Positions 1 to 64,000 of a DNA stretch of 64,000 nt are shown piece after piece. The stretch's first letter is position 1. Each line of letters begins with the position of its first letter. Both the position numbers and the translations under genes were made by a program. A model generated the notes under the pieces. The model ran no database searches, had not been told where the DNA came from, and saw only the letters and a program-made list of their open reading frames with translations. Source of the DNA: Gammaproteobacteria bacterium (GTDB lineage: Bacteria > Pseudomonadota > Gammaproteobacteria > Nevskiales > Nevskiaceae); assembly GCA_026398875.1 (NCBI GenBank), contig JAPLSB010000019.1:1-64000 (forward strand), written 5' to 3'.

Positions 1-65
1 TTTCGGCATGCGAAGCACCCAAGTGCAGGCCCTCAGCCACGATGAAAATTCGGACTGCTGGCATC

Positions 66-120
66 CACAATAACTTTCAATATTTTCAATGTTTTAAGTA
101 ATAGTTTTGATAATTCCGTT
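66..120. other. AT-rich patch
   Basis: About 22% G+C over 55 bases (12 G or C counted), inside DNA that is otherwise strongly GC-rich. It lies immediately before the truncated dehydrogenase remnant and has no open frame with a normal start leading into it. It could be a scar of an insertion or deletion, or foreign intergenic DNA. No terminal repeats or target duplications are visible, but the window edge is close. Confidence 0.6.
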
Positions 121-333
121 CAGATCCCTGCCAAGCCTCTGTTTGGCGTCACGGACCGGAATATCGCCGGCGGCATCGCTGCAGGCGACTGCGCGGCCTC
201 CATCTGGCGCGCCGTCGAGGCCGGTGACGAGGAAGTGTTCATGGGCGGCAAGGAAGTGGCCTACGAGCGCCTGAAGCGCTACCTGCCGGGCCTGTTCTCG
301 TTCGCGCTGAAGCGCAGCAACGTCAATCGCTGA
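121..333 (+). pseudogene. 3' remnant of a short-chain dehydrogenase
   Basis: The frame ending with TGA at 331-333 encodes about 70 residues that resemble the C-terminus of short-chain dehydrogenases/reductases of the DltE-like kind, including FGVTDRNIAGG, a GDEEVFMGGKEVAYERLK stretch and a terminal LPGLFSFALKRSNVNR. The nucleotide-binding and Tyr-x-x-x-Lys catalytic parts are absent. Upstream the frame runs into AT-rich DNA and meets a stop at 43-45 with no ATG, GTG or TTG in between, so this is a broken gene rather than a short functional one. The missing 5' part is not visible in the window. The family assignment is by eye. Confidence 0.6.
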
Positions 334-366
334 TCACGCTGCCGGGTCGCGGTTGCGGCGCGCGCG

Positions 367-1383
367 TCAGAGCCGCGACAGCAGTTCGACGACGCGCTTC
401 TCGGCCCAGCTTTCCAGCGCCAGGTTTTCGATGAAGCCGCAATGGCCGCCGCGTTTCGGCGCGTCGTAGGCAATGACCGAACCGCGCTCGCCCAGGCCGT
501 CGAAATCGGCAAACGGAATCACCGTGTCGTCCTGCGCCGTCAGGATCGCCAGCGGACTGGCAGCGCCCATCAGCATTGGCGGGGTCAGCGTGTAGCTGCC
601 GAGATAGTCCTCGAGGCTTGCGAAATCGGTGTGCTCGGCAACGAAGCGCCGGGTGATTTCGACAAAGCTGTCGAGCTTAGCCAGGCCACTGAAGTCATAT
701 CGACCCGGCCAGGCGTCGGCCTTGGCGGCGAGCGTCTTGCGCCACTTGTCGAGGAAGTAGCGGTTGAACACTTTCGGCCCCGCATCGATCGCACGCAGCG
801 TTGCGCCCGGATCGATCGACGGCGAGATCCCGATCGACAGCGCCGGCGTGATGCCGGCAGCGGGGCCAAGCAAGCCGACCCGCAGCGCGAAATTGCCGCC
901 CAGCGAAAAGCCGATCACCGTCAGCGGTAGCGGCGCCGACGCATCGATCGCCTGCACCGCACGAATGCCGTTGAGCACCTCGGCGATGCGGGCCGAATGG
1001 AACAGGCGCGGGTTCAGAGCGTGGGTGCCCGCGTGATCGCGCAGGTTCAGGCGAAACACATTCCAGCCGGCGTCGTAGACCTTCGAGGCCATCGAGTACA
1101 GGTAAGCGGAATCGTGGCTGCCTTCCCAGCCGTGGATCAGCACGACCAGCCCGCGCGGCGCCCGCGACTCGGGCTGCCGCGCGTACAGGCCGGTCAGCCG
1201 CACCGGGTCGCCGTCGGCGATGCCGCAGTCCAGCAGCTGCTGGACCGATGCCCGGTGCATGGCGTGCTGATGCCCGGCGAAACGTCCCCGCACCGGCCGC
1301 TTGGTGGCCAGCACCGTCTGGATCAGCTGCGGTGCCAGCAGCGGATTCGGCCGGAATTCGGCAGCGCTGCGGCGATCGCTCAC
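367..1383 (-). CDS. YheT-like alpha/beta hydrolase
   Basis: A cytoplasmic alpha/beta-hydrolase of 338 residues, the usual size of the YheT/EMB8 family, whose physiological substrate is unclear. Visible family features are the oxyanion-hole segment VVLIHGWEGS near residue 95, the nucleophile elbow GFSLGGN near residue 160, the acid in ILTAQDDTVIP near residue 285 and the catalytic histidine in GGHCGF near residue 315. It starts with GTG at 1383-1381. The GTGA overlap with the dapE stop (1380-1383) suggests translational coupling and makes the two an operon. No signal peptide is seen. The hydrolase fold is certain; the substrate is not. Confidence 0.85.
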   Translation of the reverse strand: MSDRRSAAEFRPNPLLAPQLIQTVLATKRPVRGRFAGHQHAMHRASVQQLLDCGIADGDPVRLTGLYARQPESRAPRGLVVLIHGWEGSHDSAYLYSMASKVYDAGWNVFRLNLRDHAGTHALNPRLFHSARIAEVLNGIRAVQAIDASAPLPLTVIGFSLGGNFALRVGLLGPAAGITPALSIGISPSIDPGATLRAIDAGPKVFNRYFLDKWRKTLAAKADAWPGRYDFSGLAKLDSFVEITRRFVAEHTDFASLEDYLGSYTLTPPMLMGAASPLAILTAQDDTVIPFADFDGLGERGSVIAYDAPKRGGHCGFIENLALESWAEKRVVELLSRL

Positions 1384-2528
1384 GCGCTGCCCAGCAGTCG
1401 GCGCATCACGCCTTCGTAGACCGCACTCAGGGCATCGAGATCGACGACGCGGACATGCTCGTCGACCTTGTGGATCGAGTCATTGACCGGACCGATTTCA
1501 ACGACTTCAGTGCCCATCGGCGCAATGAAGCGGGCGTCCGAAGTTCCTCCGCCGGTGAACAGCGTCGGCGTCAGGCCGGTGACATCTCGGATCGCGTCCT
1601 TCGCGGCTTCGATCAGCGCGCCCCGGCGCGTCAGGAATGGCAGGCCGGATAGCCACCAGTCCGCCTCGTAGCGAAGGCCATGGCGATCGAGCACCTCGTG
1701 GACACGGGCCTTGAGCGTGTCGGCCGTCGACTCGGTGCAGTAGCGGAAATTGAAGATCAGCTCGGTGGTGCCGGGAATGACATTGGTCGCACCGGTCCCC
1801 GAATGGATGTTCGATACCTGGAACGAGGTCGGCGGGAAGTGCGCGTTACCGGCATCCCATTCGATCGACACCAGCTCGGCCAGCGCCGGCGCCAGCCGGT
1901 GGATCGGGTTTTCAGCCTTCTGCGGGTAGGCGACGTGCCCCTGCTTGCCGAAGATCTTCAGATTGCAGCCGAGCGAGCCGCGGCGGCCGATGGTGATGCG
2001 GTCGCCGAATACCTGATCGCCGGTCGCTTCACCGACGATCGCGTAATCCGGCTTGATGCCGCGCGACTTCAGCACTTCCACGACATGGCGGGTGCCGTGC
2101 AGCGCCACACCTTCTTCGTCGCTGGTGATCAGGAAGGCGATCGTGCCGCCGACCGGGCCTTGCGCCAGCAGGCGTTCGACGGCGCAGACCATCGCCGCAA
2201 GGCCGCTCTTCATGTCAGCCGCGCCACGGCCGTAAAGCACGCCGTCGCGAATCTCCGGCACGAATGGATCGCTGGCCCAGGCCGCCATCGGGCCCGGCGG
2301 TACGACATCGGTGTGGCCGGCCAGCACCAGCAGTGGACCGCCGCTGCCGCGGGTCGCCCACAGGTTGGTGATGCCTTCGGCGTTGATCCACTCGATGTTG
2401 AAGCCGAGCACGGCGAGGCGGTCGGCCATCAGCTGGCAGCAGCCAGCATCGTCGGGTGTCAGCGAGCGACGGGCGATCAGCGCGCGCGTCAGGTCGAGCA
2501 CCGGCGAGGTGCGAAGGTCATCAGGCAT
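1380..2528 (-). CDS. dapE: succinyl-diaminopimelate desuccinylase
   Basis: DapE removes succinate from N-succinyl-LL-2,6-diaminopimelate in the lysine and peptidoglycan pathway, in the cytoplasm. The 382-residue product has the normal length. It shows the M20 metallopeptidase pattern: AGHTDVVPPG with the first metal-binding His-x-Asp near residue 70, GRGAADMKSGLAA with the bridging Asp near residue 100, and TSDEEG with the catalytic Glu pair near residue 135. The C-terminal metal His lies in GPVNDSIHKVDEHV. It starts at the ATG at 2528-2526. The hydrolase gene follows through a 4-nt overlap, and fabI lies upstream on the same strand across a 157-nt spacer. Confidence 0.96.
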   Translation of the reverse strand: MPDDLRTSPVLDLTRALIARRSLTPDDAGCCQLMADRLAVLGFNIEWINAEGITNLWATRGSGGPLLVLAGHTDVVPPGPMAAWASDPFVPEIRDGVLYGRGAADMKSGLAAMVCAVERLLAQGPVGGTIAFLITSDEEGVALHGTRHVVEVLKSRGIKPDYAIVGEATGDQVFGDRITIGRRGSLGCNLKIFGKQGHVAYPQKAENPIHRLAPALAELVSIEWDAGNAHFPPTSFQVSNIHSGTGATNVIPGTTELIFNFRYCTESTADTLKARVHEVLDRHGLRYEADWWLSGLPFLTRRGALIEAAKDAIRDVTGLTPTLFTGGGTSDARFIAPMGTEVVEIGPVNDSIHKVDEHVRVVDLDALSAVYEGVMRRLLGSA

Positions 2529-2597
2529 GGTCGTCGAATGGGAGAGGCGGAAAAGAATTCGGAGCTACCGACAATTTGACCCGATTCCGCATCGACG

Positions 2598-2613
2598 TGC
2601 AGCTGCAGCTGCA
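2598..2613. repeat. 16-bp perfect palindrome upstream of dapE
   Basis: TGCAGCTGCAGCTGCA reads the same on both strands and lies 70 bases upstream of the dapE start. A GACGTG hexamer occurs on each side of it. It could be an operator or simply a small CAG/CTG expansion; nothing shows that a protein binds it. Confidence 0.4.
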
Positions 2614-2644
2614 TGACGTGACCGCGATTCCCCAGCGCGGCGAA

Positions 2645-2678
2645 GCTGCGGCGGCCGGCTGGGCCAGCGCGCCGCAGC
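2645..2678 (-). terminator. possible hairpin after fabI
   Basis: Arms GCTGCGGCG (2645-2653) and CGCCGCAGC (2670-2678) pair perfectly over 9 bp just beyond the fabI stop. No U-tract follows in the fabI direction, so intrinsic termination is uncertain; it may be an mRNA 3'-end stabiliser. Confidence 0.35.
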
Positions 2679-2685
2679 CCGGCAA

Positions 2686-3477
2686 TCAGGCGTTGCCGTC
2701 GATCGCGAAACCGATGATGTTGAAGCCGGCATCGACATAGACGATCTGCCCGGTGATGCCGGAAGCCAGATCGGACGACAGGAAGGCGGCCGTGTTGCCG
2801 ACCTCGTCGATCGACACGTTGCGCTTCAGCGCCGACACCTTTTCGGCGTTCGACAGCATGTTGCGAAAGCCCTTAATGCCAGCCGCAGCCAGCGTCTTGA
2901 TCGGGCCGGCCGAGATGCCGTTGACGCGGATGCCTTCCGGACCGAGTTCGGCGGCCATGTAGCGGACATTCGCTTCAAGGCTGGCCTTCGCCGGGCCCAT
3001 CACGTTGTACATCGGCACAGCGCGCTCGGCGCCGAGATAGGTCAGTGTCACCAGGCTGCCGTTACGGCCCTGCATCAGCGGCCGTGCGGCCTTGCCGAGA
3101 GCGGCAAACGAATAGGCACTGATGTCATGGGCGAGGGCATAGCCTTCGCGCGTCACCGACTCCAGATAGCCGCCCATCAACAGTTCGCGCGGCGCGAAGC
3201 CGATCGAGTGGATGACGATATCGATGCCGCCCCAGCTGTCCTTGAGGTTGGCGAACACGGCGTCGATCTCGGCGTCACGCGTGACGTCGAGCGGCATCAC
3301 CAGGTTCGAACCCTGCTCGTGTGCGAACTCTTCGACGCGGCTCTTGAGCTTGTCACCCTGATACGTGAAGGCCAGGTCGGCGCCTTCGCGCTTCATCGCC
3401 TCGGCGATGCCGGTGGCGATCGAGCGTTCGCTGGCCACACCGGTGATCAGCGCCTTTTTACCCTGAAGAAATCCCAT
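2686..3477 (-). CDS. fabI: enoyl-[acyl-carrier-protein] reductase (NADH), FabI type
   Basis: FabI does the last reduction of each fatty-acid elongation round, trans-2-enoyl-ACP to acyl-ACP, in the cytosol. The ATG at 3477-3475 gives 263 residues, typical for FabI. An upstream in-frame ATG would add 61 residues that look like antisense noise. The N-terminus [20 protein letters not shown] carries the modified Rossmann loop. The region near residues 145-165 ([20 protein letters not shown]) holds the two tyrosines and the lysine of the FabI active site. It lies 44 nt downstream of the TonB-like gene on the same strand, so it may be read through from the motor operon. The family is certain; any functional link to the motor is unproven. 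Confidence 0.96.
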
Positions 3478-3521
3478 GTCTTTTTGTCTGTCGTTATTGG
3501 GGAGTGAAGGACCGAACCCTG

Positions 3522-4475
3522 CTACTGCGGGATGAACTGGATCGGGTAGTCCATCGTGAATGCAGGCGCGTTCTTCGGCCCGAAGTTGATCAGCTTGACG
3601 CGTTCGACGATCTTCCGTTCGAACTCGGCATCGCCGTAGCTGCTCGACACCAGCGTGCACGAAGTCACCGAGCCGTTCGGTGCGATGGTCAACCGAACGA
3701 CGATCTTGCCGGCGCCGATGCTCGCGTTGTCGCGCGCGGCGCGATTGAAGATCGCGTAGAACGGACCCTGGTTGCGGTTGAACACCGCCTGCACTTCGCC
3801 CGGCGTGCGACCGCCATCGGGACCCGGCACGCCACCCTTCGGTGCGACGGTCCCGGTGCCGAGCGAGCTGCTGACCCTGCCGGTCGAGCGGTTGCCGACG
3901 CCAGCGCCAGTCTGTGTCGAGGTCACGTCACCACGGGCGCGGCCGATGCCGCCGCTGTTGGTCGACGCGGTGGCGGCAATCGCGGCCGCCGACGTACCGA
4001 TGCCGCTCTTCGACGTGATCGTCGCCGTGCTCAGCGGCTGATCGCTGGGCGCGATGTCCTGATCGGCAAGATCGCTGAGCTGGTTGGCCAGCGCCAGGAT
4101 GCCGGTCTTGGCCGCGACTTCACGCGCTGTCGGCTGCGGCTTGGTCGGTGTCACGGGCTTCTCGACCGGCTGCACCTTCGGCTTTTCGATCGGCTTGACC
4201 GGCTTCGGCTCTTCGCGCGGCTTCTCGACGAGCTTTTCGGCCGGCTTCGGCGGTGGTGGCGGCGGCTTGACCTCGGGCAACAGCTCGACGTACTGCGAGT
4301 TGTCGAATTTTTCGGGCTCGACCGGCAGTGGCTGCTGCCACAGCCGCGACGCGATGATCAGCACAACGGCTGGCACAAAGGTCGTCGTCGCGATGCGCCG
4401 GAAACGGCGATCGGCTTCGGCGCTGAGCTGCCAGGATTCCCAGCGAATGACGCGGGACATCGTCGAGGCGGTCAT
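3522..4475 (-). CDS. TonB/AgmX-like energy-transducing protein
   Basis: A 317-residue inner-membrane protein built like TonB. It has a cytoplasmic N-terminus, one membrane segment near residues 30-46 ([17 protein letters not shown]), then a long Pro/Lys/Glu-rich spacer with a run of six prolines around residues 70-75 that could span the periplasm. The C-terminal domain, about residues 215-317, contains [18 protein letters not shown], as in the AgmX/PglI/TonB-like C-terminal family. A Gly/Ser/Thr-rich stretch joins spacer and domain. The start codon overlaps the upstream exbD stop as ATGA at 4472-4475. Last gene of the motor operon, it likely carries force from the ExbB/ExbD complex to an outer-envelope partner. 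The partner is unknown, and no TonB-dependent receptor gene is nearby. Confidence 0.8.
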
Positions 4476-4999
4476 GGAGCGGCTCCGGCGCTGACCATCG
4501 AGCGACGGTTCACCGACAGCGAGATCCGCGCGAACTTGGCATCGCCACAGGTGGCCATGATCTTCTTCAGCAATGCGTAGGGAATGGCGCGATCGGCGAC
4601 GATGTTGATCTCGCCACGCGTGAGGTTGCCGCTGTCCTCACCCTGGACGGTGACCAGCGGTGCCAGCATCAGCCGATTCTTCAGTTCGTTCAGCACGGCA
4701 CCGGTTTCCGCCTGCGCCTGCTGCAGCGTCATCACCGTTTCGCCCTGCAGGGTGATGTTCTCGTTCGAAACGGTCAGCACCGGCGTGTCGTTCGGCGGCT
4801 GCGCCGATGCCGAAGACGGCAAGGTCAGCGCCTTCGGCGTGCGCAGCGTCTGCACCGTCGTCGAGGTGAGCATCAGGAAGATCAGCAGCGACGTGAAGAT
4901 GTCGATCATCGGCACCAGGTTCAGGCCGATCGCACCCGGTTCGTCGCGTCCAGCCCGGCGCAGGATGCGCTTGCGGATGGCTCTGTTGCGCAGGCTCAT
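4472..4999 (-). CDS. ExbD/TolR-family protein (second copy)
   Basis: 175 residues with the ExbD layout: a basic cytoplasmic N-terminus, one membrane helix near residues 25-48 (LVPMIDIFTSLLIFLMLTST), then a periplasmic domain. The membrane aspartate in the MIDIF segment is the proton-carrying residue of the family. This copy differs clearly from the first exbD gene, so the complex is probably built with two distinct ExbD subunits, as in the Myxococcus AglRQS motor. It overlaps the preceding exbD stop as ATGA (4996-4999) and the next gene in the same way. Family membership is strong; the substrate process is unknown. Confidence 0.88.
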   Translation of the reverse strand: MSLRNRAIRKRILRRAGRDEPGAIGLNLVPMIDIFTSLLIFLMLTSTTVQTLRTPKALTLPSSASAQPPNDTPVLTVSNENITLQGETVMTLQQAQAETGAVLNELKNRLMLAPLVTVQGEDSGNLTRGEINIVADRAIPYALLKKIMATCGDAKFARISLSVNRRSMVSAGAAP

Positions 5000-5505
5000 G
5001 GCTTGACTCCCGGTGCTGGTGCATCGCCGAGCGAGATCAGCGGGAACAGCTCCACGGTATCGGGACCGACCGAGGTCAGGTCGACACGCACGGCATCCAT
5101 CACCGACACCAGCACTTCATAGGCCACGCCCGGTTCTGACAGCAGCGTGATCTTCGATTCGGTCGGCAGCCGCTTCTTGGTTTCCTTCATCAGCTCGGCG
5201 AGCCCGGCGTAATCATGGGCGCCGTTGACCATCGGCACGGACTTGATCATGAAGCCGTTGTCGGTCAGCGACAGGTCGCCAGCCCGGATCAGCACGGCCA
5301 GGTTGTGCGGTGGCGGTTCGGCGGCGCTGGCGCTGTCGTTCGGCAGGTTGATGCCGAGGATCGACACGCCAATCGAGTTCACCAGCAGGAAGAACATCAG
5401 CACGGTCAGGATGTCGATCATCGACACCAGATTGAGTTCCGTGCTGCGCTTGCGCCGGACCCGGCGCAGTGCGCGCCGGGTTTCGCGGGAAATGCCCTGC
5501 ATCAT
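4996..5505 (-). CDS. ExbD/TolR-family protein (first copy)
   Basis: 169 residues. A strongly basic N-terminus (RRALRRVRRKR) precedes one membrane helix near residues 23-50 containing LVSMIDILTVLMFFLL, with the conserved membrane aspartate. The periplasmic part ends LGDAPAPGVKP. It lies 30 nt downstream of the ExbB-like gene and overlaps the second exbD by 4 nt, so the three motor subunits are co-translated. Proteins of this family convert proton flow through the ExbB pentamer into movement of the periplasmic domain. This is inferred from the family, not from anything specific here. Confidence 0.88.
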   Translation of the reverse strand: MMQGISRETRRALRRVRRKRSTELNLVSMIDILTVLMFFLLVNSIGVSILGINLPNDSASAAEPPPHNLAVLIRAGDLSLTDNGFMIKSVPMVNGAHDYAGLAELMKETKKRLPTESKITLLSEPGVAYEVLVSVMDAVRVDLTSVGPDTVELFPLISLGDAPAPGVKP

Positions 5506-5535
5506 CGGTAGCGTGTCCCCGTGTGCCGGACGTGA

Positions 5536-6168
5536 TTACTTCTTGAAGCCGAGGCTGTTCAGGAACTTGACCGAAGCGATTTCCAGGCTGTCGACCAGCT
5601 CGTCGGTCTTGGTGACCAGCCAGGCATGGACCAGCAGCAGCGGAATCGCGGTCATCAGGCCGAACGCCGTGCAGTTCATCGCCACGGCAACGGCCTGCGA
5701 CAGCTGGTCCTGCTTCTGCGCCGGGTTGACGCCGGACACGGCGGTGAAGCCCTGGATCAGACCGATGACGGTGCCGAGCAGGCCGAACAGCGTGGCGACG
5801 TTGGCGAACGTGGCGAGATAGTGGGTGCGACGCTCCAGCTGCGGCGTCACTTCCATCAGGCTTTCTTCCATCGCCAGCTCGACTTCGTCGCGGCCGGTCG
5901 CGCCGCGCGAGCGGGCGATGCCGTAGCCGAGCACACGGCCGATGGCGGTGGACGATTGCGACGCGACCTTCTCGGCCTCGTCGTGGCGACCCTCATTGAC
6001 CAGCGGCATCAGCTTCGACCAGACATCGCGGTTCTCGGCCTGCGCGCGGCGCAGGTACAGGACGCGTTCGATGGTGATCGCCAGGCCGAGCACGCCGACG
6101 ATGAGGATCGGGTACATGAATTCACCGCCGGCCTGGAAGAAGCGGATGACGGTGGAAAAGAACTCCAT
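5536..6168 (-). CDS. MotA/TolQ/ExbB-family proton channel
   Basis: 210 residues, normal for ExbB/TolQ. It has three membrane segments: near residues 17-36 (MYPILIVGVLGLAITIERV), 125-150 (TLFGLLGTVIGLIQGF) and 165-190 (GLMTAIPLLLVHAWLV). The second and third carry the small-residue Thr/Gly pattern that lines the proton path. It stands 68 nt after the Pro/Ala-rich gene and 30 nt before the first exbD. With two ExbD-type partners and a TonB-like protein it forms a full energy module. Nothing ties it to iron uptake; the neighbours are TPR proteins instead. Confidence 0.92.
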   Translation of the reverse strand: MEFFSTVIRFFQAGGEFMYPILIVGVLGLAITIERVLYLRRAQAENRDVWSKLMPLVNEGRHDEAEKVASQSSTAIGRVLGYGIARSRGATGRDEVELAMEESLMEVTPQLERRTHYLATFANVATLFGLLGTVIGLIQGFTAVSGVNPAQKQDQLSQAVAVAMNCTAFGLMTAIPLLLVHAWLVTKTDELVDSLEIASVKFLNSLGFKK

Positions 6169-6236
6169 GATGTTTCCTCGATTTACGGTTGCGTGACTAA
6201 GAAAGGCGCCGTCTGGGCGGGCCGGATGGAAGCTGC

Positions 6237-6815
6237 TTACTTGATTTCGCCGCGTTGCTTGCGGCGGTACTCGGTGATCGTTTCGTAGTACTCGATCTGA
6301 CGCCGGAACGTGGCCGGGTCGATGGGCTCCATCGCCTCATCGAGAAGGCGCGCCGGGCGGTCGAGACCGCGTTCGGCATAGTCATCCTTCCAAGGAGTGA
6401 TGTACAGGCCAATCGGCGCTTCCTGCTCACCGAATATCGTCGTGCCGACGCCATCCGGCGTCGCGGTCGTGACTGCCTGCGCCGGTGCAGGCTGCACCTT
6501 CGGCGCAGCGGTCGCCGCTGGTGTCACCGGCGTCGGCGTGGCGGCAGGTGCCGGTGTCGGATCGGCCGCAGCAGCAGTGGCACCTGGATTCGACCGGATC
6601 GTGATCGACGGCGCTGACAAGCTCGGACCCGCCGCGGGCGCCGGCGTCACCGGTGCCGCCGTCGGGGCAGGGGTTTCGGCCTGCTGCCGAGACGGATTCG
6701 CTCCCAACACCACCTGAGGTGCAGCGGGGAGTTGGGCGGCTGCGTCGAGCGACCACATTGCAACAAGCGCCAGCAGCAGTCGGCTGCGACGGGAACAGCT
6801 GAACGGCAGATTCAT
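6237..6815 (-). CDS. secreted Pro/Ala-rich protein of the motor operon
   Basis: 192 residues, function unknown. An N-terminal signal peptide (RRSRLLLALVAMWSLDAAAQ) likely cleaves after Ala-Ala-Ala near residue 25. A low-complexity Ala/Pro/Thr linker covers about residues 30-115. A compact charged C-terminus contains LYITPWKDDYAERGLDRPAR and a helical end EYYETITEYRRKQRGEIK. The start at 6815 gives an ATGA overlap with the preceding TPR gene; a longer frame exists upstream but overlaps that gene. Its fixed place just before the proton channel suggests a periplasmic adaptor between the TPR proteins and the motor. That is an inference. Confidence 0.7.
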   Translation of the reverse strand: MNLPFSCSRRSRLLLALVAMWSLDAAAQLPAAPQVVLGANPSRQQAETPAPTAAPVTPAPAAGPSLSAPSITIRSNPGATAAAADPTPAPAATPTPVTPAATAAPKVQPAPAQAVTTATPDGVGTTIFGEQEAPIGLYITPWKDDYAERGLDRPARLLDEAMEPIDPATFRRQIEYYETITEYRRKQRGEIK

Positions 6816-7528
6816 CGCGTCGCTCCGGTGGCGGCAGGGGCTGCAGCAGCACTCGGCTGCGGGGCCTGTGCTTCGAGTTCCTTGATCCAGGCCGCAACGA
6901 TCAGCCGGTCGCCGCCGGTCAGCCGCTGATACTCGCGGTAATGCTGCAGCGCCTCGGCGGGACGGCGCGTGTAGAGGTCGTGCAGTACGGCGAGATTGAA
7001 ATGCGCAGCAGCGTAGTCGGGCTTGATTTCGAGCGCCTTCGCGTACGCCGATTCGGCCTTCGCATAGTCGCGGCCTTCGCGGGCAATCAAGCCCAGCCAG
7101 TTCCACGCCACCGCGTTTTCAGGATTCAGGCGCGCGGCTTTCTCGAAATTGGCAACGGCCAGATCCGGCTGCTTCGACTGGTACTGGATGATCGCCAGAT
7201 CGGTGAAGGGGCCGGAGTACTGCGGGAAGTCCTTGGCCAGCTGCAGGAACGCTTCGCGCGCCTCCTTGACTTGCCGATCCTTCAGCAATTTCAGCGCCGC
7301 CGTGAAGCGGGCATCCGGATCACCCTTGCTGGCGCGCGTGGCTGCAGCGGCGTCGGTCGACGTTCCCGCATCCGCACTGGCGGCCGGTGCCGTCGCCTTT
7401 TCCGGCTTGCGGCTGGTGCCCGAGCAGCCAGCCGCCAGTGCGGCTACCAGCAGTGGCAGCAGCAGACGAGTGACCGACACCTTCCAGTGCATCTGCGGCT
7501 GCAGCGTCATGTCAACGCAGAGATTCAT
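6812..7528 (-). CDS. TPR lipoprotein
   Basis: 238 residues with an N-terminal lipoprotein signal (LLLPLLVAALAAGCSG; lipid-modified Cys near residue 35). Several tetratricopeptide repeats follow between about residues 80 and 215, for example PENAVAWNWLGLIAREGRDY and KPDYAAAHFNLAVLHDLYTR. The ATG at 7528 has a GAGGA ribosome site five bases upstream; alternative starts at 7510 and 7492 lack one. It overlaps the previous gene by 17 nt and the next by ATGA. A lipoprotein TPR scaffold next to an ExbB/ExbD motor is reminiscent of PilF-, AglT- or BamD-like assembly helpers. The partner is unknown. Confidence 0.8.
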   Translation of the reverse strand: MNLCVDMTLQPQMHWKVSVTRLLLPLLVAALAAGCSGTSRKPEKATAPAASADAGTSTDAAAATRASKGDPDARFTAALKLLKDRQVKEAREAFLQLAKDFPQYSGPFTDLAIIQYQSKQPDLAVANFEKAARLNPENAVAWNWLGLIAREGRDYAKAESAYAKALEIKPDYAAAHFNLAVLHDLYTRRPAEALQHYREYQRLTGGDRLIVAAWIKELEAQAPQPSAAAAPAATGATR

Positions 7529-10355
7529 AGCTGTCCTCGCGGCTTTCGCGCTTGCCGTACTTGGCGGGTGCCAACTCGCCGAGCGCCTTGACGCTGGCAG
7601 CGATCGACTTGTTCCACAGGTCCTGCTTCAGGCGCTTGAGGTTGACCTCGTGCGCCTCGATCGCCTTCTGGTCGAACGGGTCGGCCTGTTCCTCGATCAG
7701 CAGGTTGTATTGCTCGAGTTCCTCCGGCTTGAGACCGCGCGGACGCTCGGACTCGATCAGCGCCCGGCTGAAATCGCGGTACACCGTACCCAGCTCGTAG
7801 GTGGCGGCCGTCGTCGAATCCGCGAAACCGTACGCCGCCGCGCGATTGAGGGCCTGGACCGCCACTTCGGTCGCAGCCTTGCGGGCCGGAAGACTCTTCT
7901 CGACCGGCAGGCTCAGACGAATCGCGCGTGCATCCTGGGCCGCGGCCAGTCCGAGTTCCAGCGCCGCCTGTGCGCCGGCGAGCTTGCTGGTGTCCGTGCG
8001 CAGCGAACCGGCCGTCTCGTCGGCCTTGACCAGTTCGCGCAGCCAGTACAGGTAGCGACCGCGATCGCGCGTCTCGAGCGAGTAATCGGCCAGCCGGCGG
8101 CGACCGACGATGCCGCGTTCGATCGGCTGCGGGAAGTTGACGATGTAGAACTCGTAAGCCTTCGCGGCCTGCGGCTTCTGCTTCGCTTCGTCATACAGCG
8201 TCGCCGCCAGCCATGCGGATTCGCGGCGTGTATCGACCGCTTCACTCGGCCGTGTCGCAATCCGTTGCAGCGCGTTGGCAGCTTCGGCCGGCTTCCCGTC
8301 CTTCTGATAGGCGGCGGCAAGCTGCTTGTCGACGTCGGCAATCAGCTTGTTGGTCGGATAGCGGTTGCGGAAGCCTTCGAGCGTGGCCGTCGCTTTCGGC
8401 CAGTCTTCCAAGGCCAGATAGGCGCTGGCTGCATCGAAGTCGGCGTTCGGTCGAATGCTGGCATCCGGAACCGTTGCGCCAACGCGCAGGAAGGCATCGG
8501 CTGCCGCGCGCAGGTTGCCGCTGTCACGCGCCGCTTCTGCCTGCTTGTAGATCGACGCTGCCAGCTGTTCGACGACCAGCTTGCGCTCGCTGGCATTCGG
8601 CGCCAGCAGGGCAAGCAAGCGTCCGTAAGCGGCCTCGGCCTCCGGGTAGCGCGCCTGCGCGAAGCGCGCATCGGCGATGACCCCGAAGGCGATCTTGCGC
8701 TGGTCGGCGTTGGCTGGCGGGTTGTGGGCAATCAACCGCTCGGCCACCGCTACCGCTTCATCGGTCGCCTTGATCTCGTAGAGGTCCTGGGCCGCACGCG
8801 TGACGACCACCGACCATTGCGGATGCGCATCGAACGTGTCGGCCAGCTTGAGACTGGCATCGATGGACTTGCGCAGCGCGGCTGGGCGCTCCGCAGCGGC
8901 GACTTCCTTGGCAAGGCGCTGCCAGGCTTGCACGGCAGCGTAGGCCGCTTCCGGTGCCTTGCCGTGCTTGCCATAACCGTACGCGGTCTTCAGGTATTGC
9001 TCGGCCGCGTCAGCCGTGCGACCGCCGTCGTAAAGCGAATCGGCGTACAGCAGATTGACGTCGGCAATCTTCGGGTCGTTCGGGAAGTTGTCGAGGATCT
9101 TCTTGTACCAGCCAGCCGCCTTGACGAAGTTCGGCGCGTTGCCGGGCGCGGTGCCGGCCTGCGCCATCGCCTGATAGTGGCGGCCGAGGTCTTCCATGCT
9201 CTTGCGAAGTTCGGTCAGCACTTCCGGTGTCGGCGCGCGGCCGGACCAGTACGGTGCCGAAATTTCATAAGCGGTGACGTAGCGTTCCTTTTCGCGCACC
9301 ACGTAATCGTTGAAGCCGCCCTGGTCGTATGCCTCGATCACAGCGACCTGGAACTTCGGTGCACTCGGGTGCAACGGATAACGCTCGATGAAGGCGCTGT
9401 ACGTGAGTGCTGCATCACTGAAGCGGCGCTTCTCGACAAACAGATCGCCCAGCGCGTTGTAGACCAGCGGGTAGAAGCGCGGGTCACTGCCGGACTTCTT
9501 GAAATACGTGTTGATCGCACTGCCGCCAGTCTGCGCTGCGAACGCGAGGCTCACCACGCGCAAGCTCGACGAGGCCAGATCGGACTTTTCCTTCGGCACC
9601 GCAGCCAGTGCGGCATCCGGATCTTCCAGCTCGCCGACTGGCAGTTCGCGGTCGAGGATCGTGAAGAACACCGGCAGGCATTCGTCGTACTTGCTTTCCT
9701 TGAACAGCGTCCACCCGTACTTGTACTGCGCCGACTGGTAGAAGCTGGCGCCAGTGCCGAGACCAAGCACGAACGCGTAGTCCACTTCCGCTTCCGCGTA
9801 GCGACCCAGGTTGTAGAGCAGTTCGGCACGGCGGAAGCGCGCATCACCGATCAGGCTGGATTTCGGGTACTCGTTGGCCAGACGACGAAGCGTCGCGATC
9901 GCCTGTTCGGTCTGGCCGATGTTCTGATAGCCGCGCGACAGCTGATACAGCACGCGATCGTTATCGGGCGCACCTGGACGCTGCGACAGCAGCTGGTTGT
10001 AGGTCTGGATCGAGCGGTTGATCACCGCAGGATCGGTGTTGCCCTTGGCATCCTCGACCTGGATCTGCAGGTCGGCCTGACGGCGCAATGCTTCATTGCG
10101 AGTGTCGTCATCCGGCGAAAGCTTCAGGAGTTCCCGATAGTTCTGCAGCGCCTTGTCGGGATCAGGGGCAATTTGCTCGGAACGCACGACCGGCAGTTGG
10201 GTCTGCGTCGGTGCGGGCTGGCGCGTGATCGACCGGATCGGCGGCGCCGAATTCTTCGCGGCCGGTGCACTGCAGCCGGCGAGAAACAGCGCTGCCACGG
10301 ACGCAGCCAGCGGCAAGCCGTAGCCCGGGGTCCGCCGCAAGGTCGGGCGCGTCAC
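7512..10355 (-). CDS. large TPR lipoprotein
   Basis: 947 residues, the largest protein of the motor operon. It has a lipoprotein signal (ASVAALFLAGCSAP, Cys near residue 28) and then tetratricopeptide-like helical repeats almost throughout, such as PDNDRVLYQLSRGYQNIGQ near residue 110 and EYPKSSLIGDARFRRAELLY near residue 140. Start is GTG at 10355-10353, overlapping the upstream stop as GTGA. It resembles the long TPR proteins that accompany ExbB/ExbD genes in gliding-motility (AglT-type) and related operons. It probably forms a periplasmic solenoid linking envelope layers. The exact role is unknown. A 1,069-codon open frame on the other strand is a codon-bias shadow. Confidence 0.82.
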   Translation of the reverse strand: MTRPTLRRTPGYGLPLAASVAALFLAGCSAPAAKNSAPPIRSITRQPAPTQTQLPVVRSEQIAPDPDKALQNYRELLKLSPDDDTRNEALRRQADLQIQVEDAKGNTDPAVINRSIQTYNQLLSQRPGAPDNDRVLYQLSRGYQNIGQTEQAIATLRRLANEYPKSSLIGDARFRRAELLYNLGRYAEAEVDYAFVLGLGTGASFYQSAQYKYGWTLFKESKYDECLPVFFTILDRELPVGELEDPDAALAAVPKEKSDLASSSLRVVSLAFAAQTGGSAINTYFKKSGSDPRFYPLVYNALGDLFVEKRRFSDAALTYSAFIERYPLHPSAPKFQVAVIEAYDQGGFNDYVVREKERYVTAYEISAPYWSGRAPTPEVLTELRKSMEDLGRHYQAMAQAGTAPGNAPNFVKAAGWYKKILDNFPNDPKIADVNLLYADSLYDGGRTADAAEQYLKTAYGYGKHGKAPEAAYAAVQAWQRLAKEVAAAERPAALRKSIDASLKLADTFDAHPQWSVVVTRAAQDLYEIKATDEAVAVAERLIAHNPPANADQRKIAFGVIADARFAQARYPEAEAAYGRLLALLAPNASERKLVVEQLAASIYKQAEAARDSGNLRAAADAFLRVGATVPDASIRPNADFDAASAYLALEDWPKATATLEGFRNRYPTNKLIADVDKQLAAAYQKDGKPAEAANALQRIATRPSEAVDTRRESAWLAATLYDEAKQKPQAAKAYEFYIVNFPQPIERGIVGRRRLADYSLETRDRGRYLYWLRELVKADETAGSLRTDTSKLAGAQAALELGLAAAQDARAIRLSLPVEKSLPARKAATEVAVQALNRAAAYGFADSTTAATYELGTVYRDFSRALIESERPRGLKPEELEQYNLLIEEQADPFDQKAIEAHEVNLKRLKQDLWNKSIAASVKALGELAPAKYGKRESREDSYESLR

Positions 10356-12193
10356 TGAAGTTCTCCTTTCATCTGCTTGTCGTAGATCCGCGCCAATGCA
10401 AAGCGAGCCGAGATCAGATATTTCTCGGTGTAGCGGCGCTGGTCGGCGAGATTGTCCAGGGCCATCTTCTCGATCAGCTTCGACTGCCGTTCATTGAGCG
10501 CCTGGACTTGCGGCAACAGCACAGCGGCGCGCGACTTGAGGGCTTCGAGCTTCTCGTAAGGCCCGACGAATGCAGCCGCAGCTGGCGTCGCTGCGGTCTG
10601 CAACGGCAGCGGCGGCGCAGGAACAGCATCCACGGCGGCGCCACCACGATCTGCGGCATTCAGCGCGTCGCTGCTGCGCAGCGTGACCGACGGGGTCGGC
10701 ACGACAGGGGCAGCGGCAGACTGCTCTGGGTCACTGGTGAGGCGGCGAGCGACAAGGCTGTCGGTCGACACTTCTGGCAGCTGGCCGCCGATCCGGACCG
10801 CCTTCACTTCGTCGGCACGCTTGCCCCAGAGCTCCAGCGTGCGCTTCAGCAGCAGCAGGTCACGATAGTTCTTGAGCTGTTCCTGAAAAGGATTGCTGCT
10901 GATCAAGCTCTGCAGGTAATAGGTTTCGTCGGCATCCGGCAGGTCCTTCAGTTCCCACGCCCAGCCGGACTCGGCGTTGTATGTGCGGCGCACCATGGTG
11001 GCGACCATGCGGCCGCTCTTCACGTAGTAGCTCGATTCGTTGATGCGCTTCAACGACGCTTCAAGTGCCGCGATCGCCTGTTCGTAGAACTGCTGCGACT
11101 GCAGATGCGCACCGAGGCGATCGAGCGTGTAAGGAATGGCGAGCATGCCTTCCTGCACCGACGGGTCGATCGGATCGCGTCCGACCAGCTCCAGCCACGG
11201 AACCAGCGCCCGCTTCAGCGCGTCTTCTTCGCCGGCCGCCGCCTTGGTCAGCTTGAACGAGTTCAGACCGGCACGCCGATAGGTATCGTCATCGGCAAAG
11301 CCAGGACGAAGCAGGACACCGATCGTCGACAGTGACTTGAAAAGGTCAGCGGCCACGGATGTGCCATCGGCAAACTTGTCCTGCTTCTTGCCGGTCGGCG
11401 CCAGATAAGACCAGCCGAGACCGAGCAGCGCACGATTCGAGAACGGCCCCACGCTGCGAATGCGCTGGAACACGTTGATGGCGGTTCCGGCTTGCTGCAG
11501 GCGCAGGAAGTGATAACCGAGCACCAGATTGGTCTTGTCGCGCAGCGCCAGCTCGTCCTCATTGGCGGCATCCATCTGGCCGACGCGATCGAGCATGGAA
11601 ATGCCTTCACCGACGCGGCCGTCTTTGACCAGTGCGATACCGAGGTTGTAGCGCGTGAATGCCTGCTGCGGGCTGGTGTCCTTGATCGCGTTCAGCACTG
11701 ACACCGCTTCACCGTAGCGACCTTGCGCAAGCAGCGTGCGACCGAACAGGTCTTGCCATTCGACGAACGCCTCTTTCGGTACGGCCGGCCGGACCGCTTC
11801 GAGATCAGCGATCGCCTGGCGAATGCTGCCGCGCCGGTACAGATATTCGGCAACGCGGATTCGCGCGCGGGCTACCGATAGCGCATTGCTTCGATCGATC
11901 GCCAATTCGCGATAGATGGTCTCCGCGCGCTGGGTCACGCCGAAGTTCAGCGTGGCATCCGCAAGCCGGCGATAGAAGGCCTGAGACAGACGCTGAGCCG
12001 GTTTCTCGGCGATGACTTCGAGCAATTCCGATGCAGCCGAAAAATAGCGCTGGTCGCCAATCAGAAAGTCGGCAGACCGCACGCGCGGGTCCGTCTCTCC
12101 CCCCGGCGCATAACGGTCGATCGCAACAGCGGGCAGAGACGCAGCAACAAGTGCCGCCAGACAGAGCTGGCGGAGGGCAGGCACGCGAGTCAC
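10352..12193 (-). CDS. secreted TPR-repeat protein
   Basis: 613 residues with a cleavable signal peptide (LCLAALVAASLPAVA, cut near residue 24). Helical repeats of TPR type cover the N-terminal half, including AFTRYNLGIALVKDGRVGEG near residue 180. The C-terminal third holds a Pro/Ala-rich linker and a long charged helix ending near the C-terminus (LARIYDKQMKGELQ). It starts with GTG at 12193 in a GTGA overlap with the preceding gene and ends in a GTGA overlap with the next. It is the second gene of the motor operon, probably periplasmic. No enzyme motif is visible. Confidence 0.78.
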   Translation of the reverse strand: MTRVPALRQLCLAALVAASLPAVAIDRYAPGGETDPRVRSADFLIGDQRYFSAASELLEVIAEKPAQRLSQAFYRRLADATLNFGVTQRAETIYRELAIDRSNALSVARARIRVAEYLYRRGSIRQAIADLEAVRPAVPKEAFVEWQDLFGRTLLAQGRYGEAVSVLNAIKDTSPQQAFTRYNLGIALVKDGRVGEGISMLDRVGQMDAANEDELALRDKTNLVLGYHFLRLQQAGTAINVFQRIRSVGPFSNRALLGLGWSYLAPTGKKQDKFADGTSVAADLFKSLSTIGVLLRPGFADDDTYRRAGLNSFKLTKAAAGEEDALKRALVPWLELVGRDPIDPSVQEGMLAIPYTLDRLGAHLQSQQFYEQAIAALEASLKRINESSYYVKSGRMVATMVRRTYNAESGWAWELKDLPDADETYYLQSLISSNPFQEQLKNYRDLLLLKRTLELWGKRADEVKAVRIGGQLPEVSTDSLVARRLTSDPEQSAAAPVVPTPSVTLRSSDALNAADRGGAAVDAVPAPPLPLQTAATPAAAAFVGPYEKLEALKSRAAVLLPQVQALNERQSKLIEKMALDNLADQRRYTEKYLISARFALARIYDKQMKGELQ

Positions 12194-12744
12194 GAGTTCG
12201 GTCTCCAGTCGCGCAGGCGGATCGTCGCCGGCTTGCCGTAAGCGGCAATGCTGATCAGTATTTCAAGGTCGCTGGGCTTTACGGTCTTGTCGAACACGCC
12301 TTCGTAGCGCGCGCGCATCGCCGGCGTACCGGGCTTGGCATCGACGTAACGACCGCTGAACTCCACACGAATCCGATGGCTGCCCGGTGTGGTGTTGAGA
12401 CGCAGCGCACGGTAGAGCCCGCGACGTTGCAGAGCAATGGATTCGATGACGTCGAACTTGCGCACGGTCGGCGCAGCGTTGTCGACAGTGATGATCACGT
12501 CTTCGACAAGCATGCCCGGTGCATCGACCCCGACATAGATCGAGACCCGTGTTTCATCGGGGTACTGCAGTGCCGCTTCGGCACGCGTTGCGCCCTGGTT
12601 CAGATCGAGCACTTCCGCCTTGAGCGCTTGCAAATCGCGATCGATGGCCTGCATTTCGTCTTGTTGCGCTGCAGCTCCACAAGCCATGGGCAGGCATGCA
12701 ATCAGCGCGCACCACGGTGCGCGGTTCGACGGACGAAAGGGCAT
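12190..12744 (-). CDS. secreted coiled-coil protein, first gene of the motor operon
   Basis: 184 residues of unknown function. The N-terminus carries a signal peptide (ALIACLPMACGAAAQQ); cleavage after Ala-Ala-Ala is as likely as lipid attachment at the Cys, since the lipobox is poor. A short coiled coil follows (DRDLQALKAEVLDLNQ), then a beta-rich region with RVSIYVGVDAPG, HRIRVEFSGRYVD and KPATIRLRDW that may be a small sandwich domain. ATG at 12744. An 82-nt gap to the gloB stop upstream must hold any operon promoter; I saw no convincing -35/-10 pair. The stop overlaps the next gene as GTGA. Confidence 0.7.
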   Translation of the reverse strand: MPFRPSNRAPWCALIACLPMACGAAAQQDEMQAIDRDLQALKAEVLDLNQGATRAEAALQYPDETRVSIYVGVDAPGMLVEDVIITVDNAAPTVRKFDVIESIALQRRGLYRALRLNTTPGSHRIRVEFSGRYVDAKPGTPAMRARYEGVFDKTVKPSDLEILISIAAYGKPATIRLRDWRPNS

Positions 12745-12826
12745 GTGGTTTGTCAGTGTGAAAAGCGGCGGAGTCGGTCTTGAAGTCTAACAAAAGGCTT
12801 GCTGCACACGGCAACCGAATTCGTGC

Positions 12827-13618
12827 TCAGCGGATGCTCGGTACGTGACCGTCCTTCCAACGGCGCAGTGCAGCAAAAACCTCGACCGGGTCGTCGATGG
12901 CGCGCTGGTCATGATGCGAAACCGCGGCCGCAAGCGACGGCTCGGCGCTGCGCAGAAACGGGTTCAGGGCGCGCTCGCGCCGGATGCTGCCGGGAACCGT
13001 CGAACGGCCCTCGGTGCGCAGTTGCCGAAGCCGGGAAAACTCATCGGCGAGTGCGCGGTTATCCGGCTCGACCATGGTCGCGAAATCGTAGTTGGCCAGG
13101 GTGTATTCGTGAGCGCAGTACACGGCAGTGTCTTCGGGAAGTTGTGCCAGACGTGCCAGCGACGCATGCATCTGCGCAGCGGTGCCTTCGAACAGGCGTC
13201 CGCAGCCGCCGACGAACAGCGTGTCCCCGCAGAACAGCAGGTGCTGAACGGCTTCGAAGTACGCGATGTGGCCCAGCGTATGGCCGGGCACGGCGAGCAC
13301 GTCGAGGGTCACGCCCAGTTCATCGAGCTGGACGCTATCGCCATCATCGAGCAGCACCTGAAGACCCTTGATCCGCGCCTGCTCGGCGCGCGGACCGTAG
13401 ACCCGTGCGCCGGTCGCCGCCGTCAGCGCAGCCAGCCCGCCCACATGGTCGGGATGATGATGGGTGATCAGGATGGCCGCGAGCTTGAGCCGCCGTTCCT
13501 CGAGTGCTGCCTGCACCACGGCTGCATCGCCGGGATCGACGACGACCGCATGGCCATCGCGCTCCAGCAGCCAGAGGTAGTTGTCGGAGAACGCGGGTAG
13601 GGCGGTGACGGTTATCAT
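12827..13618 (-). CDS. gloB: hydroxyacylglutathione hydrolase (glyoxalase II)
   Basis: Glyoxalase II hydrolyses S-D-lactoylglutathione to lactate and glutathione in methylglyoxal detoxification. The 263-residue product from ATG 13618 has the usual length. The metallo-beta-lactamase metal motif THHHPDHVGG lies near residue 52, the second metal His is in VPGHTLGHIAY near residue 108, the bridging Asp in LFCGDTLF, and the glutathione-binding C-terminal extension is present. Start choice follows family MITVTALPAFSDNYLW; an in-frame ATG 39 nt upstream would cross the divergent promoter region. It is divergent from the methyltransferase gene with 37 nt between starts, as in the gloB-yafS arrangement of enterobacteria. 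Confidence 0.95.
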   Translation of the reverse strand: MITVTALPAFSDNYLWLLERDGHAVVVDPGDAAVVQAALEERRLKLAAILITHHHPDHVGGLAALTAATGARVYGPRAEQARIKGLQVLLDDGDSVQLDELGVTLDVLAVPGHTLGHIAYFEAVQHLLFCGDTLFVGGCGRLFEGTAAQMHASLARLAQLPEDTAVYCAHEYTLANYDFATMVEPDNRALADEFSRLRQLRTEGRSTVPGSIRRERALNPFLRSAEPSLAAAVSHHDQRAIDDPVEVFAALRRWKDGHVPSIR

Positions 13619-13655
13619 CCGCGCATCGTGTCCACGCTCGTACGGTGCGTCAACC

Positions 13656-14444
13656 ATGCCCAGCAGACTTGCAGCCAGCGGCGGTCAGCCGTTCAACCGC
13701 CAGGCGCTCGATACCTGGCTCGCGAGCCCCCGTGGCAAACGCTTGCTGGCGACCGAGGAAAGTGAGCTGGCGCGCGTATTGCCCAATCTTTTCGGGCGTC
13801 ATTGCCTGCAGATCGGCAACTGGGGTGGTCAGCGGCTGCTGGCCTCAGTCGACATGCTGCACCGGGCAGTCATAGGTAGTTTTGTCGACAGCGCAGGCGG
13901 CACTCAAGCGGTGATCCAGCCGGAGTCGCTGCCGATACTCGACGCCAGCGTCGATGCCGTGCTGCTGCCGCATACCCTCGAATTCTCGCCGACGCCGCAC
14001 AACCTGCTGCGCGAGGTGGACCGCGTGCTGACCGATCGCGGCCGCCTGATGATCCTTGGCTTCAATCCTTGGAGCCTGTGGGGCCTCAGGCGGACGCTTG
14101 GGCTCGGCCATCGCGCGTTCCCTTCCGGGGCCCGCTTTCATGGCACGGGCCGGATCGGCGACTGGCTGGAACTGCTCGATTTCGAGGTGACCGAACTGCG
14201 TCGCTTCGGCGTCGGCTTTCCGTGGACCGCACCGAGCACGGCGGGCGATCCGTTCAACCTCGGCAGCCTGGTCAAGCCGTGGATGGAGGCTTACCTGCTG
14301 ATCGCCCGCAAGCGGGTGATTCCAATGACCATGGTTGGCAAGATCGCCCGCTCGTCAGTCCGACCGATGGTCGGACGCGCGCTCGGCACTGCTGCCAACA
14401 CCACTTCCGCCGTCAATCCGGATCTCGACGCACCTGCTGAATGA
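13656..14444 (+). CDS. YafS-like class I SAM-dependent methyltransferase
   Basis: 262 residues. A Methyltransf_11-type fold is suggested by [17 protein letters not shown] (motif I region, with Asn-Trp-Gly-Gly instead of the common Gly-x-Gly-x-Gly), [19 protein letters not shown] near residue 100 and [20 protein letters not shown] near residue 120. The substrate is unknown. The position between gloB (divergent) and rnhA matches E. coli yafS. Start ATG at 13656; the stop overlaps rnhA as ATGA (14441-14444). An in-frame upstream ATG at 13581 lies inside gloB and is rejected. Confidence 0.85.
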
Positions 14445-14887
14445 AAGCTGTCATCGCGTACACCGACGGCGCCTGCCGCGGCAATCCGGGCCCCGGCGGT
14501 TGGGGCGTCTCCCTGCAATATGGGCAACATCGCAAGGAGTTGAGTGGCGGCGAAGCGCCGACCACCAACAACCGCATGGAGCTGATGGCGGCGATCTCGG
14601 CACTGGAATCACTACACGAGCGGTGTGCGGTCACGCTCCATACCGATTCGAAGTACGTGCTGCAGGGGCTGACCGAATGGCTGCCGGGTTGGAAGAAGCG
14701 CGGCTGGAAAACAGCCGACAAGAAGCCGGTCAAGAACCAGGATCTGTGGGAACGCCTGGATGCAGCGGCCGCGCGCCATCAGGTCGAGTGGAAGTGGGTC
14801 AAGGGGCACGCCGGTGATCCCGGCAATGAAAATGCCGACCGCCTCGCCAACCTGGGGCTGGAAGACGCGCTGGCTCATCGCCGCTGA
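14441..14887 (+). CDS. rnhA: ribonuclease HI
   Basis: RNase HI cuts the RNA strand of RNA-DNA hybrids, removing R-loops and primers. The 148 residues match the bacterial enzyme. The catalytic carboxylates are visible in [16 protein letters not shown] (Asp, residue 8), [10 protein letters not shown] (Glu, near 46), [12 protein letters not shown] (Asp, near 68) and [10 protein letters not shown] (Asp, near 130). The basic handle [20 protein letters not shown] is present. It is co-translated with the methyltransferase through a 4-nt overlap. In many gammaproteobacteria dnaQ follows directly; here two outer-envelope genes lie between. Confidence 0.97.
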
Positions 14888-14903
14888 GCTCCGCAAACAA
14901 CAA

Positions 14904-14935
14904 GGCCGGACCTGCGTTTTCACGCAGATCCGGCC
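14904..14935. terminator. hairpin between convergent rnhA and ompA-like gene
   Basis: GGCCGGACCTGCG (14904-14916) and CGCAGATCCGGCC (14923-14935) form a 13-bp stem with one mismatch and a six-base loop. It lies 16 nt after the rnhA stop and 18 nt after the stop of the convergent gene. No T-run is on either side, but position and strength fit a bidirectional terminator. Confidence 0.65.
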
Positions 14936-14953
14936 CGGTGACGGCAGGCTTAC

Positions 14954-16096
14954 TTACTTGCCTGCTTTCTTGGCAGGCTTGATGGCCGCGTCCTTCGACT
15001 TGCGCGACGATTCCTCGTTGTAGACCTTGAGGTACTCGGTAGCGCCCATCAGCCGGAATTCGACGCGCCGATTGTCGGTGCGACCTTCCGGTGATTCGTT
15101 GCTGCTGATCGGACGCGATTCGCCGTAGCCTTTCGCCGTAACGTTCTCTGCCGGAACACCCTTGCTGACCAGATAGGCTTTCACCGCGTCGGCGCGCTTC
15201 TGCGACAGCTTGAGGTTGTAGGCATCGCTGCCCAGGGAGTCGGTGTGTCCGCCGACTTCCAGCTTCAGGTTCGGCTGCGACTTGAACACGGCGGAGATCT
15301 CGTCGATCGAGGCCTTCGACGGCTCGGTCAATGCGGCGGCATCGAACACGAAATTGACGGCACGCAGCACGATCGTCTGGGTGATCACGCAGCCATCGGA
15401 ATCGACCTTCAGGCCCTTCGGCGTGTTCGGGCACTTGTCCAGCGCGTCTTCCACGCCGTCACCGTCGGTGTCGATCCGCGGCGGGATCACGCAGGTCGCG
15501 CAGACCACCGGAGCCACTTCAGCCACCTTGACAGGCAGCGGCGCGCGGGCGCCGCCGATCTGCCAGGTCACGCCGAAGGTGTATTCGACGTTGTCGATCG
15601 ACGGGCTGAAGCCGATCACGTGCCGGATATCGGCGCGCAGCGCGAAATCGTCCGACACGAAGTACTTGAAGCCGCCGCCGTACTCGGCGAGCGACTTGTT
15701 GGTCTTCGGCCGGTTCAGATCCGGAACGGTGACGTTGTAGCGGCCGAAGCCGATCGCCGCGAACGGCACGAACTTCTTGGTTGGCTGGAAGTGGTACAGC
15801 AGGTTGCCGCCGAAGCGATAGACATCGCGTTCGACATTGGCATCCGGTCCAGAGCTGCGGTCGGATTCGGTCAGCGCGTAGCTGCCGAACAGTTCGGCGC
15901 CGACATGGGCGTTGAAGTTGTAGCCGGCACGGATGCCGAACAGTGGTGCCGACTCGAGATCCTGCTTGGAGTCGAACAGGTAGCCGCCGACGAACGGCGT
16001 CAGCGTCCAGGCCTCCGCCCGGTTCTGGGCCTGAGCAGTCGAAGCGATACCGAGCAGCGATGCGCCGAGCAATCCGGCTTTGATACTTGAATTCAT
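14954..16096 (-). CDS. OmpA/OprF-type outer-membrane protein
   Basis: 380 residues. A signal peptide (LGASLLGIASTAQAQN) is cleaved near residue 23. Residues about 25-185 form an eight-stranded beta-barrel (RAEAWTLTPFVGGYLFDS; FALRADIRHVIG). A calcium-type thrombospondin-3 linker follows (DTDGDGVEDALDKCPNTP near residue 210). The C-terminal OmpA domain contains LEVGGHTDSLGSDAYNLKLS, whose Asp binds meso-diaminopimelate, and ESRPISSNESPEGRTDNRRV. It tethers the outer membrane to peptidoglycan. The tail is lysine-rich (KKAGK). It sits between rnhA and dnaQ, on the opposite strand, 44 nt from the ice-binding-like gene. Confidence 0.92.
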   Translation of the reverse strand: MNSSIKAGLLGASLLGIASTAQAQNRAEAWTLTPFVGGYLFDSKQDLESAPLFGIRAGYNFNAHVGAELFGSYALTESDRSSGPDANVERDVYRFGGNLLYHFQPTKKFVPFAAIGFGRYNVTVPDLNRPKTNKSLAEYGGGFKYFVSDDFALRADIRHVIGFSPSIDNVEYTFGVTWQIGGARAPLPVKVAEVAPVVCATCVIPPRIDTDGDGVEDALDKCPNTPKGLKVDSDGCVITQTIVLRAVNFVFDAAALTEPSKASIDEISAVFKSQPNLKLEVGGHTDSLGSDAYNLKLSQKRADAVKAYLVSKGVPAENVTAKGYGESRPISSNESPEGRTDNRRVEFRLMGATEYLKVYNEESSRKSKDAAIKPAKKAGK

Positions 16097-16140
16097 GATC
16101 TTTTCCCGTTGTTTGGGCAGTTTCGGCGGCGGACCGGCGA

Positions 16141-18240
16141 TTACTCGATTTCGACGAAGTTGCGGCGCAGCGACACGGCGCCGTTGTTCGCCAGCAGGCG
16201 ACCGACGATTCGTGCGCCGTTATCCGCCGTGATGCTGCCGCTGACGAAGAACGAACCACCAAGTGCCGCGTTCCTGCCGATCAGCAGATTTCCGTCGACG
16301 ACCCAGAACACGTTCTTCGGCTGCGCACCGCGCAGTGCCTGCAATCGTGCGCGATCACCGAAGCTCAGATCGCTGCCGACCTGGAACACCCAGACCGCAC
16401 TGGTATCGCCAAGCGCGTCGAGCGTCAGCACCGAATCGCTGGACAGCGACATCGCGGCTGCCGCGGTGTAGACGCCCGGCGTCAGCGTGCGGCCATCGAG
16501 CACGCCGCTGCCGCTGTCGGCACGCTGCGGACGGCCACGGGCATCACCAATCGCCAGCACCAGATCCGCTTGCGCCCGAGCAGCAACACCCGCTGGATCG
16601 TTCTGATACAGCGTGCCATTGAGGCCGAGGTTCGGCGTCGTGCACCGCGTGCACGTGCCATCCGGAGCGAGGCCGATGTCGCCGCTGATCGACATCAGCG
16701 TCGGATCGGGATCCGGCACGTCGCTGATCGTCAGACCCGCGCCTGCAGTCACCGCGAAGCTCGACAGCGAACGCAGCGGAACCGGCGCCTGGCAAACCAG
16801 CGTGGTGTCGCCGATCGTGAAGCTCCATGGGTTCGCCGTGGCGCTCGGCACCAGCGCATTGCCGGCGCGATCGGTGATGCCGCTGGTGACCGTGGCGGTG
16901 TAGACGGTGTTCGGCAGGAAGTTGATCGCCTGCGTGAACGTCGCGATCCGCGTCGTCGCGTTGTAGCTCAGCGAGCCGCCGAGTCGGCTGCCATCCGGCG
17001 CCGTGACGAAGAAGTTGTCACTGGTCAGCGTCCGAACGTCGATGTTTTCGTTGAACGTCACGGTGACGACCGAGTTGATGCAGATGTCGGTCGCGTTGCT
17101 CGGCGGGTAGGCGAGCGTCAGGAACGGAGCTGTGACGTCCGGCGCGAGTCCGGTGGTGAATGTCCACGGATTCGATACCACGCCCGAGGTCAGCGGGTTG
17201 CCGGCCAGGTCGGAGACCGCACTGGTGACGGTCACGGTGTAAGCCGTCGATGCCGCCAACGGCGACGACGGAATGAACGTCGCGGTGTTCCCGGAGTACG
17301 TGAAGGTGCCTGGAATGACGGCGCCGCCCGGGCCGGTCACCACGAACGACGAGGCGGTCAGCGTCGACACATTGACCGGCTCGCTGAACGTGGCCGAAAT
17401 CGAAGCATTCACGGCAACGTTCGTTGCTCCGGCGGCAGGCTCGGTCAACGCCAGCGTCGGTGCCGTGGTGTCAAGCACCGTGCCGGTAGTGAAGGTCCAG
17501 ACACGGCCGGCGGCCAGCGCATTGCCGGCGAGGTCGGTGATCACGGTGGTGACCGTGGCGGTGTAAGCGGTGTCAGGCGTCAGCAGAACGGTTGCGCTGC
17601 TCGAGCCCGGCGTGAACGTCAGGCTGTTCCCGGAAACCGACACCGTGCCCGCAACGGCGGTGCCGTCCGGCGCCGTCAGCGTGAAGCCCGTGGTGCCGAC
17701 CGAAGCCGGATCGATCGCTTCGCTGAAGGTGACGGTCACGCGCCGGTTGGCCGGGACATTGCCGCTGGCGTCCACCGGGTCGACGCTGTTGATCGTCGGC
17801 GCGGTCACGTCAGGAGCAGGTCCGGTGGTGAACTCCCAGCTGAAGGTGCTGGGCACCGCGTTGCCTTCAAGGTCGAGCACCGCCGTGCTGATCGTGGCGA
17901 CGTAGGTGGTGCTCGGTGCCAGCGCAGCGGTGAGCGTGTAAGTCGCGATCACGCCGCTGTAGGTCACGGTGCCGGCGACTGCCGTGCCGTCGGCCTTGTT
18001 GCGAAGCTGAAAACTGCTGGTGTTGACGGTGGCGGGATTGACGGCTTCGCTGAAGGTCGCCGTGATCGCCGGGGTGCCGACCGGGACATTGGTCTGGGTG
18101 TTGATGGGCGCAGTGGCGATGACGGTCGGGCCGACCACGTCACCCTGCTGGTTTTCGCCGCAGGCGACCACCAGCAGCGCTAGGAACATCATCGTCAGCC
18201 AATTGCCGACGGTCCTGATGCTGACGATACTTTTGTGCAT
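16141..18240 (-). CDS. lipoprotein with four Ig-like repeats and an ice-binding-like (DUF3494) domain
   Basis: 699 residues. A lipoprotein signal is visible (MMFLALLVVACGENQ). Four Ig-like repeats of the SbsA/Big_5 kind follow, each opening with a Thr/Val-rich strand and a VTFSEAIDPASV-like motif, at about residues 38-145, 148-255, 258-365 and 370-480. The C-terminus, about residues 490-699, matches the ice-binding/DUF3494 family: LRSLSSFAVTAGAGLTISD, ARAQADLVLAIGDARGRP, LTPGVYTAAAAMSLSSDSVL and ARIVGRLLANNGAVSL. DUF3494 proteins are known ice binders or adhesins in cold-water microbes, but many members have no tested activity. An unusual CTRC pair sits in the domain's variable loop. It was probably gained, since it splits the rnhA-dnaQ block. 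Confidence 0.82.
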   Translation of the reverse strand: MHKSIVSIRTVGNWLTMMFLALLVVACGENQQGDVVGPTVIATAPINTQTNVPVGTPAITATFSEAVNPATVNTSSFQLRNKADGTAVAGTVTYSGVIATYTLTAALAPSTTYVATISTAVLDLEGNAVPSTFSWEFTTGPAPDVTAPTINSVDPVDASGNVPANRRVTVTFSEAIDPASVGTTGFTLTAPDGTAVAGTVSVSGNSLTFTPGSSSATVLLTPDTAYTATVTTVITDLAGNALAAGRVWTFTTGTVLDTTAPTLALTEPAAGATNVAVNASISATFSEPVNVSTLTASSFVVTGPGGAVIPGTFTYSGNTATFIPSSPLAASTAYTVTVTSAVSDLAGNPLTSGVVSNPWTFTTGLAPDVTAPFLTLAYPPSNATDICINSVVTVTFNENIDVRTLTSDNFFVTAPDGSRLGGSLSYNATTRIATFTQAINFLPNTVYTATVTSGITDRAGNALVPSATANPWSFTIGDTTLVCQAPVPLRSLSSFAVTAGAGLTISDVPDPDPTLMSISGDIGLAPDGTCTRCTTPNLGLNGTLYQNDPAGVAARAQADLVLAIGDARGRPQRADSGSGVLDGRTLTPGVYTAAAAMSLSSDSVLTLDALGDTSAVWVFQVGSDLSFGDRARLQALRGAQPKNVFWVVDGNLLIGRNAALGGSFFVSGSITADNGARIVGRLLANNGAVSLRRNFVEIE

Positions 18241-18473
18241 GAGTACGGTTCTCGATCCGGTAAACTTTTCGAAGCGGATGGAATCTGACTAGCATCGACA
18301 AAAGCGCGATGCAATTCAGAAATTCGGCATCGCCTGTGTTCTGGTTGCCGTGTAAATGTACTGGTTGCTGAGGTGGAAAGCACTAGGCCCGCAAAAAAAC
18401 GATTGCGGCGAGGGCAAGATTCGTGCCCCTGCAAGGCTGCCCTCGCTCAAACGCAGTGAAACGTGGACCGGAC

Positions 18474-19208
18474 ATGACTCGCCAGATCGTTCTCGACACC
18501 GAAACCACCGGACTCGAAGCCAGGGATCACAGGATCATCGAGGTCGGTTGCATCGAGATGCGCGGACGCCGGTTTGTCGGCGAGCACCGCTGGTATCTCA
18601 ATCCCGACCGCGACAGCGATCCCGGCGCGCTCGAAGTTCACGGACTGACCACAGCGTTCCTGGCCGACAAGCCGCGCTTCGCTCAGGTCGCCGACGCCCT
18701 CGTCGAGCTGCTCCGCGGTGCCGAGATCATCATTCACAACGCGCCGTTCGACGTCGGCTTCCTGGACGCTGAGTTCCAGCGGGCTGGGAGACCGGAGCGG
18801 GTCGCCCAGCTCGGCCAGGTGACCGACACGGTGCCGATGGCCAAGAAGCTGCATCCGGGTCAGCGCGCAAGTCTCGACGCGCTGTGCAAGCGCTATGGCA
18901 TCGACAACTCGCACCGTGAACTTCACGGCGCGCTGCTCGACGCGCGACTGCTGGCCGAAGTCTATCTGGCGATGACAGGCGGGCAGGGCGCGCTGGGGCT
19001 CGCTGGCGATTTAGGGGCCGGCGATGACCGCAGCTCGCCCCACCGGGACCAGCGGGCATCGCTGGCGCTGTCGGCAAGCGGCGCGCCATTGCGGGTCATC
19101 GCGCCCACGGCCGAGGAACTCGCTGCGCATCAGGTGCGGATCGCCGGCATCGCCGGCAAAAGCGGGAAGTCATTCTGGCCCGAGGGTTTGCCGAAGGCCG
19201 CCGACTGA
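18474..19208 (+). CDS. dnaQ: DNA polymerase III epsilon subunit (3'-5' proofreading exonuclease)
   Basis: 244 residues. Exo I (VLDTETTGLE) is at residue 7, Exo II (IIHNAPFDVGFLDAEF) near residue 90 and Exo III (HRELHGALLDARLLAEVY) near residue 150, giving the DEDDh catalytic set. The C-terminal tail after residue 185 is the part that binds the polymerase subunit, including FWPEGLPKA. Start ATG at 18474 rather than the in-frame ATG at 18423, because the family begins at the first beta strand. The 233-nt space upstream separates it from the divergent Ig/ice-binding gene. No riboswitch or convincing promoter was recognised there. Confidence 0.96.
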   Translation: MTRQIVLDTETTGLEARDHRIIEVGCIEMRGRRFVGEHRWYLNPDRDSDPGALEVHGLTTAFLADKPRFAQVADALVELLRGAEIIIHNAPFDVGFLDAEFQRAGRPERVAQLGQVTDTVPMAKKLHPGQRASLDALCKRYGIDNSHRELHGALLDARLLAEVYLAMTGGQGALGLAGDLGAGDDRSSPHRDQRASLALSASGAPLRVIAPTAEELAAHQVRIAGIAGKSGKSFWPEGLPKAAD

Positions 19209-19299
19209 CCTGTCCCTGGCAGTCGACCGCCCCGGGCTCCTGGGCGGTGCGGGTCGAGCGTTTGCCATCGTCAACGCTGACCATCACCATCGATGCGTC

Positions 19300-21726
19300 A
19301 TGAACAACAGCGCTCCGTTCGACCGGCAACGATGGGCGCAGATCGATGCCGTTCTCGATCTGCTGCTTGATTTCCCGCAGGCCGATCGCGCGCAACTGCT
19401 TGACCGCCACTGCGCCGGTGACCCGGCATTGCGCGAAGAGCTCGAGAGCCTGCTGGCCGCCAGCGCAGCGAGTGAGCGCTTCCTGACTGGCCCCGCGCTG
19501 CCGACCGGAACTGCGGCCAGCGTGCTGGCGGCGGCACCGTCGGCATTCGGCAGCGACCGGATAGGTTGCTATCGGCTGGTCCAGCGCATCGGACGTGGCG
19601 GCATGGGCGAGGTTTACGAAGCCGAGCGCGCCGACGGCCAATTCGAGCAGCGGGTGGCGATCAAGCTGATCCGCGCCGATATCGAAGTCCCGGTCGCGCG
19701 GTTCGAGGCCGAACGGCAGATTCTGGCGCGGCTCGACCATCCCGGCATTGCGCGGCTCATCGATGGCGGCATCGCCGACGACGGCCGGCCGTACATGGTC
19801 GTCGAGTTCGTGCCCGGCACCACGCTGCGCACCTACTGCACCGGGCGCGATCTCGACCTTGGCGCCCGCCTCGCGTTGTTCCGCCAGATTGCCGAAGCCG
19901 TGCGCTACGCGCATCGCCACCTCGTGATCCATCGCGACCTGAAGCCGGCCAACGTGATGGTCGACGGTGACGGCCGCGCGCGATTGCTGGATTTCGGGAT
20001 CGCCACGTTGCTTGATGAACCGGGCCTGGCCAGTGCGCCGACGCGGATGCTGGTGACGCCGGAAAGTGCGGCCCCCGAACAGCTGCGCGGCGAACCGATC
20101 AGTACCGCCACCGATGTCTATGCGCTGGGCCTGCTGCTGCACGAACTTCTGACCGGATTCCCGCCACGTGATTTCAGCGGCCTGCCGCTGACGGTCGCGA
20201 TTCGCCAGGTGCTCGAAGCAAGCTTGCCACCACCGAGCACACGATCGCGGGTCCTTCCGCCGGCACAGTTGCGCGGCGATCTCGATGCGATCGTCGCGCG
20301 GGCGCTGCGCCCGGATCTGCAGACGCGCTACGCCAGCGTCGACGCGCTGCTCGACGACCTCGACCGCTGGCAGCGTTGCGAGCCGGTGCTGGCGCGCGCC
20401 GGCACGCGTGCCTATGTCATCAACCGCTTTCTGAGCCGCCACCGTCTGGCCGTCAGTGCTGCGGGGGCGGTGATCGTGGTGGTGCTGATCGGGGTGCTCG
20501 CAGTGCTCTGGCAGGCGCGCGAAGCCGCCCGCCAGCGCGATGCCGCGCATAGCGAAGCAGCGCGAGCCAATGCCGTGCGCGATTACGTGCTGTACATGTT
20601 TCGCAGCGCCAGCGAAGCGCGTCACGACGGTGCCGAGGTTTCCGCACGCGAGGCGCTCGCCCAGGCGGCTGCGCAAGTTCGCGTCCGATTTGCCGACGAT
20701 CCCGGAGCCGCGCGCGCGATGCTGCTGTCGCTCGGCGACTTGTTCTTCGAGATGCGCGACGGTCCGGGCGCGGAAGCGGTGCTGCGCGAGTATCTGGCGA
20801 TGCCGGCCGGCGACTCGACCGAAGCTGCGCTGGTCCGCGCGCGGCTGGCCGATCTGCGCTACGACGCTGGCGATTATCACGACGCGCGGACGCTGCTCGA
20901 CGGCGCCTTACCGGCACTGGCGACGGCCATCGACCGCCATTTCGACCGCAGCGTCGATGCCCGCCTGCTCGATGCGACGCTGGTCCGCGCCGATGGCGAC
21001 ACGGCAAGGGCGATCGAGCGGATCAGCGCGATTGCCGATGACGTCGAGGCGCGGCGTGGCAGCAGCGCCGGCAAGCTCGCCGAAACCTACAACGAGCTGG
21101 GCAATGCGCTGATCGCCGATCAGCGACCAATGCCTGCTGCCGATGCCTACCGGCGTGCGCTCGATATCTACACGCGCAACGCGCGTGGCGATTCTCTCGA
21201 TGCGCTGGTCGTGCAGGGCAATCTTTGCGACGCGCTGCTGCGCGGCCAGCACCACGACACCGCGCGCGACTGCTTTCGCCGGCTGCTGCCGCGCCATGAA
21301 AGCCTGTACGGAGAATCGCTGGCGCTGGTGTCACTGCTGCTGGAAGGCGGGCTTGCCGAACTTGGCGAGGGTGATGGCGCTGCGGCGCTGGCGCTGATCG
21401 ATCGGGCGGCCGGAATGGGCGCGCGTTTCGTGCGCCGTGACACCGCGCTATCGCGAATCATCGACCTGTCGCGTGCAGAGGCGCTGTACCGGCTGGGCCG
21501 CCGGCAGGAGGTCGGCGTCATCGTGGCGACCGAACGCGGCAACGCGGACCCGCTGGTCGCCGGGATTGCCATGGCGATCGACGGCCAGCTGCTGCTCGAT
21601 GCCGGCCGGCAGGACGCTGCCCGTGCAGCGCTGGATCAAGCCGCTGCGGCGATCGGCAAGCCTCATCCGTATCGCTGGCACGGCGAGCGCGTGCTGGCTG
21701 CGCTGCGCGCGCGTCTGGCGGCCTGA
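19300..21726 (+). CDS. membrane Ser/Thr protein kinase with C-terminal TPR-like region
   Basis: 808 residues. A short N-terminal helical region (WAQIDAVLDLLLDFPQADRA) is typical of ECF-linked kinases. The kinase domain spans about residues 88-350: glycine loop IGRGGMGEVYEAE, VAIKLI lysine, HRDLKPANVMVD catalytic loop, LLDFGIA and the APEQLRGE activation end. A single membrane helix lies near residues 386-405 (AVSAAGAVIVVVLIGVLAVL). The remainder is a periplasmic helical repeat region of TPR type. The kinase is intact. A sigma factor gene of the family that travels with such kinases lies 2.2 kb away on the other strand, so it probably controls or is controlled by that ECF factor. Confidence 0.92.
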   Translation: MNNSAPFDRQRWAQIDAVLDLLLDFPQADRAQLLDRHCAGDPALREELESLLAASAASERFLTGPALPTGTAASVLAAAPSAFGSDRIGCYRLVQRIGRGGMGEVYEAERADGQFEQRVAIKLIRADIEVPVARFEAERQILARLDHPGIARLIDGGIADDGRPYMVVEFVPGTTLRTYCTGRDLDLGARLALFRQIAEAVRYAHRHLVIHRDLKPANVMVDGDGRARLLDFGIATLLDEPGLASAPTRMLVTPESAAPEQLRGEPISTATDVYALGLLLHELLTGFPPRDFSGLPLTVAIRQVLEASLPPPSTRSRVLPPAQLRGDLDAIVARALRPDLQTRYASVDALLDDLDRWQRCEPVLARAGTRAYVINRFLSRHRLAVSAAGAVIVVVLIGVLAVLWQAREAARQRDAAHSEAARANAVRDYVLYMFRSASEARHDGAEVSAREALAQAAAQVRVRFADDPGAARAMLLSLGDLFFEMRDGPGAEAVLREYLAMPAGDSTEAALVRARLADLRYDAGDYHDARTLLDGALPALATAIDRHFDRSVDARLLDATLVRADGDTARAIERISAIADDVEARRGSSAGKLAETYNELGNALIADQRPMPAADAYRRALDIYTRNARGDSLDALVVQGNLCDALLRGQHHDTARDCFRRLLPRHESLYGESLALVSLLLEGGLAELGEGDGAAALALIDRAAGMGARFVRRDTALSRIIDLSRAEALYRLGRRQEVGVIVATERGNADPLVAGIAMAIDGQLLLDAGRQDAARAALDQAAAAIGKPHPYRWHGERVLAALRARLAA

Positions 21727-21739
21727 TCGAACCGCGGCT

Positions 21740-22552
21740 TCAGAATGCCGGGCCGATCAACTGTTCCTTGCGCGGTGGACGTGGCGGACCCGGCGGCGTG
21801 CTGGTCCGCGGCACCATCACCCACTCGCTTTGCCAGGCGGCGACCGTCTGCTTCGATGCCCCCTTGCCGTTGGCAGCAGTGAATCCGGGCCACAGCTTGC
21901 GCGACTCGACCAGCTTGGCCGGCACCTTCGCTCGCAGGTTGGCCTGTTCCGGGCGCTTGCCGTCACGGGCGACCCGAACTTCCATGACCCCGTCCTGGTA
22001 TTCGATCCAGGCATTCCAGATGGCCGCGTCGTCGAAGCTGGTCTGCGTGCGCTCGTCAACGATCAGCACCGGCGCCGCCACGGCGCCATCCTGGTGGCTG
22101 ACACGGCCGTCGATATCGATGGCGATGTGCGGCGCTTCGGGATCGCTGTTGTCGGGACTGCAGGCCAGGTCGAACTCCACCGCAATGCTGTCCTTGAGGC
22201 CCTGATAGCCAAGACCACTGCCGCCGGCGCCGAGCGCTGTTGGCGCACTGCCGAGCAGCACGAACGCAAGACCTTCGCCGCCAGGGCGCTTGCCGGTGCA
22301 ACGATCCGAACTGTCGCGACTGTCCGCGATGCTGAAGCGGAACTCGCTGCGAAACGCCACGATTTCCACGGGGGCGCCTCTGAATACGCCGCCCGCGGTG
22401 CCCGACTTGACGGGCGTCAGCACCATGCTGCGTTCCGGTCCGGCCTCGCTGCTGCCGAGCCGTTGCAGCGCGGCGGCTTCGCGGTTGCCGCAGCTCACCG
22501 CAGCCAGCACGGCGGAAACGGCGACACCCAATGACAGGGCTTTGATCTGCAT
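21740..22552 (-). CDS. L-type (legume-like) lectin-domain lipoprotein
   Basis: 270 residues, secreted. The signal (LGVAVSAVLAAVSCGN) suggests lipid attachment at Cys 21. The body shows the ordered pattern of legume-type lectins: FRSEFRFSIADSR near residue 70, GGEGLAFVLLGSAPTALGAG near residue 90, a GLGYQGLKDSIAVEFDLACS strand with the conserved Val-Glu-Phe-Asp, HIAIDIDGRVS near residue 145, WIEYQDGVMEVRVAR, and PGFTAANGKGASKQTVAAW at the end. In true legume lectins the Asp of Val-Glu-Phe-Asp binds metal. A Pro-rich tail follows. It lies between the kinase and a secreted protease, so a surface-binding role is likely. The ligand is unknown. Confidence 0.75.
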   Translation of the reverse strand: MQIKALSLGVAVSAVLAAVSCGNREAAALQRLGSSEAGPERSMVLTPVKSGTAGGVFRGAPVEIVAFRSEFRFSIADSRDSSDRCTGKRPGGEGLAFVLLGSAPTALGAGGSGLGYQGLKDSIAVEFDLACSPDNSDPEAPHIAIDIDGRVSHQDGAVAAPVLIVDERTQTSFDDAAIWNAWIEYQDGVMEVRVARDGKRPEQANLRAKVPAKLVESRKLWPGFTAANGKGASKQTVAAWQSEWVMVPRTSTPPGPPRPPRKEQLIGPAF

Positions 22553-22694
22553 GGTGATCTCCTCGAACGGATGCGGATGACGTTACTCGCGAACGTCCGC
22601 CGGATGATGAAACCTTTGCGGGTCGAACACACGACGGCGCTCCGGGTCCGGAACACCGTCGTGGCAAGCGCAGGATGCGTGATCGTCGTGACGA

Positions 22695-23711
22695 TCAGCA
22701 GTTGCCGGGCCGGTTGTTGCAGGCCGAGTTCAGGATGCTGGTGAAATCCGCATTGAACTGCGATGCGCCGAGGATCAGCTGGTTGCTGCCGCCATAGATG
22801 TACGAGCTGACGCCGACCACGGCGTTCGGCGTGCGATAGCCGCCGGTGGACGTCGTCGACGCGCCGAAGTTCTCGATCCACGGACCGCCGCTGGCGCCAC
22901 CGCCGAAATCGCTGCCGTACTCGAAGGCATTGGCGTCCGAGCTGGTGCGGTGGTCGCTGCTATCGGCGCGTGACAGCTCGCCACAGGTGCCGCTCGGCGA
23001 AATGTTGCAGGGGTAACCCAGCATCGTCACGTGAGTGTCGGCCAGATGGCCGACGGCGGTTGTGTAGCGGCCGGTGCGGCTGCCGATCCGGGTGGCGGTG
23101 CCATTGATGGTCTGGTCGACCATTTCCAGCAGGCCGAAATCGGTGGCGTTCGGCAGCGCGCCGCCGGTGCTCAGCCAGTTGCTCGGCACGATGCCGTAGG
23201 CCCACGACCAGGAGCCGAGCGGACGCTGCACCGCAGGATCGCTGCTGGTGCCGTTGTAGGCCGGAATGAACAGCCAGTTGCTGTGGAAGCCGATGTCGGA
23301 GGAATACATGCAGTGCGCGGCGGTCACCACGATCCGGTGGCGGATCACCGACGCCGAACACTGGAAGTCGCCGATGCCCGGCTTGGTGAAGAACAGCTTG
23401 CCGGTGGCCTTGAACGGCGAGCTCTTGGCACTGCCGGTGACGATCGCCGAAGTGAAATCGAGGATCGAGTCGCCGTAGCGCGAGGTCTGCGGGCCTTCGA
23501 CATTGGCGTCGCCCTTGACCACGCCGAACGGCATCGGCTTGGCGTTGGCGACGCGCTCGCTGGTCCAGTAGCTGTTGACTGCGGCGGCCGCGGCCGGGCC
23601 GGCGTTGTAGATGGTGACGCCCGGATCATCGGCGTGGGCAAGACCGGCCAGGGTGCTGGCGGCGGCAAGGGCAAGGCTGAGCAGCGAACGCGAGGGGGTG
23701 AGGGTGTTCAT
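22695..23711 (-). CDS. secreted trypsin-like serine protease
   Basis: 338 residues from ATG 23711; a longer frame to 23876 runs through the promoter region. A signal peptide (LLSLALAAASTLAGLAHA) is cut near residue 29. The S1 catalytic set is visible: VVTAAHCMYS (His, near residue 135), NATDFGLLEM (Asp, near 210) and GGGASGGPWIEN (Ser, near 295). Two further cysteine pairs suit a secreted protein (GYPCNISPSGTCG; ACNNRPGNC at the end). It may belong to the V8/glutamyl-endopeptidase-like subgroup; the substrate cannot be read. It is on the same strand as the ECF gene upstream (175 nt) and the lectin downstream (142 nt). Confidence 0.88.
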   Translation of the reverse strand: MNTLTPSRSLLSLALAAASTLAGLAHADDPGVTIYNAGPAAAAAVNSYWTSERVANAKPMPFGVVKGDANVEGPQTSRYGDSILDFTSAIVTGSAKSSPFKATGKLFFTKPGIGDFQCSASVIRHRIVVTAAHCMYSSDIGFHSNWLFIPAYNGTSSDPAVQRPLGSWSWAYGIVPSNWLSTGGALPNATDFGLLEMVDQTINGTATRIGSRTGRYTTAVGHLADTHVTMLGYPCNISPSGTCGELSRADSSDHRTSSDANAFEYGSDFGGGASGGPWIENFGASTTSTGGYRTPNAVVGVSSYIYGGSNQLILGASQFNADFTSILNSACNNRPGNC

Positions 23712-23886
23712 GGCCGTAACTCCTGATGGTGGGGAGTGCCGTCCGGCTAGCCGAAGCGGTTCCCTGAGACCGGCAATGTCGCCGGCACCATGAAGAACGC
23801 GATTCCCGGCTGCGCCCGCCATCGTTTTCGCGGGCGTTGTGAACTGCCGCACAAGACGGCCTCGCCAATGCGCCACCGTGGCCGAA

Positions 23887-24435
23887 TCAGCGGCCCTGCA
23901 GTTCCCGGAACAGCCAGGCCTTGGCCTTCAGCCAGTCGCGATTGAGCGTGCGCTCGGACACGCCCAGCGCCTGCGCGCTCTGGGCCGGCGTGTAGCCGGC
24001 GAAGTAGCGGCACTGGACGATTTCGGCCAGACGCGGATCGAGCTGCGCCAGTCGTCCGAGTGCCTCGTCGAGCGCCAGGATCTCGTCCTCGGATTCCATT
24101 TCCCAGCGCTCGTCGACGTGGTCGGTGTCCTCGTCGAGCGACAAGGCCTCGACGCCGTCGCCGCGCTTGCTGGTCAGCTGGGCGCGTGCCCGGTCGACGA
24201 TGATCTGGCGCATCGCCAACGCTGCGGCGCGCAGGAAGTGCGCCTCGTCGTTCCAGGTCTCGGTCCGGGCCAGCTTCAGGTAGGCCTCGTTGACCAGCAC
24301 GGTGGTCTGCAGCGTTTCCCCGGGGCGCGTGCTCAGCCGCACGCGGCGCGCGATGCGCTTGAGGTCGTTGTAAAGCAGCGGCACCAGCGCGGCGGCATCG
24401 CGTTGCAGGCGCGTGGCAATGGCATCGTCAGTCAT
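23887..24435 (-). CDS. ECF sigma factor, kinase-associated type
   Basis: 182 residues. Region 2 (LLYNDLKRIARRVRL through LRAAALAMRQIIVDRARAQL) and region 4 (DPRLAEIVQCRYFAGYTPAQ with helix-turn-helix SAQALGVSERTLNRDWLKAK) are complete. The sequence style is that of the TIGR02999 / ECF43-like families, which usually lack an anti-sigma factor and lie beside a Ser/Thr kinase gene. Here that kinase is at 19300-21726. The protease and lectin genes between them are the natural candidate targets. It is divergent from rimI, with 134 nt between the starts. Confidence 0.9.
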   Translation of the reverse strand: MTDDAIATRLQRDAAALVPLLYNDLKRIARRVRLSTRPGETLQTTVLVNEAYLKLARTETWNDEAHFLRAAALAMRQIIVDRARAQLTSKRGDGVEALSLDEDTDHVDERWEMESEDEILALDEALGRLAQLDPRLAEIVQCRYFAGYTPAQSAQALGVSERTLNRDWLKAKAWLFRELQGR

Positions 24436-24569
24436 GGCCCACGAAGTTCGTCAGGCCGCGTCGAGCCTGTTCACTGCGACGATACGACGGATCGCCGCCA
24501 CCGCGCATGCACGGGCCGGTATCCTTGCGCGTCGCCCGGCAGTAGCTGCCCCTCATCCCGAAGCCCCAC

Positions 24570-25037
24570 GTGAACGCCCAGCTCAAGGACGCCCATACCC
24601 TGCTGCCGATGCAGCTGTCGCAGCTGCCGGAAGTGCTCGTCGTCGAGCGCCGCGCCTACGAGTTCCCGTGGACCGAAACGATTCTTCGTGATTGCCTGAA
24701 GGCCGGCTACAGCGCCTGGGTCCTCGTTGGTCCGGATGGCACGATGGCCGGACACGCGCTGATGAGCATGGCGGTCGATGAAGCACATATATTGAACCTG
24801 TGCGTCGACCCCGCGCAGCAGCGGCGCGGTTACGGCCTGCTGCTGCTGAATCATCTGATGACCATCGCCCGGGCTGCGCATGCCTCGATCGTGCTGCTGG
24901 AAGTGCGCAAGTCGAACAAGGCGGCGCTGCGGCTGTACGAAAGTGTCGGCTTCCAGCGCATCGGCGTGCGCAAGGCCTACTACCCGGCCCGCGATGGCCG
25001 CGAGGATGCGCTGGTGCTCGGCTACGACATCCTGTGA
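24570..25037 (+). CDS. rimI: ribosomal protein S18 alanine N-acetyltransferase
   Basis: 155 residues with the GNAT fold: the acetyl-CoA pyrophosphate loop QQRRGYGLLLLNHL near residue 85, LLEVRKSNKAALRLYESVGF near residue 108 and the RimI-type end YYPARDGREDALVLGYDI. RimI acetylates the N-terminal Ala of S18. FPWTE near residue 33 is a RimI hallmark. The TGA overlaps a GTG start of the MFS gene (GTGA at 25034-25037), so the two are co-translated. Confidence 0.92.
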   Translation: MNAQLKDAHTLLPMQLSQLPEVLVVERRAYEFPWTETILRDCLKAGYSAWVLVGPDGTMAGHALMSMAVDEAHILNLCVDPAQQRRGYGLLLLNHLMTIARAAHASIVLLEVRKSNKAALRLYESVGFQRIGVRKAYYPARDGREDALVLGYDIL

Positions 25038-26278
25038 ACACCACGCCTGACCGCCGCCGCGCGCAACTGGCTTGGGCGCTGAACGACTGGGCCAACTCGG
25101 CGTTCGCGACGACCGTGCTGGTCGGCTTCTTTCCGATCTTCTTCAAGCAGTACTGGGCCCGTGATCTGGCACCGACCGAGGCCACGCTGTATCTCGGCTT
25201 CGGCAACTCGGCAGCGGCCTTCGTGGTGATGCTGCTGTCGCCATGGCTTGGCGCGCTGGCGGATCGCCTCGCAGCCAAGAAGCGCTTTCTCGCGCTGTTC
25301 ACCGGCATCGGCGTGCTGGCCACGCTGGCGCTGGCGTTCATCGGTCCGGGACAGTGGCAGATCGCGATCTGCGTGTTCGTACTGGCCTCGATCGGCTTCT
25401 TCGGCGGGCTGACCTTCAACGACGCGCTCCTGGTCAATGTCGCGCGCCGTGACGAGGCCGACCGTGTGTCGGCGTTCGGCTACGGGCTCGGCTACCTCGG
25501 CGGCGGGCTGCTGTTCCTTGCCAACGTGGCCATGGTGCTGAAGCCGGATGCCTTTGGCCTGGCCGACAAGGTCGCGGCAACCCGTGCCGCGTTCATCAGC
25601 GTGGGGCTGTGGTGGCTGCTGTTTTCGCTGCCGCTGTTCCTGCGGGTTCGGGAAGCGCGTGTGGCCGACGACAGCCCGCTGGGCTGGCGCGAGCTGGTCG
25701 CCACGGTGCGGCAGATTGCCCGGCACCGGCCGGTCTGGATGTTCCTGCTGGCGTACTTCCTGTACATCGACGCCGTCAACACGCTGGCGCAGATGGCGGT
25801 CGATTTCGGGCTGAATCTCGGCTTTGCGTCCGACAGCCTGATCAAGGCGCTGCTGATCGTGCAGTTCGTGAGTTTTCCGGCCGCCATCGGCTTCGGCTAT
25901 CTGGCCGGGCGCATCGGCACGAAAACCTCGATCCATCTCGCGCTGTCGGTCTACATCGCGGTCAGCGGCTGGGGTTACTTCATGCAGACCGAAGCCCAGT
26001 TCTACCAGATGGCGGCCGCCATCGGCCTGGTGCAGGGCGGGGTGCAGTCCTTGAGCCGCTCGTACTTCGCGCGGCTGATTCCGGAAGCGCAGGCCGGCCA
26101 GTTTTTCGGCCTGTACAACATGCTCGGCAAGTTCGCCGCCGTGCTCGGTCCGCTGGTGGTCGGCGTGGTTGCTGCAGGTACCGGCAATCCGCGCTTGTCG
26201 ATCCTCGCGCTGATCGGCTTCTTCATCGTCGGCATGGTGCTGCTGTCGCGCGTCCGGGAGCCCGAAGCAGCGTCGTGA
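25034..26278 (+). CDS. MFS transporter, UMF1/Atg22-like
   Basis: 414 residues from a GTG overlapping the rimI stop. Twelve membrane segments can be traced. The N-terminus (LAWALNDWANSAFATTVLVG) and the GALADRLAAKKRFL loop after helix 2 are characteristic of the UMF1 family (PF11700). This family is broad and its substrates in bacteria are mostly unknown; yeast Atg22 exports vacuolar amino acids. A second gating motif GRIGTKTSIHLAL is near residue 295. No substrate hint comes from rimI. Convergent with the transglutaminase gene 22 nt away. Confidence 0.85.
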   Translation: MNTTPDRRRAQLAWALNDWANSAFATTVLVGFFPIFFKQYWARDLAPTEATLYLGFGNSAAAFVVMLLSPWLGALADRLAAKKRFLALFTGIGVLATLALAFIGPGQWQIAICVFVLASIGFFGGLTFNDALLVNVARRDEADRVSAFGYGLGYLGGGLLFLANVAMVLKPDAFGLADKVAATRAAFISVGLWWLLFSLPLFLRVREARVADDSPLGWRELVATVRQIARHRPVWMFLLAYFLYIDAVNTLAQMAVDFGLNLGFASDSLIKALLIVQFVSFPAAIGFGYLAGRIGTKTSIHLALSVYIAVSGWGYFMQTEAQFYQMAAAIGLVQGGVQSLSRSYFARLIPEAQAGQFFGLYNMLGKFAAVLGPLVVGVVAAGTGNPRLSILALIGFFIVGMVLLSRVREPEAAS

Positions 26279-26300
26279 TGGCTGATCGCGCCCGCCGGCT

Positions 26301-28283
26301 TCAGGGGCGGACCCGGGCGATCGCAGCCTTCAGCGCCCGCAGGTCACGGCTGTCATCGGAATCCACGTAGCGGGCCGCGATGTAGCGCTGCGCAGCCGCC
26401 GTGATCGTCGACGCCAGATCCGGTCGGGCAGCCGCGACCCGGGCCGCGTAGTCGGCAGCCCCTTCCGACGCAAGCTGCGGCAGCCCCGCCCGCGCCAGCC
26501 GGCGCTGCAGCCGGCGCCAGGCGCGGGTCGGCGCATCGTCGCGCTGCCGGGGTGTCGACCGGCGCAGCAGCAGCAGGCCGAACGCGGACAGCGTCAGCGT
26601 CAGCAGCGCGGTCATCACCAGGATCATCTCGCGCCATTCGCCAATGCCGAACCGGCGCAGGAAATCGTCCTGCAGTTCCGGGCCGTAGCCGAGCACCCAC
26701 TGGTTCCAGCGCGCATTCAGCCAGTCCCAGCGCGCCCGCAGGTCGAAGCGGTAGCCGTTGCGCAGCGCCGGGTTCAGGAAGTCCGGCAGCTCGGTGCTGT
26801 CGATGGCACTGCCGATGCCGCGTTCGATGCGTTCCGGCGCAACTGCTGCCGTCGGATCGACGCGCACCCAGCCGCGGCCGGCGAGCCAGACCTCGGTCCA
26901 GGCATGGGCGTCGCTCTGGCGGACGATCCAGTAATCGCCGATGGCATTGCGTTCGCCGCCCTGATAACCGGTGACCACGCGAGCCGGGATGCCGGCGGCG
27001 CGCATCAGCACGGCAAAGCTCGACGCGTAGTGTTCGCAGAAGCCGCGCCGCGTCTCGAACAGGAAGGCATCGACCGGATCGCGGCCAAGCAACGGCGGGC
27101 TCAGCGTGTAGTGGAACGGCTGTTCGCGGAACATGCGCAGCGCCCGGTCGACGATCGCCGCATCGCTCACCGCGGCGGCGCGCCATTGCCGAGCCAGCGC
27201 CTGCGCACGCGGATTGCTTGCGCCGGGCAGTGCGGTCGCCAAGGTCCTGAGCGCACCGGGCAGGGACGGTTGCAGGCGGTAGTCCGGATACGACTGCAGC
27301 CGGTAGCGGCGCCGCTCGCGGACCTCGCCGCGGGCCAGCACCAGCTGGTAATCGGCATTGATCAGCGCGTCGTCCGGCGAGCCCTGACGAGCCGGCAGGT
27401 CGAGCGCGAACAGCCACGGCGTGCGGGTCGGCTCCAGGGTCAGTTCATAGCCGTAACCGGTGCCGCGCAGTTCGGCCGCCGGTGCATCGATTGCGCCGGC
27501 GCGACTGCCACTGTCCCAGCTGCGACCATCGAAGCGCAGGAAGCTCGGCCCGCGCCAGTAGCGTGCAGCAGGCGGCGGAACCGCAGCGTCGAAACGAACC
27601 CGGAACGCGACCGCATCGGACCCGACCAGCTCGGAAATCGCACCCGGCGCCATCGAATCCGAAAGCCCGGACCGCGCGGCGCCAGCATCGGCCGGCAGGC
27701 CCCAGATCGGGCCCGGAATGCGCGGGAACAGCACGAAGATCAGTGCCATCAGCGGCACGGCGCGCAGCACCAGGCCGCCGGCCATCACCGCGACCACGCG
27801 CAGCGGCAGCGCCGCCCCCGGATGATTGGCGTCGATCAGCAGCGCGGTGATCAGCGTCGCTGCTGCCAGCAGGTACGCCGCCGTCCACAGCGCCTGCGAG
27901 AACAGGAAATGGGTGACCAGCAGGAAGTACAGCAGGAACACCATCACCATCAGATCGCGGCGCGATTTCAGTTCGGTGAGCTTCAGCGCCGCCATCACGG
28001 TGATCAGCGCCACGCCCGCCGTCTGGCCACTGACCCGGCCGAAACTCGCGTAGATGCCGACGAAGGCACCCAGCGTCAGCAGCACGCGCATCCAGCCGGC
28101 CAGCATCGGCCAGCCGCGCAACGTGGCAGCCGTACGCCAGACCAGAATCATCGCCACCAGCGCAGCTGCCCACGGCGGCAAGCGCGGCAGATGCGGCGCC
28201 AGTACTGCCGTCTGCACGGCCAGCAGCCGCAGCACGACCAGGCGCGACAGCGCGGCCCGCGGAACCTGAGCGGCGTTTGGCAT
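26301..28283 (-). CDS. TgpA-type membrane transglutaminase-like protein (DUF3488)
   Basis: 660 residues. About six to seven membrane helices occupy the first 185 residues. A periplasmic transglutaminase core follows with the Cys-His-Asp triad in RRGFCEHYASSFAVLM (near residue 400), SDAHAWTEVWLAG (near 445) and GWVRVDPTAAVAPERI. A last membrane helix (LVMTALLTLTLSAFGLLLL) precedes a cytoplasmic helical tail. The family (P. aeruginosa TgpA) is essential or growth-important in some species; its substrate is unsettled. The ATG shares one base with the DUF58 stop. It is the last gene of the sco1-psd-moxR-DUF58 chain. Confidence 0.92.
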   Translation of the reverse strand: MPNAAQVPRAALSRLVVLRLLAVQTAVLAPHLPRLPPWAAALVAMILVWRTAATLRGWPMLAGWMRVLLTLGAFVGIYASFGRVSGQTAGVALITVMAALKLTELKSRRDLMVMVFLLYFLLVTHFLFSQALWTAAYLLAAATLITALLIDANHPGAALPLRVVAVMAGGLVLRAVPLMALIFVLFPRIPGPIWGLPADAGAARSGLSDSMAPGAISELVGSDAVAFRVRFDAAVPPPAARYWRGPSFLRFDGRSWDSGSRAGAIDAPAAELRGTGYGYELTLEPTRTPWLFALDLPARQGSPDDALINADYQLVLARGEVRERRRYRLQSYPDYRLQPSLPGALRTLATALPGASNPRAQALARQWRAAAVSDAAIVDRALRMFREQPFHYTLSPPLLGRDPVDAFLFETRRGFCEHYASSFAVLMRAAGIPARVVTGYQGGERNAIGDYWIVRQSDAHAWTEVWLAGRGWVRVDPTAAVAPERIERGIGSAIDSTELPDFLNPALRNGYRFDLRARWDWLNARWNQWVLGYGPELQDDFLRRFGIGEWREMILVMTALLTLTLSAFGLLLLRRSTPRQRDDAPTRAWRRLQRRLARAGLPQLASEGAADYAARVAAARPDLASTITAAAQRYIAARYVDSDDSRDLRALKAAIARVRP

Positions 28284-29242
28284 CAGAACAGTGCCAGCGC
28301 TGCAAGGCAGGCATGACGATGGCCGTCGCCGCGTCCCGGATCACGGACCAAGCGCGGCAGGCGCAGACCATAGCTGCGGCCGGAGGCTTCGGCATCGAGT
28401 ATCCAGCGCGCCAGCTGCGACAGCCGCTGTTCGGTCGACCAGGCCGTCGGCAGGCTGTGCCAATCCAGCCATAGCGACCCGGCCCGGGCTTCGCCGAACT
28501 GCTTGACCTGCGGCGCCTGCAGCGGATGCAGACGCGCCATGCGCTTCCAGTCGATGGCGCGCAACGGATCGCCGGGTTGATAGCTGCGCAGGCCGACGAA
28601 TTCCTCCGATCCTGGCCGGTCAGCACCCGGCTGACCATCGTCCCGGCCACCGGACGGCGCCGTGAAACCGGGCGCGGCCGGTTGCGGATAGACCAGCGCG
28701 GCAACGTCCAGCTCGACCCAGGTCCAGGCGTGGAACAGCCCGAGCGGGAACTCGGTCGATACCGCGATGCGCGTGGCCGGCAGCCAGCCGCGCCGCTGGC
28801 TGGGCTGCGACAGTTCGATCATCGCGGCATCGCCTGCAGCGACATCGACCAATGTATGGGCCGGCGCGTGCTGCCAGCGCATGGCGATCGCGTAGCGGGG
28901 GCGGTCACTGTCATTGACGATGCGCAGCGGGTATTGCGCCGGATCGCCGGCAAACACCGGCGTGACCGCGCCTGCGGCCACCGACAGATTGACGAGATTG
29001 CCGTGCGTGTAGTGCATCGCCAGCAGGCCAATGCCGGCCAGCAGGAAGGTCAGCGCGAACGCCATGCTGTTCGAATAGTTCATCGCGCCCAGCAGCATCG
29101 TCAGCAGCAGCAGGCCATAGCCATAGCCGTAACGAGTCGGGACGATGTAGACCCGCCGCCGGTCGATCAGCCACGGACCGGGTACGCGCGGCGTGCGGGT
29201 GGCGATCCAGTCCTGCAGGCGGCGGCGCAGCGCGCGGATCAC
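28283..29242 (-). CDS. DUF58 (von Willebrand-like) membrane protein
   Basis: 319 residues. Two adjacent membrane helices near residues 40-80 (YGLLLLTMLLGAMNYSNSMA; LTFLLAGIGLLAM) precede a beta-rich region. The DUF58 signature GLRSYQPGDPLRAIDWKRMA is near residue 222. DUF58 proteins act with MoxR ATPases, which probably remodel them, and with TgpA-like transglutaminases in periplasm-facing complexes. It starts with GTG, 12 nt after the moxR stop, and its stop overlaps the tgpA start by one base. The client protein of the complex is not known. Confidence 0.9.
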   Translation of the reverse strand: MIRALRRRLQDWIATRTPRVPGPWLIDRRRVYIVPTRYGYGYGLLLLTMLLGAMNYSNSMAFALTFLLAGIGLLAMHYTHGNLVNLSVAAGAVTPVFAGDPAQYPLRIVNDSDRPRYAIAMRWQHAPAHTLVDVAAGDAAMIELSQPSQRRGWLPATRIAVSTEFPLGLFHAWTWVELDVAALVYPQPAAPGFTAPSGGRDDGQPGADRPGSEEFVGLRSYQPGDPLRAIDWKRMARLHPLQAPQVKQFGEARAGSLWLDWHSLPTAWSTEQRLSQLARWILDAEASGRSYGLRLPRLVRDPGRGDGHRHACLAALALF

Positions 29243-29254
29243 CGGCGTGCCGGG

Positions 29255-30175
29255 CTACGGGATCGCGACGCTGGCAAGGATCTCGGCGGCTACGGTCTGG
29301 GCATCGGCCCGTTCGGCGACGCTGAGGCGATGCCCGGAGACCGCCGTGAATACCGCCTGCACGTCTTCCGGAATCACGCCGCTGCGGCCATCGAGCAGCG
29401 CCCAGGCCTGCGCGGCATGTTTCAGCGCAAGGCCGGCCCGCGGGGACAGGCCGTGACGCAGCGACCGGTGTTCGCGCGTCGCCTGGATCAGCGCCAGCAG
29501 GTAATCGATCAGTGGCGGCGCGGTACGGACCGTGCGCACCTGTGCCTGCAGCGCCCGCAGACGGGCCGCACTCAGCACCGGCGGCAGTTCGGCCAGCAGA
29601 TCGCGCCGCGCCGGCTCGATCAGCAGTGCCCGCTCGGCGGACGCGGCCGGATAGCCGAGCGACAGCCGCATCAGGAAGCGGTCGAGCTGTGATTCCGGCA
29701 GCGGGTAGGTGCCGACCTGTTCGCCAGGATTCTGGGTTGCGACGACGAAGAACGGATCGGGCAGGGCGCGGGTCGTGCCATCGGCGGTCACCTGCCGTTC
29801 TTCCATCGCTTCCAGCAGCGCGCTCTGGGTTTTAGGGCTGGCGCGATTGATCTCGTCGGCCAGCACCACCTCGGAGAACACCGGCCCGGGATGGAAGCGG
29901 AAACTGCCGGCACCGCTGTCGTAGATCGACACGCCGATGATGTCGGCCGGCAGCAGGTCACTGGTGAACTGCAGGCGCTGGAAATGCAGTCCGAAGACCC
30001 GGGCCAGCGCCAGTGCCAGCGTGGTCTTGCCGACGCCGGGCAGGTCCTCGATCAGCAGATGCCCGCGCGCCAGCAGGCAGGTCAGCGCCAGCCGCAGCGG
30101 GCGCTCCTTGCCGAGGATGATGGTCGAGAGCGCGGCGAGCGCCGCCTGCAGGTCGGGGACGGACGTCGGACTCAT
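29255..30175 (-). CDS. MoxR-family AAA+ ATPase
   Basis: 306 residues. Walker A is in LPGVGKTTLALALARVF near residue 45, Walker B in VVLADEINRASPKTQSALLE near residue 108, and sensor 1 with arginine finger region in VATQNPGEQVGTYPLPESQ near 140 and LDRFLMRLSLGYP. MoxR proteins are chaperone-like and usually act on a neighbouring von Willebrand/DUF58 protein, as here. The ATG overlaps the psd stop (ATGA at 30172-30175). The product is cytoplasmic. Confidence 0.94.
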   Translation of the reverse strand: MSPTSVPDLQAALAALSTIILGKERPLRLALTCLLARGHLLIEDLPGVGKTTLALALARVFGLHFQRLQFTSDLLPADIIGVSIYDSGAGSFRFHPGPVFSEVVLADEINRASPKTQSALLEAMEERQVTADGTTRALPDPFFVVATQNPGEQVGTYPLPESQLDRFLMRLSLGYPAASAERALLIEPARRDLLAELPPVLSAARLRALQAQVRTVRTAPPLIDYLLALIQATREHRSLRHGLSPRAGLALKHAAQAWALLDGRSGVIPEDVQAVFTAVSGHRLSVAERADAQTVAAEILASVAIP

Positions 30176-31086
30176 GCGGTGACGCGTTGCAGCACTCGCG
30201 CCAGCGGCTGGCCCAGCCGCACGGCTTGCCCGGCCGACAGCGTGTCGTCCCAGTCCAGCGCGCCCTTCGGCGCCAGCAGCACCACCGTCGAGCCCATGTG
30301 GAAACGGCCCAGCTCGTCGCCGCGCGCTAGCGCCACGGTCTGCTCTGGCGTGTGCCGATGCGGCTTGCTGCCACGATCGTGCGGCGGCGTCAGGCGTCCG
30401 CCCCAGACCGTTTCGATGCCGCCGACGAACAGCGCGCCGACCATCACCACCGCCAGCGGTCCGAACGCGGTGTCGAAGACCGCCACCATCCGCTCGTTGC
30501 GCGAGAAAAGTCTTGGCATCGCGCGCGCAGTGGCCGGATTGACGCTGAACAGGCGGCCCGGCACGTACGTCCAGCTGCGCAGCTTGCCGCCGAACGGCAG
30601 GTGCACGCGGTGATAGTTGTGCGGCGCGAGGTAGATCGTCGCGAAGCTGCCGCCATCGAAAGCCTTGGCCAGCTTGTCATCGGCGAGCAGTTCGGCGGCC
30701 GTGTAGTCATGCCCCTTGGCCTGGAAGATCCGGCCGTCCTCGATCGGCCCGAGCTGGCTGATCCGGCCATCGACCGGGCTCGACAGCAGGTCCGGCACTG
30801 ATGGCTGGAGCCGAGCGCCGTGCTTCAGCGCGCGCGTGAAGAAATCGTTGAAGTGCCGGTATTCCTCGACCGTTTCGCGCTCGGCTTCCGACAGATCGAT
30901 CGGATAGCCGCGCATGAATGCCTTGATCAGCGGGTTCTTGAACGCCGGCGTGTCGATTTCGGCAATCCGGTACATCAGTGCCGACAGCGCCCGCGTCGGC
31001 AGGCAGCGCTGCACGGCAGCGAACAGCTGGTCACCGAGACTGGCGTCGGACGTCGGGGCAGCGGCGGTGCGGGTGGTCGTGGTCAT
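30172..31086 (-). CDS. psd: phosphatidylserine decarboxylase proenzyme
   Basis: 304 residues from ATG 31086. Psd makes phosphatidylethanolamine on the inner membrane and self-cleaves to form a pyruvoyl group. The cleavage motif Gly-Ser-Thr is in LGRFHMGSTVVLLAP near residue 263. The histidine-rich catalytic segment FATIYLAPHNYHRVHLPFGG is near residue 150 and SSPVDGRISQLG is near residue 100. The Ala/Thr-rich first 20 residues are not conserved; an upstream ATG at 31110 would overlap sco1. It is four bases after the sco1 stop, in one chain with moxR-DUF58-tgpA. Confidence 0.95.
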   Translation of the reverse strand: MTTTTRTAAAPTSDASLGDQLFAAVQRCLPTRALSALMYRIAEIDTPAFKNPLIKAFMRGYPIDLSEAERETVEEYRHFNDFFTRALKHGARLQPSVPDLLSSPVDGRISQLGPIEDGRIFQAKGHDYTAAELLADDKLAKAFDGGSFATIYLAPHNYHRVHLPFGGKLRSWTYVPGRLFSVNPATARAMPRLFSRNERMVAVFDTAFGPLAVVMVGALFVGGIETVWGGRLTPPHDRGSKPHRHTPEQTVALARGDELGRFHMGSTVVLLAPKGALDWDDTLSAGQAVRLGQPLARVLQRVTA

Positions 31087-31090
31087 GGCG

Positions 31091-31714
31091 TCAGGGGGCG
31101 GCAGCGACAATGGCTTGAAGATCGGACGCCATCGCGTCCGGCCGGAACGGCGGCGTCAGATAGCCGACGACCCGCGCCTCGGGATCGATCAGGATCAGTG
31201 CCGTGGAGTGATCGATGGTGTAGCTCTCGGGCGTGGCGCCCGGCACCTTCGCATAGACGAAGCCGAGGTTGGCGCCCAGCGTGTCCAGCACGGCGGTGTC
31301 GCCGGTGGCACCTTCGAACGCGGGATCGAAGAACTTCAGATACTGGCCGATCTTGTCTGGCGTGTCGCGCTCCGGATCGACCGACAGGAACAGGAAGCGC
31401 ACCTGGCCGGCCGCGGCACCAAGCCGGGCCTTGACCGCCTTCAGCTCGGTCAGCGTCGTCGGGCAGACATCCGGGCAGAACGTGAAGCCGGCGAACACCA
31501 CGGTCCAGTGTCCGGTCAGATCGGCCCGGGTGAACGGCGCTCCGCTGCTGGAACGCAGCGTGAAGTCGGCGATCGTTCGGGGCGTTTTCAGCAGCGTGCC
31601 GGAACTGATCGTCACGCCCTGCGGCCGCAGGCTGTAAATCCCCGCGGCAATGCCGAGCAAGACCGCAAGCGCACCCGCCACCGCCCACTTCAGAACCCCG
31701 TTGCCCACGTGCAC
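31091..31714 (-). CDS. SCO1/SenC-family copper chaperone
   Basis: About 207 residues from a GTG at 31714 that has AGGA seven bases upstream; an ATG at 31756 is also in frame and would add 14 residues, so the start is uncertain. One N-terminal membrane anchor (WAVAGALAVLLGIAAGIYSL) is followed by a thioredoxin-fold domain with the copper-binding FTFCPDVCPTTLTEL and the partner histidine in ESYTIDHSTALILIDP. The role is Cu(A) delivery to cytochrome c oxidase or periplasmic thiol chemistry. It is divergent from prmB. No cox genes are in the window, so its oxidase partner is elsewhere. Confidence 0.9.
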   Translation of the reverse strand: MHVGNGVLKWAVAGALAVLLGIAAGIYSLRPQGVTISSGTLLKTPRTIADFTLRSSSGAPFTRADLTGHWTVVFAGFTFCPDVCPTTLTELKAVKARLGAAAGQVRFLFLSVDPERDTPDKIGQYLKFFDPAFEGATGDTAVLDTLGANLGFVYAKVPGATPESYTIDHSTALILIDPEARVVGYLTPPFRPDAMASDLQAIVAAAP

Positions 31715-31788
31715 GCACCCGTCCTGTGATTGGCGCGGGCCAGACGCGACCCGCATACTTTGCGGATTATCCCGGCTTTCCCGACACG

Positions 31789-32721
31789 ATGTCCGCTCCA
31801 GATGCAGTGCCCGCCGTTTTGACGCCCCTGCGCAGCGTGCGCGATTTCATCCGCTGGGGGGCCTCCGAGTTCCTGCGCCAGCAGCTGCATTTCGGTCACG
31901 GCACCGACAATGCCCTCGATGAGGCGTTTCATCTGGTGCTGTCGACCCTGAAGCTGCCGTTCGATCTGCCGGCGGTGTATCTGGAGTCGCAGCTCGCCGA
32001 GGACGAGCGCAGTGCGGTGTTCGCCGTGCTGAAGGCGCGCATCGACACCCGCAAGCCGGCGCCGTACCTGACCGGCATCGCCTGGTTCTGCGGCCTGCAG
32101 TTCGAGATCGACGAGCGGGCGCTGATTCCGCGCTCGCCGATCGGCGAGATGATCCAGAACCAGTTCCAGCCGTGGCTGCCGCGCGATCCGCAGACGATCC
32201 TCGACCTCTGCTCGGGTTCCGGCTGCATCGGCATCGCCGCGGCGTATGCCTTCCCGAATGCCACGGTGGATCTCGCCGAGATCGATGCCGGCGCGCTCGA
32301 CGTGATGGCGCGCAACATCATCCGCCACCACGTCAAGGATCGCGTGCGCCCGGTGGTCGGCGATCTGTTCGCGCCGCTGGCGGGTCGCCGCTACGATCTG
32401 ATCGTCAGCAACCCGCCGTACGTGCCGACCGCCGAGTGGGCTGCGCTGGCCCCGGAGTTCCAGCACGAACCGAAGCTGGCACTGGAAGCCGGTGCCGATG
32501 GCATGGACATCGTCGAGCGGATCCTGAACGAGGCTTCCCAGCACCTGACCGATGATGGCGTGCTGATCTGCGAGATCGGCGGCTCCGACGATGAATTCGA
32601 AGCCCGCTTCCCGGGCATCCCGGTTGCCTGGCCGGAGTTCGAGCGCGGCGGCGACGGCGTATTCGTGATCACGCGCGACGAACTCGACGACTGGCTGCGC
32701 GCCCGCCGCCGTCGCAAGTAA
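31789..32721 (+). CDS. prmB: 50S ribosomal protein L3 N5-glutamine methyltransferase
   Basis: 310 residues from ATG 31789. The SAM site ILDLCSGSGCIGIAAAYAFP lies near residue 140 and the glutamine-binding catalytic motif LIVSNPPYVPTAEW near residue 205, both characteristic of the HemK/PrmB group. The N-terminal RDFIRWGASEFLRQQLHFGH distinguishes PrmB from PrmC. It lies 57 nt upstream of aroC, the common prmB-aroC arrangement in gammaproteobacteria, so the two are probably co-transcribed. Confidence 0.94.
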   Translation: MSAPDAVPAVLTPLRSVRDFIRWGASEFLRQQLHFGHGTDNALDEAFHLVLSTLKLPFDLPAVYLESQLAEDERSAVFAVLKARIDTRKPAPYLTGIAWFCGLQFEIDERALIPRSPIGEMIQNQFQPWLPRDPQTILDLCSGSGCIGIAAAYAFPNATVDLAEIDAGALDVMARNIIRHHVKDRVRPVVGDLFAPLAGRRYDLIVSNPPYVPTAEWAALAPEFQHEPKLALEAGADGMDIVERILNEASQHLTDDGVLICEIGGSDDEFEARFPGIPVAWPEFERGGDGVFVITRDELDDWLRARRRRK

Positions 32722-32778
32722 GGTGTGGTTCCCCTCTCCGCGCGAGAGGGCTTTGACTGGAATGAACGAGCAAGCAAG

Positions 32779-33876
32779 ATGTCCGGCAATACCTTCGGCA
32801 AGCTGTTCTGTGTCACCTCCTTCGGCGAAAGCCATGGCCCGGCGATCGGCTGCGTCGTCGATGGCTGCCCGCCCGGTCTGGAACTGAGCGAAGCCGACAT
32901 CCAGCCCGATCTCGACCGCCGCAAGCCCGGCACGTCGAAGTACGTCACCCAGCGCAAGGAGCCGGATCAGGTCCGCATCCTGTCCGGTGTCTACCAGGGC
33001 CGCACCACCGGCACGCCGATCGCGCTGCTGATCGAGAACACCGACCAGCGTTCGTACGACTACGACAAGATCAAGGACGTGTTCCGGCCGAACCACGCCG
33101 ACTACGCGTATATCCAGAAATACGGTGTCCGCGATCCGCGCGGCGGTGGCCGATCGTCGGCGCGTGAAACGGCCGTGCGGGTGGCAGCCGCAGCGATCGC
33201 CAAGAAGTGGCTGCGCCAGCGCTTCGGCATCGAGATCCGCGGCTGGTGCGCGCAGATCGGCGAATACCCGATGGCGCTGAAGGACTGGAACCAGGTCGAG
33301 CAGAACCCGTTCTTCTGCGGCGATGCCGCGATCATTCCGACGCTGGAAACGTACATCGACCAGCTGCGTCGCGATGGCGATTCGGTCGGTGCCCGCGTCA
33401 ATGTGATCGCCACCAGGGTTCCGCCGGGCTTCGGCGAGCCGGTGTTCGACCGTCTCGATGCCGATCTGGCCCACGGCCTGATGAGCATCAACGCGGTCAA
33501 GGGTGTCGAGATCGGTGACGGCTTCGGCGTCGTCAATCAGCGCGGCACCGAAGGCCGCGACGAAATGTCGCCGGAAGGCTTTCTGGCCAACCATTCCGGC
33601 GGCGTGTCCGGCGGCATCTCGACGGGACAGGACATCGTCTGTTCGATTGCGATCAAGCCGACGTCGAGCATCACCACGCCCGGCAAGACCATCGACGCCG
33701 ACGGCAATGCCACCGAAATGCGCACCACCGGCCGCCACGATCCCTGCGTCGGCATCCGTGCCACGCCGATCGCCGAAGCGATGGTCGCGCTGGTGCTGAT
33801 CGATCACGCGCTGCGCCAGCGTGGCCAGTGCGGCGATGTGGTGCCGGGCACGCCGGACATCTCGCGCCCGGCGTGA
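32779..33876 (+). CDS. aroC: chorismate synthase
   Basis: 365 residues from ATG 32779. AroC converts 5-enolpyruvylshikimate-3-phosphate to chorismate using reduced FMN. Signature segments are visible: [20 protein letters not shown] at the N-terminus, [20 protein letters not shown] near residue 130 and [20 protein letters not shown] near the C-terminus. In-frame ATG codons upstream at 32725 belong to the spacer. The product is the normal length and complete. Confidence 0.97.
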
Positions 33877-33880
33877 CCAC

Positions 33881-33918
33881 GCGCCGCGACACCCGTCATC
33901 GGTATCGAGGCGCGGCGC
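33881..33918. terminator. inverted repeat between convergent genes
   Basis: GCGCCGCG (33881-33888) and CGCGGCGC (33911-33918) are perfect complements separated by a 22-base loop, between the aroC stop and the stop of the convergent secreted-protein gene. There is no T-run. The loop is long, so the terminator role is tentative. Confidence 0.35.
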
Positions 33919-34419
33919 TCAGCGGTTCCAGCAGTTCGCCGGCTGGTCGTTGATCGCCACCCAGAAGCGCTGGCCGCTGCGCACGTTGCCGTAGCCGCGG
34001 AAGCCCCAGCCGCCGGACGGGTTGTCGTGGAACTCGGCCATTCGCCAGTGCACGCCGAACGAGGTGCTGCACAGCTTGTCGCCGGTGGCCTGCGAACGCA
34101 GCGCCACGCCGTAGATCGGCAGCGTCGCCGCGATGTGCCCGCCGAGCCAGCCGTCGTAGAACTCGGACTGCGTGGCGATGTACGGCGGACGCGGCGAGCC
34201 ATCATTGCTGACGCACAGCACCGGCAGGATGTTGCGGCAGCTGGTGTCGCCAACGTACGGGTTGCAGCCATCCACGGCGCCGCCGTTGCAGCCGACCTGA
34301 TCGATGCCGAACTCGCTGCTGTGCGACAGCTTTTTCCAGGTCATGCCTTTTCCATCTGCAGCCTGAGCAGCGCCGAACGAACACAGCAGGGCAAGCAGCG
34401 TGATACCGGTGGATCGCAT
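33919..34419 (-). CDS. small cysteine-rich secreted protein
   Basis: 166 residues, function unknown to me. A clean signal peptide (GITLLALLCSFGAAQAAD) is cut near residue 21. The mature part has seven cysteines, in QVGCNGGAVDGCNPYVG, DTSCRNILPVLCVSND, DKLCSTSFG and the final ANCWNR, which suggests disulfides. Trp-rich stretches GWLGGHIAATLPIYG and GWGFRGYGNVRSGQRFWVAI look like a folded extracellular domain. I have seen similar sequences only as hypothetical proteins. It is convergent with aroC and stands before the sigma54 activator gene. At the edge of the stress island; no evidence ties it to that island. Confidence 0.75.
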   Translation of the reverse strand: MRSTGITLLALLCSFGAAQAADGKGMTWKKLSHSSEFGIDQVGCNGGAVDGCNPYVGDTSCRNILPVLCVSNDGSPRPPYIATQSEFYDGWLGGHIAATLPIYGVALRSQATGDKLCSTSFGVHWRMAEFHDNPSGGWGFRGYGNVRSGQRFWVAINDQPANCWNR

Positions 34420-34598
34420 GGCAGTCTCCTGGAACGAGGTGGCGTGGGCACCACGTCAGGGACCATGACAGACGAAGGTGCTGGCCAACGCGGCATCCTT
34501 CGTTTCAACCATCCCCAGGGGTTCACCCTCGACCCTGCGCTCGACCCATCGCCACTCACGTCATCGTTGCGACAGCCGTGTGGCGCCGAGCGATCCGC

Positions 34599-35648
34599 TC
34601 AGCCGGCGATCCGGTAACGGCGCAGCCGGCTGTAAAGGGTTTTCAGGCCGATGCCGAGCGACTCGGCGGTCTTGCGCTTGTCGCCCTGCTGACGGGCCAG
34701 CGCGGCGAGGATCAGTTCCCGCTCGACATCGGCCAGCGGCGTGCCGGCGGCGAACTCCAGCGCGCCGCCATCGAGCGGCAGACGCCGTGCCGATGTCGTG
34801 GCCAGGCCTGCCGGCGGGACCTCGTCAAGCGTGCTGTCGGCCAGGATGTGGGCGCGGCTGATCACGTTCTTCAGCTCGCGCACGTTGCCGGTCCACGGCC
34901 GCGCCTGCAGCTGCCTGAGGAAGCCGGCCGACATGCGCTTGTCGACGCGTGACGTGGCGTTGAGCTGGTCGAGGAAATGCCGCGCCAGCAGCGGAATATC
35001 GTCGCTGCGGACGTGCAGGCTCGGCACCCGCAGCGGAATCACCGCAAGGCGATACATCAGGTCTTCGCGAAAGCGTCCGTCGGCGACGTGGCGAGCAAGA
35101 TCGCGATTGGTCGCCGCCACGACACGGACATCGACGCGGATCGTGTCGGTGCCGCCGACGCGATGAAAGCACTGCTCTTCCAGCACCCGCAGCAGCTTGA
35201 CCTGCATCGCCAGCGGCATTTCGCTGACTTCGTCGAGGAACAGCGTGCCGCCGTCGGCACGTTCGAAGTAGCCGGGTCGCTGCCGGTCGGCACCGGTGAA
35301 GCTGCCGCGCTCGTGGCCAAGCAGTTCCGCTTCGATCAGCGTGGCCGCGATGGCACCGCAGTTCACCGCGACGAACGGCTTGCTAGCGCGCGGACTGAGC
35401 GCATGCACCGCCTGGGCAACGGCCTCCTTGCCGGTGCCGCTCTCGCCGATGATCAGCACCGTCGCGTCAGACACCGCAACGCGGCGGATCTGGGCTTCCA
35501 GCAGGTGCATCGCCGGGCTGTTGCCGATCAGGCCCGGCAAGCCGGCGGCAGCCGTCTGTGGCGGAGCGGGTCGCGATCCTGCGGCGTGCGCATCGAGCAT
35601 TCGGGTCGCGTCGAGTGAAGCGTCCGAAGTCGGGACGCGGCCGATCAT
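34599..35648 (-). CDS. sigma54-dependent activator without receiver domain
   Basis: 349 residues from ATG 35648. The AAA+ domain has Walker A GESGTGKEAVAQ near residue 65, the sigma54-contact loop HERGSFTGADRQ near residue 110 (a Ser variant of GAFTGA), Walker B GGTLFLDEVSEMP near residue 135, and the arginine-rich end RPWTGNVRELKNVISRAH. A Fis-type helix-turn-helix closes the protein (KRKTAESLGIGLKTLYSRLR). The first 45 residues are low-complexity and hold no receiver, so activity may be set by abundance or by another protein. It is divergent from the DUF883 operon, whose start region carries a sigma54-like promoter. An open frame to 36209 is antisense and rejected. Confidence 0.92.
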   Translation of the reverse strand: MIGRVPTSDASLDATRMLDAHAAGSRPAPPQTAAAGLPGLIGNSPAMHLLEAQIRRVAVSDATVLIIGESGTGKEAVAQAVHALSPRASKPFVAVNCGAIAATLIEAELLGHERGSFTGADRQRPGYFERADGGTLFLDEVSEMPLAMQVKLLRVLEEQCFHRVGGTDTIRVDVRVVAATNRDLARHVADGRFREDLMYRLAVIPLRVPSLHVRSDDIPLLARHFLDQLNATSRVDKRMSAGFLRQLQARPWTGNVRELKNVISRAHILADSTLDEVPPAGLATTSARRLPLDGGALEFAAGTPLADVERELILAALARQQGDKRKTAESLGIGLKTLYSRLRRYRIAG

Positions 35649-35745
35649 AGGCCGAATCGGCGATCGGTCAGATGAACCGGAAAATGGCGCCTGCGCGTGG
35701 CTGCGTCGATGCGATTGCCGCGCATGGCGGCGCGCCTTGGTCGCA

Positions 35746-35759
35746 GGCACGGCACCTGC
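35746..35759 (+). promoter_or_regulatory. sigma54 -24/-12 promoter for the DUF883 operon
   Basis: GGCACG-GCAC-CTGC matches the consensus GGCACG-N4-TTGC at 9 of 10 positions, with the required GG-N10-GC spacing. Predicted start of transcription is near 35771, about 80 nt before the first gene. It lies between the divergent activator gene and 35853. Activator half-sites were not resolved by eye. Confidence 0.65.
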
Positions 35760-35852
35760 GCCATGTCGATCACCGCCGGAAACCACGGCGACCGCCCCCG
35801 GCGCGACCTCGTCGCGCTGCTGCCGGAACCCCGCCTCAGGACACTCGAAACC

Positions 35853-36182
35853 ATGAACGAAAGCAGCCATCTCGATGCCGAACAGCTTGCCAACGGCCTT
35901 GCCCACAGCGCCCGCGAACTGGCAACCCACGCCGAAGAACTGATGCACAGCACCGCCGCGATCACCGGAGAAGGTGTCGCAGCGCTGCGCGGCAAGCTCG
36001 GCGAAAGCCTGCGCAACGCCCGCGAGCAGATCGGCAACGTGCAGAACGAAGCGACCCGGCGCGGCCGTGAAGCGGCACAGGCCACCGATCACTGGGTGCA
36101 CGACAAGCCCTGGCAGGCGATCGCCATCGCCACGCTGTTCGGTCTGGCGATCGGCTTCATGAGCCGCAGTTCGCGGCGCTGA
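35853..36182 (+). CDS. DUF883 / ElaB-YqjD family membrane-anchored protein
   Basis: 109 residues from ATG 35853. A long amphipathic helix (ARELATHAEELMHSTAA; GESLRNAREQIGNVQNEATR) is followed by a C-terminal membrane helix in KPWQAIAIATLFGLAIGFMS and an RRSSR-type basic end. In E. coli the paralogues YqjD/ElaB bind ribosomes or the membrane in stationary phase and are stress-induced. It is followed within 10 nt by the YqjE-like and YqjK-like genes, as in the E. coli yqjCDEK cluster. The sigma54-like promoter upstream suggests induction by one of the neighbouring activators rather than RpoS. That is an inference. Confidence 0.88.
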   Translation: MNESSHLDAEQLANGLAHSARELATHAEELMHSTAAITGEGVAALRGKLGESLRNAREQIGNVQNEATRRGREAAQATDHWVHDKPWQAIAIATLFGLAIGFMSRSSRR

Positions 36183-36190
36183 CCGGACGG

Positions 36191-36568
36191 ATGAACCGCG
36201 CAACGCCACCTTCGTTGCACGACAGTCTGCGACAGCTGCTGGCCGAGTCGGTCACCGCCAGCCACGGCCGGCTGGAACTGCTGATCTTCGAACTCGGTGA
36301 CGAGCGCGAGCGTCTGGGCCTGCTGCTGAAACGCGGTCTGGTCGTCGCGCTGGCCTGCTTCGTGGCGCTGCAGTTCGCGGTATTGCTGGTCGTGGCGCTG
36401 GTCTGGAACAGCGACTGGCGGATCGCGGCGCTGAGCGCGCTGCTGGCGGCGGCGCTGATCGCCGCAACGCTGGCACTGCGCTGGCTGCGTGCGACGCCGG
36501 ACAGCGCACTGTTCGACATCAGCCGTCGCGAGTTCGCACGCGACGGGCAGGGCATCGATCCAGCATGA
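36191..36568 (+). CDS. YqjE-family (holin-like) inner-membrane protein
   Basis: 125 residues. An N-terminal amphipathic part (LLAESVTASHGRLELLIFEL) precedes two membrane helices (GLVVALACFVALQFAVLLVV; RIAALSALLAAALIAATLAL). This is the YqjE / 'phage holin family' layout; despite the name it is not a lysis gene here, since no endolysin or phage gene is nearby. It lies 8 nt after the DUF883 gene and shares ATGA with the next gene (36565-36568), so translation is coupled. Confidence 0.85.
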   Translation: MNRATPPSLHDSLRQLLAESVTASHGRLELLIFELGDERERLGLLLKRGLVVALACFVALQFAVLLVVALVWNSDWRIAALSALLAAALIAATLALRWLRATPDSALFDISRREFARDGQGIDPA

Positions 36569-37023
36569 ACACCGCCACGGCCGAACGCGAACAGCAACGC
36601 AGCGCCTTGTTGCAGCGGATCGCGCTTGACCGCAGCGCGATCAGCCGCACGCTGCGCGAGTTGCGTCGTCCAGTGCAGACGCTCGAACGCTGGCAGCAAA
36701 GGGCCACCGAGTTGCTGGCCGCGCTGCCCGTGCTGCTGCTCGGCATCGCCGCAACCTGGGTGCTGCTGCGGCTGTTGAACCGCCGAAGCACCGGCGATGA
36801 CGCCAGCAACCGCGCAGGCAGCGCGAGCACCGTGATCCTCAGGCCGCGCCGCGCCTGGCTGCCGCTGCTGCAGCAACTGATCACCTGCTGGCGAATCGCC
36901 TTGCAGCTGTCGGCACTGTTGCGCGCCAGCGTTGCCGCCGCGTCGACGGCATTGCCGGTCGGCGACACCCCCGCCACATCGCCATCACGCAGGAGCGCCC
37001 ATGAACATCAAGCCGTCGTCTGA
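36565..37023 (+). CDS. YqjK-like membrane protein
   Basis: 152 residues. A charged helical N-terminus (ERRQQRSALLQ-type; RTLRELRRPVQTLERWQQR) leads to one membrane helix (LLAALPVLLLGIAATWVLLR). A second hydrophobic part follows (LLQQLITCWRIALQLSALLR). It is longer than E. coli YqjK (about 100 residues), with a low-complexity end. The last bases overlap the next small gene's start by 23 nt. It is probably a structural partner of the YqjE-like protein; its biochemical role is unknown. Confidence 0.75.
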   Translation: MNTATAEREQQRSALLQRIALDRSAISRTLRELRRPVQTLERWQQRATELLAALPVLLLGIAATWVLLRLLNRRSTGDDASNRAGSASTVILRPRRAWLPLLQQLITCWRIALQLSALLRASVAAASTALPVGDTPATSPSRRSAHEHQAVV

Positions 37024-37240
37024 ATCCGCAGTGTCCGCGTTCTGGCCGCTGCTGGCACTCGGCATGGTGGCCGGCAGCATCGCCACACTGGTGGTGTCGC
37101 GGCGCAAGACCGTGATCGCCAGGGAGCTGACGGTCGCCATCTCCGACTGGGAGAACGAAGGGGGATCGGTGGCGATGACGGCCGCCGAACGCGACCGGCT
37201 GAACCAGGCCGATGGCTCGGTCTTGCCGGCATCGTCCTGA
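37001..37240 (+). CDS. small single-pass membrane protein of the DUF883 operon
   Basis: 79 residues from ATG 37001, which has a strong AGGAG ribosome site at 36991. One membrane helix near residues 13-33 (FWPLLALGMVAGSIATLVVS) is followed by a positively charged patch (RRKTVIARE) and an acidic cytoplasmic part. No family was recognised. It overlaps the preceding gene by 23 nt in a different frame. The strong ribosome site and fit to the operon make it a probable real gene. It lies 79 nt before the NtrC-type activator. Confidence 0.65.
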   Translation: MNIKPSSESAVSAFWPLLALGMVAGSIATLVVSRRKTVIARELTVAISDWENEGGSVAMTAAERDRLNQADGSVLPASS

Positions 37241-37319
37241 GCCGCTCAGCGCACAGACGGACGTTGGTGCGGGAGCGCACACTGATCTGTCCTATCCGGA
37301 CCGACGCCTCCTGCTGCGC

Positions 37320-38684
37320 ATGGCCCATGTCCTGATCGTCGATGATGACGCCAACACCCGCGCCGCGATGACCGCGCTGGTCGAGGCGGAAGGCTTCACC
37401 ACCGCGGCTGCGCGGGACCTGCGCGAAGCGCATATCCAGCTGACGCGCCAGCAGCCGGACGTGATGCTGGTCGATCTGCATCTGCCCGATGGCGACGGCA
37501 TGGATCTGATCGAGGCGATCGACAACCGTGCGGCGACCGAGATCATCCTGATCACTGGCAATGCCAGCGTCGACACCGCAATCGCCGCACTGCGCGCCGG
37601 CGCTGCGGATTACCTGGTCAAGCCGGTCAACGTGGCGCGGCTGCGGGCCATCCTGTCGCGAGTACCGAAGGCATCGGAGCTGAAATCGCAGATCGGCGCG
37701 CTGCGCAGCGAACTGCGCCGGGCCGGCTACTTCGGGCTGATGCTCGGCAAGTCACCGGCGATGGGCCGGCTGTACGACCAGATCAGCCGCGTGGCACCAA
37801 CCGAGGCCACGGTCCTGCTGATCGGCGAAAGCGGCACCGGCAAGGAGCTGGCGGCGCAGACGCTGCACGAGATGAGCCGACGGCCCCGGCAGCCGTTCAT
37901 GGCAGTTAACTGCGGCGCCATTTCGCCGAACCTGATCGAAAGCGAGATGTTCGGCCACGAACGCGGCAGCTTCACCGGGGCCGATCGCCAGCATCGCGGC
38001 TACTTCGAACGCGCCAGTGGCGGCACGCTGTTTCTCGACGAGATCACCGAAATGCCGGTGGAGCTTCAGGTCAAGCTGCTGCGCGTGCTGGAAACCGGCC
38101 GCTTCATGCGCATCGGCACCGATCGCGAAGTGGAGACCGATGTCCGCGTGATCGCCGCCACCAATCGCGACCCGGAAGCGGCCGTTGCTGCCGGCAGCCT
38201 GCGCGCCGACCTCTACCACCGGCTCAACGTGTTCCCGATCGTGATGCCGCCGCTGCGCGAACGCGATGGCGACATCCTGCTGCTGGCCCAGCGCTTTCTC
38301 GACGAACTGAACCAGCGCCACGGCGCCGACAAGCGCTTCGGCCCGGACCTTGCGCCGCAGCTGCTGGCCCATCACTGGCCCGGCAATGTCCGCGAACTGC
38401 GCAACTTCGTGCAGCGCGCCTGGATCATGGGCGACGACATTCTCGACAGTGCCGGTCCGCTGGCGCTCGGGGCGGCAGCGGCTGCGGTGCCGGATGTCGG
38501 CGTCGTGCGCATCGAGATGGGAGCCTCGCTGGCCGATGCCGAAAAGCTGCTGATCCTGGCCACGCTCGCGAAGTGCGGCGGGGTTCGCAAGCACACGGCC
38601 GAACTGCTCGGCATCAGTCTGAAAACGCTCTACAACCGGCTCGACGAATACGGCCTGCAGGGCGGCGGTGCCCACGGTGGCTGA
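37320..38684 (+). CDS. NtrC-type response regulator, sigma54 activator
   Basis: 454 residues. The receiver domain covers residues 1-115 with acidic pair VDDD at 8-10, phospho-acceptor Asp in MLVDLHLPDGDG near 52 and Lys in YLVKPVNV near 102. The AAA+ domain has GESGTGKELAAQ near 168, the sigma54 loop HERGSFTGADRQ near 215, and LFLDEITEMPVEL. The Fis-type C-terminus (KHTAELLGISLKTLYNRLDE) binds enhancer sites. The architecture is complete. The hybrid histidine kinase at 39402 is the likely phospho-donor, as no other kinase of this type is nearby. It is convergent, with seven bases between, with the hemerythrin gene. It probably reads out from the DUF883 operon. Confidence 0.93.
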   Translation: MAHVLIVDDDANTRAAMTALVEAEGFTTAAARDLREAHIQLTRQQPDVMLVDLHLPDGDGMDLIEAIDNRAATEIILITGNASVDTAIAALRAGAADYLVKPVNVARLRAILSRVPKASELKSQIGALRSELRRAGYFGLMLGKSPAMGRLYDQISRVAPTEATVLLIGESGTGKELAAQTLHEMSRRPRQPFMAVNCGAISPNLIESEMFGHERGSFTGADRQHRGYFERASGGTLFLDEITEMPVELQVKLLRVLETGRFMRIGTDREVETDVRVIAATNRDPEAAVAAGSLRADLYHRLNVFPIVMPPLRERDGDILLLAQRFLDELNQRHGADKRFGPDLAPQLLAHHWPGNVRELRNFVQRAWIMGDDILDSAGPLALGAAAAAVPDVGVVRIEMGASLADAEKLLILATLAKCGGVRKHTAELLGISLKTLYNRLDEYGLQGGGAHGG

Positions 38685-38691
38685 GTGCCGC

Positions 38692-39228
38692 TCAGCGACG
38701 CAGCGCTTCGAAGGGCTCGACCGGCAGTTCGGCGGCCTGACCAAACCAGCGCGCCAGCTGTCGCTGCTGGGCATCGACGGCACGCGCCAGATCGGTGGTG
38801 TCCGGCGCCAGCGCTGCCAGCGGGGCGTACAGCTGCTGATCGGCTTCGGCGAAATGGCTGCCGGTGTATTCGGCAAGCGTGGCGAACAGCGCGTCACGAT
38901 GGCGAATGCGCACGTCGTCGCCGTGCAGCAGCGCGATCGCCAGGCGGATCACGTTCGCGGCCACTTCGGCGTCGTCGAGCCAGGCATCGGCATCCAGCCG
39001 CTGGCGGGCAAACGGATGCAGCAGTTCCTCCACGATCAGCAGATGCACGGTCAGCTGCGCGCAGCAGCGCGAACAGACCAGGCCGTTGTGTTCGTCGTCC
39101 TCGCGCAATTGGTAGCGCGCCGCCAGCGCCAGGATCCGGCGCTGATCGGCCTGCAGCCGCGCCAGTACGCCGGAAGGCGTCGCCACGATGCCCACAAGGG
39201 ATGTTGCAGCGGGGCGTGGTACCGGCAT
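38692..39228 (-). CDS. hemerythrin-like protein
   Basis: 178 residues from ATG 39228; a longer open frame to 39402 is in the wrong region. The four-helix layout with His/Glu positions fits the hemerythrin HHE family: HLLIVEELLHPFARQ near residue 70, HGDDVRIRHRDALFATLAEY near residue 118 and SHFAEADQQLYAPL near 142. Such proteins bind a di-iron centre and oxygen or act as iron or redox sensors. A CSRCCAQ cysteine cluster near residue 60 is unusual. A sigma54-like site on the same strand lies 37-50 nt upstream of the ATG. Confidence 0.75.
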   Translation of the reverse strand: MPVPRPAATSLVGIVATPSGVLARLQADQRRILALAARYQLREDDEHNGLVCSRCCAQLTVHLLIVEELLHPFARQRLDADAWLDDAEVAANVIRLAIALLHGDDVRIRHRDALFATLAEYTGSHFAEADQQLYAPLAALAPDTTDLARAVDAQQRQLARWFGQAAELPVEPFEALRR

Positions 39229-39264
39229 CGGCTTTCCTGTGAAGGGGGGCTCAGCGACTGCCGT

Positions 39265-39278
39265 GCAACTGCCATTCC
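39265..39278 (-). promoter_or_regulatory. sigma54-like promoter for the hemerythrin-like gene
   Basis: On the minus strand, GGAATG-GCAG-TTGC has the GG-N10-GC spacing and a perfect -12 TTGC followed by A. The -24 part matches 4 of 6 bases. Predicted start near 39254, 26 nt before the ATG. Weakest of the six sites listed. Confidence 0.45.
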
Positions 39279-39401
39279 TGCCGTCCGTGTCATTGCGCCG
39301 TCGCGACAGACCGCGCGGTGGACCGATTTGCCGGTCAGCCGTGCACCGTTGCCGATCGCCGTGGCGCAGGTTGTTGCGCGGCGTGTTGCGCGGGGGTGGC
39401 A

Positions 39402-41825
39402 ATGAATCGGGCCGTCGGTGGTCCGGATGGCGAACGCCAGTTGCGCCACGACGGTCGCCGCTTCCGGCTGCTGATCGGTCATCTCGACGACGTGTTCTGG
39501 AGTGCCGACCATCCGGGTGACGGCCGGCGCCAGTTCAGCGCTGCCTACGCCCGCTACTGGGGGCTCGGTGACGATCTCGAAGCGCTGGCGCAGACCCGCT
39601 GGATCGATCGGGTGATCGAAACGGACCGCGCTGCCGTGTCAGCGGCGTTCGCTGCTTTCGATGATGTCGCCATCGGCGACGGTGCTGCGCCGGTGCAGGA
39701 CAGCATCGTCATCGAATACGGCCTGCGGACGCCGAATGGCGAACAGCGCGTGGTGCGCGACCGCGGCTTCGCGGTACGTGACGAACGCGGCGTGGTGATC
39801 CAGGTGATCGGCATCGCCGAGGACATCAGCACGCAGCGACGCACCGAGCGGGCGCTGCGCGACAGCGAACGCGAACTGCGCATCGTCACCAGCGCGATGC
39901 CGATCGGCATTGCCCATGTCGATCGCGAGCTGCGCTACCGCTTCGTCAACAACGCCAATGCCGTCCAGCATCTCGGCAGCACCCCGCATGCCGTGGTCGG
40001 CCGGCGGCTGGTCGATGTCGTCGGTACAGCGACCATGGCGCTGCTGCAGGGCCGGATCGATCAGGTGTTGGCGGGCTGGACCGTCGATTTCGAAGTCGAG
40101 CTGCCACTGCCCGGCGGCACCCGCTTCGTTCACATCACGATGGTGCCCGAGCACGACGAGCGCAAGCAGGTGCGCGGCTTCATCGCGGTGACCGAAGACA
40201 TCACCGAACGCAAGCGGGCGCAGACGCTGCTGCATGCCCGCGAGCGCGAGTTCAAGACGCTGGCCGAGAACGCGCCGGATCTGATTGCGCGGATCGACAC
40301 CGCGCTGCGCTACCTCTACGTCAATCGCGCCTTCGAGCCGGCCTTCGCGCTGAACCGCGAGCACTACGCCGGCCGGCCGGCGGCCGAGCTGGGCTTCCCG
40401 GCCAGCTACATCGAGGCCACGACGGCGATCTTCCTGAAGGTCTTTGCCGGTGGCGGCGAGCAGTCGACGACGTTCTGCGTCCGCATCGGCGACGAACTGC
40501 GCTTCTATCTGGCGCGCGCGGTGCCGGAATTCGATGACCGGGCACAGGTGGAATCGGTGCTGCTGATCGTCTACGACGTCAGCGAGCGGGTACGTGTGGA
40601 GCTTGAACGCGACCGTCTGCTGGCCAGCGAACAGGCCGCGCGGGAACTGGCCGAACGGGCCACGCGCAGCCGCGACGATTTCCTGGCCATCGTTTCGCAC
40701 GAGTTGCGCTCGCCGCTGAACGGCATCCAGAGCTGGGCGCAGGTGCTGGAAAGCGTGCTCGACGCCCGCTCCGATGAACCGGCCGGCCTTGCGCGGCGCG
40801 CGATTGCCGGCATCAAGGTCGGTGTCGAACAGCAGGTGCGGATGATCGATGACCTGCTCGATGCCACCCGGATCATCACCGGCAAGCTGTCGCTGAGCCT
40901 GCAGCCAGTACGGCTGCGGCCGGTGCTGGCCGCGGCACTGGCCAGCGTGCGGGCCAAGGCCGACGACAAGGCGATCAGCATCAGCGCCGGCATCCGGCTG
41001 GACAGCGAAACGGTCGAAGGCGATGCCGACCGCCTGCAGCAGATCGTCTGGAACGTGCTGTCGAACGCCATCAAGTTCACGCCGCGCGGCGGTCATGTCT
41101 GGCTCGATGCCGACCGTGACGGCGGCCAGGCGGTGATCCGTATCCGCGACGACGGTCGCGGCATCGACGCCGATTTCCTGCCGCAGGTGTTCGAACGTTT
41201 CCAGCGTGACGAAACCGGCAACAGTCGCGGCCAGGATGGCTTCGGCCTTGGGCTGATGCTGGTGCGCCATCTTTGCGAACTGCATCGCGGCACGGTCACG
41301 GCCAGCAGCGCCGGGCGCGGGCAGGGTGCGGAATTCCTGATCACGCTGCCGCTGCAGTCCGGCAGCGGCAACGGGCCGGCAAGTCCGGCACCGGCGGCGG
41401 CCGTCGCAGCACTGCCGCGCCTCGACGGCATTCGCGTGCTGCTGGTCGATGATCACGCCGCATCGCGCGACGCGCTGGCCTTGCTGCTCGGCAATGCCGG
41501 TGCCGACGTCGAAGTGATGGGGTCGGGCGAGCAAGCAGTGCAGCGGCTGGCACGGCGCACGGCGGCACGCTGGCCGGACCTGTTGATCTGCGACATCGCG
41601 ATGCCCGGCCAGGACGGCTACGAGACGCTGCGCCAGTTGCGCAGCCAGGAACGGATTCGCGGGCTCGGCGCGCTGCCGGCCATTGCGCTGACCGCGCTGG
41701 TGCACAGCGATGACCGCATCCGCGCGCACGACGCCGGCTTCGACATGCACCTGTCGAAACCGGTGGCCATCGAGGAACTGATCGTCACCATCGCGGCCTT
41801 CGTGCGTCACCGCGAACGGCACTAG
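39402..41825 (+). CDS. PAS-domain hybrid sensor histidine kinase
   Basis: 807 residues, no membrane segments, so a soluble sensor. Three PAS regions: about 20-150 (ending VIQVIGIAEDISTQRR), 155-280 (FRGFIAVTEDITERKR-type end) and 285-420. HisKA has the phospho-histidine in IVSHELRSPLNGIQSWAQ near residue 430. HATPase_c shows NVLSNAIKFTPRGG and DDGRGIDADFLPQVF, plus GFGLGLMLVRHL. A C-terminal receiver has acidic DDH and phospho-acceptor Asp in LLICDIAMPGQDGYE near 735, with Lys in HLSKPVAI. It could feed the NtrC-type regulator at 37320; the PAS ligand is unknown. No clear own promoter was seen. Confidence 0.9.
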   Translation: MNRAVGGPDGERQLRHDGRRFRLLIGHLDDVFWSADHPGDGRRQFSAAYARYWGLGDDLEALAQTRWIDRVIETDRAAVSAAFAAFDDVAIGDGAAPVQDSIVIEYGLRTPNGEQRVVRDRGFAVRDERGVVIQVIGIAEDISTQRRTERALRDSERELRIVTSAMPIGIAHVDRELRYRFVNNANAVQHLGSTPHAVVGRRLVDVVGTATMALLQGRIDQVLAGWTVDFEVELPLPGGTRFVHITMVPEHDERKQVRGFIAVTEDITERKRAQTLLHAREREFKTLAENAPDLIARIDTALRYLYVNRAFEPAFALNREHYAGRPAAELGFPASYIEATTAIFLKVFAGGGEQSTTFCVRIGDELRFYLARAVPEFDDRAQVESVLLIVYDVSERVRVELERDRLLASEQAARELAERATRSRDDFLAIVSHELRSPLNGIQSWAQVLESVLDARSDEPAGLARRAIAGIKVGVEQQVRMIDDLLDATRIITGKLSLSLQPVRLRPVLAAALASVRAKADDKAISISAGIRLDSETVEGDADRLQQIVWNVLSNAIKFTPRGGHVWLDADRDGGQAVIRIRDDGRGIDADFLPQVFERFQRDETGNSRGQDGFGLGLMLVRHLCELHRGTVTASSAGRGQGAEFLITLPLQSGSGNGPASPAPAAAVAALPRLDGIRVLLVDDHAASRDALALLLGNAGADVEVMGSGEQAVQRLARRTAARWPDLLICDIAMPGQDGYETLRQLRSQERIRGLGALPAIALTALVHSDDRIRAHDAGFDMHLSKPVAIEELIVTIAAFVRHRERH

Positions 41826-41829
41826 CGCG

Positions 41830-41843
41830 GGCACGGCGGATGC
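41830..41843 (+). promoter_or_regulatory. sigma54 -24/-12 promoter for the BON lipoprotein gene
   Basis: GGCACG-GCGG-ATGC matches the consensus at 9 of 10 positions, preceded by G and followed by T, with exact GG-N10-GC spacing. Predicted start near 41855. It lies immediately after the kinase stop at 41825. Confidence 0.7.
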
Positions 41844-41862
41844 TCGATTGACCGGAGAAGGC

Positions 41863-41898
41863 ATGCCGCTGGCGTGCCATACCGGATGCTCGTCATGA
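41863..41898 (+). other. possible 11-codon leader ORF coupled to the BON gene
   Basis: ATG at 41863 follows GGAGAAGG and encodes MPLACHTGCSS. Its TGA (41896-41898) overlaps the BON-gene ATG (41895) as ATGA. The BON ATG itself has no good ribosome site, so translation may be coupled through this leader. Chance occurrence is possible. Confidence 0.35.
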
Positions 41899-42254
41899 AT
41901 CGAATCACCGCTGTTGCCGCATCGTCGCTGTCGCCGCGACTGCTCACCTGTGCCGCATTGCTTGCCATTGGCTTGCTGATGCTGTCGACCAGCGGCTGCG
42001 CCGCCACCCGGACCACGCAGAGCGCCGGCGAATACGTCGACGACGCGGCGATCACCACGTCGGTCAAGGCGGCCTTGCTGGCCGAGGACGACGTGAAGTC
42101 GCTGGACATCAATGTCGAAACCTTCCGTGGCGATGTCCAGCTCAGCGGCTTCGTCAACAGCGCGGGCCAGATCGACAAGGCGGTTGCCACGGCACGCCGA
42201 CAGAACGGCGTCAAGAACGTCAAGAACGCGATGCGCATCAAGACCGCTGACTGA
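41895..42254 (+). CDS. BON-domain lipoprotein (OsmY-like)
   Basis: 119 residues from ATG 41895; GTG 41874 and ATG 41886 are in-frame alternatives. A lipoprotein signal (LLAIGLLMLSTSGCAATRTT) gives a lipid-modified Cys near residue 35. One BON domain follows: DDAAITTSVKAALLAEDDVK, SLDINVETFRGDVQLSGFVN and QIDKAVATARRQNGVKNVKN. BON proteins such as OsmY and DolP bind phospholipids and protect the envelope under osmotic stress. It is preceded by one of the best sigma54-like promoters in the island and followed 17 nt later by a glycosyltransferase gene. Confidence 0.9.
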   Translation: MNRITAVAASSLSPRLLTCAALLAIGLLMLSTSGCAATRTTQSAGEYVDDAAITTSVKAALLAEDDVKSLDINVETFRGDVQLSGFVNSAGQIDKAVATARRQNGVKNVKNAMRIKTAD

Positions 42255-42271
42255 TTGCCCGGAGCACGGCA

Positions 42272-43351
42272 ATGGCTGACGGAACGGTCGAAGGCATGCC
42301 GCCGCCGCCGCGTCGCTTCGGCGAGCCGCGGCGGCTGCCGGCGCTGTCGGTCGTGGTCATTGCCGAAGCGGACATCGCCGCACTGCAGCGCTGTCTGGCG
42401 GCACTGCTCGCGCAGGACTTTGCCGGTGCGCAGTTCGAGATCGTCGTGGTCGATCCGGATGATCGCGCGAGCTTGCGCCAGCAGGTCGCGCTGCGTGCGC
42501 GGCAGGCGGCGGGTGCGCCGGCGGTGCAATACCTGGTCGTCAATCGCGCCGACGGCCTGGCAGCGGCGCGCAACCGCGGCTGGATGTATTCGCGCGGCGC
42601 GGTGATCGCCTTCATCGACCCGGATGGCGTGCCGGCCCCGGACTGGCTGCAACGCGGCATGGCGGCACTGGTGCCCGGCGTGGTCGCCGTGCACGGCTGC
42701 GTGCGGATGGCGCTGTCCGACCTGCCGGATGATCACGAACGCGAGAATGCCGAGCTGGCGCAGCGCGGTCTGCTCGGCTGCAACTGCTTCGTCAGCCGTA
42801 TCGGGCTGGTGGCGGTCGGCGGCTTCGATGAACGCTTTTCGGCCGACTGGCGCTGCGACACCGATCTGCACTTCACGCTGATCGAACATTTCCGCGATGG
42901 CCAGCGCGTGCGTCCGGCACCGCTGGCGGAAGTGCTGCTGGGTCCGCGTCCGGAGCCCTGGCATGCCGGCCTGCGGCAGCAGCAGCGCCTGCAATTTGAA
43001 GTGCTGCTGATGCGCAAGCATCCGCGGCTGTATCGCGAGCGCGCCGGTTGCGTCTGTTCCCACCTGCAGCTCGGCGTGCAGTTCGCGGCATCGCTGCTGC
43101 TGCTGGTGACCGCCGGCGCGCTGCTGGTGACCAGCACCGCCGTGGCCAGTGCGGCGCTGCTGTTGTGGCTGCCACTGACCGCCGGCGTGTACCTGCAGCA
43201 TCCGGCGAGCGCGGGCAGCTTCGGGCGGAAGCGCTGGCGGGAATGGGTGGCCTTCGCGCTGACCTTGGTCGCGATCCCGCCACTGGCCGTGTTCTGGCGC
43301 TCGGTCGGTGCGCTGCGCTTCCGCGTGCGGCGGCCGCCGCGGCTGTCGTGA
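42272..43351 (+). CDS. family 2 glycosyltransferase with membrane C-terminus
   Basis: 359 residues. The GT-A fold is visible: ALSVVVIAEADIAALQRCLA at the N-terminus, AARNRGWMYSRGAVIAFIDP with a DPD metal motif near residue 115, and a late GGFDERFSADWRCDTDLHF acceptor-site region near 188. Two membrane helices follow near residues 270-310 (SLLLLVTAGALLVTSTAVA; LLLWLPLTAGVYL) with a third near 330. The acceptor is unknown. It follows the BON gene by 17 nt and could share its sigma54 promoter. The stop is convergent with rpoN2. Confidence 0.82.
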   Translation: MADGTVEGMPPPPRRFGEPRRLPALSVVVIAEADIAALQRCLAALLAQDFAGAQFEIVVVDPDDRASLRQQVALRARQAAGAPAVQYLVVNRADGLAAARNRGWMYSRGAVIAFIDPDGVPAPDWLQRGMAALVPGVVAVHGCVRMALSDLPDDHERENAELAQRGLLGCNCFVSRIGLVAVGGFDERFSADWRCDTDLHFTLIEHFRDGQRVRPAPLAEVLLGPRPEPWHAGLRQQQRLQFEVLLMRKHPRLYRERAGCVCSHLQLGVQFAASLLLLVTAGALLVTSTAVASAALLLWLPLTAGVYLQHPASAGSFGRKRWREWVAFALTLVAIPPLAVFWRSVGALRFRVRRPPRLS

Positions 43352-43379
43352 ACAAGCCGCAGCGACGCGTGCTGCGCGC

Positions 43380-44849
43380 TTACGGCAGGTAGCGCAGCTC
43401 CCAGGGCGGGACTTTCATCTGGTTACGGTACTTGGCGACCGTGCGCCGAGCGACCTGGATGCCGCTGTCGGTCAGCCGCTTGGCCAGCAGCACGTCCGAC
43501 AGCGGCGCCTCCGGACTCTCCGTGTCGATCATTTCCTTGATCAGCGCGCGCACCGCTGCTGCCGAGCAGGTACCGCCGGTATCGGTCGCCAGCTGGCGCG
43601 AAAAGAAATGCCGGAACTCGTAAGTGCCGCGCGGTGTTGCCATGTACTTGTTGGCAGTGGCGCGCGACAGCGTCGATTCATGCAGCCCGAGTGCGTCGGC
43701 CACGTCCCGCAGCAGCAGCGGCTTCAGCGCCACTTCGCCGTACTGGAAGAAGCCGCGCTGGCAAGCGACGATGGCGTCGGCCACGCGCTGGATGGTGGCC
43801 TGCCGCTGCTCCACGCTGCGCAGCAGCCAGCGGGCCTCCTGCAACTGCTGGCGCAGCGCGCCATGACTGTTGCCGCTGTGATGCATCAGGTCGGCACAAC
43901 TGCGGTTCAGCCGGGCGCGCGGCTGCACCGCTGGATTGACGCGCGCGCTCAGCACGCCGCGATGCTCGACGATCAGCACATCGGGCTCGACGTACTCGGT
44001 GCGCGCCCGCGTGTAGCGCGCACCGGGCTTGGGATCGAGCATCCGGATCAGGCCGTGGGCCACCGTCAGCTGCTGCAGGCTGCAGTCGAGCCGGCGGCGC
44101 AGCGAGGTGTAGTCGTGGCGCGCCAGCAGTTCGAGCTGGCCATCGATCAGGCGCAGCGCCAGCCCCCGTCCCGGCGTTTGTGGCGCCAGCAGCTGCAGCT
44201 GCAGCGCCAAGCATTCGGTCAGATTGCGTGCCGCGATGCCCGGCGGATCGAACTGCTGCACATGTCGGGTGCCGGCAGCGAGGTCATCGGCATCCAGCGG
44301 CGTGTCCAGCGCCAGCGCCTCGGCGGTGGCCGCCAGGTCTTCGCGCAGATAGCCGTCGTCATCAAGCATCTCGATGACCAGGCCGGCGGCAAGCGCTGAA
44401 CGACCGTCCAGCCGTGCACCGCGCAACTGCTCGAACAAGTGGCTGCGCAGGCTGGTTTCGGCCTGCACGGCATGCCAGGGGTCGGCGCTGCTGCCACCGC
44501 CGTCGGACGCCGTGGCCTCGAAGGCGCTGCCGCTTGCCTCGTAGGCATCGGCGACATCGAACGGCGCGTCATCGGCGTCAGCGTCCGTGGCCTGATCGCG
44601 CCGCAGATCGGCGCAATCGAACTGCGCCGGATCGTCGGGCAGCGCCTGGGGTGCTGCGTCGTGCGGGTCGGCGGGCGTGCTGGTGTCGGGGCTGTCACCC
44701 TCTTCGAGAAAAGGGTTGTCGGCCAACTGCTGCTGCAGTTCCTGCTGGAATTCGAGCGCCGACATCTGCAGCAGCCTGACCGCCTGCTGCATGCGCGGCG
44801 AGATCGACATCTGCTGGCGCGCGCCCAGCGCAAACGAAGGGTGGGTCAT
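43380..44849 (-). CDS. rpoN: RNA polymerase sigma54 factor, outside its usual locus (rpoN2)
   Basis: 489 residues from ATG 44849, with AGGA nine bases upstream; the open frame extends to a TTG at 44882. Region I is Gln/Leu-rich and binds activators (QAVRLLQMSALEFQQELQQQ). A long acidic low-complexity region II spans about residues 55-130. The core-binding part is seen at VAHGLIRMLDPKPGARYTRA, the helix-turn-helix at LRDVADALGLHESTLSRATA, and the RpoN box ARRTVAKYRNQM near the end. Canonical rpoN lies with lptB, hpf and ptsN; none are here. Its own upstream region carries a sigma54-like site, so it may be autoregulated. Whether a second rpoN exists elsewhere cannot be seen. Confidence 0.93.
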   Translation of the reverse strand: MTHPSFALGARQQMSISPRMQQAVRLLQMSALEFQQELQQQLADNPFLEEGDSPDTSTPADPHDAAPQALPDDPAQFDCADLRRDQATDADADDAPFDVADAYEASGSAFEATASDGGGSSADPWHAVQAETSLRSHLFEQLRGARLDGRSALAAGLVIEMLDDDGYLREDLAATAEALALDTPLDADDLAAGTRHVQQFDPPGIAARNLTECLALQLQLLAPQTPGRGLALRLIDGQLELLARHDYTSLRRRLDCSLQQLTVAHGLIRMLDPKPGARYTRARTEYVEPDVLIVEHRGVLSARVNPAVQPRARLNRSCADLMHHSGNSHGALRQQLQEARWLLRSVEQRQATIQRVADAIVACQRGFFQYGEVALKPLLLRDVADALGLHESTLSRATANKYMATPRGTYEFRHFFSRQLATDTGGTCSAAAVRALIKEMIDTESPEAPLSDVLLAKRLTDSGIQVARRTVAKYRNQMKVPPWELRYLP

Positions 44850-44889
44850 CGGCAAGTCCTGCGCGGTGGAGGGTGTCCGCAACCACAGC

Positions 44890-44903
44890 GCATCGCCTGT
44901 GCC
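44890..44903 (-). promoter_or_regulatory. sigma54 -24/-12 promoter in front of rpoN
   Basis: On the minus strand, GGCACA-GGCG-ATGC, preceded by T, matches 8 of 10 consensus positions with exact GG-N10-GC spacing. Predicted start near 44878, 29 nt before the rpoN ATG. It implies positive autoregulation by sigma54. Confidence 0.6.
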
Positions 44904-45022
44904 ATCACCTCACAACGTCAAGACACCAAATTTTTCATGCACTTGCGGGCCGATGCCTGGTGTCCGCAAGCTGCCTCCGGGCCTGTCGTCGGCAAGCTTT
45001 ACCGAGCAATGACCCGACCGCT

Positions 45023-45505
45023 TCAGCTGGCGTCGGCTGCTGCGGCGGCGGCACGGCCACGATTGCGCAGATCACGGATGTGGTCGTGATGCACTTCGGT
45101 GGTCGCGCGTTGCCCCAGCAGCAACGTACGTACGTTCGACGACAGCGGTTCCTCGATCGCCTTCAGGTACTGCGCCTTCGCGTGGTCTTCGCCGCGCTCG
45201 CATTCCTCGAGCAGCATCAGGTCGTCGTCGTTGCTGAGCGATGCCTTCAGGTTGACCCAGCCGCGATGCAGCGCGCCGATCGTCGTGCCGCCGGTCTCGG
45301 CCTTGCCGCCGTGCTCGACGACGCAGGCCTGCAGTTCACGGGTGTTGCGCGCGCAGTCGCCGGCATAGCGGCTCATCAGCATGCGCAGTTCAGGCGCATG
45401 CGCATGCCGCGCTGCATCGTTAAAGCCTTTCTCGCCGTCACGGTTGGTTTCGATCAGACCGTTCAAGGTCGTGATGATGGCTTTGTGGCTATCGGTGGAA
45501 GACAT
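45023..45505 (-). CDS. DUF2383 / PA2169-family four-helix bundle protein
   Basis: 160 residues from ATG 45505, with AAGGAG eight bases upstream. A four-helix bundle with ferritin-like spacing is suggested: LNGLIETNRDGEKGFNDAAR, RHAHAPELRMLMSRYAGDCA, LMLLEECERGEDHAKAQYLK and LLLGQRATTEVHHDHIRDLR. The family is known from stress and stationary-phase clusters such as P. aeruginosa PA2169; its biochemistry is not settled, though a metal role is plausible from the His/Glu residues. It is upstream of rpoN on the same strand with a 173-nt gap. A sigma54-like site lies about 205-220 nt upstream. Confidence 0.85.
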   Translation of the reverse strand: MSSTDSHKAIITTLNGLIETNRDGEKGFNDAARHAHAPELRMLMSRYAGDCARNTRELQACVVEHGGKAETGGTTIGALHRGWVNLKASLSNDDDLMLLEECERGEDHAKAQYLKAIEEPLSSNVRTLLLGQRATTEVHHDHIRDLRNRGRAAAAAADAS

Positions 45506-45709
45506 GTCGGGTACTCCTTGGAAGCGCCAGTGCGCGGCGCCAGTGGCGACGCTGCAGCGCTGGCGGGATCGCTGCTGCCGGACAGCGGCAGCGTGCGGGG
45601 AAGAAAAAAGACCGGGACCGGCGGCGGGGAACTGCCGATCCCGATCAACAGGGATCTTGCGCAAGCGCCGGCCGTTGCAGGCCATCGCGCTGTTCGCCTT
45701 GTTCTTCAC

Positions 45710-45723
45710 GCATCGACCGGGCC
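45710..45723 (-). promoter_or_regulatory. sigma54-like promoter upstream of the DUF2383 gene
   Basis: On the minus strand, GGCCCG-GTCG-ATGC matches 8 of 10 positions with GG-N10-GC spacing. Predicted start near 45698, giving an untranslated leader of about 190 nt before 45505. The remaining noncoding space to 45822 shows no other clear signal. Confidence 0.45.
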
Positions 45724-45821
45724 TGCACCGCGGCCGAAGAAAACCTCATGCAAACAGGCGCTTGCCGTTGGCGGTCAGCGACGACGGCGGGCAGCGTGGC
45801 CGAATCTGCCGGTAACAAGCG

Positions 45822-46076
45822 TCATGCGCCGCCGTCATTGGCACTGGCGCGCGACAGCTCGGCGCTCAGATCCGGCTTCAGCACGGCTGCCGATGGCATC
45901 GGCGCCCGCCCCGGACCTGCGGCGTCCGCCGCACGCCGCATGCGCAGGCGGCCGATGTGACGCATCTGGCTGCCGAGCAGCTGCGTCTGCCGGTCGTCGA
46001 GCAGCGCGCCGCAGACAGCCAGGCCGGTGCCGGTCAGCTGCAGCAGCAGGCCTGCCGCGTGATCGCAATTCATCAT
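45822..46076 (-). CDS. small hypothetical protein in the rpoN2 region
   Basis: 84 residues starting at tandem ATG codons (46076 and 46073), with a weak GAG seven bases upstream. The N-terminal part is moderately hydrophobic (HAAGLLLQLTGTGLAVCGAL), followed by a charged stretch DDRQTQLLGSQMRHIGRLRM that could be an amphipathic helix. No family was recognised. It is the only plausible gene in the 898-nt space between 45505 and 46404; other open frames there overlap it or the promoters. Composition does not rule out a chance frame. Confidence 0.4.
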   Translation of the reverse strand: MMNCDHAAGLLLQLTGTGLAVCGALLDDRQTQLLGSQMRHIGRLRMRRAADAAGPGRAPMPSAAVLKPDLSAELSRASANDGGA

Positions 46077-46344
46077 CGGTTATCTCGGGTGGAGGACAGG
46101 CGGCGACATCCATCCAGCAGTTCCACGATCAATGCCGTGTTGGCCCGGCCACGACAAAGCCTTGCCGATCAGCGGGCTGCAGCGCTTGCGCGACTGATGG
46201 CGAAGCCGCCGCCAGCCGGGCTACCGGTAGCGCGAACCGGCCGTGGCAAAAGCGACCGATGGCCGGGCCGACGCCCGATCGACGGCGCGTTCCCGGCGAA
46301 TTGCACCGAGGCCGCAGCGCAGCGCCGAGCACGGCGCCGGGCCG

Positions 46345-46358
46345 GGAACGGCGCTTGC
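46345..46358 (+). promoter_or_regulatory. sigma54 -24/-12 promoter for the glycine-zipper stress protein and glucan synthase
   Basis: GGAACG-GCGC-TTGC matches 9 of 10 positions, with a perfect -12 TTGC and exact GG-N10-GC spacing. Predicted start near 46370, 34 nt before ATG 46404. Confidence 0.65.
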
Positions 46359-46403
46359 GCTCGCTCGCTGCACCTCCCGCCCGACCAACCAGGACTCCAC
46401 GCC

Positions 46404-46931
46404 ATGGCCACTGCCATCTTCTGTATCGCCAAGACGCCGGTCATGGCGGAACGCATCGTCGATCTGCTGAAGACCTCGGCCGGCGTGCGCGAGCAGGACA
46501 TCTCCGTGCTGTTTCCGGATCGCGCCGGCAGCCGCGACTTTGCGCATGAGTACAGCAGCAAGGCACCCGAAGGCGCGATCGCCGGCGTCGGTGCCGGCGG
46601 CGTCACCGGCGGGCTGCTCGGGCTGCTGGCCGGCATTGGCGCGCTGGCCATTCCCGGCGTCGGTCCGCTGATCGCGGCCGGGCCGATCATGGCGGCGCTC
46701 AGCGGGGTCGCGGTCGGCGCGGCGGTCGGTGGCATCGCCGGTGGCCTGATCGGCATGGGCATCCCCGAATTCGAAGCCAAGCGCTACGAGGACATGGTCA
46801 AGGGCGGCAACATCCTGATGTCGGCGCACGCGGAAACCCACGAGCAGACGCTGCGCATCAAGGATCTGTTCCGCCATGCCGGCGCCGAGGACATCGCGAC
46901 CACGCACGAGGGCAGCCTGTCCACGCGCTGA
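46404..46931 (+). CDS. glycine-zipper general-stress-type protein
   Basis: 175 residues. The N-terminal alpha/beta part ([38 protein letters not shown]) resembles the general stress protein 17M / YflT-like group. Next is a membrane-inserting glycine zipper ([40 protein letters not shown]), then [20 protein letters not shown] and a short C-terminal domain. Such proteins are widespread in stress clusters; their role is unknown. It sits 46 nt before the glucan synthase, on the same strand, and behind a strong sigma54-like promoter. A related zipper protein is at 59709. Confidence 0.8.
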
Positions 46932-46977
46932 TGTCGTGCCTACGGCATCAGGGCTGCGCCGATGCCGACTCGCGGCC

Positions 46978-49900
46978 ATGCTGACCGGCAGCAAGCTGCG
47001 GCACTGGCTCGGCCGCCGCCGCGCCGCTGATCCGGCCGCCGGCCACGACGGCGACGAACTGCCGCTGCGCGCGCCTCTGCTGAGCAGCGAGCAGCTCGTC
47101 CGCCACGGCCAAGCGCTGGCCGAGGCGCATCGGCTCGGCCGCCATGCGGCGCCGGAGTGGCTGCTCAGGCGGCTCGATGCCAACCGCAGCGTGCTGCGCC
47201 ATACACGCAGCCTGCTGACCACGGCAGTCGAAGCGCGGGCGCGGATCTCGCCGGCCGGCGAATGGCTGCTCGACAACTTCCATCTGGTCGAAGAGCAGAT
47301 CCGCACCGCTCGCCAGCATCTGCCGCGCGGCTACAGCCGCGAGCTGCCGCAGCTCGATGGCGAGCCGTCGCACGGCTTGCCCAGGGTCTATGACCTGGCG
47401 CTGTCGGCGATCGCCCATGGCGATGGCCGGATCGATGCGGAAACGCTGACCCGCTTCGTCGCGGCCTACCAGACGGTGACGGCGCTGACGCTCGGCGAAC
47501 TGTGGGCGATCCCGATCATGCTCAGGCTGGCGCTGATCGAGAACCTGCGCCGCGTTGCCGCCCGCATCACCGCGTCACGGCTGCATGTCGACGAGGCCGA
47601 GCGCTGGGCCGACCGGATGATGGCGGTCGCCGAAAGCGACCCGAAAAGCCTGATCCTGGTCATTGCCGACATGGCGCGTTCGACACCGCCGATGGTCAGC
47701 GCCTTCGTTGCCGAACTTGCGCGCCGCCTGCAGGGCCACGGTCCGGCGCTGGCGCTGCCGCTGAACTGGATCGAGCAGCGGCTTGCCGAAGACAGCCTGA
47801 CCATCGAACAGCTGGTGCTTGCCGAAGCGCAGCAGCAGTCGGCGGATCAGGTGTCGATCGGCAACAGCATCGGCAGCCTGCGGATGCTGGCCGCCGTCGA
47901 CTGGCGGGAATTCGTTGAAGCGATGAGCGTGGTCGAGCAGCGGCTGCGCGCCGATCCGGCCGGTGCCTATGCCGGCATGGACTTCGCCAGTCGCGACGAC
48001 TACCGCCACGTCGTTGATCATCTGGCTCGGCGCTCGGCGCTGAGCGAGGCCGATATCGCCGCCACCGCCTGCGCACTGGCGGCCGCGGCTGACGACCTGC
48101 CGGTGCAGCGGCATGTCGGCTGGTTCCTGATCGATGCCGGGCGGCGGCAGCTTGAAGCCGGCATCGGCTACCGGCCAACGTGGCCGGATCGCCTGCAGCG
48201 CCTGCGCGAGTACGCGCCGCTTGCGCTGCATCTGGGTGTGATCGGCGCGATCAGCTTCGGCCTTGCAGGGCTGCTGATCGCGATCACGGCGGCACAGGGC
48301 GTTGGCGACCTTGCGCTGGCCGCACTTGGCCTGCTGCTGCCGATCGTGCTGAGTCATCCGGCGTCGGCCATCGCCAACGGCCTGGCCACGCTGGTGATCG
48401 TGCCGAAACGGCTGCCGCGCATGGACTACCTGACCGGCCTGCCGAGCGAGCAGCGCACGCTGGTGGTGGTGCCGTGTCTGCTGACCGGCCAACGCGACAC
48501 GGCGGCGCTGTGCGAAGCGCTGGAAGTCCGTTTCCTCGGCAATCAGGACCCGCAGCTGCACTACGCGCTGCTGACCGATTTCCGTGATGCCGCGCATGCC
48601 AGCGAGCCCGGCGATGCCGCGCTGCTGGCGCAGGTGGTGGCCGGCATCGAGCAGCTGAATGTCCGCCATCGCGCCGACGACATCGCCGACCGTTTCCACC
48701 TGTTTCACCGGCCACGGCGCTGGAATGGCGCCGAAGGCTGCTGGATGGGCGAAGAGCGCAAGCGCGGCAAGCTCGGCGATCTGAATGCCGTGCTGCGCGG
48801 CCGCGGCGACGGCCGCCATGCGCAGATCGTCGGCAACACCGCTGCACTGGTCGGCGTCCGCTACGTGATCACGCTCGACAGCGATACCCGTCTGCCGCGC
48901 GACGCGGCACGGCAGCTGGTGGCGGCGATGGCGCATCCGCTGAACCGGCCGCGGTTCAATGCGGCCGGCACCTGCGTGACCGGTGGCCACGGCATCCTGC
49001 AGCCGCGCATCGCTGCCGGGCTGGCCGGCTCGCAGCGCTCGCGCTACGCGCGGCTATGCGGCAGCGAACCGGGCATCGATCCGTATACGCGGGCGGTGTC
49101 CGATGTCTATCAGGATGCATTCGGCGAGGGCTCGTTCATCGGCAAGGGCATCTACGAGGTCGACGCCTTCGAGCGCGTGCTTGAGGGCCGCTTGCCGGAC
49201 AACCGCATCCTCAGCCACGACCTGCTGGAAGGCTGTTACGCGCGCTCGGCGCTGATCAGCGACGTGCAGGTCTACGAGGACCATCCATCCCGCTACAGCA
49301 CCGACGTGCTGCGTCACCGGCGCTGGATCCGCGGCGACTGGCAACTGCTGCGCTGGCTGCTGCCGACGGTGCCGGACGGTGCCGGTGTGATGGTGGTCAA
49401 TCCGCTGTCGGCGCTGTCGCGCTGGAAGATCGCCGACAACCTGCGCCGCAGTCTGGTTGCCCCGGCGCTGCTGGCGCTGCTGCTGCTCGGCTGGCTGCGG
49501 CTGCCGATGCCGCTGCTGTGGAGCACCGTGGCAGCCGCTGCGCTGCTGCTGCCGCCGCTGCTGTTCGGGCTCATTGATGCGCTGCGCAAGCCGGACACGC
49601 TGGCCTGGGCCGCGCATCTCGCCGGTGCCGCACTGGCCGGGCTGGGCGGCATCGCGCTGATGCTGCTGCGCCTTGCCTGCCTGCCGCACGAGGCGCTGTT
49701 CGCCACCGATGCGCTGCTGCGCGGCCTGTGGCGCAGTCAGGTGTCCGGCCGGCTGCTGCTGGAATGGCAGGTGTCGAGCCGCCGTGAGGCCGACCATCTG
49801 CGGCGGCGCCCGGAAGCGCTCGATGTCGCGCCGCTGACCGCCGTCGTGCTGCTGATCGCGCTGCCGTGGCAGCGACCGGACGCCGTATGGCCGGCCTTGC

Positions 49901-52900
49901 CGTTGCTGCTAGGCTGGCTGGCAGCACCTTGGCTCGTGGCCTGGCTCAGCAAACCGCAGCGCGCGGTGGCAGTACCGCTCGACGATCAGCAGACCCACTT
50001 CCTGCGCCGGCTGGCCCGACGCACCTGGGGCTATTTCGAACAGCACGTCGGTGCCGCCGATCACTGGCTGCCGCCGGACAACCATCAGGTGCAGCCGGGG
50101 CCGGTGACGGCGCATCGCACGTCGCCGACCAATATCGGCATGTCGCTGCTGGCCAGTCTGGCTGCCGAGGATTTCGGCTACATCGGCAGCGCCGCGTTGC
50201 TCGCGCGTACCGGTGACACCTTCGCGACGATGGCGCTGCTGGCTCGCCATCGCGGCCACTTCTTCAACTGGTACGACACCCAGACACTGGCGCCGCTGCC
50301 GCCGCGCTACGTGTCGTCGGTCGACAGCGGCAATCTGGTCGGCCACCTGATCACGCTGCGCGCGGCACTGCTGGCGCTGCCGAACCAGCGCATCGTCAAT
50401 GCCCGGCTGTTCGACGGCCTGCTCGACACGCTGGCGGTGCTTGGCGAAGCGGTGGCCGATGGCGAAGCCGCGCCGATCATCCGCATCCGCGCGCTGTTGA
50501 ACAACGCGGTGCAGCTGGTGCCGTCGTCGCTGTCGGCAACGCTGCACAGCATCGAACCGGTACTGCGCTGCGCCGAAACGCTGGCGTCGGACCTGAACAT
50601 CACGCCGGGCAGCGAAGCCGATGGCTGGGCGCTGGCCCTGACCGCCGCCGCAGCAGCGGCCAAGGCCGATCTGCTGTGGCTGGCGCCGTGGCACGCGCCG
50701 GCGGCCGGTCATCTCGACCTGAGCCTGCTGGTCGAGTTCGATGAACTGCCGACGCTGCGCGATCTGGAAGGCTTGCCCGCGCGGGCAGCAGCGAAGCTCC
50801 GCGAATCTCCAGCCGCCGCTTCCGTCGCTGAGCTGATTGAACTGACCGCCCTGCTGGCCCTGGGCAGCACGCGTGCCGCCAGCCGCATCGAGCACTGCCA
50901 TGCGCTGGCAATGCAGGCCAGCGCATTCGCCGATATCGACTTCGAGTTCCTTTACGACCGCACGCGCCACTGGCTGGCGATCGGCTACAACGTCGATGAG
51001 TTCCGGCGCGACACCAGCTACTACGACCTGCTGGCTTCGGAAGCGCGGCTCGCCTGTTTTGTCGGCATTGCGCAAGGCAAGCTGCCGCAGGACAGCTGGT
51101 TCGCGCTGGGCCGCCAGCGCAGTGCCGGCGATGGCGCGCCGACGCTGGTGTCGTGGAGCGGCTCGATGTTCGAGTACCTGATGCCGCTGCTGGTAATGCC
51201 GCAGTTCGACGGCACGCTGCTGGACCAGACCTGTCGTGCGGCCGTCGAGCGGCAGATCGCCTTCGGCCGACATCTGGGCCGGCCGTGGGGCGTGTCGGAA
51301 TCCGGCTACAACGCGGTCGATGCCAGCCTGAACTACCAGTACCACGCGTTCGGCGTGCCCGGCCTTGGACTGAAGCGCGGGCTGGCCGAAGACACGGTGA
51401 TCGCACCGTATGCCTCGGCACTGGCCTTGATGGTCGAACCGGAAGCGGCGTGCACGAACCTGCAGCGGCTGGCGGCCGACGGCTACATCGGCCGCTGCGG
51501 CTTTTATGAGGCGATCGACTACACCGCCAGCCGGCTGCCGCGCGGTGCCGATCACGCGGTGGTGCGCTCGTTCATGGCTCACCATCAGGCGATGAGCCTG
51601 CTGGCGATCGGCAGCGTGCTGCTGAACCGGCGCATGCAGCGGCGCTTCGCGTCCGATCTCGAATGCCAGACCGCGTTGCTGCTGCTGCACGAGCGCATTC
51701 CGCGCCATCCGCCGATCACCACGCCGGCGGTCGATCCGAGCGAGCGCGGCCCGCTGGAAGACGAAGCGATTGCCGCGATCCGCACGCCGATCGCCGCCGA
51801 CACGCCCAGCCCGGAAGTGCAGTTGCTGAGCAATGGCCGCTATCAGGTGATGGTCAGCAACACCGGCGGTGGCAGTGCGCGCTGGAACGGGCTGGCCGTG
51901 ACCCGCTGGCGCGAGGACGCGACGCGCGACCACTGGGGCAGCTTCCTGTACCTGCGCGATGCCGACAGCGCAGCCCTGTGGTCGGCCACCCATCAGCCGA
52001 CCGTCGTTGCCGCCGAGCGCTACGAAGCAGTGTTCGCCGATGGCCGCGCCGAGTTCCGCCGGCTGGATCACGGCATCGAGTCGCGGCTGGAAATCCTGGT
52101 GTCGCCGGAAGACGACATCGAACTGCGGCGGCTGCGGCTCAGCAATCGCTCGCGCGTCGCCCGCACGCTGGTGGTGACCAGCTATGCCGAGCCGGTGCTC
52201 GACACGCCAGCAAGCGACGCGATGCAGCCGGGCTTTGGCAAGCTGTTTCTGCAGACCGAATGGCAGCCGGAACAACGCGCCATCCTGTGTACCCGTCGTC
52301 CGCGCTCGGCCAGTGACGCCACGCCGTGGCTGTTTCATTTACTGGCGGCCAGCCCGGACACCCTCGGCGCGGTCAGCTGCGAGACCGATCGCGGCCGCTT
52401 CATCGGCCGAGGTCGGCGGCTATCGGCACCGCAGGCGGTGACGGCGAGCGCGCCGCTGTCCGGCACCGTCGGCTCGGTGCTCGATCCCTGTGTCGCGATC
52501 CGCACGGTGCTGAGGCTCGAAGCCGGGCAGTCGCTGACATTGGACTTCGTCACTGGCTGTGCGCCGAACCGCGACACTGCGCTGGCGCTGGTCGGCAAGT
52601 ATCAGGATCGCCATCTGGCTGACCGCGTGCTTGATCTGGCCTGGACCCACAACGGCGTCAGCTTGCGGCAGATCAACGCCAGCGAAGCCGATGCCCAGTT
52701 GTACCGGCGGCTGGCGGCCCAGGTGGTTTATGCCAGCGCGGCACTGCGCGCCGACGCCGCACTGCTGGTCCAGAACCGGCGCAACCAGAGCGGGCTCTGG
52801 GGCTATGCGATTTCCGGTGATCTGCCGATCGTGCTGCTGAAGATCGCCGACTCCAGCCACATCGAACTGGCGCGGCAGATGATCCAGTGCCATGCCTGGT

Positions 52901-55647
52901 GGCGGCTGAAGGGACTGATCGTCGATCTGGTGATCTGGAACGAGGATCACGTCGGCTACCGGCAGCGGCTGCAGGACCAGATCGTCGGCCTAATCGCGAC
53001 CGGTGCCGATCTTCATGCGCTCGATCGTCCCGGCGGCATCTTCGTGCGTTCGGCCGAGCAGATCTCGGCCGAAGACCGGGTGCTGCTGCAATCGGTGGCG
53101 CGCGTGATCATTGCCGACAGCCGCGGCGCGCTGATCGAGCAGGTCGGCCGCCGCACGGTTGCCGACAAGCGCGTCGCCCGGCTGCTGCCGAGCCGCGCGG
53201 CGATCAACGAGCCAGGCCAGCTGCCGCCGATCGCGCTGCAGTTCGACAACGGCCACGGCGGCTACAGCGCCGATGGCCGCGAATACGTGATCACCACAAG
53301 CACCGATACACCCACACCGGCACCGTGGATCAACGTGCTGGCCAATCCGGGCTTTGGCTGCGTGATCAGCGAAAGCGGCGTCGGCTACACCTGGGCCGAG
53401 AACGCTCACGAGTTCCGGCTGTCGCCCTGGCGCGACGATCCGATCGCCACCGATGTCGGCGAAGCGATCTGGCTGCGCGACGAAGACTCCGCTGCCTGCT
53501 GGTCACCGACCGCGCAACCGAGCGCGCCACCCGGCGCTGCATCGCGCTGCCGCCACGGCATGGGCTACAGCGTGTTCGAGCAGATCGCCTACGGCATTCA
53601 TTGCGAGCTGTGGGTCTATGTCGATCTCGACGAAGCAGTGAAGTTTTCGGTGCTGAAGGTCCGCAATGCCTCCGGGCGAAGCCGACGGCTGTCGGCGACC
53701 GGCTATGTCGAATGGGTGCTCGGCGACCTGCGCGAAAAGACCGCGATGCAGGTGATCACCGAGATCGACGCTGCCAGCGGTGCCTTGTTCGCTCGCAACG
53801 CCTACAGCACCGAGTTCGGCAGCCGCGTGGCGTTCTTCGATGTCGACGATGGCTCGCGCACGCTGACCGGTGATCGCAGCGAATTCCTCGGCCGCAATGG
53901 CAGCTTGGCGGCGCCAGCAGCACTGGGCCGGGTGCGGCTCTCCGGCAAGGTCGGCGCTGCACTTGATCCCTGTGGCGCGATCATGGTGCCGTTCGAACTG
54001 GCCGATGGCGCCAGCCGCGAGCTGATCTTCCGGCTGGGCGCCGGCCGCGATCTGGAACAGGCCCGCCATCTGGCGCGCCGTTTCCGCCGTCCCGGTTCGG
54101 CGCGCAATGCGCTGGACCGCGTGCAGGACTACTGGCGGCGGACGCTATCGGCAGTCGAGATCGACACTCCGGATGTCTCGCTGAACCTGCTCGCCAATGG
54201 CTGGCTGGTCTACCAGACGCTGGCTTGCCGCTTGTGGGCGCGCAGCGGCTGGTATCAGTCCGGTGGCGCATTCGGCTTTCGTGACCAGCTGCAGGATGCG
54301 ATGGCGCTGGTCCACGCCGAGCCGATGCTGCTGCGCCAGCAGCTGCTGCTGGCCGCCAGCCGCCAGTTCGGCGAAGGCGATGTCCAGCACTGGTGGCATC
54401 CGCCAGTCGGCCGTGGCGTGCGCACCCGCTGTTCCGACGACTACCTGTGGCTGCCGCTGGCGATCTGCCGCTATGTGCAGGCCACGGCCGATACCGGCGT
54501 GCTCGACGAGCCGGTGCACGGGCTCGAAGGCCGCGCGCTCGACGCCACCGAAGAGTCGTATTACGACCTGCCGGGACGCGCCAGCGAAGCGCTCAGCCTG
54601 TACCAGCACGGTGTCCGCGCGATCGAGCACGGCCTGCGCTACGGCGCTCGCGGTCTGCCGCTGATCGGCTCCGGCGACTGGAACGACGGCATGAACCGGG
54701 TCGGCATCGACGGGCAGGGCGAAAGCGTCTGGCTGGGCTTTTTCCTGTACGACGTGCTCGGCCGCTACGCGAGCCTGGCGCAGGCGCGCGGCGACAGCGC
54801 GTTCGCGGCGCGCTGCCTTGCCGAAGCGGCGAGCTTGCGCGGCCATCTCGAAGCCGAGGCCTGGGACGGCGGCTGGTATCGCCGTGCCTGGTTCGACGAT
54901 GGCACCGCGCTTGGCAGCGCGGCGAGCAGCGAATGCCGGATCGATTCGATTGCCCAGAGTTGGTCGGTACTGTCGGGGGCCGGCGACCCGGTCCGCGCAC
55001 GGACCGCGATGGCAGCACTCGATGCCCAGCTGGTCGATCGCGAGCACGGCATCGTCAAGCTGCTGACGCCGCCGTTCGACACCGGCGGACTCGATCCCGG
55101 CTACATCAAGGGCTATGTGCCCGGCGTTCGCGAGAACGGCGGTCAGTACACGCATGCGGCGATCTGGGCCGCGATGGCATTCGCACAACTGGGTGACCAC
55201 GCCCGCGCCTGGTCGCTGCTGGCGATGATCAATCCGGTCAACCACGGCCGCACGGCGGCCGAAATCGCGTGCTACCGCGCCGAGCCGTACGTGGTGGCCG
55301 CCGATGTCTATGCCGTGGCACCGCACATCGGCCGTGGCGGCTGGAGCTGGTACACCGGTTCGGCCGGCTGGCTGTACCGGCTGATCATCGAATCGCTGCT
55401 CGGCGTCGAGCGGCAGGGCCTGAACCTGGCGTTCGCGCCGTGTCTGCCGGATCACTGGCCGCACGCCAGCCTGCGCTACCGCTATCGCGGCACGGTCTAC
55501 CGGATCGCGATGACGCCGGTCGCCGACAGCGAACGATCGATCCGCGTCTGGCTCGATGGCGTCGAACAGGCGTCAGCGTGCATCGCGCTGGTCGACGACC
55601 AGCAGCCGCACGACGTCGAGGTGCGCATCGGGCGGCCAGCGGCGTGA
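46978..55647 (+). CDS. ndvB: cyclic beta-1,2-glucan synthase (NdvB/ChvB type)
   Basis: 2,889 residues, close to Rhizobium NdvB/ChvB (about 2,830). The N-terminal helical domain is followed by membrane helices near residues 420-480. The GT84 domain ([20 protein letters not shown] near 645; [36 protein letters not shown]) uses UDP-glucose. More helices follow near 830-930, then a glucoamylase-like domain ([59 protein letters not shown]). The C-terminal GH94 phosphorylase domain contains [12 protein letters not shown] with the catalytic Asp near 2565. It makes osmoregulated periplasmic glucan. The upstream ATG at 46876 overlaps the stress gene; ATG 46978 was chosen. Confidence 0.93.
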
Positions 55648-55751
55648 CTGCGCGCGATCACGCATCACCGTGCAGGCCGCGTGCAGTACCGCACCGAAGC
55701 GGCAGGCCCGGCCCGGTAGGGTCGGTGGCTCAATCACGGAGTCAAGCAGCC

Positions 55752-56027
55752 ATGAGCATGAAACACACGAAACCCACCGCCACTGATGACGGCAGCGCCG
55801 ACAAGGCCAAGGGCCACGTCAAGGAAGTGATCGGCAGCGCCAAGGCCAAGCTCGGCCATCTGGTCGGCAATGAATCGCTGGAAGCCAAGGGCCGCGCGCA
55901 GAACGCCGACGGCAAGAAGGACCGGCTGAAAGGCGAGATCAAGGAAGACATCGACAACGCCAAGGCCAAGGTCAAGGCCGGTGTGGCGGTCGTCAAGGAC
56001 AAGATCGACGAGATCCGGCACCGCTGA
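55752..56027 (+). CDS. CsbD-family stress protein
   Basis: 91 residues from ATG 55752; the longer open frame from 55269 lies inside ndvB. It is Lys/Asp/Glu-rich, with two similar helical halves typical of the family: KAKGHVKEVIGSAKAKLGHL, GNESLEAKGRAQNADGKKDR and LKGEIKEDIDNAKAKVKAGV. CsbD-like proteins rise in general stress; their mode of action is unknown. It lies 104 nt after ndvB. No sigma54 site with correct spacing was found in that gap, so it may be read from upstream. Confidence 0.9.
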   Translation: MSMKHTKPTATDDGSADKAKGHVKEVIGSAKAKLGHLVGNESLEAKGRAQNADGKKDRLKGEIKEDIDNAKAKVKAGVAVVKDKIDEIRHR

Positions 56028-56087
56028 TCGCCGCCCGTCATCGTCGCCATCGCGACATCGACGGCTGACCGTCCCGCTGCAGCGTCG

Positions 56088-57206
56088 GTGACTGCGGCGG
56101 CACCGCGCGCCGGACATGCGCGTGCGGTGCTGCTGGCACTGACGGTGACCTGTGTGCTGCTGTGCCTGTGGCTGGCTGCGCCGTTCCTGTCGGCGATGAT
56201 CTGGGCGCTGGCGCTGGCGGTATTGTTCACGCCGCTGCAGCGTCGGCTGGAGCGGCGCATCGGCAGGCCGAGCATCGCTGCCGGCCTGTCGGTCGCACTG
56301 ATTGCGGTACTAGTGGTGGTGCCGATCAGCTTCGTCGGCCAGCGGCTGGTCGAGCAGGCGATCAACGGCGCCCGGATGATCGAGACGCGCGCCACATCCG
56401 GCGAATGGCGACGGGCGATCGATACCCGGCCGAAGCTCGCGGCCTTCGTGGCTCGGGTCGAGCGGCGCGTCGATGTACCGGGCGCCGTACGCGCGGTCAG
56501 CAGCCGCCTGAGCACCACGGCTGGTAGCGTGGTCACCGGTTCGGCGATGAAGATGCTGACGTTCTGCATCGTCTTTTACCTGCTGTTCTTCCTGCTTCGC
56601 GATCGCGCTGTGGCGCTGGCCAGCCTGCGGGCGCTGCTGCCGCTGGACGACGCCGAAACCGAGCAGTTGCTGGCACGGCTTGGCGACACCATCCACGCCA
56701 CCGTCTACGGCACGCTGGCGGTGGCCTCGGTGCAAGGGCTGCTCGGCGGGCTGATGTTCTGGTGGCTCGGCCTGCCGGCGCCGCTGCTGTGGGGACTGGT
56801 GATGGCGCTGCTGGCGGTGGTGCCGGTGCTGGGCGCGTTCATCGTCTGGATTCCGGCGGCGCTGTTCCTGGCGCTGGAAGGCGAATGGCTTCGCGCGCTG
56901 CTGCTGGCCGGGTGGGGGATGCTGGTCGTTGGCACCATCGACAATCTGCTGCGACCGGTGCTGGTCGGCCGACGCCTGAAGCTGCACACGGTGCCGGCGT
57001 TCCTGTCGGTGGTCGGCGGCCTGATGCTGTTCGGCGCGGTCGGGCTGCTGCTCGGGCCGATGCTGCTGGCCACCACGCAGTTCCTGCTGGCGCTCTGGAG
57101 CCCGCAGATCGCAGCGGCAGCGTGCTCCAACGCACCGACTGCACCATCGCCCGCCGCTACCGTCACCGCTGCTGCTTCTGACGGGACAATTCCACATGGC
57201 GGTTGA
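56088..57206 (+). CDS. AI-2E family transporter
   Basis: 372 residues from GTG 56088. About eight membrane helices can be traced, with the family layout: two N-terminal pairs (VLLALTVTCVLLCLWLAAPF; IAAGLSVALIAVLVVVPISF), an extracytoplasmic loop and a C-terminal block (GLVMALLAVVPVLGAFIVWI; FLSVVGGLMLFGAVGLLLGP). The family includes TqsA-like exporters and Na+/H+ antiporters; the AI-2 role is not general. The last 40 residues are low-complexity. The end overlaps the oleate hydratase start by 11 nt, so the two are an operon. Confidence 0.88.
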   Translation: MTAAAPRAGHARAVLLALTVTCVLLCLWLAAPFLSAMIWALALAVLFTPLQRRLERRIGRPSIAAGLSVALIAVLVVVPISFVGQRLVEQAINGARMIETRATSGEWRRAIDTRPKLAAFVARVERRVDVPGAVRAVSSRLSTTAGSVVTGSAMKMLTFCIVFYLLFFLLRDRAVALASLRALLPLDDAETEQLLARLGDTIHATVYGTLAVASVQGLLGGLMFWWLGLPAPLLWGLVMALLAVVPVLGAFIVWIPAALFLALEGEWLRALLLAGWGMLVVGTIDNLLRPVLVGRRLKLHTVPAFLSVVGGLMLFGAVGLLLGPMLLATTQFLLALWSPQIAAAACSNAPTAPSPAATVTAAASDGTIPHGG

Positions 57207-58767
57207 CACGAAGGCCTGGCTGATCGGCGGCGGCATCGGTTCACTGGCTGCGGCGGCCTTCATGATCCGTGACGGCGGCATGCCCGGCAGCCACATCACG
57301 ATTCTCGAATCAGCCCCATCGATGGGCGGCGCGCTCGATGCGCATGGCACGCCTGCTGGCGGCTATTGCCTGCCCGGTGGGCGAATGCTGACGGCGGACA
57401 ACTACGAGTGCACCTGGGATCTGTTCCGCAGCATTCCATCGCTGGACCACGAGGGGCAGTCGGTCCATGACGAGACGCTGGCCTTCAACACGCAGCATCA
57501 CGCGCACTCACTGGCGCGGCTGGTCGACGCGCGCCGCGCCAAGGTGCCGGTGGCGTCGATGGGCTTCACGATGCATGACCGCGCCGAACTGCTGAAGCTG
57601 AGCCTGGCTGATGAAGCGACGCTCGGCGATTCCTGCATCACTGACTGGCTGTCGCCGGAATTCTTCGAAACCGAGTTCTGGGCAATGTGGGTCACCACGT
57701 TCGCGTTCCAGCCCTGGCACAGCGCCGCCGAACTGCGCCGCTACCTGCATCGCTTCGTGCTCGAATTCACGCGCATCGAAACGCTCGGTGGCGTGAAGCG
57801 CACGGTCTACAACCAGTACGACTCGCTGGTCGCGCCGCTGCTGACCTGGCTGCGCGCGCATGGGGTGAACCTGGTCAACGACTGCGTGGTGACCGATCTC
57901 GACAGCATCGAGGACGCGCGCGGCTATACCGTCACCGGCCTGCACGGTCGTCGCGATGGCGAACGCTTCGAGATCGAGATCGGCAACGACGATCAGGTCT
58001 ATTTCCAGAATGCGTCGATGACCGACGCGATGAGCATCGGCTCGATGCATCGCGCGCCGGCGAAGCGCGATCGCGACGACAGCGGCGGCTGGGTGCTGTG
58101 GGAATCGCTGGCTGCAGGGTGTCCGCAGTTCGGCCGACCGGCGGCGTTCAACCGTTCGATTGCCGAAACCTGCTGGGAATCGTTCACCGTCACGCTGGAC
58201 GATCCGGCGTTCTTCGCACGGATGGAGCAGTTCACCGGCAATGTCGCCGGCACCGGTGGCCTGGTGACGTTCCGCGATTCGAACTGGCTGATGTCGATCG
58301 TGCTGGCGCACCAGCCGCACTTCATCAACCAGCCGCCGGACGTGCAGGTGTTCTGGGGCTACGGCCTCAAGCCGGACCGCATCGGCAACTTCGTGGCCAA
58401 GGCGATGGCCGATTGCACGGGTGCGGAGATCCTGCAGGAGCTGTCCGGCCATCTGCGTTTCGACGCGGCGCTGCTGGCGTACGGCAACTGCATTCCGTGC
58501 CGGATGCCATACATCACCAGCATGTTCATGCCGCGTCGGCCGGGCGACCGCCCGCTGCCGGTGCCGGCCGGCTCGCGCAACCTGTCGCTGATCAGCCAGT
58601 TCGTCGAGCTGGCCGAGGATTGCGTGTTCACCGTCGAGTACTCGGTGCGCGCCGCGCAGACCGCCGTCTACCAGCGGATGGGCATCACGCGGACGATCCC
58701 GGCGGTGACGCCGCACGACCATTCGCTGCAGGTGCAGTTCGAAGCAGTGCTGAAGGCGTTCCGCTGA
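57196..58767 (+). CDS. ohyA: oleate hydratase
   Basis: 523 residues. FAD-dependent OhyA adds water to the cis-9 double bond of oleic acid, giving 10-hydroxystearate. The FAD fold is clear: LIGGGIGSLAAAAFMIRDG at the N-terminus, ILESAPSMGGALDAHG near 40 and GGRMLTADNYECTWDL near 65. The active-site part includes TVYNQYDSLVAPLLTWL near 215 and NGIPCRMPY-like segments near 430 (here NCIPCRMPYITSMF). OhyA proteins are myosin-cross-reactive-antigen family; they detoxify unsaturated fatty acids and modify membranes. It overlaps the transporter gene and ends 20 nt from the convergent PRC-barrel gene. Confidence 0.93.
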   Translation: MAVDTKAWLIGGGIGSLAAAAFMIRDGGMPGSHITILESAPSMGGALDAHGTPAGGYCLPGGRMLTADNYECTWDLFRSIPSLDHEGQSVHDETLAFNTQHHAHSLARLVDARRAKVPVASMGFTMHDRAELLKLSLADEATLGDSCITDWLSPEFFETEFWAMWVTTFAFQPWHSAAELRRYLHRFVLEFTRIETLGGVKRTVYNQYDSLVAPLLTWLRAHGVNLVNDCVVTDLDSIEDARGYTVTGLHGRRDGERFEIEIGNDDQVYFQNASMTDAMSIGSMHRAPAKRDRDDSGGWVLWESLAAGCPQFGRPAAFNRSIAETCWESFTVTLDDPAFFARMEQFTGNVAGTGGLVTFRDSNWLMSIVLAHQPHFINQPPDVQVFWGYGLKPDRIGNFVAKAMADCTGAEILQELSGHLRFDAALLAYGNCIPCRMPYITSMFMPRRPGDRPLPVPAGSRNLSLISQFVELAEDCVFTVEYSVRAAQTAVYQRMGITRTIPAVTPHDHSLQVQFEAVLKAFR

Positions 58768-58787
58768 ACAGCTAGCGGTTCCAGGCT

Positions 58788-59543
58788 TCAGCTCCAGTAG
58801 TCCGGCCGGTTGTAGTAGCTGAACAGGGCCGCCTCGTCTTCGCGCAGGAATTCGCCGTCGCTGCGGTACTCCGGTGCCGCGCGGATCGCAGCGCGGCTGA
58901 CATCGACGGTGATCGTCGCACCGGCCCAGGCCAGCCGGGTGATCCACTGTGGCGGAATCACCACATGCTTGCCGATCCACCACTGGGCGGTATCGATGAC
59001 CACGTAGCGGATCGCCCAGCTGCCGTGGTCGATCAGAAAGGTTTCCAGTGTGCCGAGCGGGCCGTCGGTTGCTTCCAGCGCATAGCCGGACACCTCGTGG
59101 TGACCGCGCAGATGCGGGTCGCCGTGCGCCTCGGCGCGTGCTTCCTCGCCGCGGTTGTACGGCTTCAGGTCGCCGCTGGCCGCGACCGGATACGGCGTCA
59201 GCCCCCAGAGCAGCGCGCCGCTCAGATAGTCCGGATAGCCGTAGTAGTCGAGGTAGTCCAGCTCGTGCTGACGTGTCAGCGGCTGGTCGGTATCGACATC
59301 CGGACTGCCCTTGACCTGTTGGCGGGTCAGCCGCGTGTGCAGGGTGCTGGCTTGCCAGTCGGTGCTGTCGATGCTGACCGGCGAGATCAGCACACGCCTC
59401 GACTGCAGCCAGCTGCCGGTCTCGACGACCAGATAGCGCACGGCCCAGCGCTGATCGTCGAAGTAGATGTCGCGCACCGTGCCGATGTCGCCATCGAGCG
59501 CGGTGAGGCCAAGGCCGATCAGCTTGTTCATCGGATAGAGCAT
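58788..59543 (-). CDS. double PRC-barrel protein
   Basis: 251 residues. Two PRC-barrel domains: residues about 1-75 (LIGLGLTALDGDIGTVRDIY; WAVRYLVVETGSWLQSRRVL) and about 140-215 (VSGYALEATDGPLGTLETFL; WAIRYVVIDTAQWWIGKHVV). The family binds RNA or proteins in ribosome maturation and in photosynthetic membranes; stress-cluster members are common and untested. A middle stretch is Tyr/Asp-rich (HELDYLDYYGYPDYLS). Start ATG 59543. The spacer to the next gene (59709) held only a poor sigma54-like match. Confidence 0.85.
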   Translation of the reverse strand: MLYPMNKLIGLGLTALDGDIGTVRDIYFDDQRWAVRYLVVETGSWLQSRRVLISPVSIDSTDWQASTLHTRLTRQQVKGSPDVDTDQPLTRQHELDYLDYYGYPDYLSGALLWGLTPYPVAASGDLKPYNRGEEARAEAHGDPHLRGHHEVSGYALEATDGPLGTLETFLIDHGSWAIRYVVIDTAQWWIGKHVVIPPQWITRLAWAGATITVDVSRAAIRAAPEYRSDGEFLREDEAALFSYYNRPDYWS

Positions 59544-59708
59544 CGCGGTGTCCTTGCGGCATCGGGAGGTCCAGCATCGGTGACTGCCGCCTCAGCGTCG
59601 GTGCGCAAGCGAACCCAGCCGGTAGAGCACGCGGCTGTGTTCGGCAAGACACCGACGCCATGGCCGCGAGCAGCAATGCTCAGCGCACCACGACCACCGG
59701 ATGCCCCC

Positions 59709-60299
59709 ATGAGCACTGTCATCAATGGCAGCTTCCAGCAGCAGGACGATGTTCAGGACGTGTTGAGCGCGCTGCTCGGCGAAGGCTTCGGCAGCGGCGA
59801 GATCGCCAGCTTCCGGATTCCTGTCGAACCGGTTCCGGCGCTCGACGGCAATCCGATGACGGCGCCGGAAACCGAAGCCGAGGGTCATGATCCAGCCATC
59901 GATGGCGCCTTGTCCGGCGCGGCGGTTGGCTCTGCGGTCGGCGTCGCGGTGGGGCTGGTCAGCCTGCCGGTGCTCGGGCCCGGTGCCGCGCTGGCCGGCG
60001 TCGGTGCGGGGGCCTATGTCGGCTCATTGGTCGGAGCACTCTCCCGGCTCGGTGACCCGGAGCACCCGGACACCCGCGATGCCGATGCCGCCGTGGCCGA
60101 GGGCGGCCCGGCTGCTGCAACGCGCCAGCCCGGCCTGCTGGTCGCCGTCGAAGTCCGCGAACCGGGGCGGCGCAGCGCCGCACTGCGCATTTTCGAAAGC
60201 CACGGCGCGCGCGACCTCGAAGCGATCCTCGGCCGGATCGTCGATGGTCAATGGGTCGATTTCGACGCCACCGCTGCGCTCCGACCGCTGGCTGCGTAG
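59709..60299 (+). CDS. glycine-zipper stress protein (second copy type)
   Basis: 196 residues from ATG 59709. It has an N-terminal part with GSFQQQDDVQDVLSALLGEG, a glycine zipper (DGALSGAAVGSAVGVAVGLV; PGAALAGVGAGAYVGSLVGA) that can insert in a membrane, and a C-terminal alpha/beta part (LLVAVEVREPGRRSAALRIF). The layout parallels the protein at 46404, though the sequences are far apart. It is divergent from the PRC-barrel gene, with 165 nt between. The role is unknown. It ends just before the tandem repeat region. Confidence 0.7.
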   Translation: MSTVINGSFQQQDDVQDVLSALLGEGFGSGEIASFRIPVEPVPALDGNPMTAPETEAEGHDPAIDGALSGAAVGSAVGVAVGLVSLPVLGPGAALAGVGAGAYVGSLVGALSRLGDPEHPDTRDADAAVAEGGPAAATRQPGLLVAVEVREPGRRSAALRIFESHGARDLEAILGRIVDGQWVDFDATAALRPLAA

Positions 60300-60324
60300 T
60301 TCCGGCTGCGACAGCGCTGCGTCG

Positions 60325-60650
60325 GAAAGGCGGCCTCACGCCAAGGCGCGAAGACGCCAAGAACAGCTCGACCTATCGAAAAAGCAGGGCGGCAATTGCT
60401 TGCCGTCCTGCTGAGATGCTGAGCGACTGCCGGGCTGGAAAGGCGGCCTCACGCCAAGACGCGAAGACGCCAAGAACAGCTCGACCTATCGAAAAAGCAG
60501 GGCGGCAATTGCTTGCCGTCCTGCTGAGCTGCTGAGCGACTGCCGGGTTGGAAAGGCGGCCGCACGCCAAGACGCGAAGCCGCCAAGAACAGCGCGACCC
60601 AACGGAAAAGCAGGGCGGCAATTGCTTGCCGTCCTGCTGATTCGCTGCTG
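60325..60650. repeat. three tandem copies of a 113-bp repeat with internal hairpin
   Basis: Copies begin at 60325, 60438 and 60551; the first two are nearly identical and the third is degenerate. Each starts GGAAAGGCGGC and contains ACGCCAAG repeated units, then a palindrome GCAGGGCGGCAA-TTGC-TTGCCGTCCTGC of 12 bp with one mismatch. The 422-nt stretch from 60300 to 60721 is otherwise without a gene. The hairpins may act as terminators, or the element may be a mobile REP-like family. Confidence 0.8.
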
Positions 60651-60705
60651 GTTTTCTTTGCCTCTTCGTCTCTTTGCGTCTTTGCGTCTTGGCGTGAGAT
60701 CGCTG
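60651..60705. repeat. inverted partner of the 113-bp repeat end
   Basis: TTTGCGTCTTTGCGTCTTGG and GCGTGAGA are close reverse complements of the CTCACGCCAAGACGC opening of each tandem copy. The whole array is therefore flanked by inverted ends, one in the unit head and one at 60651-60705. That geometry suggests a transposable or palindromic intergenic element without any coding capacity. Confidence 0.55.
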
Positions 60706-60721
60706 TTTCGGCCAGGAAGGC

Positions 60722-61588
60722 TTACGCTGGCGGATCCTGGATCGTCACTTCGACGCGGCGGTTCAGCTGGCGACCGGACGGGATTTCGTTGCCGGCAATC
60801 GGGAAGGCTTCGCCGCGACCATTGGCGATGATCCTGTCGCGGGCGATGCCATGGCTCGACAGGTAGCCGGCCACGGCATCGGCACGGCGCTGCGACAGCG
60901 CCATGTTCATCGAATCGCTGCCCTGGCTGTCGGTGAAGCCTTCGATGATCAGCCGGCGGTCTGGCGAGGCGGCGAGGGCAGTCACCAGCTTGTCCAGGTT
61001 CACCTGGCTGCCGACGGCCAGTTCGGCGCGCCCGCTGGAGAACAGCACGTCACCCAAGGTCAGCTGCACGCCGCGGTCGGTCTTCTTGGCGTTCAGCGCT
61101 GCCAGTTCGGCGACCAGCGCATCGTTGCGCGCCTGTGCCGCACCCGTTTCGGCACGCGCTGCGCTGGCGTCATTCTTGGCAAGTGCAGCGGCCGATTTGG
61201 CGTTGTCGGCTTCGCGGGTGCGGGCATCGAGGCGAACCTGATCGGATTGCTCGCTGAGTGCCACGCGGGCGTTCACCGCGTACTGCGCTTCGGCCAGTGC
61301 CTTGGCGGTCTGCACGCGGCGCTCGGCGACGTAGACGCGATGGCTGACCAGCGTCGGGTCTTCGCTGAGCAGCACGGCCTCTTCGACGGCCCGCTTGGCC
61401 TGCTGCATCGCCACCGGCGCCTGCGTCGCCAGGCGGCTGTCGGCCTGCAGACTGCGCAGTTCGCTGCGCACCCGGGCAACGCCGGGATCGGCCGGCGGGT
61501 TGCTGGCGCAACTGGCCATCACCACGCAGGTGCCGGCGAGCACGGCCTGCGCCAGCAGCCGGTGAATGACAACGGGATGGGCGTTCAT
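60722..61588 (-). CDS. OmpA-family lipoprotein with DUF4398-like helical part
   Basis: 288 residues. A lipoprotein signal (LLAQAVLAGTCVVMASCASN) gives a lipid-modified Cys near residue 28. An alpha-helical coil region follows (residues about 35-165, for example QAKRAVEEAVLLSEDPTLVS). The OmpA C-terminal domain includes LLIEGFTDSQGSDSMNMALS near residue 215 and GRGEAFPIAGNEIPSGRQLN, so it binds peptidoglycan. The ATG overlaps the preceding DUF4398 gene as ATGA (61585-61588). It is probably an envelope stabiliser in the island. Confidence 0.88.
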   Translation of the reverse strand: MNAHPVVIHRLLAQAVLAGTCVVMASCASNPPADPGVARVRSELRSLQADSRLATQAPVAMQQAKRAVEEAVLLSEDPTLVSHRVYVAERRVQTAKALAEAQYAVNARVALSEQSDQVRLDARTREADNAKSAAALAKNDASAARAETGAAQARNDALVAELAALNAKKTDRGVQLTLGDVLFSSGRAELAVGSQVNLDKLVTALAASPDRRLIIEGFTDSQGSDSMNMALSQRRADAVAGYLSSHGIARDRIIANGRGEAFPIAGNEIPSGRQLNRRVEVTIQDPPA

Positions 61589-61977
61589 GATCCGGCTCCG
61601 GTGCGCTTCAGTTCATCGCGAAGCGTGTTGATGTTGTTCTGCAATTCGGTATTGACGGCGGCAGCGCGGGCCAGCCGCGCCTTGGCCGATGCCAGCTCGG
61701 CGTCGGCCTGCGCCTCGTTGGCGAGGCGACGGGCCAGCATCACGTCCTTCTCTTCCGGATCCTTGGCAACGGCGACGCGCGCGCGACCGATGCGGTCGCG
61801 GGCGGCGTTCAGTTCCACCGGCGCGAACTCGGCGGCCTTTTCACCGTCGGCGGTGGCAATGGCGATATCGGCTGCCTGCATCGATTCGGTGGGCAGCAGC
61901 GGCGCGGCTGCGCAAGCGGACAGCGCCAATGCGCCTCCGGTCAGCGCGCAGCAGGCGAAATGGCGGAATGTGGTCAC
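61585..61977 (-). CDS. DUF4398 lipoprotein
   Basis: 130 residues from a GTG at 61977; the open frame upstream to 62355 is antisense to the GGDEF gene. Signal FACCALTGGALALSACAAAP with lipid-modified Cys near residue 22. The remainder is a pair of long helices (AAEFAPVELNAARDRIGRAR; LANEAQADAELASAKARLAR), the DUF4398 pattern. It is co-translated with the OmpA-type lipoprotein, whose helical part is similar, so the two may pair. Confidence 0.8.
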   Translation of the reverse strand: MTTFRHFACCALTGGALALSACAAAPLLPTESMQAADIAIATADGEKAAEFAPVELNAARDRIGRARVAVAKDPEEKDVMLARRLANEAQADAELASAKARLARAAAVNTELQNNINTLRDELKRTGAGS

Positions 61978-62068
61978 GGAGGACTCCTGTCGTTCGGGTG
62001 ATGCGGACAGCACGGGGGTTCCCGTCTGTCGGATCGCGCCACGGCGCGACCCTGGGTACCTGCTGAGG

Positions 62069-62950
62069 CTAGGTCGGCACGCCGTCGGCGTCGGTCTGAT
62101 AGCGCACGTAGCGCAGTCCGGCGCCGTCGCCTTGCGGGTGCAGCTGGGCATCGACCGCTGCCAGGCTGTCGCGATGCCATCGTTCGCGGCGCTCGCGCTT
62201 GTTGCGGTACATCGAGGCATCGGCGCAGCTGAGCAGCGCATCCCACTGCTCGCCATCGGCCGGATACAGCGCCAGCCCGATCGAGGCGCTGATCTGGATT
62301 TCCTGACCTTCGATCCAGTAGCGACCATCGATGCGGCTGCGGATCTGTTCGGCAACGCTGACCGCCGCTGCCGATTCGCCGATGTTGTTCAGCATCACCA
62401 CGAATTCGTCGCCGCCGTAGCGGCAGGCAACGTCATCGGAACGCACCGAGGCGGCGAGCCGCTTGGCGACCACGGTCAGCAGCTTGTCGCCAGTGGCATG
62501 CCCGAAGTGGTCATTGACGACCTTGAAGCCATCGAGATCGATGAACATCAGCGCCATCCGGCGCTGACGTGCAAAGCATTCGGCGATGCCATCCTGCAGC
62601 CGCTGCAGCAGCAGCATGCGGTTCGGCAGGCCGGTCAGGCCGTCGTGATGCGCCAGCCGCTGGGCTTCGGAGCAGCGCGCATCCGATTCCGCCAACGCGC
62701 GCGCCAGCTGTTCGTTGTCGAGGCGCAGCTGTTCATGCTCGCGGCCGAGCTGGCGCAGCTGCAGTTCGAGGCCGCTGCCTTCGCTGCTGCCATGGCCATC
62801 GGCGAAACACGGGGCCTGATGGCTGGCCATTCGATCGGGATGGCGATCGGGCTGGCGATCGGGATGGGCATCGGCATGACCGTCGACATGCGGCGTCTGG
62901 GCAGGGCGTTGCGTGCTGCGCGACGTCGGCTTGAACAGTTGCTGGGGCAT
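62069..62950 (-). CDS. diguanylate cyclase (GGDEF)
   Basis: 293 residues. The N-terminal 60 residues are unusually His/Asp/Pro-rich (HVDGHADAHPDRQPDRHPDR), then a coiled coil (LQLRQLGREHEQLRLDNEQL) and a complete GGDEF domain: HDGLTGLPNRMLLLQRLQ near 100, FIDLDGFKVVNDHFGHATGD near 130 and the active motif CRYGGDEFVVML near 172. An inhibitory RxxD site is not evident just before the motif. No membrane segment. It should make c-di-GMP. The His/Asp-rich head may bind metal. Confidence 0.9.
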   Translation of the reverse strand: MPQQLFKPTSRSTQRPAQTPHVDGHADAHPDRQPDRHPDRMASHQAPCFADGHGSSEGSGLELQLRQLGREHEQLRLDNEQLARALAESDARCSEAQRLAHHDGLTGLPNRMLLLQRLQDGIAECFARQRRMALMFIDLDGFKVVNDHFGHATGDKLLTVVAKRLAASVRSDDVACRYGGDEFVVMLNNIGESAAAVSVAEQIRSRIDGRYWIEGQEIQISASIGLALYPADGEQWDALLSCADASMYRNKRERRERWHRDSLAAVDAQLHPQGDGAGLRYVRYQTDADGVPT

Positions 62951-63020
62951 GGCAGTCGCTCAGGTGAGTTTCGCGTGGGCCAGCGCATGACGGCAGCAAT
63001 CCGCTGCCGTTCCGGTCATG

Positions 63021-63054
63021 CGCTGCACCGGGTGCGCTGCAGCCCGGTGCAGCG
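63021..63054. other. 12-bp perfect hairpin
   Basis: CGCTGCACCGGG (63021-63032) and CCCGGTGCAGCG (63043-63054) are perfect complements with a 10-base loop. It lies 9 bases downstream of the small membrane gene's stop and upstream of the GGDEF gene on the same strand, so it may be a terminator for the former or an operator for the latter. Confidence 0.55.
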
Positions 63055-63062
63055 GGTAAAGC

Positions 63063-63209
63063 TCACAAGCGTCGACCCTGAACCAGACGGATGACGATGA
63101 GCACCAGCGCGGCGACCAGCAGCAGGTGGATCAGTCCGCCCATCGAATAGGGCCCCACCATGCCCAGCACCCACAGCACCAGCAGAACCACGGCAACGGT
63201 TTCCAGCAT
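63063..63209 (-). CDS. Lmo0937-family small membrane protein
   Basis: 48 residues, too short for most gene finders. It starts at 63209 with MLETVAVVLLVLWVLGMVGP, followed by YSMGGLIHLLLVAALVLIVI and an end RLVQGRRL: two membrane helices and a basic tail, exactly the Lmo0937-family layout. Stop TGA at 63065-63063. It is downstream of the catalase gene on the same strand with a 147-nt gap. The function is unknown; family members are common in stress regions. Confidence 0.85.
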   Translation of the reverse strand: MLETVAVVLLVLWVLGMVGPYSMGGLIHLLLVAALVLIVIRLVQGRRL

Positions 63210-63356
63210 GGACGTGCTCCGGTTGACGACCTGCGCCAGTCGATGGCGATCAAGTTAACGGGGTGCTGCAGTGCGATCTGTTCGGGAACGAACACAGCAT
63301 TGGCTCGCCCTGACGACCCGCCGGATGATTCCGGCACGGCCGCCGCTGCCGGGTGC

Positions 63357-64000
63357 TCAGCTGCGCGCCAGCGCCTTCATTTCGCGACGCCAGTGCCGGT
63401 GCTGGGCAACGGCATCGATGAAATCGTCGACCAGTTCGGTGAGCTCGCCTTCACGCCAGGCGACAACACCGGAATCGATCTCGTCGCCGTCACCGTCGCC
63501 GTAATGGCTATGCACACCGGCGGCCTGCGTCAGGCCGCAGCCTTCGCGAAACGCGCCGATGGTCTTGAAATGCCAGTAGGCCTCGTGGACGAAATGCACG
63601 GCGCCGCTCTTGCCGAGCAGCGTCGCCACGCTGTCGGCGCCGCCGGGCACGAACAGCGCATCGAACATCACCGATGACGTGGTCAGCAGGCTGTGATCGA
63701 TGCGCATCTCGCTGCCATCGGCGCAGCGCAGGCGGCCGCCATGCGGCGCGACGATGCGGCTCTGGGCGCCGGCAGCGAGCAGGGCGTCCTGCAGCACGTG
63801 AACGGCCGCGCTGTCGACACCGTTGGCCGCCAGGATCGCGATCCTGCGCGTGCGGATGCCATGGCTGGGCCGGTTGGCCATGCTCAGCGCAGGCGAGGGC
63901 GGCAAGCTGTCGTCTATCGCTTGCGATTCGAACTTCGTCGCGTCGCCGTCGGCCGGCACACTGCGATTGAGCGGCCGTTCGATGCCGACCGGTACCGCCA
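63357..64000 (-). CDS. katE: large-subunit catalase (HPII/KatE type), C-terminal part, cut by window edge
   Basis: About 214 residues of the C-terminal part are in the window; the frame stays open through 64000. The N-terminal side of the fragment reads AVPVGIERPLNRSVPADGDA, which links the heme domain to the DJ-1/PfpI-like (flavodoxin-fold) domain of clade 2 catalases. That domain follows with RRIAILAANGVDSAAVHVLQ, FDALFVPGGADSVATLLG and AVHFVHEAYWHFKTIGAFRE. The heme and active-site residues would be outside. Large catalases work in stationary-phase peroxide defence. A free-standing PfpI protein was considered but the linker argues for catalase. Confidence 0.82.
   Translation of the reverse strand, partial: AVPVGIERPLNRSVPADGDATKFESQAIDDSLPPSPALSMANRPSHGIRTRRIAILAANGVDSAAVHVLQDALLAAGAQSRIVAPHGGRLRCADGSEMRIDHSLLTTSSVMFDALFVPGGADSVATLLGKSGAVHFVHEAYWHFKTIGAFREGCGLTQAAGVHSHYGDGDGDEIDSGVVAWREGELTELVDDFIDAVAQHRHWRREMKALARS

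Follow-up and report, generated by a model that had tools for sequence, protein, structure and literature searches.

The closest described system is the core complex named by Luciano et al. (2011; PMC3169522), which consists of gltC, gltD, gltE and gltG together with aglRQS. According to the passages of that paper that deal with it, the core complex is clustered in non-Deltaproteobacteria and in Geobacter, is found in non-gliding Gammaproteobacteria, where its function is called unknown, and is thought unlikely to power motility alone. In Myxococcus xanthus, the Agl motor quits Glt and binds the paralogue Nfs, and the D28N substitution in AglQ kills the motor (both as described in sections of PMC3858216).

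The 64,000-nucleotide stretch of DNA analysed here (the window) carries a block of nine genes, all on the minus strand and ordered from position 12744 down to 3522 (Table 1). Neighbouring genes overlap by 4 bp at X1/gltC, gltC/gltD, gltE/X2, aglQ/aglS and aglS/gltG, and by 17 bp at gltD/gltE; X2 and aglR are 68 bp apart, and aglR and aglQ 30 bp. The overlaps suggest that the nine genes are co-translated. A promoter and terminator scan gave no excess over shuffled sequences (0 vs. a mean of 1.5; 6 vs. a mean of 8.2). The block is flanked by apparent gloB and fabI genes.

Table 1. Genes of the block, in gene order.
Feature	Position	Strand	Description
X1	12190..12744	−	184 aa, secreted; predicted long helix and immunoglobulin/transthyretin-like beta sandwich; no named family
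GltC-like exported TPR protein	10352..12193	−	613 aa; TPR families; core-complex position; export judged by eye from the N-terminus
GltD-like TPR lipoprotein	7512..10355	−	947 aa; TPR_6, YfiO; lipobox pattern match at 25
GltE-like TPR protein	6812..7528	−	238 aa; TPR_2 etc.; possible lipoprotein (AAGC), strict lipobox pattern unmet
X2	6237..6815	−	192 aa, secreted, Pro/Ala-rich; conserved C-terminal stretch
AglR	5536..6168	−	210 aa; ExbB/TolQ/MotA-type channel protein; PF01618; Thr133 and Thr173
AglQ slot, first ExbD	4996..5505	−	169 aa; PF02472; Asp31
AglS slot, second ExbD	4472..4999	−	175 aa; PF02472; Asp33
GltG-like transducer	3522..4475	−	317 aa; single TM helix, linker rich in Pro and Lys, C-terminal domain of AgmX/PglI-TonB type

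The initial annotation had read these genes as an operon for three TPR proteins, an ExbB-type channel, two ExbD proteins, a TonB/AgmX-like protein and two secreted proteins, and family matches on one strand and in that order bear this out. TPR families were matched in all three TPR proteins, AglR is ExbB-type (PF01618, 93.6 bits), and the two ExbD proteins scored 49.6 and 69.8 bits against PF02472. GltG passed NF033768, the model for the C-terminal domain of AgmX/PglI, with 50.3 bits (cut-off 40), and TonB_C only narrowly (25.4 vs. 24.6). As to export, the lipobox pattern was found in GltD only, and the signal peptides of GltC and GltE were recognised by eye. An ExbB-type protein with two ExbD proteins, three TPR proteins and a TonB-like transducer, in one genomic region and in bacteria with no known gliding, is also the composition given for the core complex (PMC3169522). 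The motor first proposed as possibly undescribed matches the set already named by Luciano et al., and the suspected likeness to AglRQS is supported. The core complex, as presented there, includes one additional gene, whereas the block has the two small, secreted and conserved X1 and X2.

With the Agl-Glt machinery of M. xanthus the block shares the types of motor and inner scaffold. None of the Group A genes (gltA, B, F, H, I, J and K) was recognised among the nine, however, and Agl-Glt genes lie in scattered clusters whereas the block is one operon. M. xanthus GltG has an FHA domain, as stated in PMC3169522, but none was found in the window GltG by the family scan. Both named equivalogs were far out of reach (GltE, 32.7 vs. 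a cut-off of 225 bits; GltG, 17.2 vs. 650), and the NCBIfam matches included no GltC or GltD model, of which NCBIfam may hold none.

A gltD-like gene was found in 46/61 relatives and in 63/274 genomes of the class; a plasmid search with the GltD-like protein gave no match. The class sample (L164 to L222) draws on 53 of the 63 gltD genomes; six of these contribute two loci each, which gives 59 loci. The order of the genes present was kept in all 59 loci, 34 of which have all nine, so the block is more than a chance cluster, a possibility that we considered and dropped. Order was also kept in 74 of 79 named loci (80 less L154, which had no match); by ORF start, it was non-canonical in 5/79 named and 3/40 nearer loci. 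Recurrence in relatives is the opposite of genes never found together elsewhere, the observation by which the initial annotation would have been refuted.

In many relatives the operon opens with genes for outer-membrane barrels, thioredoxin, DUF4266, DUF3570 and ApbE. DUF3570 was found in 52/63 gltD genomes vs. 18/211 others, DUF4266 in 48/63 vs. 17/211, and OMP_myx_plus, at its curated cut-off, in 41/63 vs. 0/211; when every match with E ≤ 0.001 is counted, whatever its score, the OMP_myx_plus figures are 46/63 and 36/211 (82/274). Scored with HMMs built from these same loci, genes of the upstream module lay within 6 kb on the same strand in 29/59 class-sample loci; none was found in the other 30, many of whose stretches end 2–5 kb upstream. 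The window genome has neither DUF3570 nor DUF4266, and OMP_myx_plus matches below the cut-off only. From its name, gene sizes and gene order, we think that OMP_myx_plus may include M. xanthus GltA or GltB. For a 533-aa Tat-type neighbour in relatives, the predicted fold had a mean pLDDT of 37.5 and was not used. The same ApbE, DUF3570, thioredoxin and DUF4266 genes form described flavinylation clusters (PMC8238504), here placed directly upstream of many core complexes; ExbD, TPR proteins and gliding are absent from the main text of that paper. The link of core complexes to outer-membrane and redox genes is new here. It makes the barrels and the flavin/haem genes concrete candidates for the cargo of a system carried by 63 of the 274 class genomes sampled. 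That the motor is mechanically linked to the redox proteins is possible, if somewhat doubtful.

The window genome also encodes a second copy of the system that lacks motor genes. Ten class-sample loci are likewise without motor genes, L197 and L200 being left uncounted because they stop at contig ends. Such motorless second copies are new here, and the stretch surrounding 9/10 of those in the taxonomic order contains an OmpA-family gene. Second copies have redox neighbours, which may reflect inherited synteny within one order; the motor-bearing second copies L045, L048 and L049 also have some. A motorless scaffold copy beside a motor-bearing system is likewise the arrangement of the Agl-Nfs sporulation machinery of M. 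xanthus. Possibly, the motorless copy in the window genome borrows the motor of the nine-gene block; motor sharing has been shown in Myxococcus, as reported in the relevant part of PMC3858216, whereas for the window genome we infer it.

The block shares its motor families and a C-terminal TonB fold with ExbBD-TonB and TolQRA, and a search of its ExbB and ExbD proteins against solved structures returned TolQ, TolR, ExbB and ExbD chains with a few chance matches, none named AglRQS. Unlike those systems, it has two different ExbD proteins, a TPR scaffold, no neighbouring receptor and no His in the transducer TM helix. TonB-system equivalogs remained below cut-off (TonB, 16.9 vs. 315; ExbB, 39.0 vs. 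206.2; ExbD, 22.5 vs. 152.95), as did TolQ for the window ExbB-type protein (57.2 vs. 221 bits), and a separate TolQ scored over cut-off elsewhere in the genome (C21:275626; 268.5 vs. 221). No TonB-dependent receptor was found in the window, and the nearest of 19 places genome-wide is C21:70651, in keeping with the annotation's remark that none was near. A His in the TM helix is part of the motor-binding motif of TonB and TolA, as described in the section of PMC12204202 on that motif; the TM window of GltG lacks the His of the SHLS motif, and the best TM window was His-free in 104/111 sequences. These results support a motor separate from Ton and Tol, as had been supposed, and a broken Ton operon was considered as the identity of the block and dropped.

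An importer or exporter in which GltG acts as a specialised TonB that gates a barrel of the OMP_myx_plus, DUF3570 or OmpA type, helped by the TPR proteins, would account for the TonB_C match and for the strong co-occurrence of outer-membrane barrels. It also has a precedent in Fibrobacter, where FSU_2400-2403 (ExbB, ExbD, ExbD and TonB), adjoining the OmpA and TPR genes FSU_2396-2398, is hypothesised to serve Ton transport of cellodextrin in the part of PMC6851124 that treats these genes. The receptor-free window, the missing motor-binding His and the score far below the TonB equivalog nevertheless make such a transporter unlikely. A role like that of Tol-Pal, stabilising the outer membrane or cell shape, would agree with ExbB and ExbD occurring together with exported TPR proteins and with the OmpA-family gene around nine of the ten motorless copies. 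We find this role very improbable, however, as the genome has its own TolQ and 63/274 class genomes makes a patchy distribution for a housekeeping system of the envelope.

The two ExbD slots differ at the proton-carrying residue. AglQ could be read in 47 class-sample rows, 12/59 loci being without it, and its Asp is replaced by Asn in 46 of the 47 clusters. The AglS Asp is present in all 47 and in 137/137 loci of a wider set. Across 139 loci, a count with duplicates since named and G loci share species, the AglQ position is solely Asn or Asp; the window has Asp in both slots. Asn-type AglQ is as conserved as AglS (mean pairwise identity 46% and 45%) and still scored above the ExbD cut-off in the three sequences scanned. 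In AglR, Thr133 is present in 140/140 rows with a known AglQ state, the window included, and position 173 is variable (T, V, A, C, S or G). This Asp/Asn pattern is new here; like the motorless copies and the redox and outer-membrane neighbours, it goes without mention in the passages of PMC3169522 on the core complex. That Asn occurs naturally in the slot in which D28N is lethal to the Myxococcus motor suggests a heterodimer with a single working carboxylate. Whether the gammaproteobacterial motor is an obligate AglQ/AglS heterodimer in which AglS alone has an Asp to bind protons, making it a natural 5:2 motor with one carboxylate, seems to us evenly balanced; if so, the window lineage may have kept or regained the second Asp. 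That Asn is natural in the AglQ slot and never found in AglS is comparative evidence for unequal roles, a question that can now be tested.

Taken as a motor of the AglRQS-Glt core-complex type, the block probably uses proton flow to move or tension an outer-membrane assembly. The proton-driven motor in the inner membrane would consist of a ring of AglR together with AglQ and AglS, in a presumed ratio of 5:1:1, and would move the single-span GltG, whose Pro/Lys-rich arm could span the periplasm. The arm would engage a scaffold of the exported TPR proteins GltC, GltD and GltE with X1 and X2 as accessory proteins, and the scaffold would pull or shift the assembly. In relatives, outer-membrane barrels and their flavin/haem redox partners would be the likeliest cargo; for the window organism, OmpA-type proteins would be the first candidates. 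That the motor is a one-carboxylate AglQ/AglS heterodimer and also mechanically drives a flavin/multihaem redox assembly of the outer membrane whose genes lie in the same operon is conceivable, but rather unlikely. A force-driven process at the envelope, as first proposed with surface transport, cell shape or lipid movement in view, remains the best general reading.

The same machinery might instead serve gliding, or the movement of a surface polymer such as slime, in the manner of Agl-Glt and Agl-Nfs. Nevskia is a slime producer, which counts in favour of such a function. So does the homologous core of M. xanthus, which powers gliding and spore-coat transport, as recounted in the pertinent part of PMC3858216. 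Polysaccharide genes were absent among the neighbour families scanned, however, and the core was judged insufficient for motility by Luciano et al., in their discussion of it (PMC3169522), so we regard motility or surface transport as improbable. The window system would rather be of the core-complex kind than a full gliding machine.

X1 and X2 are confined to genomes with gltD (61/63 and 60/63, respectively) and occur in none of the remaining class genomes (274 in total), a restriction that is new here. Both secreted proteins lacked a match at curated cut-offs: X1 gave only DUF3138 (12.1 vs. 27.3 bits), and X2 was scanned with its first residue left off. The conserved C-terminal stretch of X2 lies around GTTIxGxxExPIGLYIxPW, with P141 and W142 invariant (alignment A2, 34 rows). 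The AlphaFold2 model of X1 has a mean pLDDT of 92 and a helix at residues 24–60. Its sequence matched no solved structure and its fold no PDB entry with E ≤ 0.001; the likeness to an immunoglobulin/transthyretin-type sandwich (best E 2.2e-3; TM to query 0.30–0.40 for the first four) was not read as homology. X1 and GltC share a single frame in 0/59 class-sample loci; in 31 loci of the two nearer sets, within part of the taxonomic order, they are fused in one ORF.

The nine-gene TPR plus ExbB/ExbD/ExbD/TonB block proposed in the initial annotation was borne out, with six of its eight joints overlapping. The closest named relatives of the locus are Nevskia and other Nevskiaceae. In gene content, the block agrees with the 'core complex', i.e., gltC, gltD, gltE and gltG with aglR, aglQ and aglS (Luciano et al., 2011; PMC3169522). 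According to the accessible text of that paper, these genes are grouped in one region in non-Deltaproteobacteria and in Geobacter, together with one additional gene lacking a homologue in Myxococcales and Bdellovibrionales, and the function of the complex is unknown. A window protein scored over the curated cut-off of the AgmX/PglI domain model NF033768, and the window proteins were far under the cut-offs of the GltE and GltG equivalog models. Because of these low scores, and because kinship to the M. xanthus proteins rests on PMC3169522, the block is assigned to the core complex rather than to the gliding machinery. The 'possible undescribed envelope motor' of the annotation is thus a real and well conserved envelope motor, but of a kind already described, though uncharacterised (Luciano et al., 2011). 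A general envelope-motor mechanism is likely. The window genome has 15 places of the MotA/TolQ/ExbB family, and therefore several motors of this class coexist there.

Features of the nine-gene block and its surroundings in the window
Feature	Location	Strand	Length (aa)	Remark
Nine-gene block	12744 to 3522	minus		
X1	in block	minus	184	secreted
TPR proteins (three)	in block	minus	613, 947, 238	
X2	in block	minus	192	secreted
ExbB-type protein (one)	in block	minus		
ExbD proteins (two)	in block	minus		
TonB/AgmX-like protein (one)	in block	minus		
gloB-like gene	upstream of block	same as block		named by eye
fabI-like gene	downstream of block	same as block		named by eye
OmpA-family beta-barrel protein	14954-16096			

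Among 274 genomes drawn evenly across the class, the GltD profile (E ≤ 1e-30) matched 63, and those of X1 and X2 (E ≤ 0.001) matched 61 and 60, respectively; no genome had X1 or X2 without GltD. Most matches (71 of 81 for X1, 72 of 74 for X2) lay within 9 kb of a gltD match. X1 and GltC form a single reading frame at 31 loci of the two sets of nearer relatives (aglR is in the stretch at 16 of these and missing from it at 15), and at none of the 59 class-sample loci; a second copy of the block in the window genome is among the fused loci. This fusion suggests that X1 and GltC touch each other. X1 is predicted with high confidence (pLDDT 92) to fold into a 37-residue helix and a beta sandwich, for which the PDB gave no match at E ≤ 0.001. 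X2 has a short conserved stretch with an invariant Pro-Trp (34 aligned rows). Elsewhere in the window genome (L163, G000:C15, 2879-10017), a third GltC-like protein carries an X1-like domain; its gene follows those of an outer-membrane protein and of a transporter of RND/MMPL type, both named by eye.

Thr133 of AglR was kept in all 140 rows, and position 173 was variable. An Asp is the proton-binding residue of ExbD/MotB proteins. It was present in AglS, the second ExbD, at 137/137 loci. In the AglQ slot (the first ExbD), the same position held Asp at 56 and Asn at 83 of 139 loci, duplicates included, and no third residue. Asn occupied the slot in 46 of the 47 readable clusters of the class sample (59 loci); the window and relatives close to it carry Asp in both proteins. 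A 100-row tree built from AglR, AglS and GltD by a quick method, with several long branches, requires a minimum of three switches between Asp and Asn. The Asn-type AglQ equals AglS in conservation and remained a clear ExbD in all three cases scanned. The AglQ substitution D28N eliminates proton conductance in M. xanthus and leaves the machinery paralysed (PMC3858216). The simplest reading of the sequences is that AglQ and AglS form a pair in which AglS would be conducting and AglQ structural. A natural Asn in the AglQ slot is unreported in the accessible text of the literature searched, including PMC9389320, PMC9120999, PMC12505986 and PMC12204202, most subscription papers being outside the search.

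Together with this Asp/Asn pattern, a linkage to outer-membrane and redox genes is for specialists to test. Outside Nevskiaceae, the operon often begins farther upstream, on the same strand and with small gaps, in the order SH3-barrel protein, OMP_myx_plus barrel, thioredoxin, DUF4266, DUF3570 and ApbE, followed by X1 to gltG. At least one gene of this module lies within 6 kb upstream at no fewer than 29 of the 59 class-sample loci, many stretches stopping 2-5 kb upstream. ApbE, DUF3570, DUF4266 and thioredoxin make up a known flavin electron-transfer cluster (PMC8238504). The three large lipoproteins scanned from ahead of the module each combine a domain resembling hydrazine synthase alpha with CXXCH haem motifs, two or three in number, and beta-propeller repeats were over cut-off in two of the three. 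Identified by eye, a LamG-type protein and a Tat-type protein occur in another kind of upstream set; the former has two CXXCH in 8/9 members (Pfam check on one). As raw counts, uncorrected for ancestry in a sample spread over families, DUF3570 was found in 52/63 gltD genomes (absent from 11) against 18/211 others, DUF4266 in 48/63 against 17/211, and OMP_myx_plus in 41/63 against 0/211 over cut-off, or 46/63 against 36/211 at E ≤ 0.001. The window genome has neither DUF3570 nor DUF4266, and matches OMP_myx_plus solely under the cut-off, best in the OmpA-family protein near the block (54.5 vs. 60 bits); the redox link is therefore a property of the relatives.

On cellulose, Fibrobacter succinogenes has raised levels of the cluster FSU_2400-2403 (ExbB, ExbD, ExbD, TonB) as well as of FSU_2396-2398, which are OmpA and TPR proteins encoded nearby; FSU_2396 and FSU_2397 are reported to share a complex with cellulases and with a fibro-slime protein, and Ton transport by FSU_2400-2403 is the authors' hypothesis (PMC6851124). 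From gene content and Luciano et al. (2011), we infer that this is the Fibrobacter core complex. These data fit a scaffold organising outer-membrane assemblies toward insoluble substrates.

The second block of the window genome, gltC(X1-fused)-gltD-gltE-X2 (G000:C24; GltD 46% identical), had no motor genes found after it. Ten such motorless loci occur in the nearer set, and a motor-bearing copy was read in the same genome for seven (G000, G017, G018, G021, G028, G030 and G043); the class sample has eight, two contig-end cases excluded. Other second copies (L045, L046, L048 and L049) have their own motor. The motorless copies are reminiscent of Nfs, the sporulation paralogue of Glt that takes over the AglRQS motor in M. 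xanthus (PMC3858216). Within the taxonomic order of the window, OmpA was found near nine of the ten motorless copies, an FMN-binding gene near seven, PepSY near six and ApbE near three; of 20 motor-bearing loci, two had OmpA nearby and none had the others. Since the motor-bearing second copies L045, L048 and L049 share some of these neighbours, this association may reflect inherited synteny. Adjoining one motorless copy (L043, 14491-15879), an OmpA and a cupredoxin-like domain are joined in one protein. Globin (10/10), DUF3034 (9/10), an ANTAR regulator (8/10) and an NMT1-like gene (7/10) also occur near L043 and related motorless loci. Finally, a protein of 350-490 aa, by eye possibly an MltD-like lytic transglycosylase, adjoins X1 or GltC upstream at seven loci (L070, L071, L077-L080 and L082); the transglycosylase AgmT is required for gliding in M. 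xanthus (PMC11444678).
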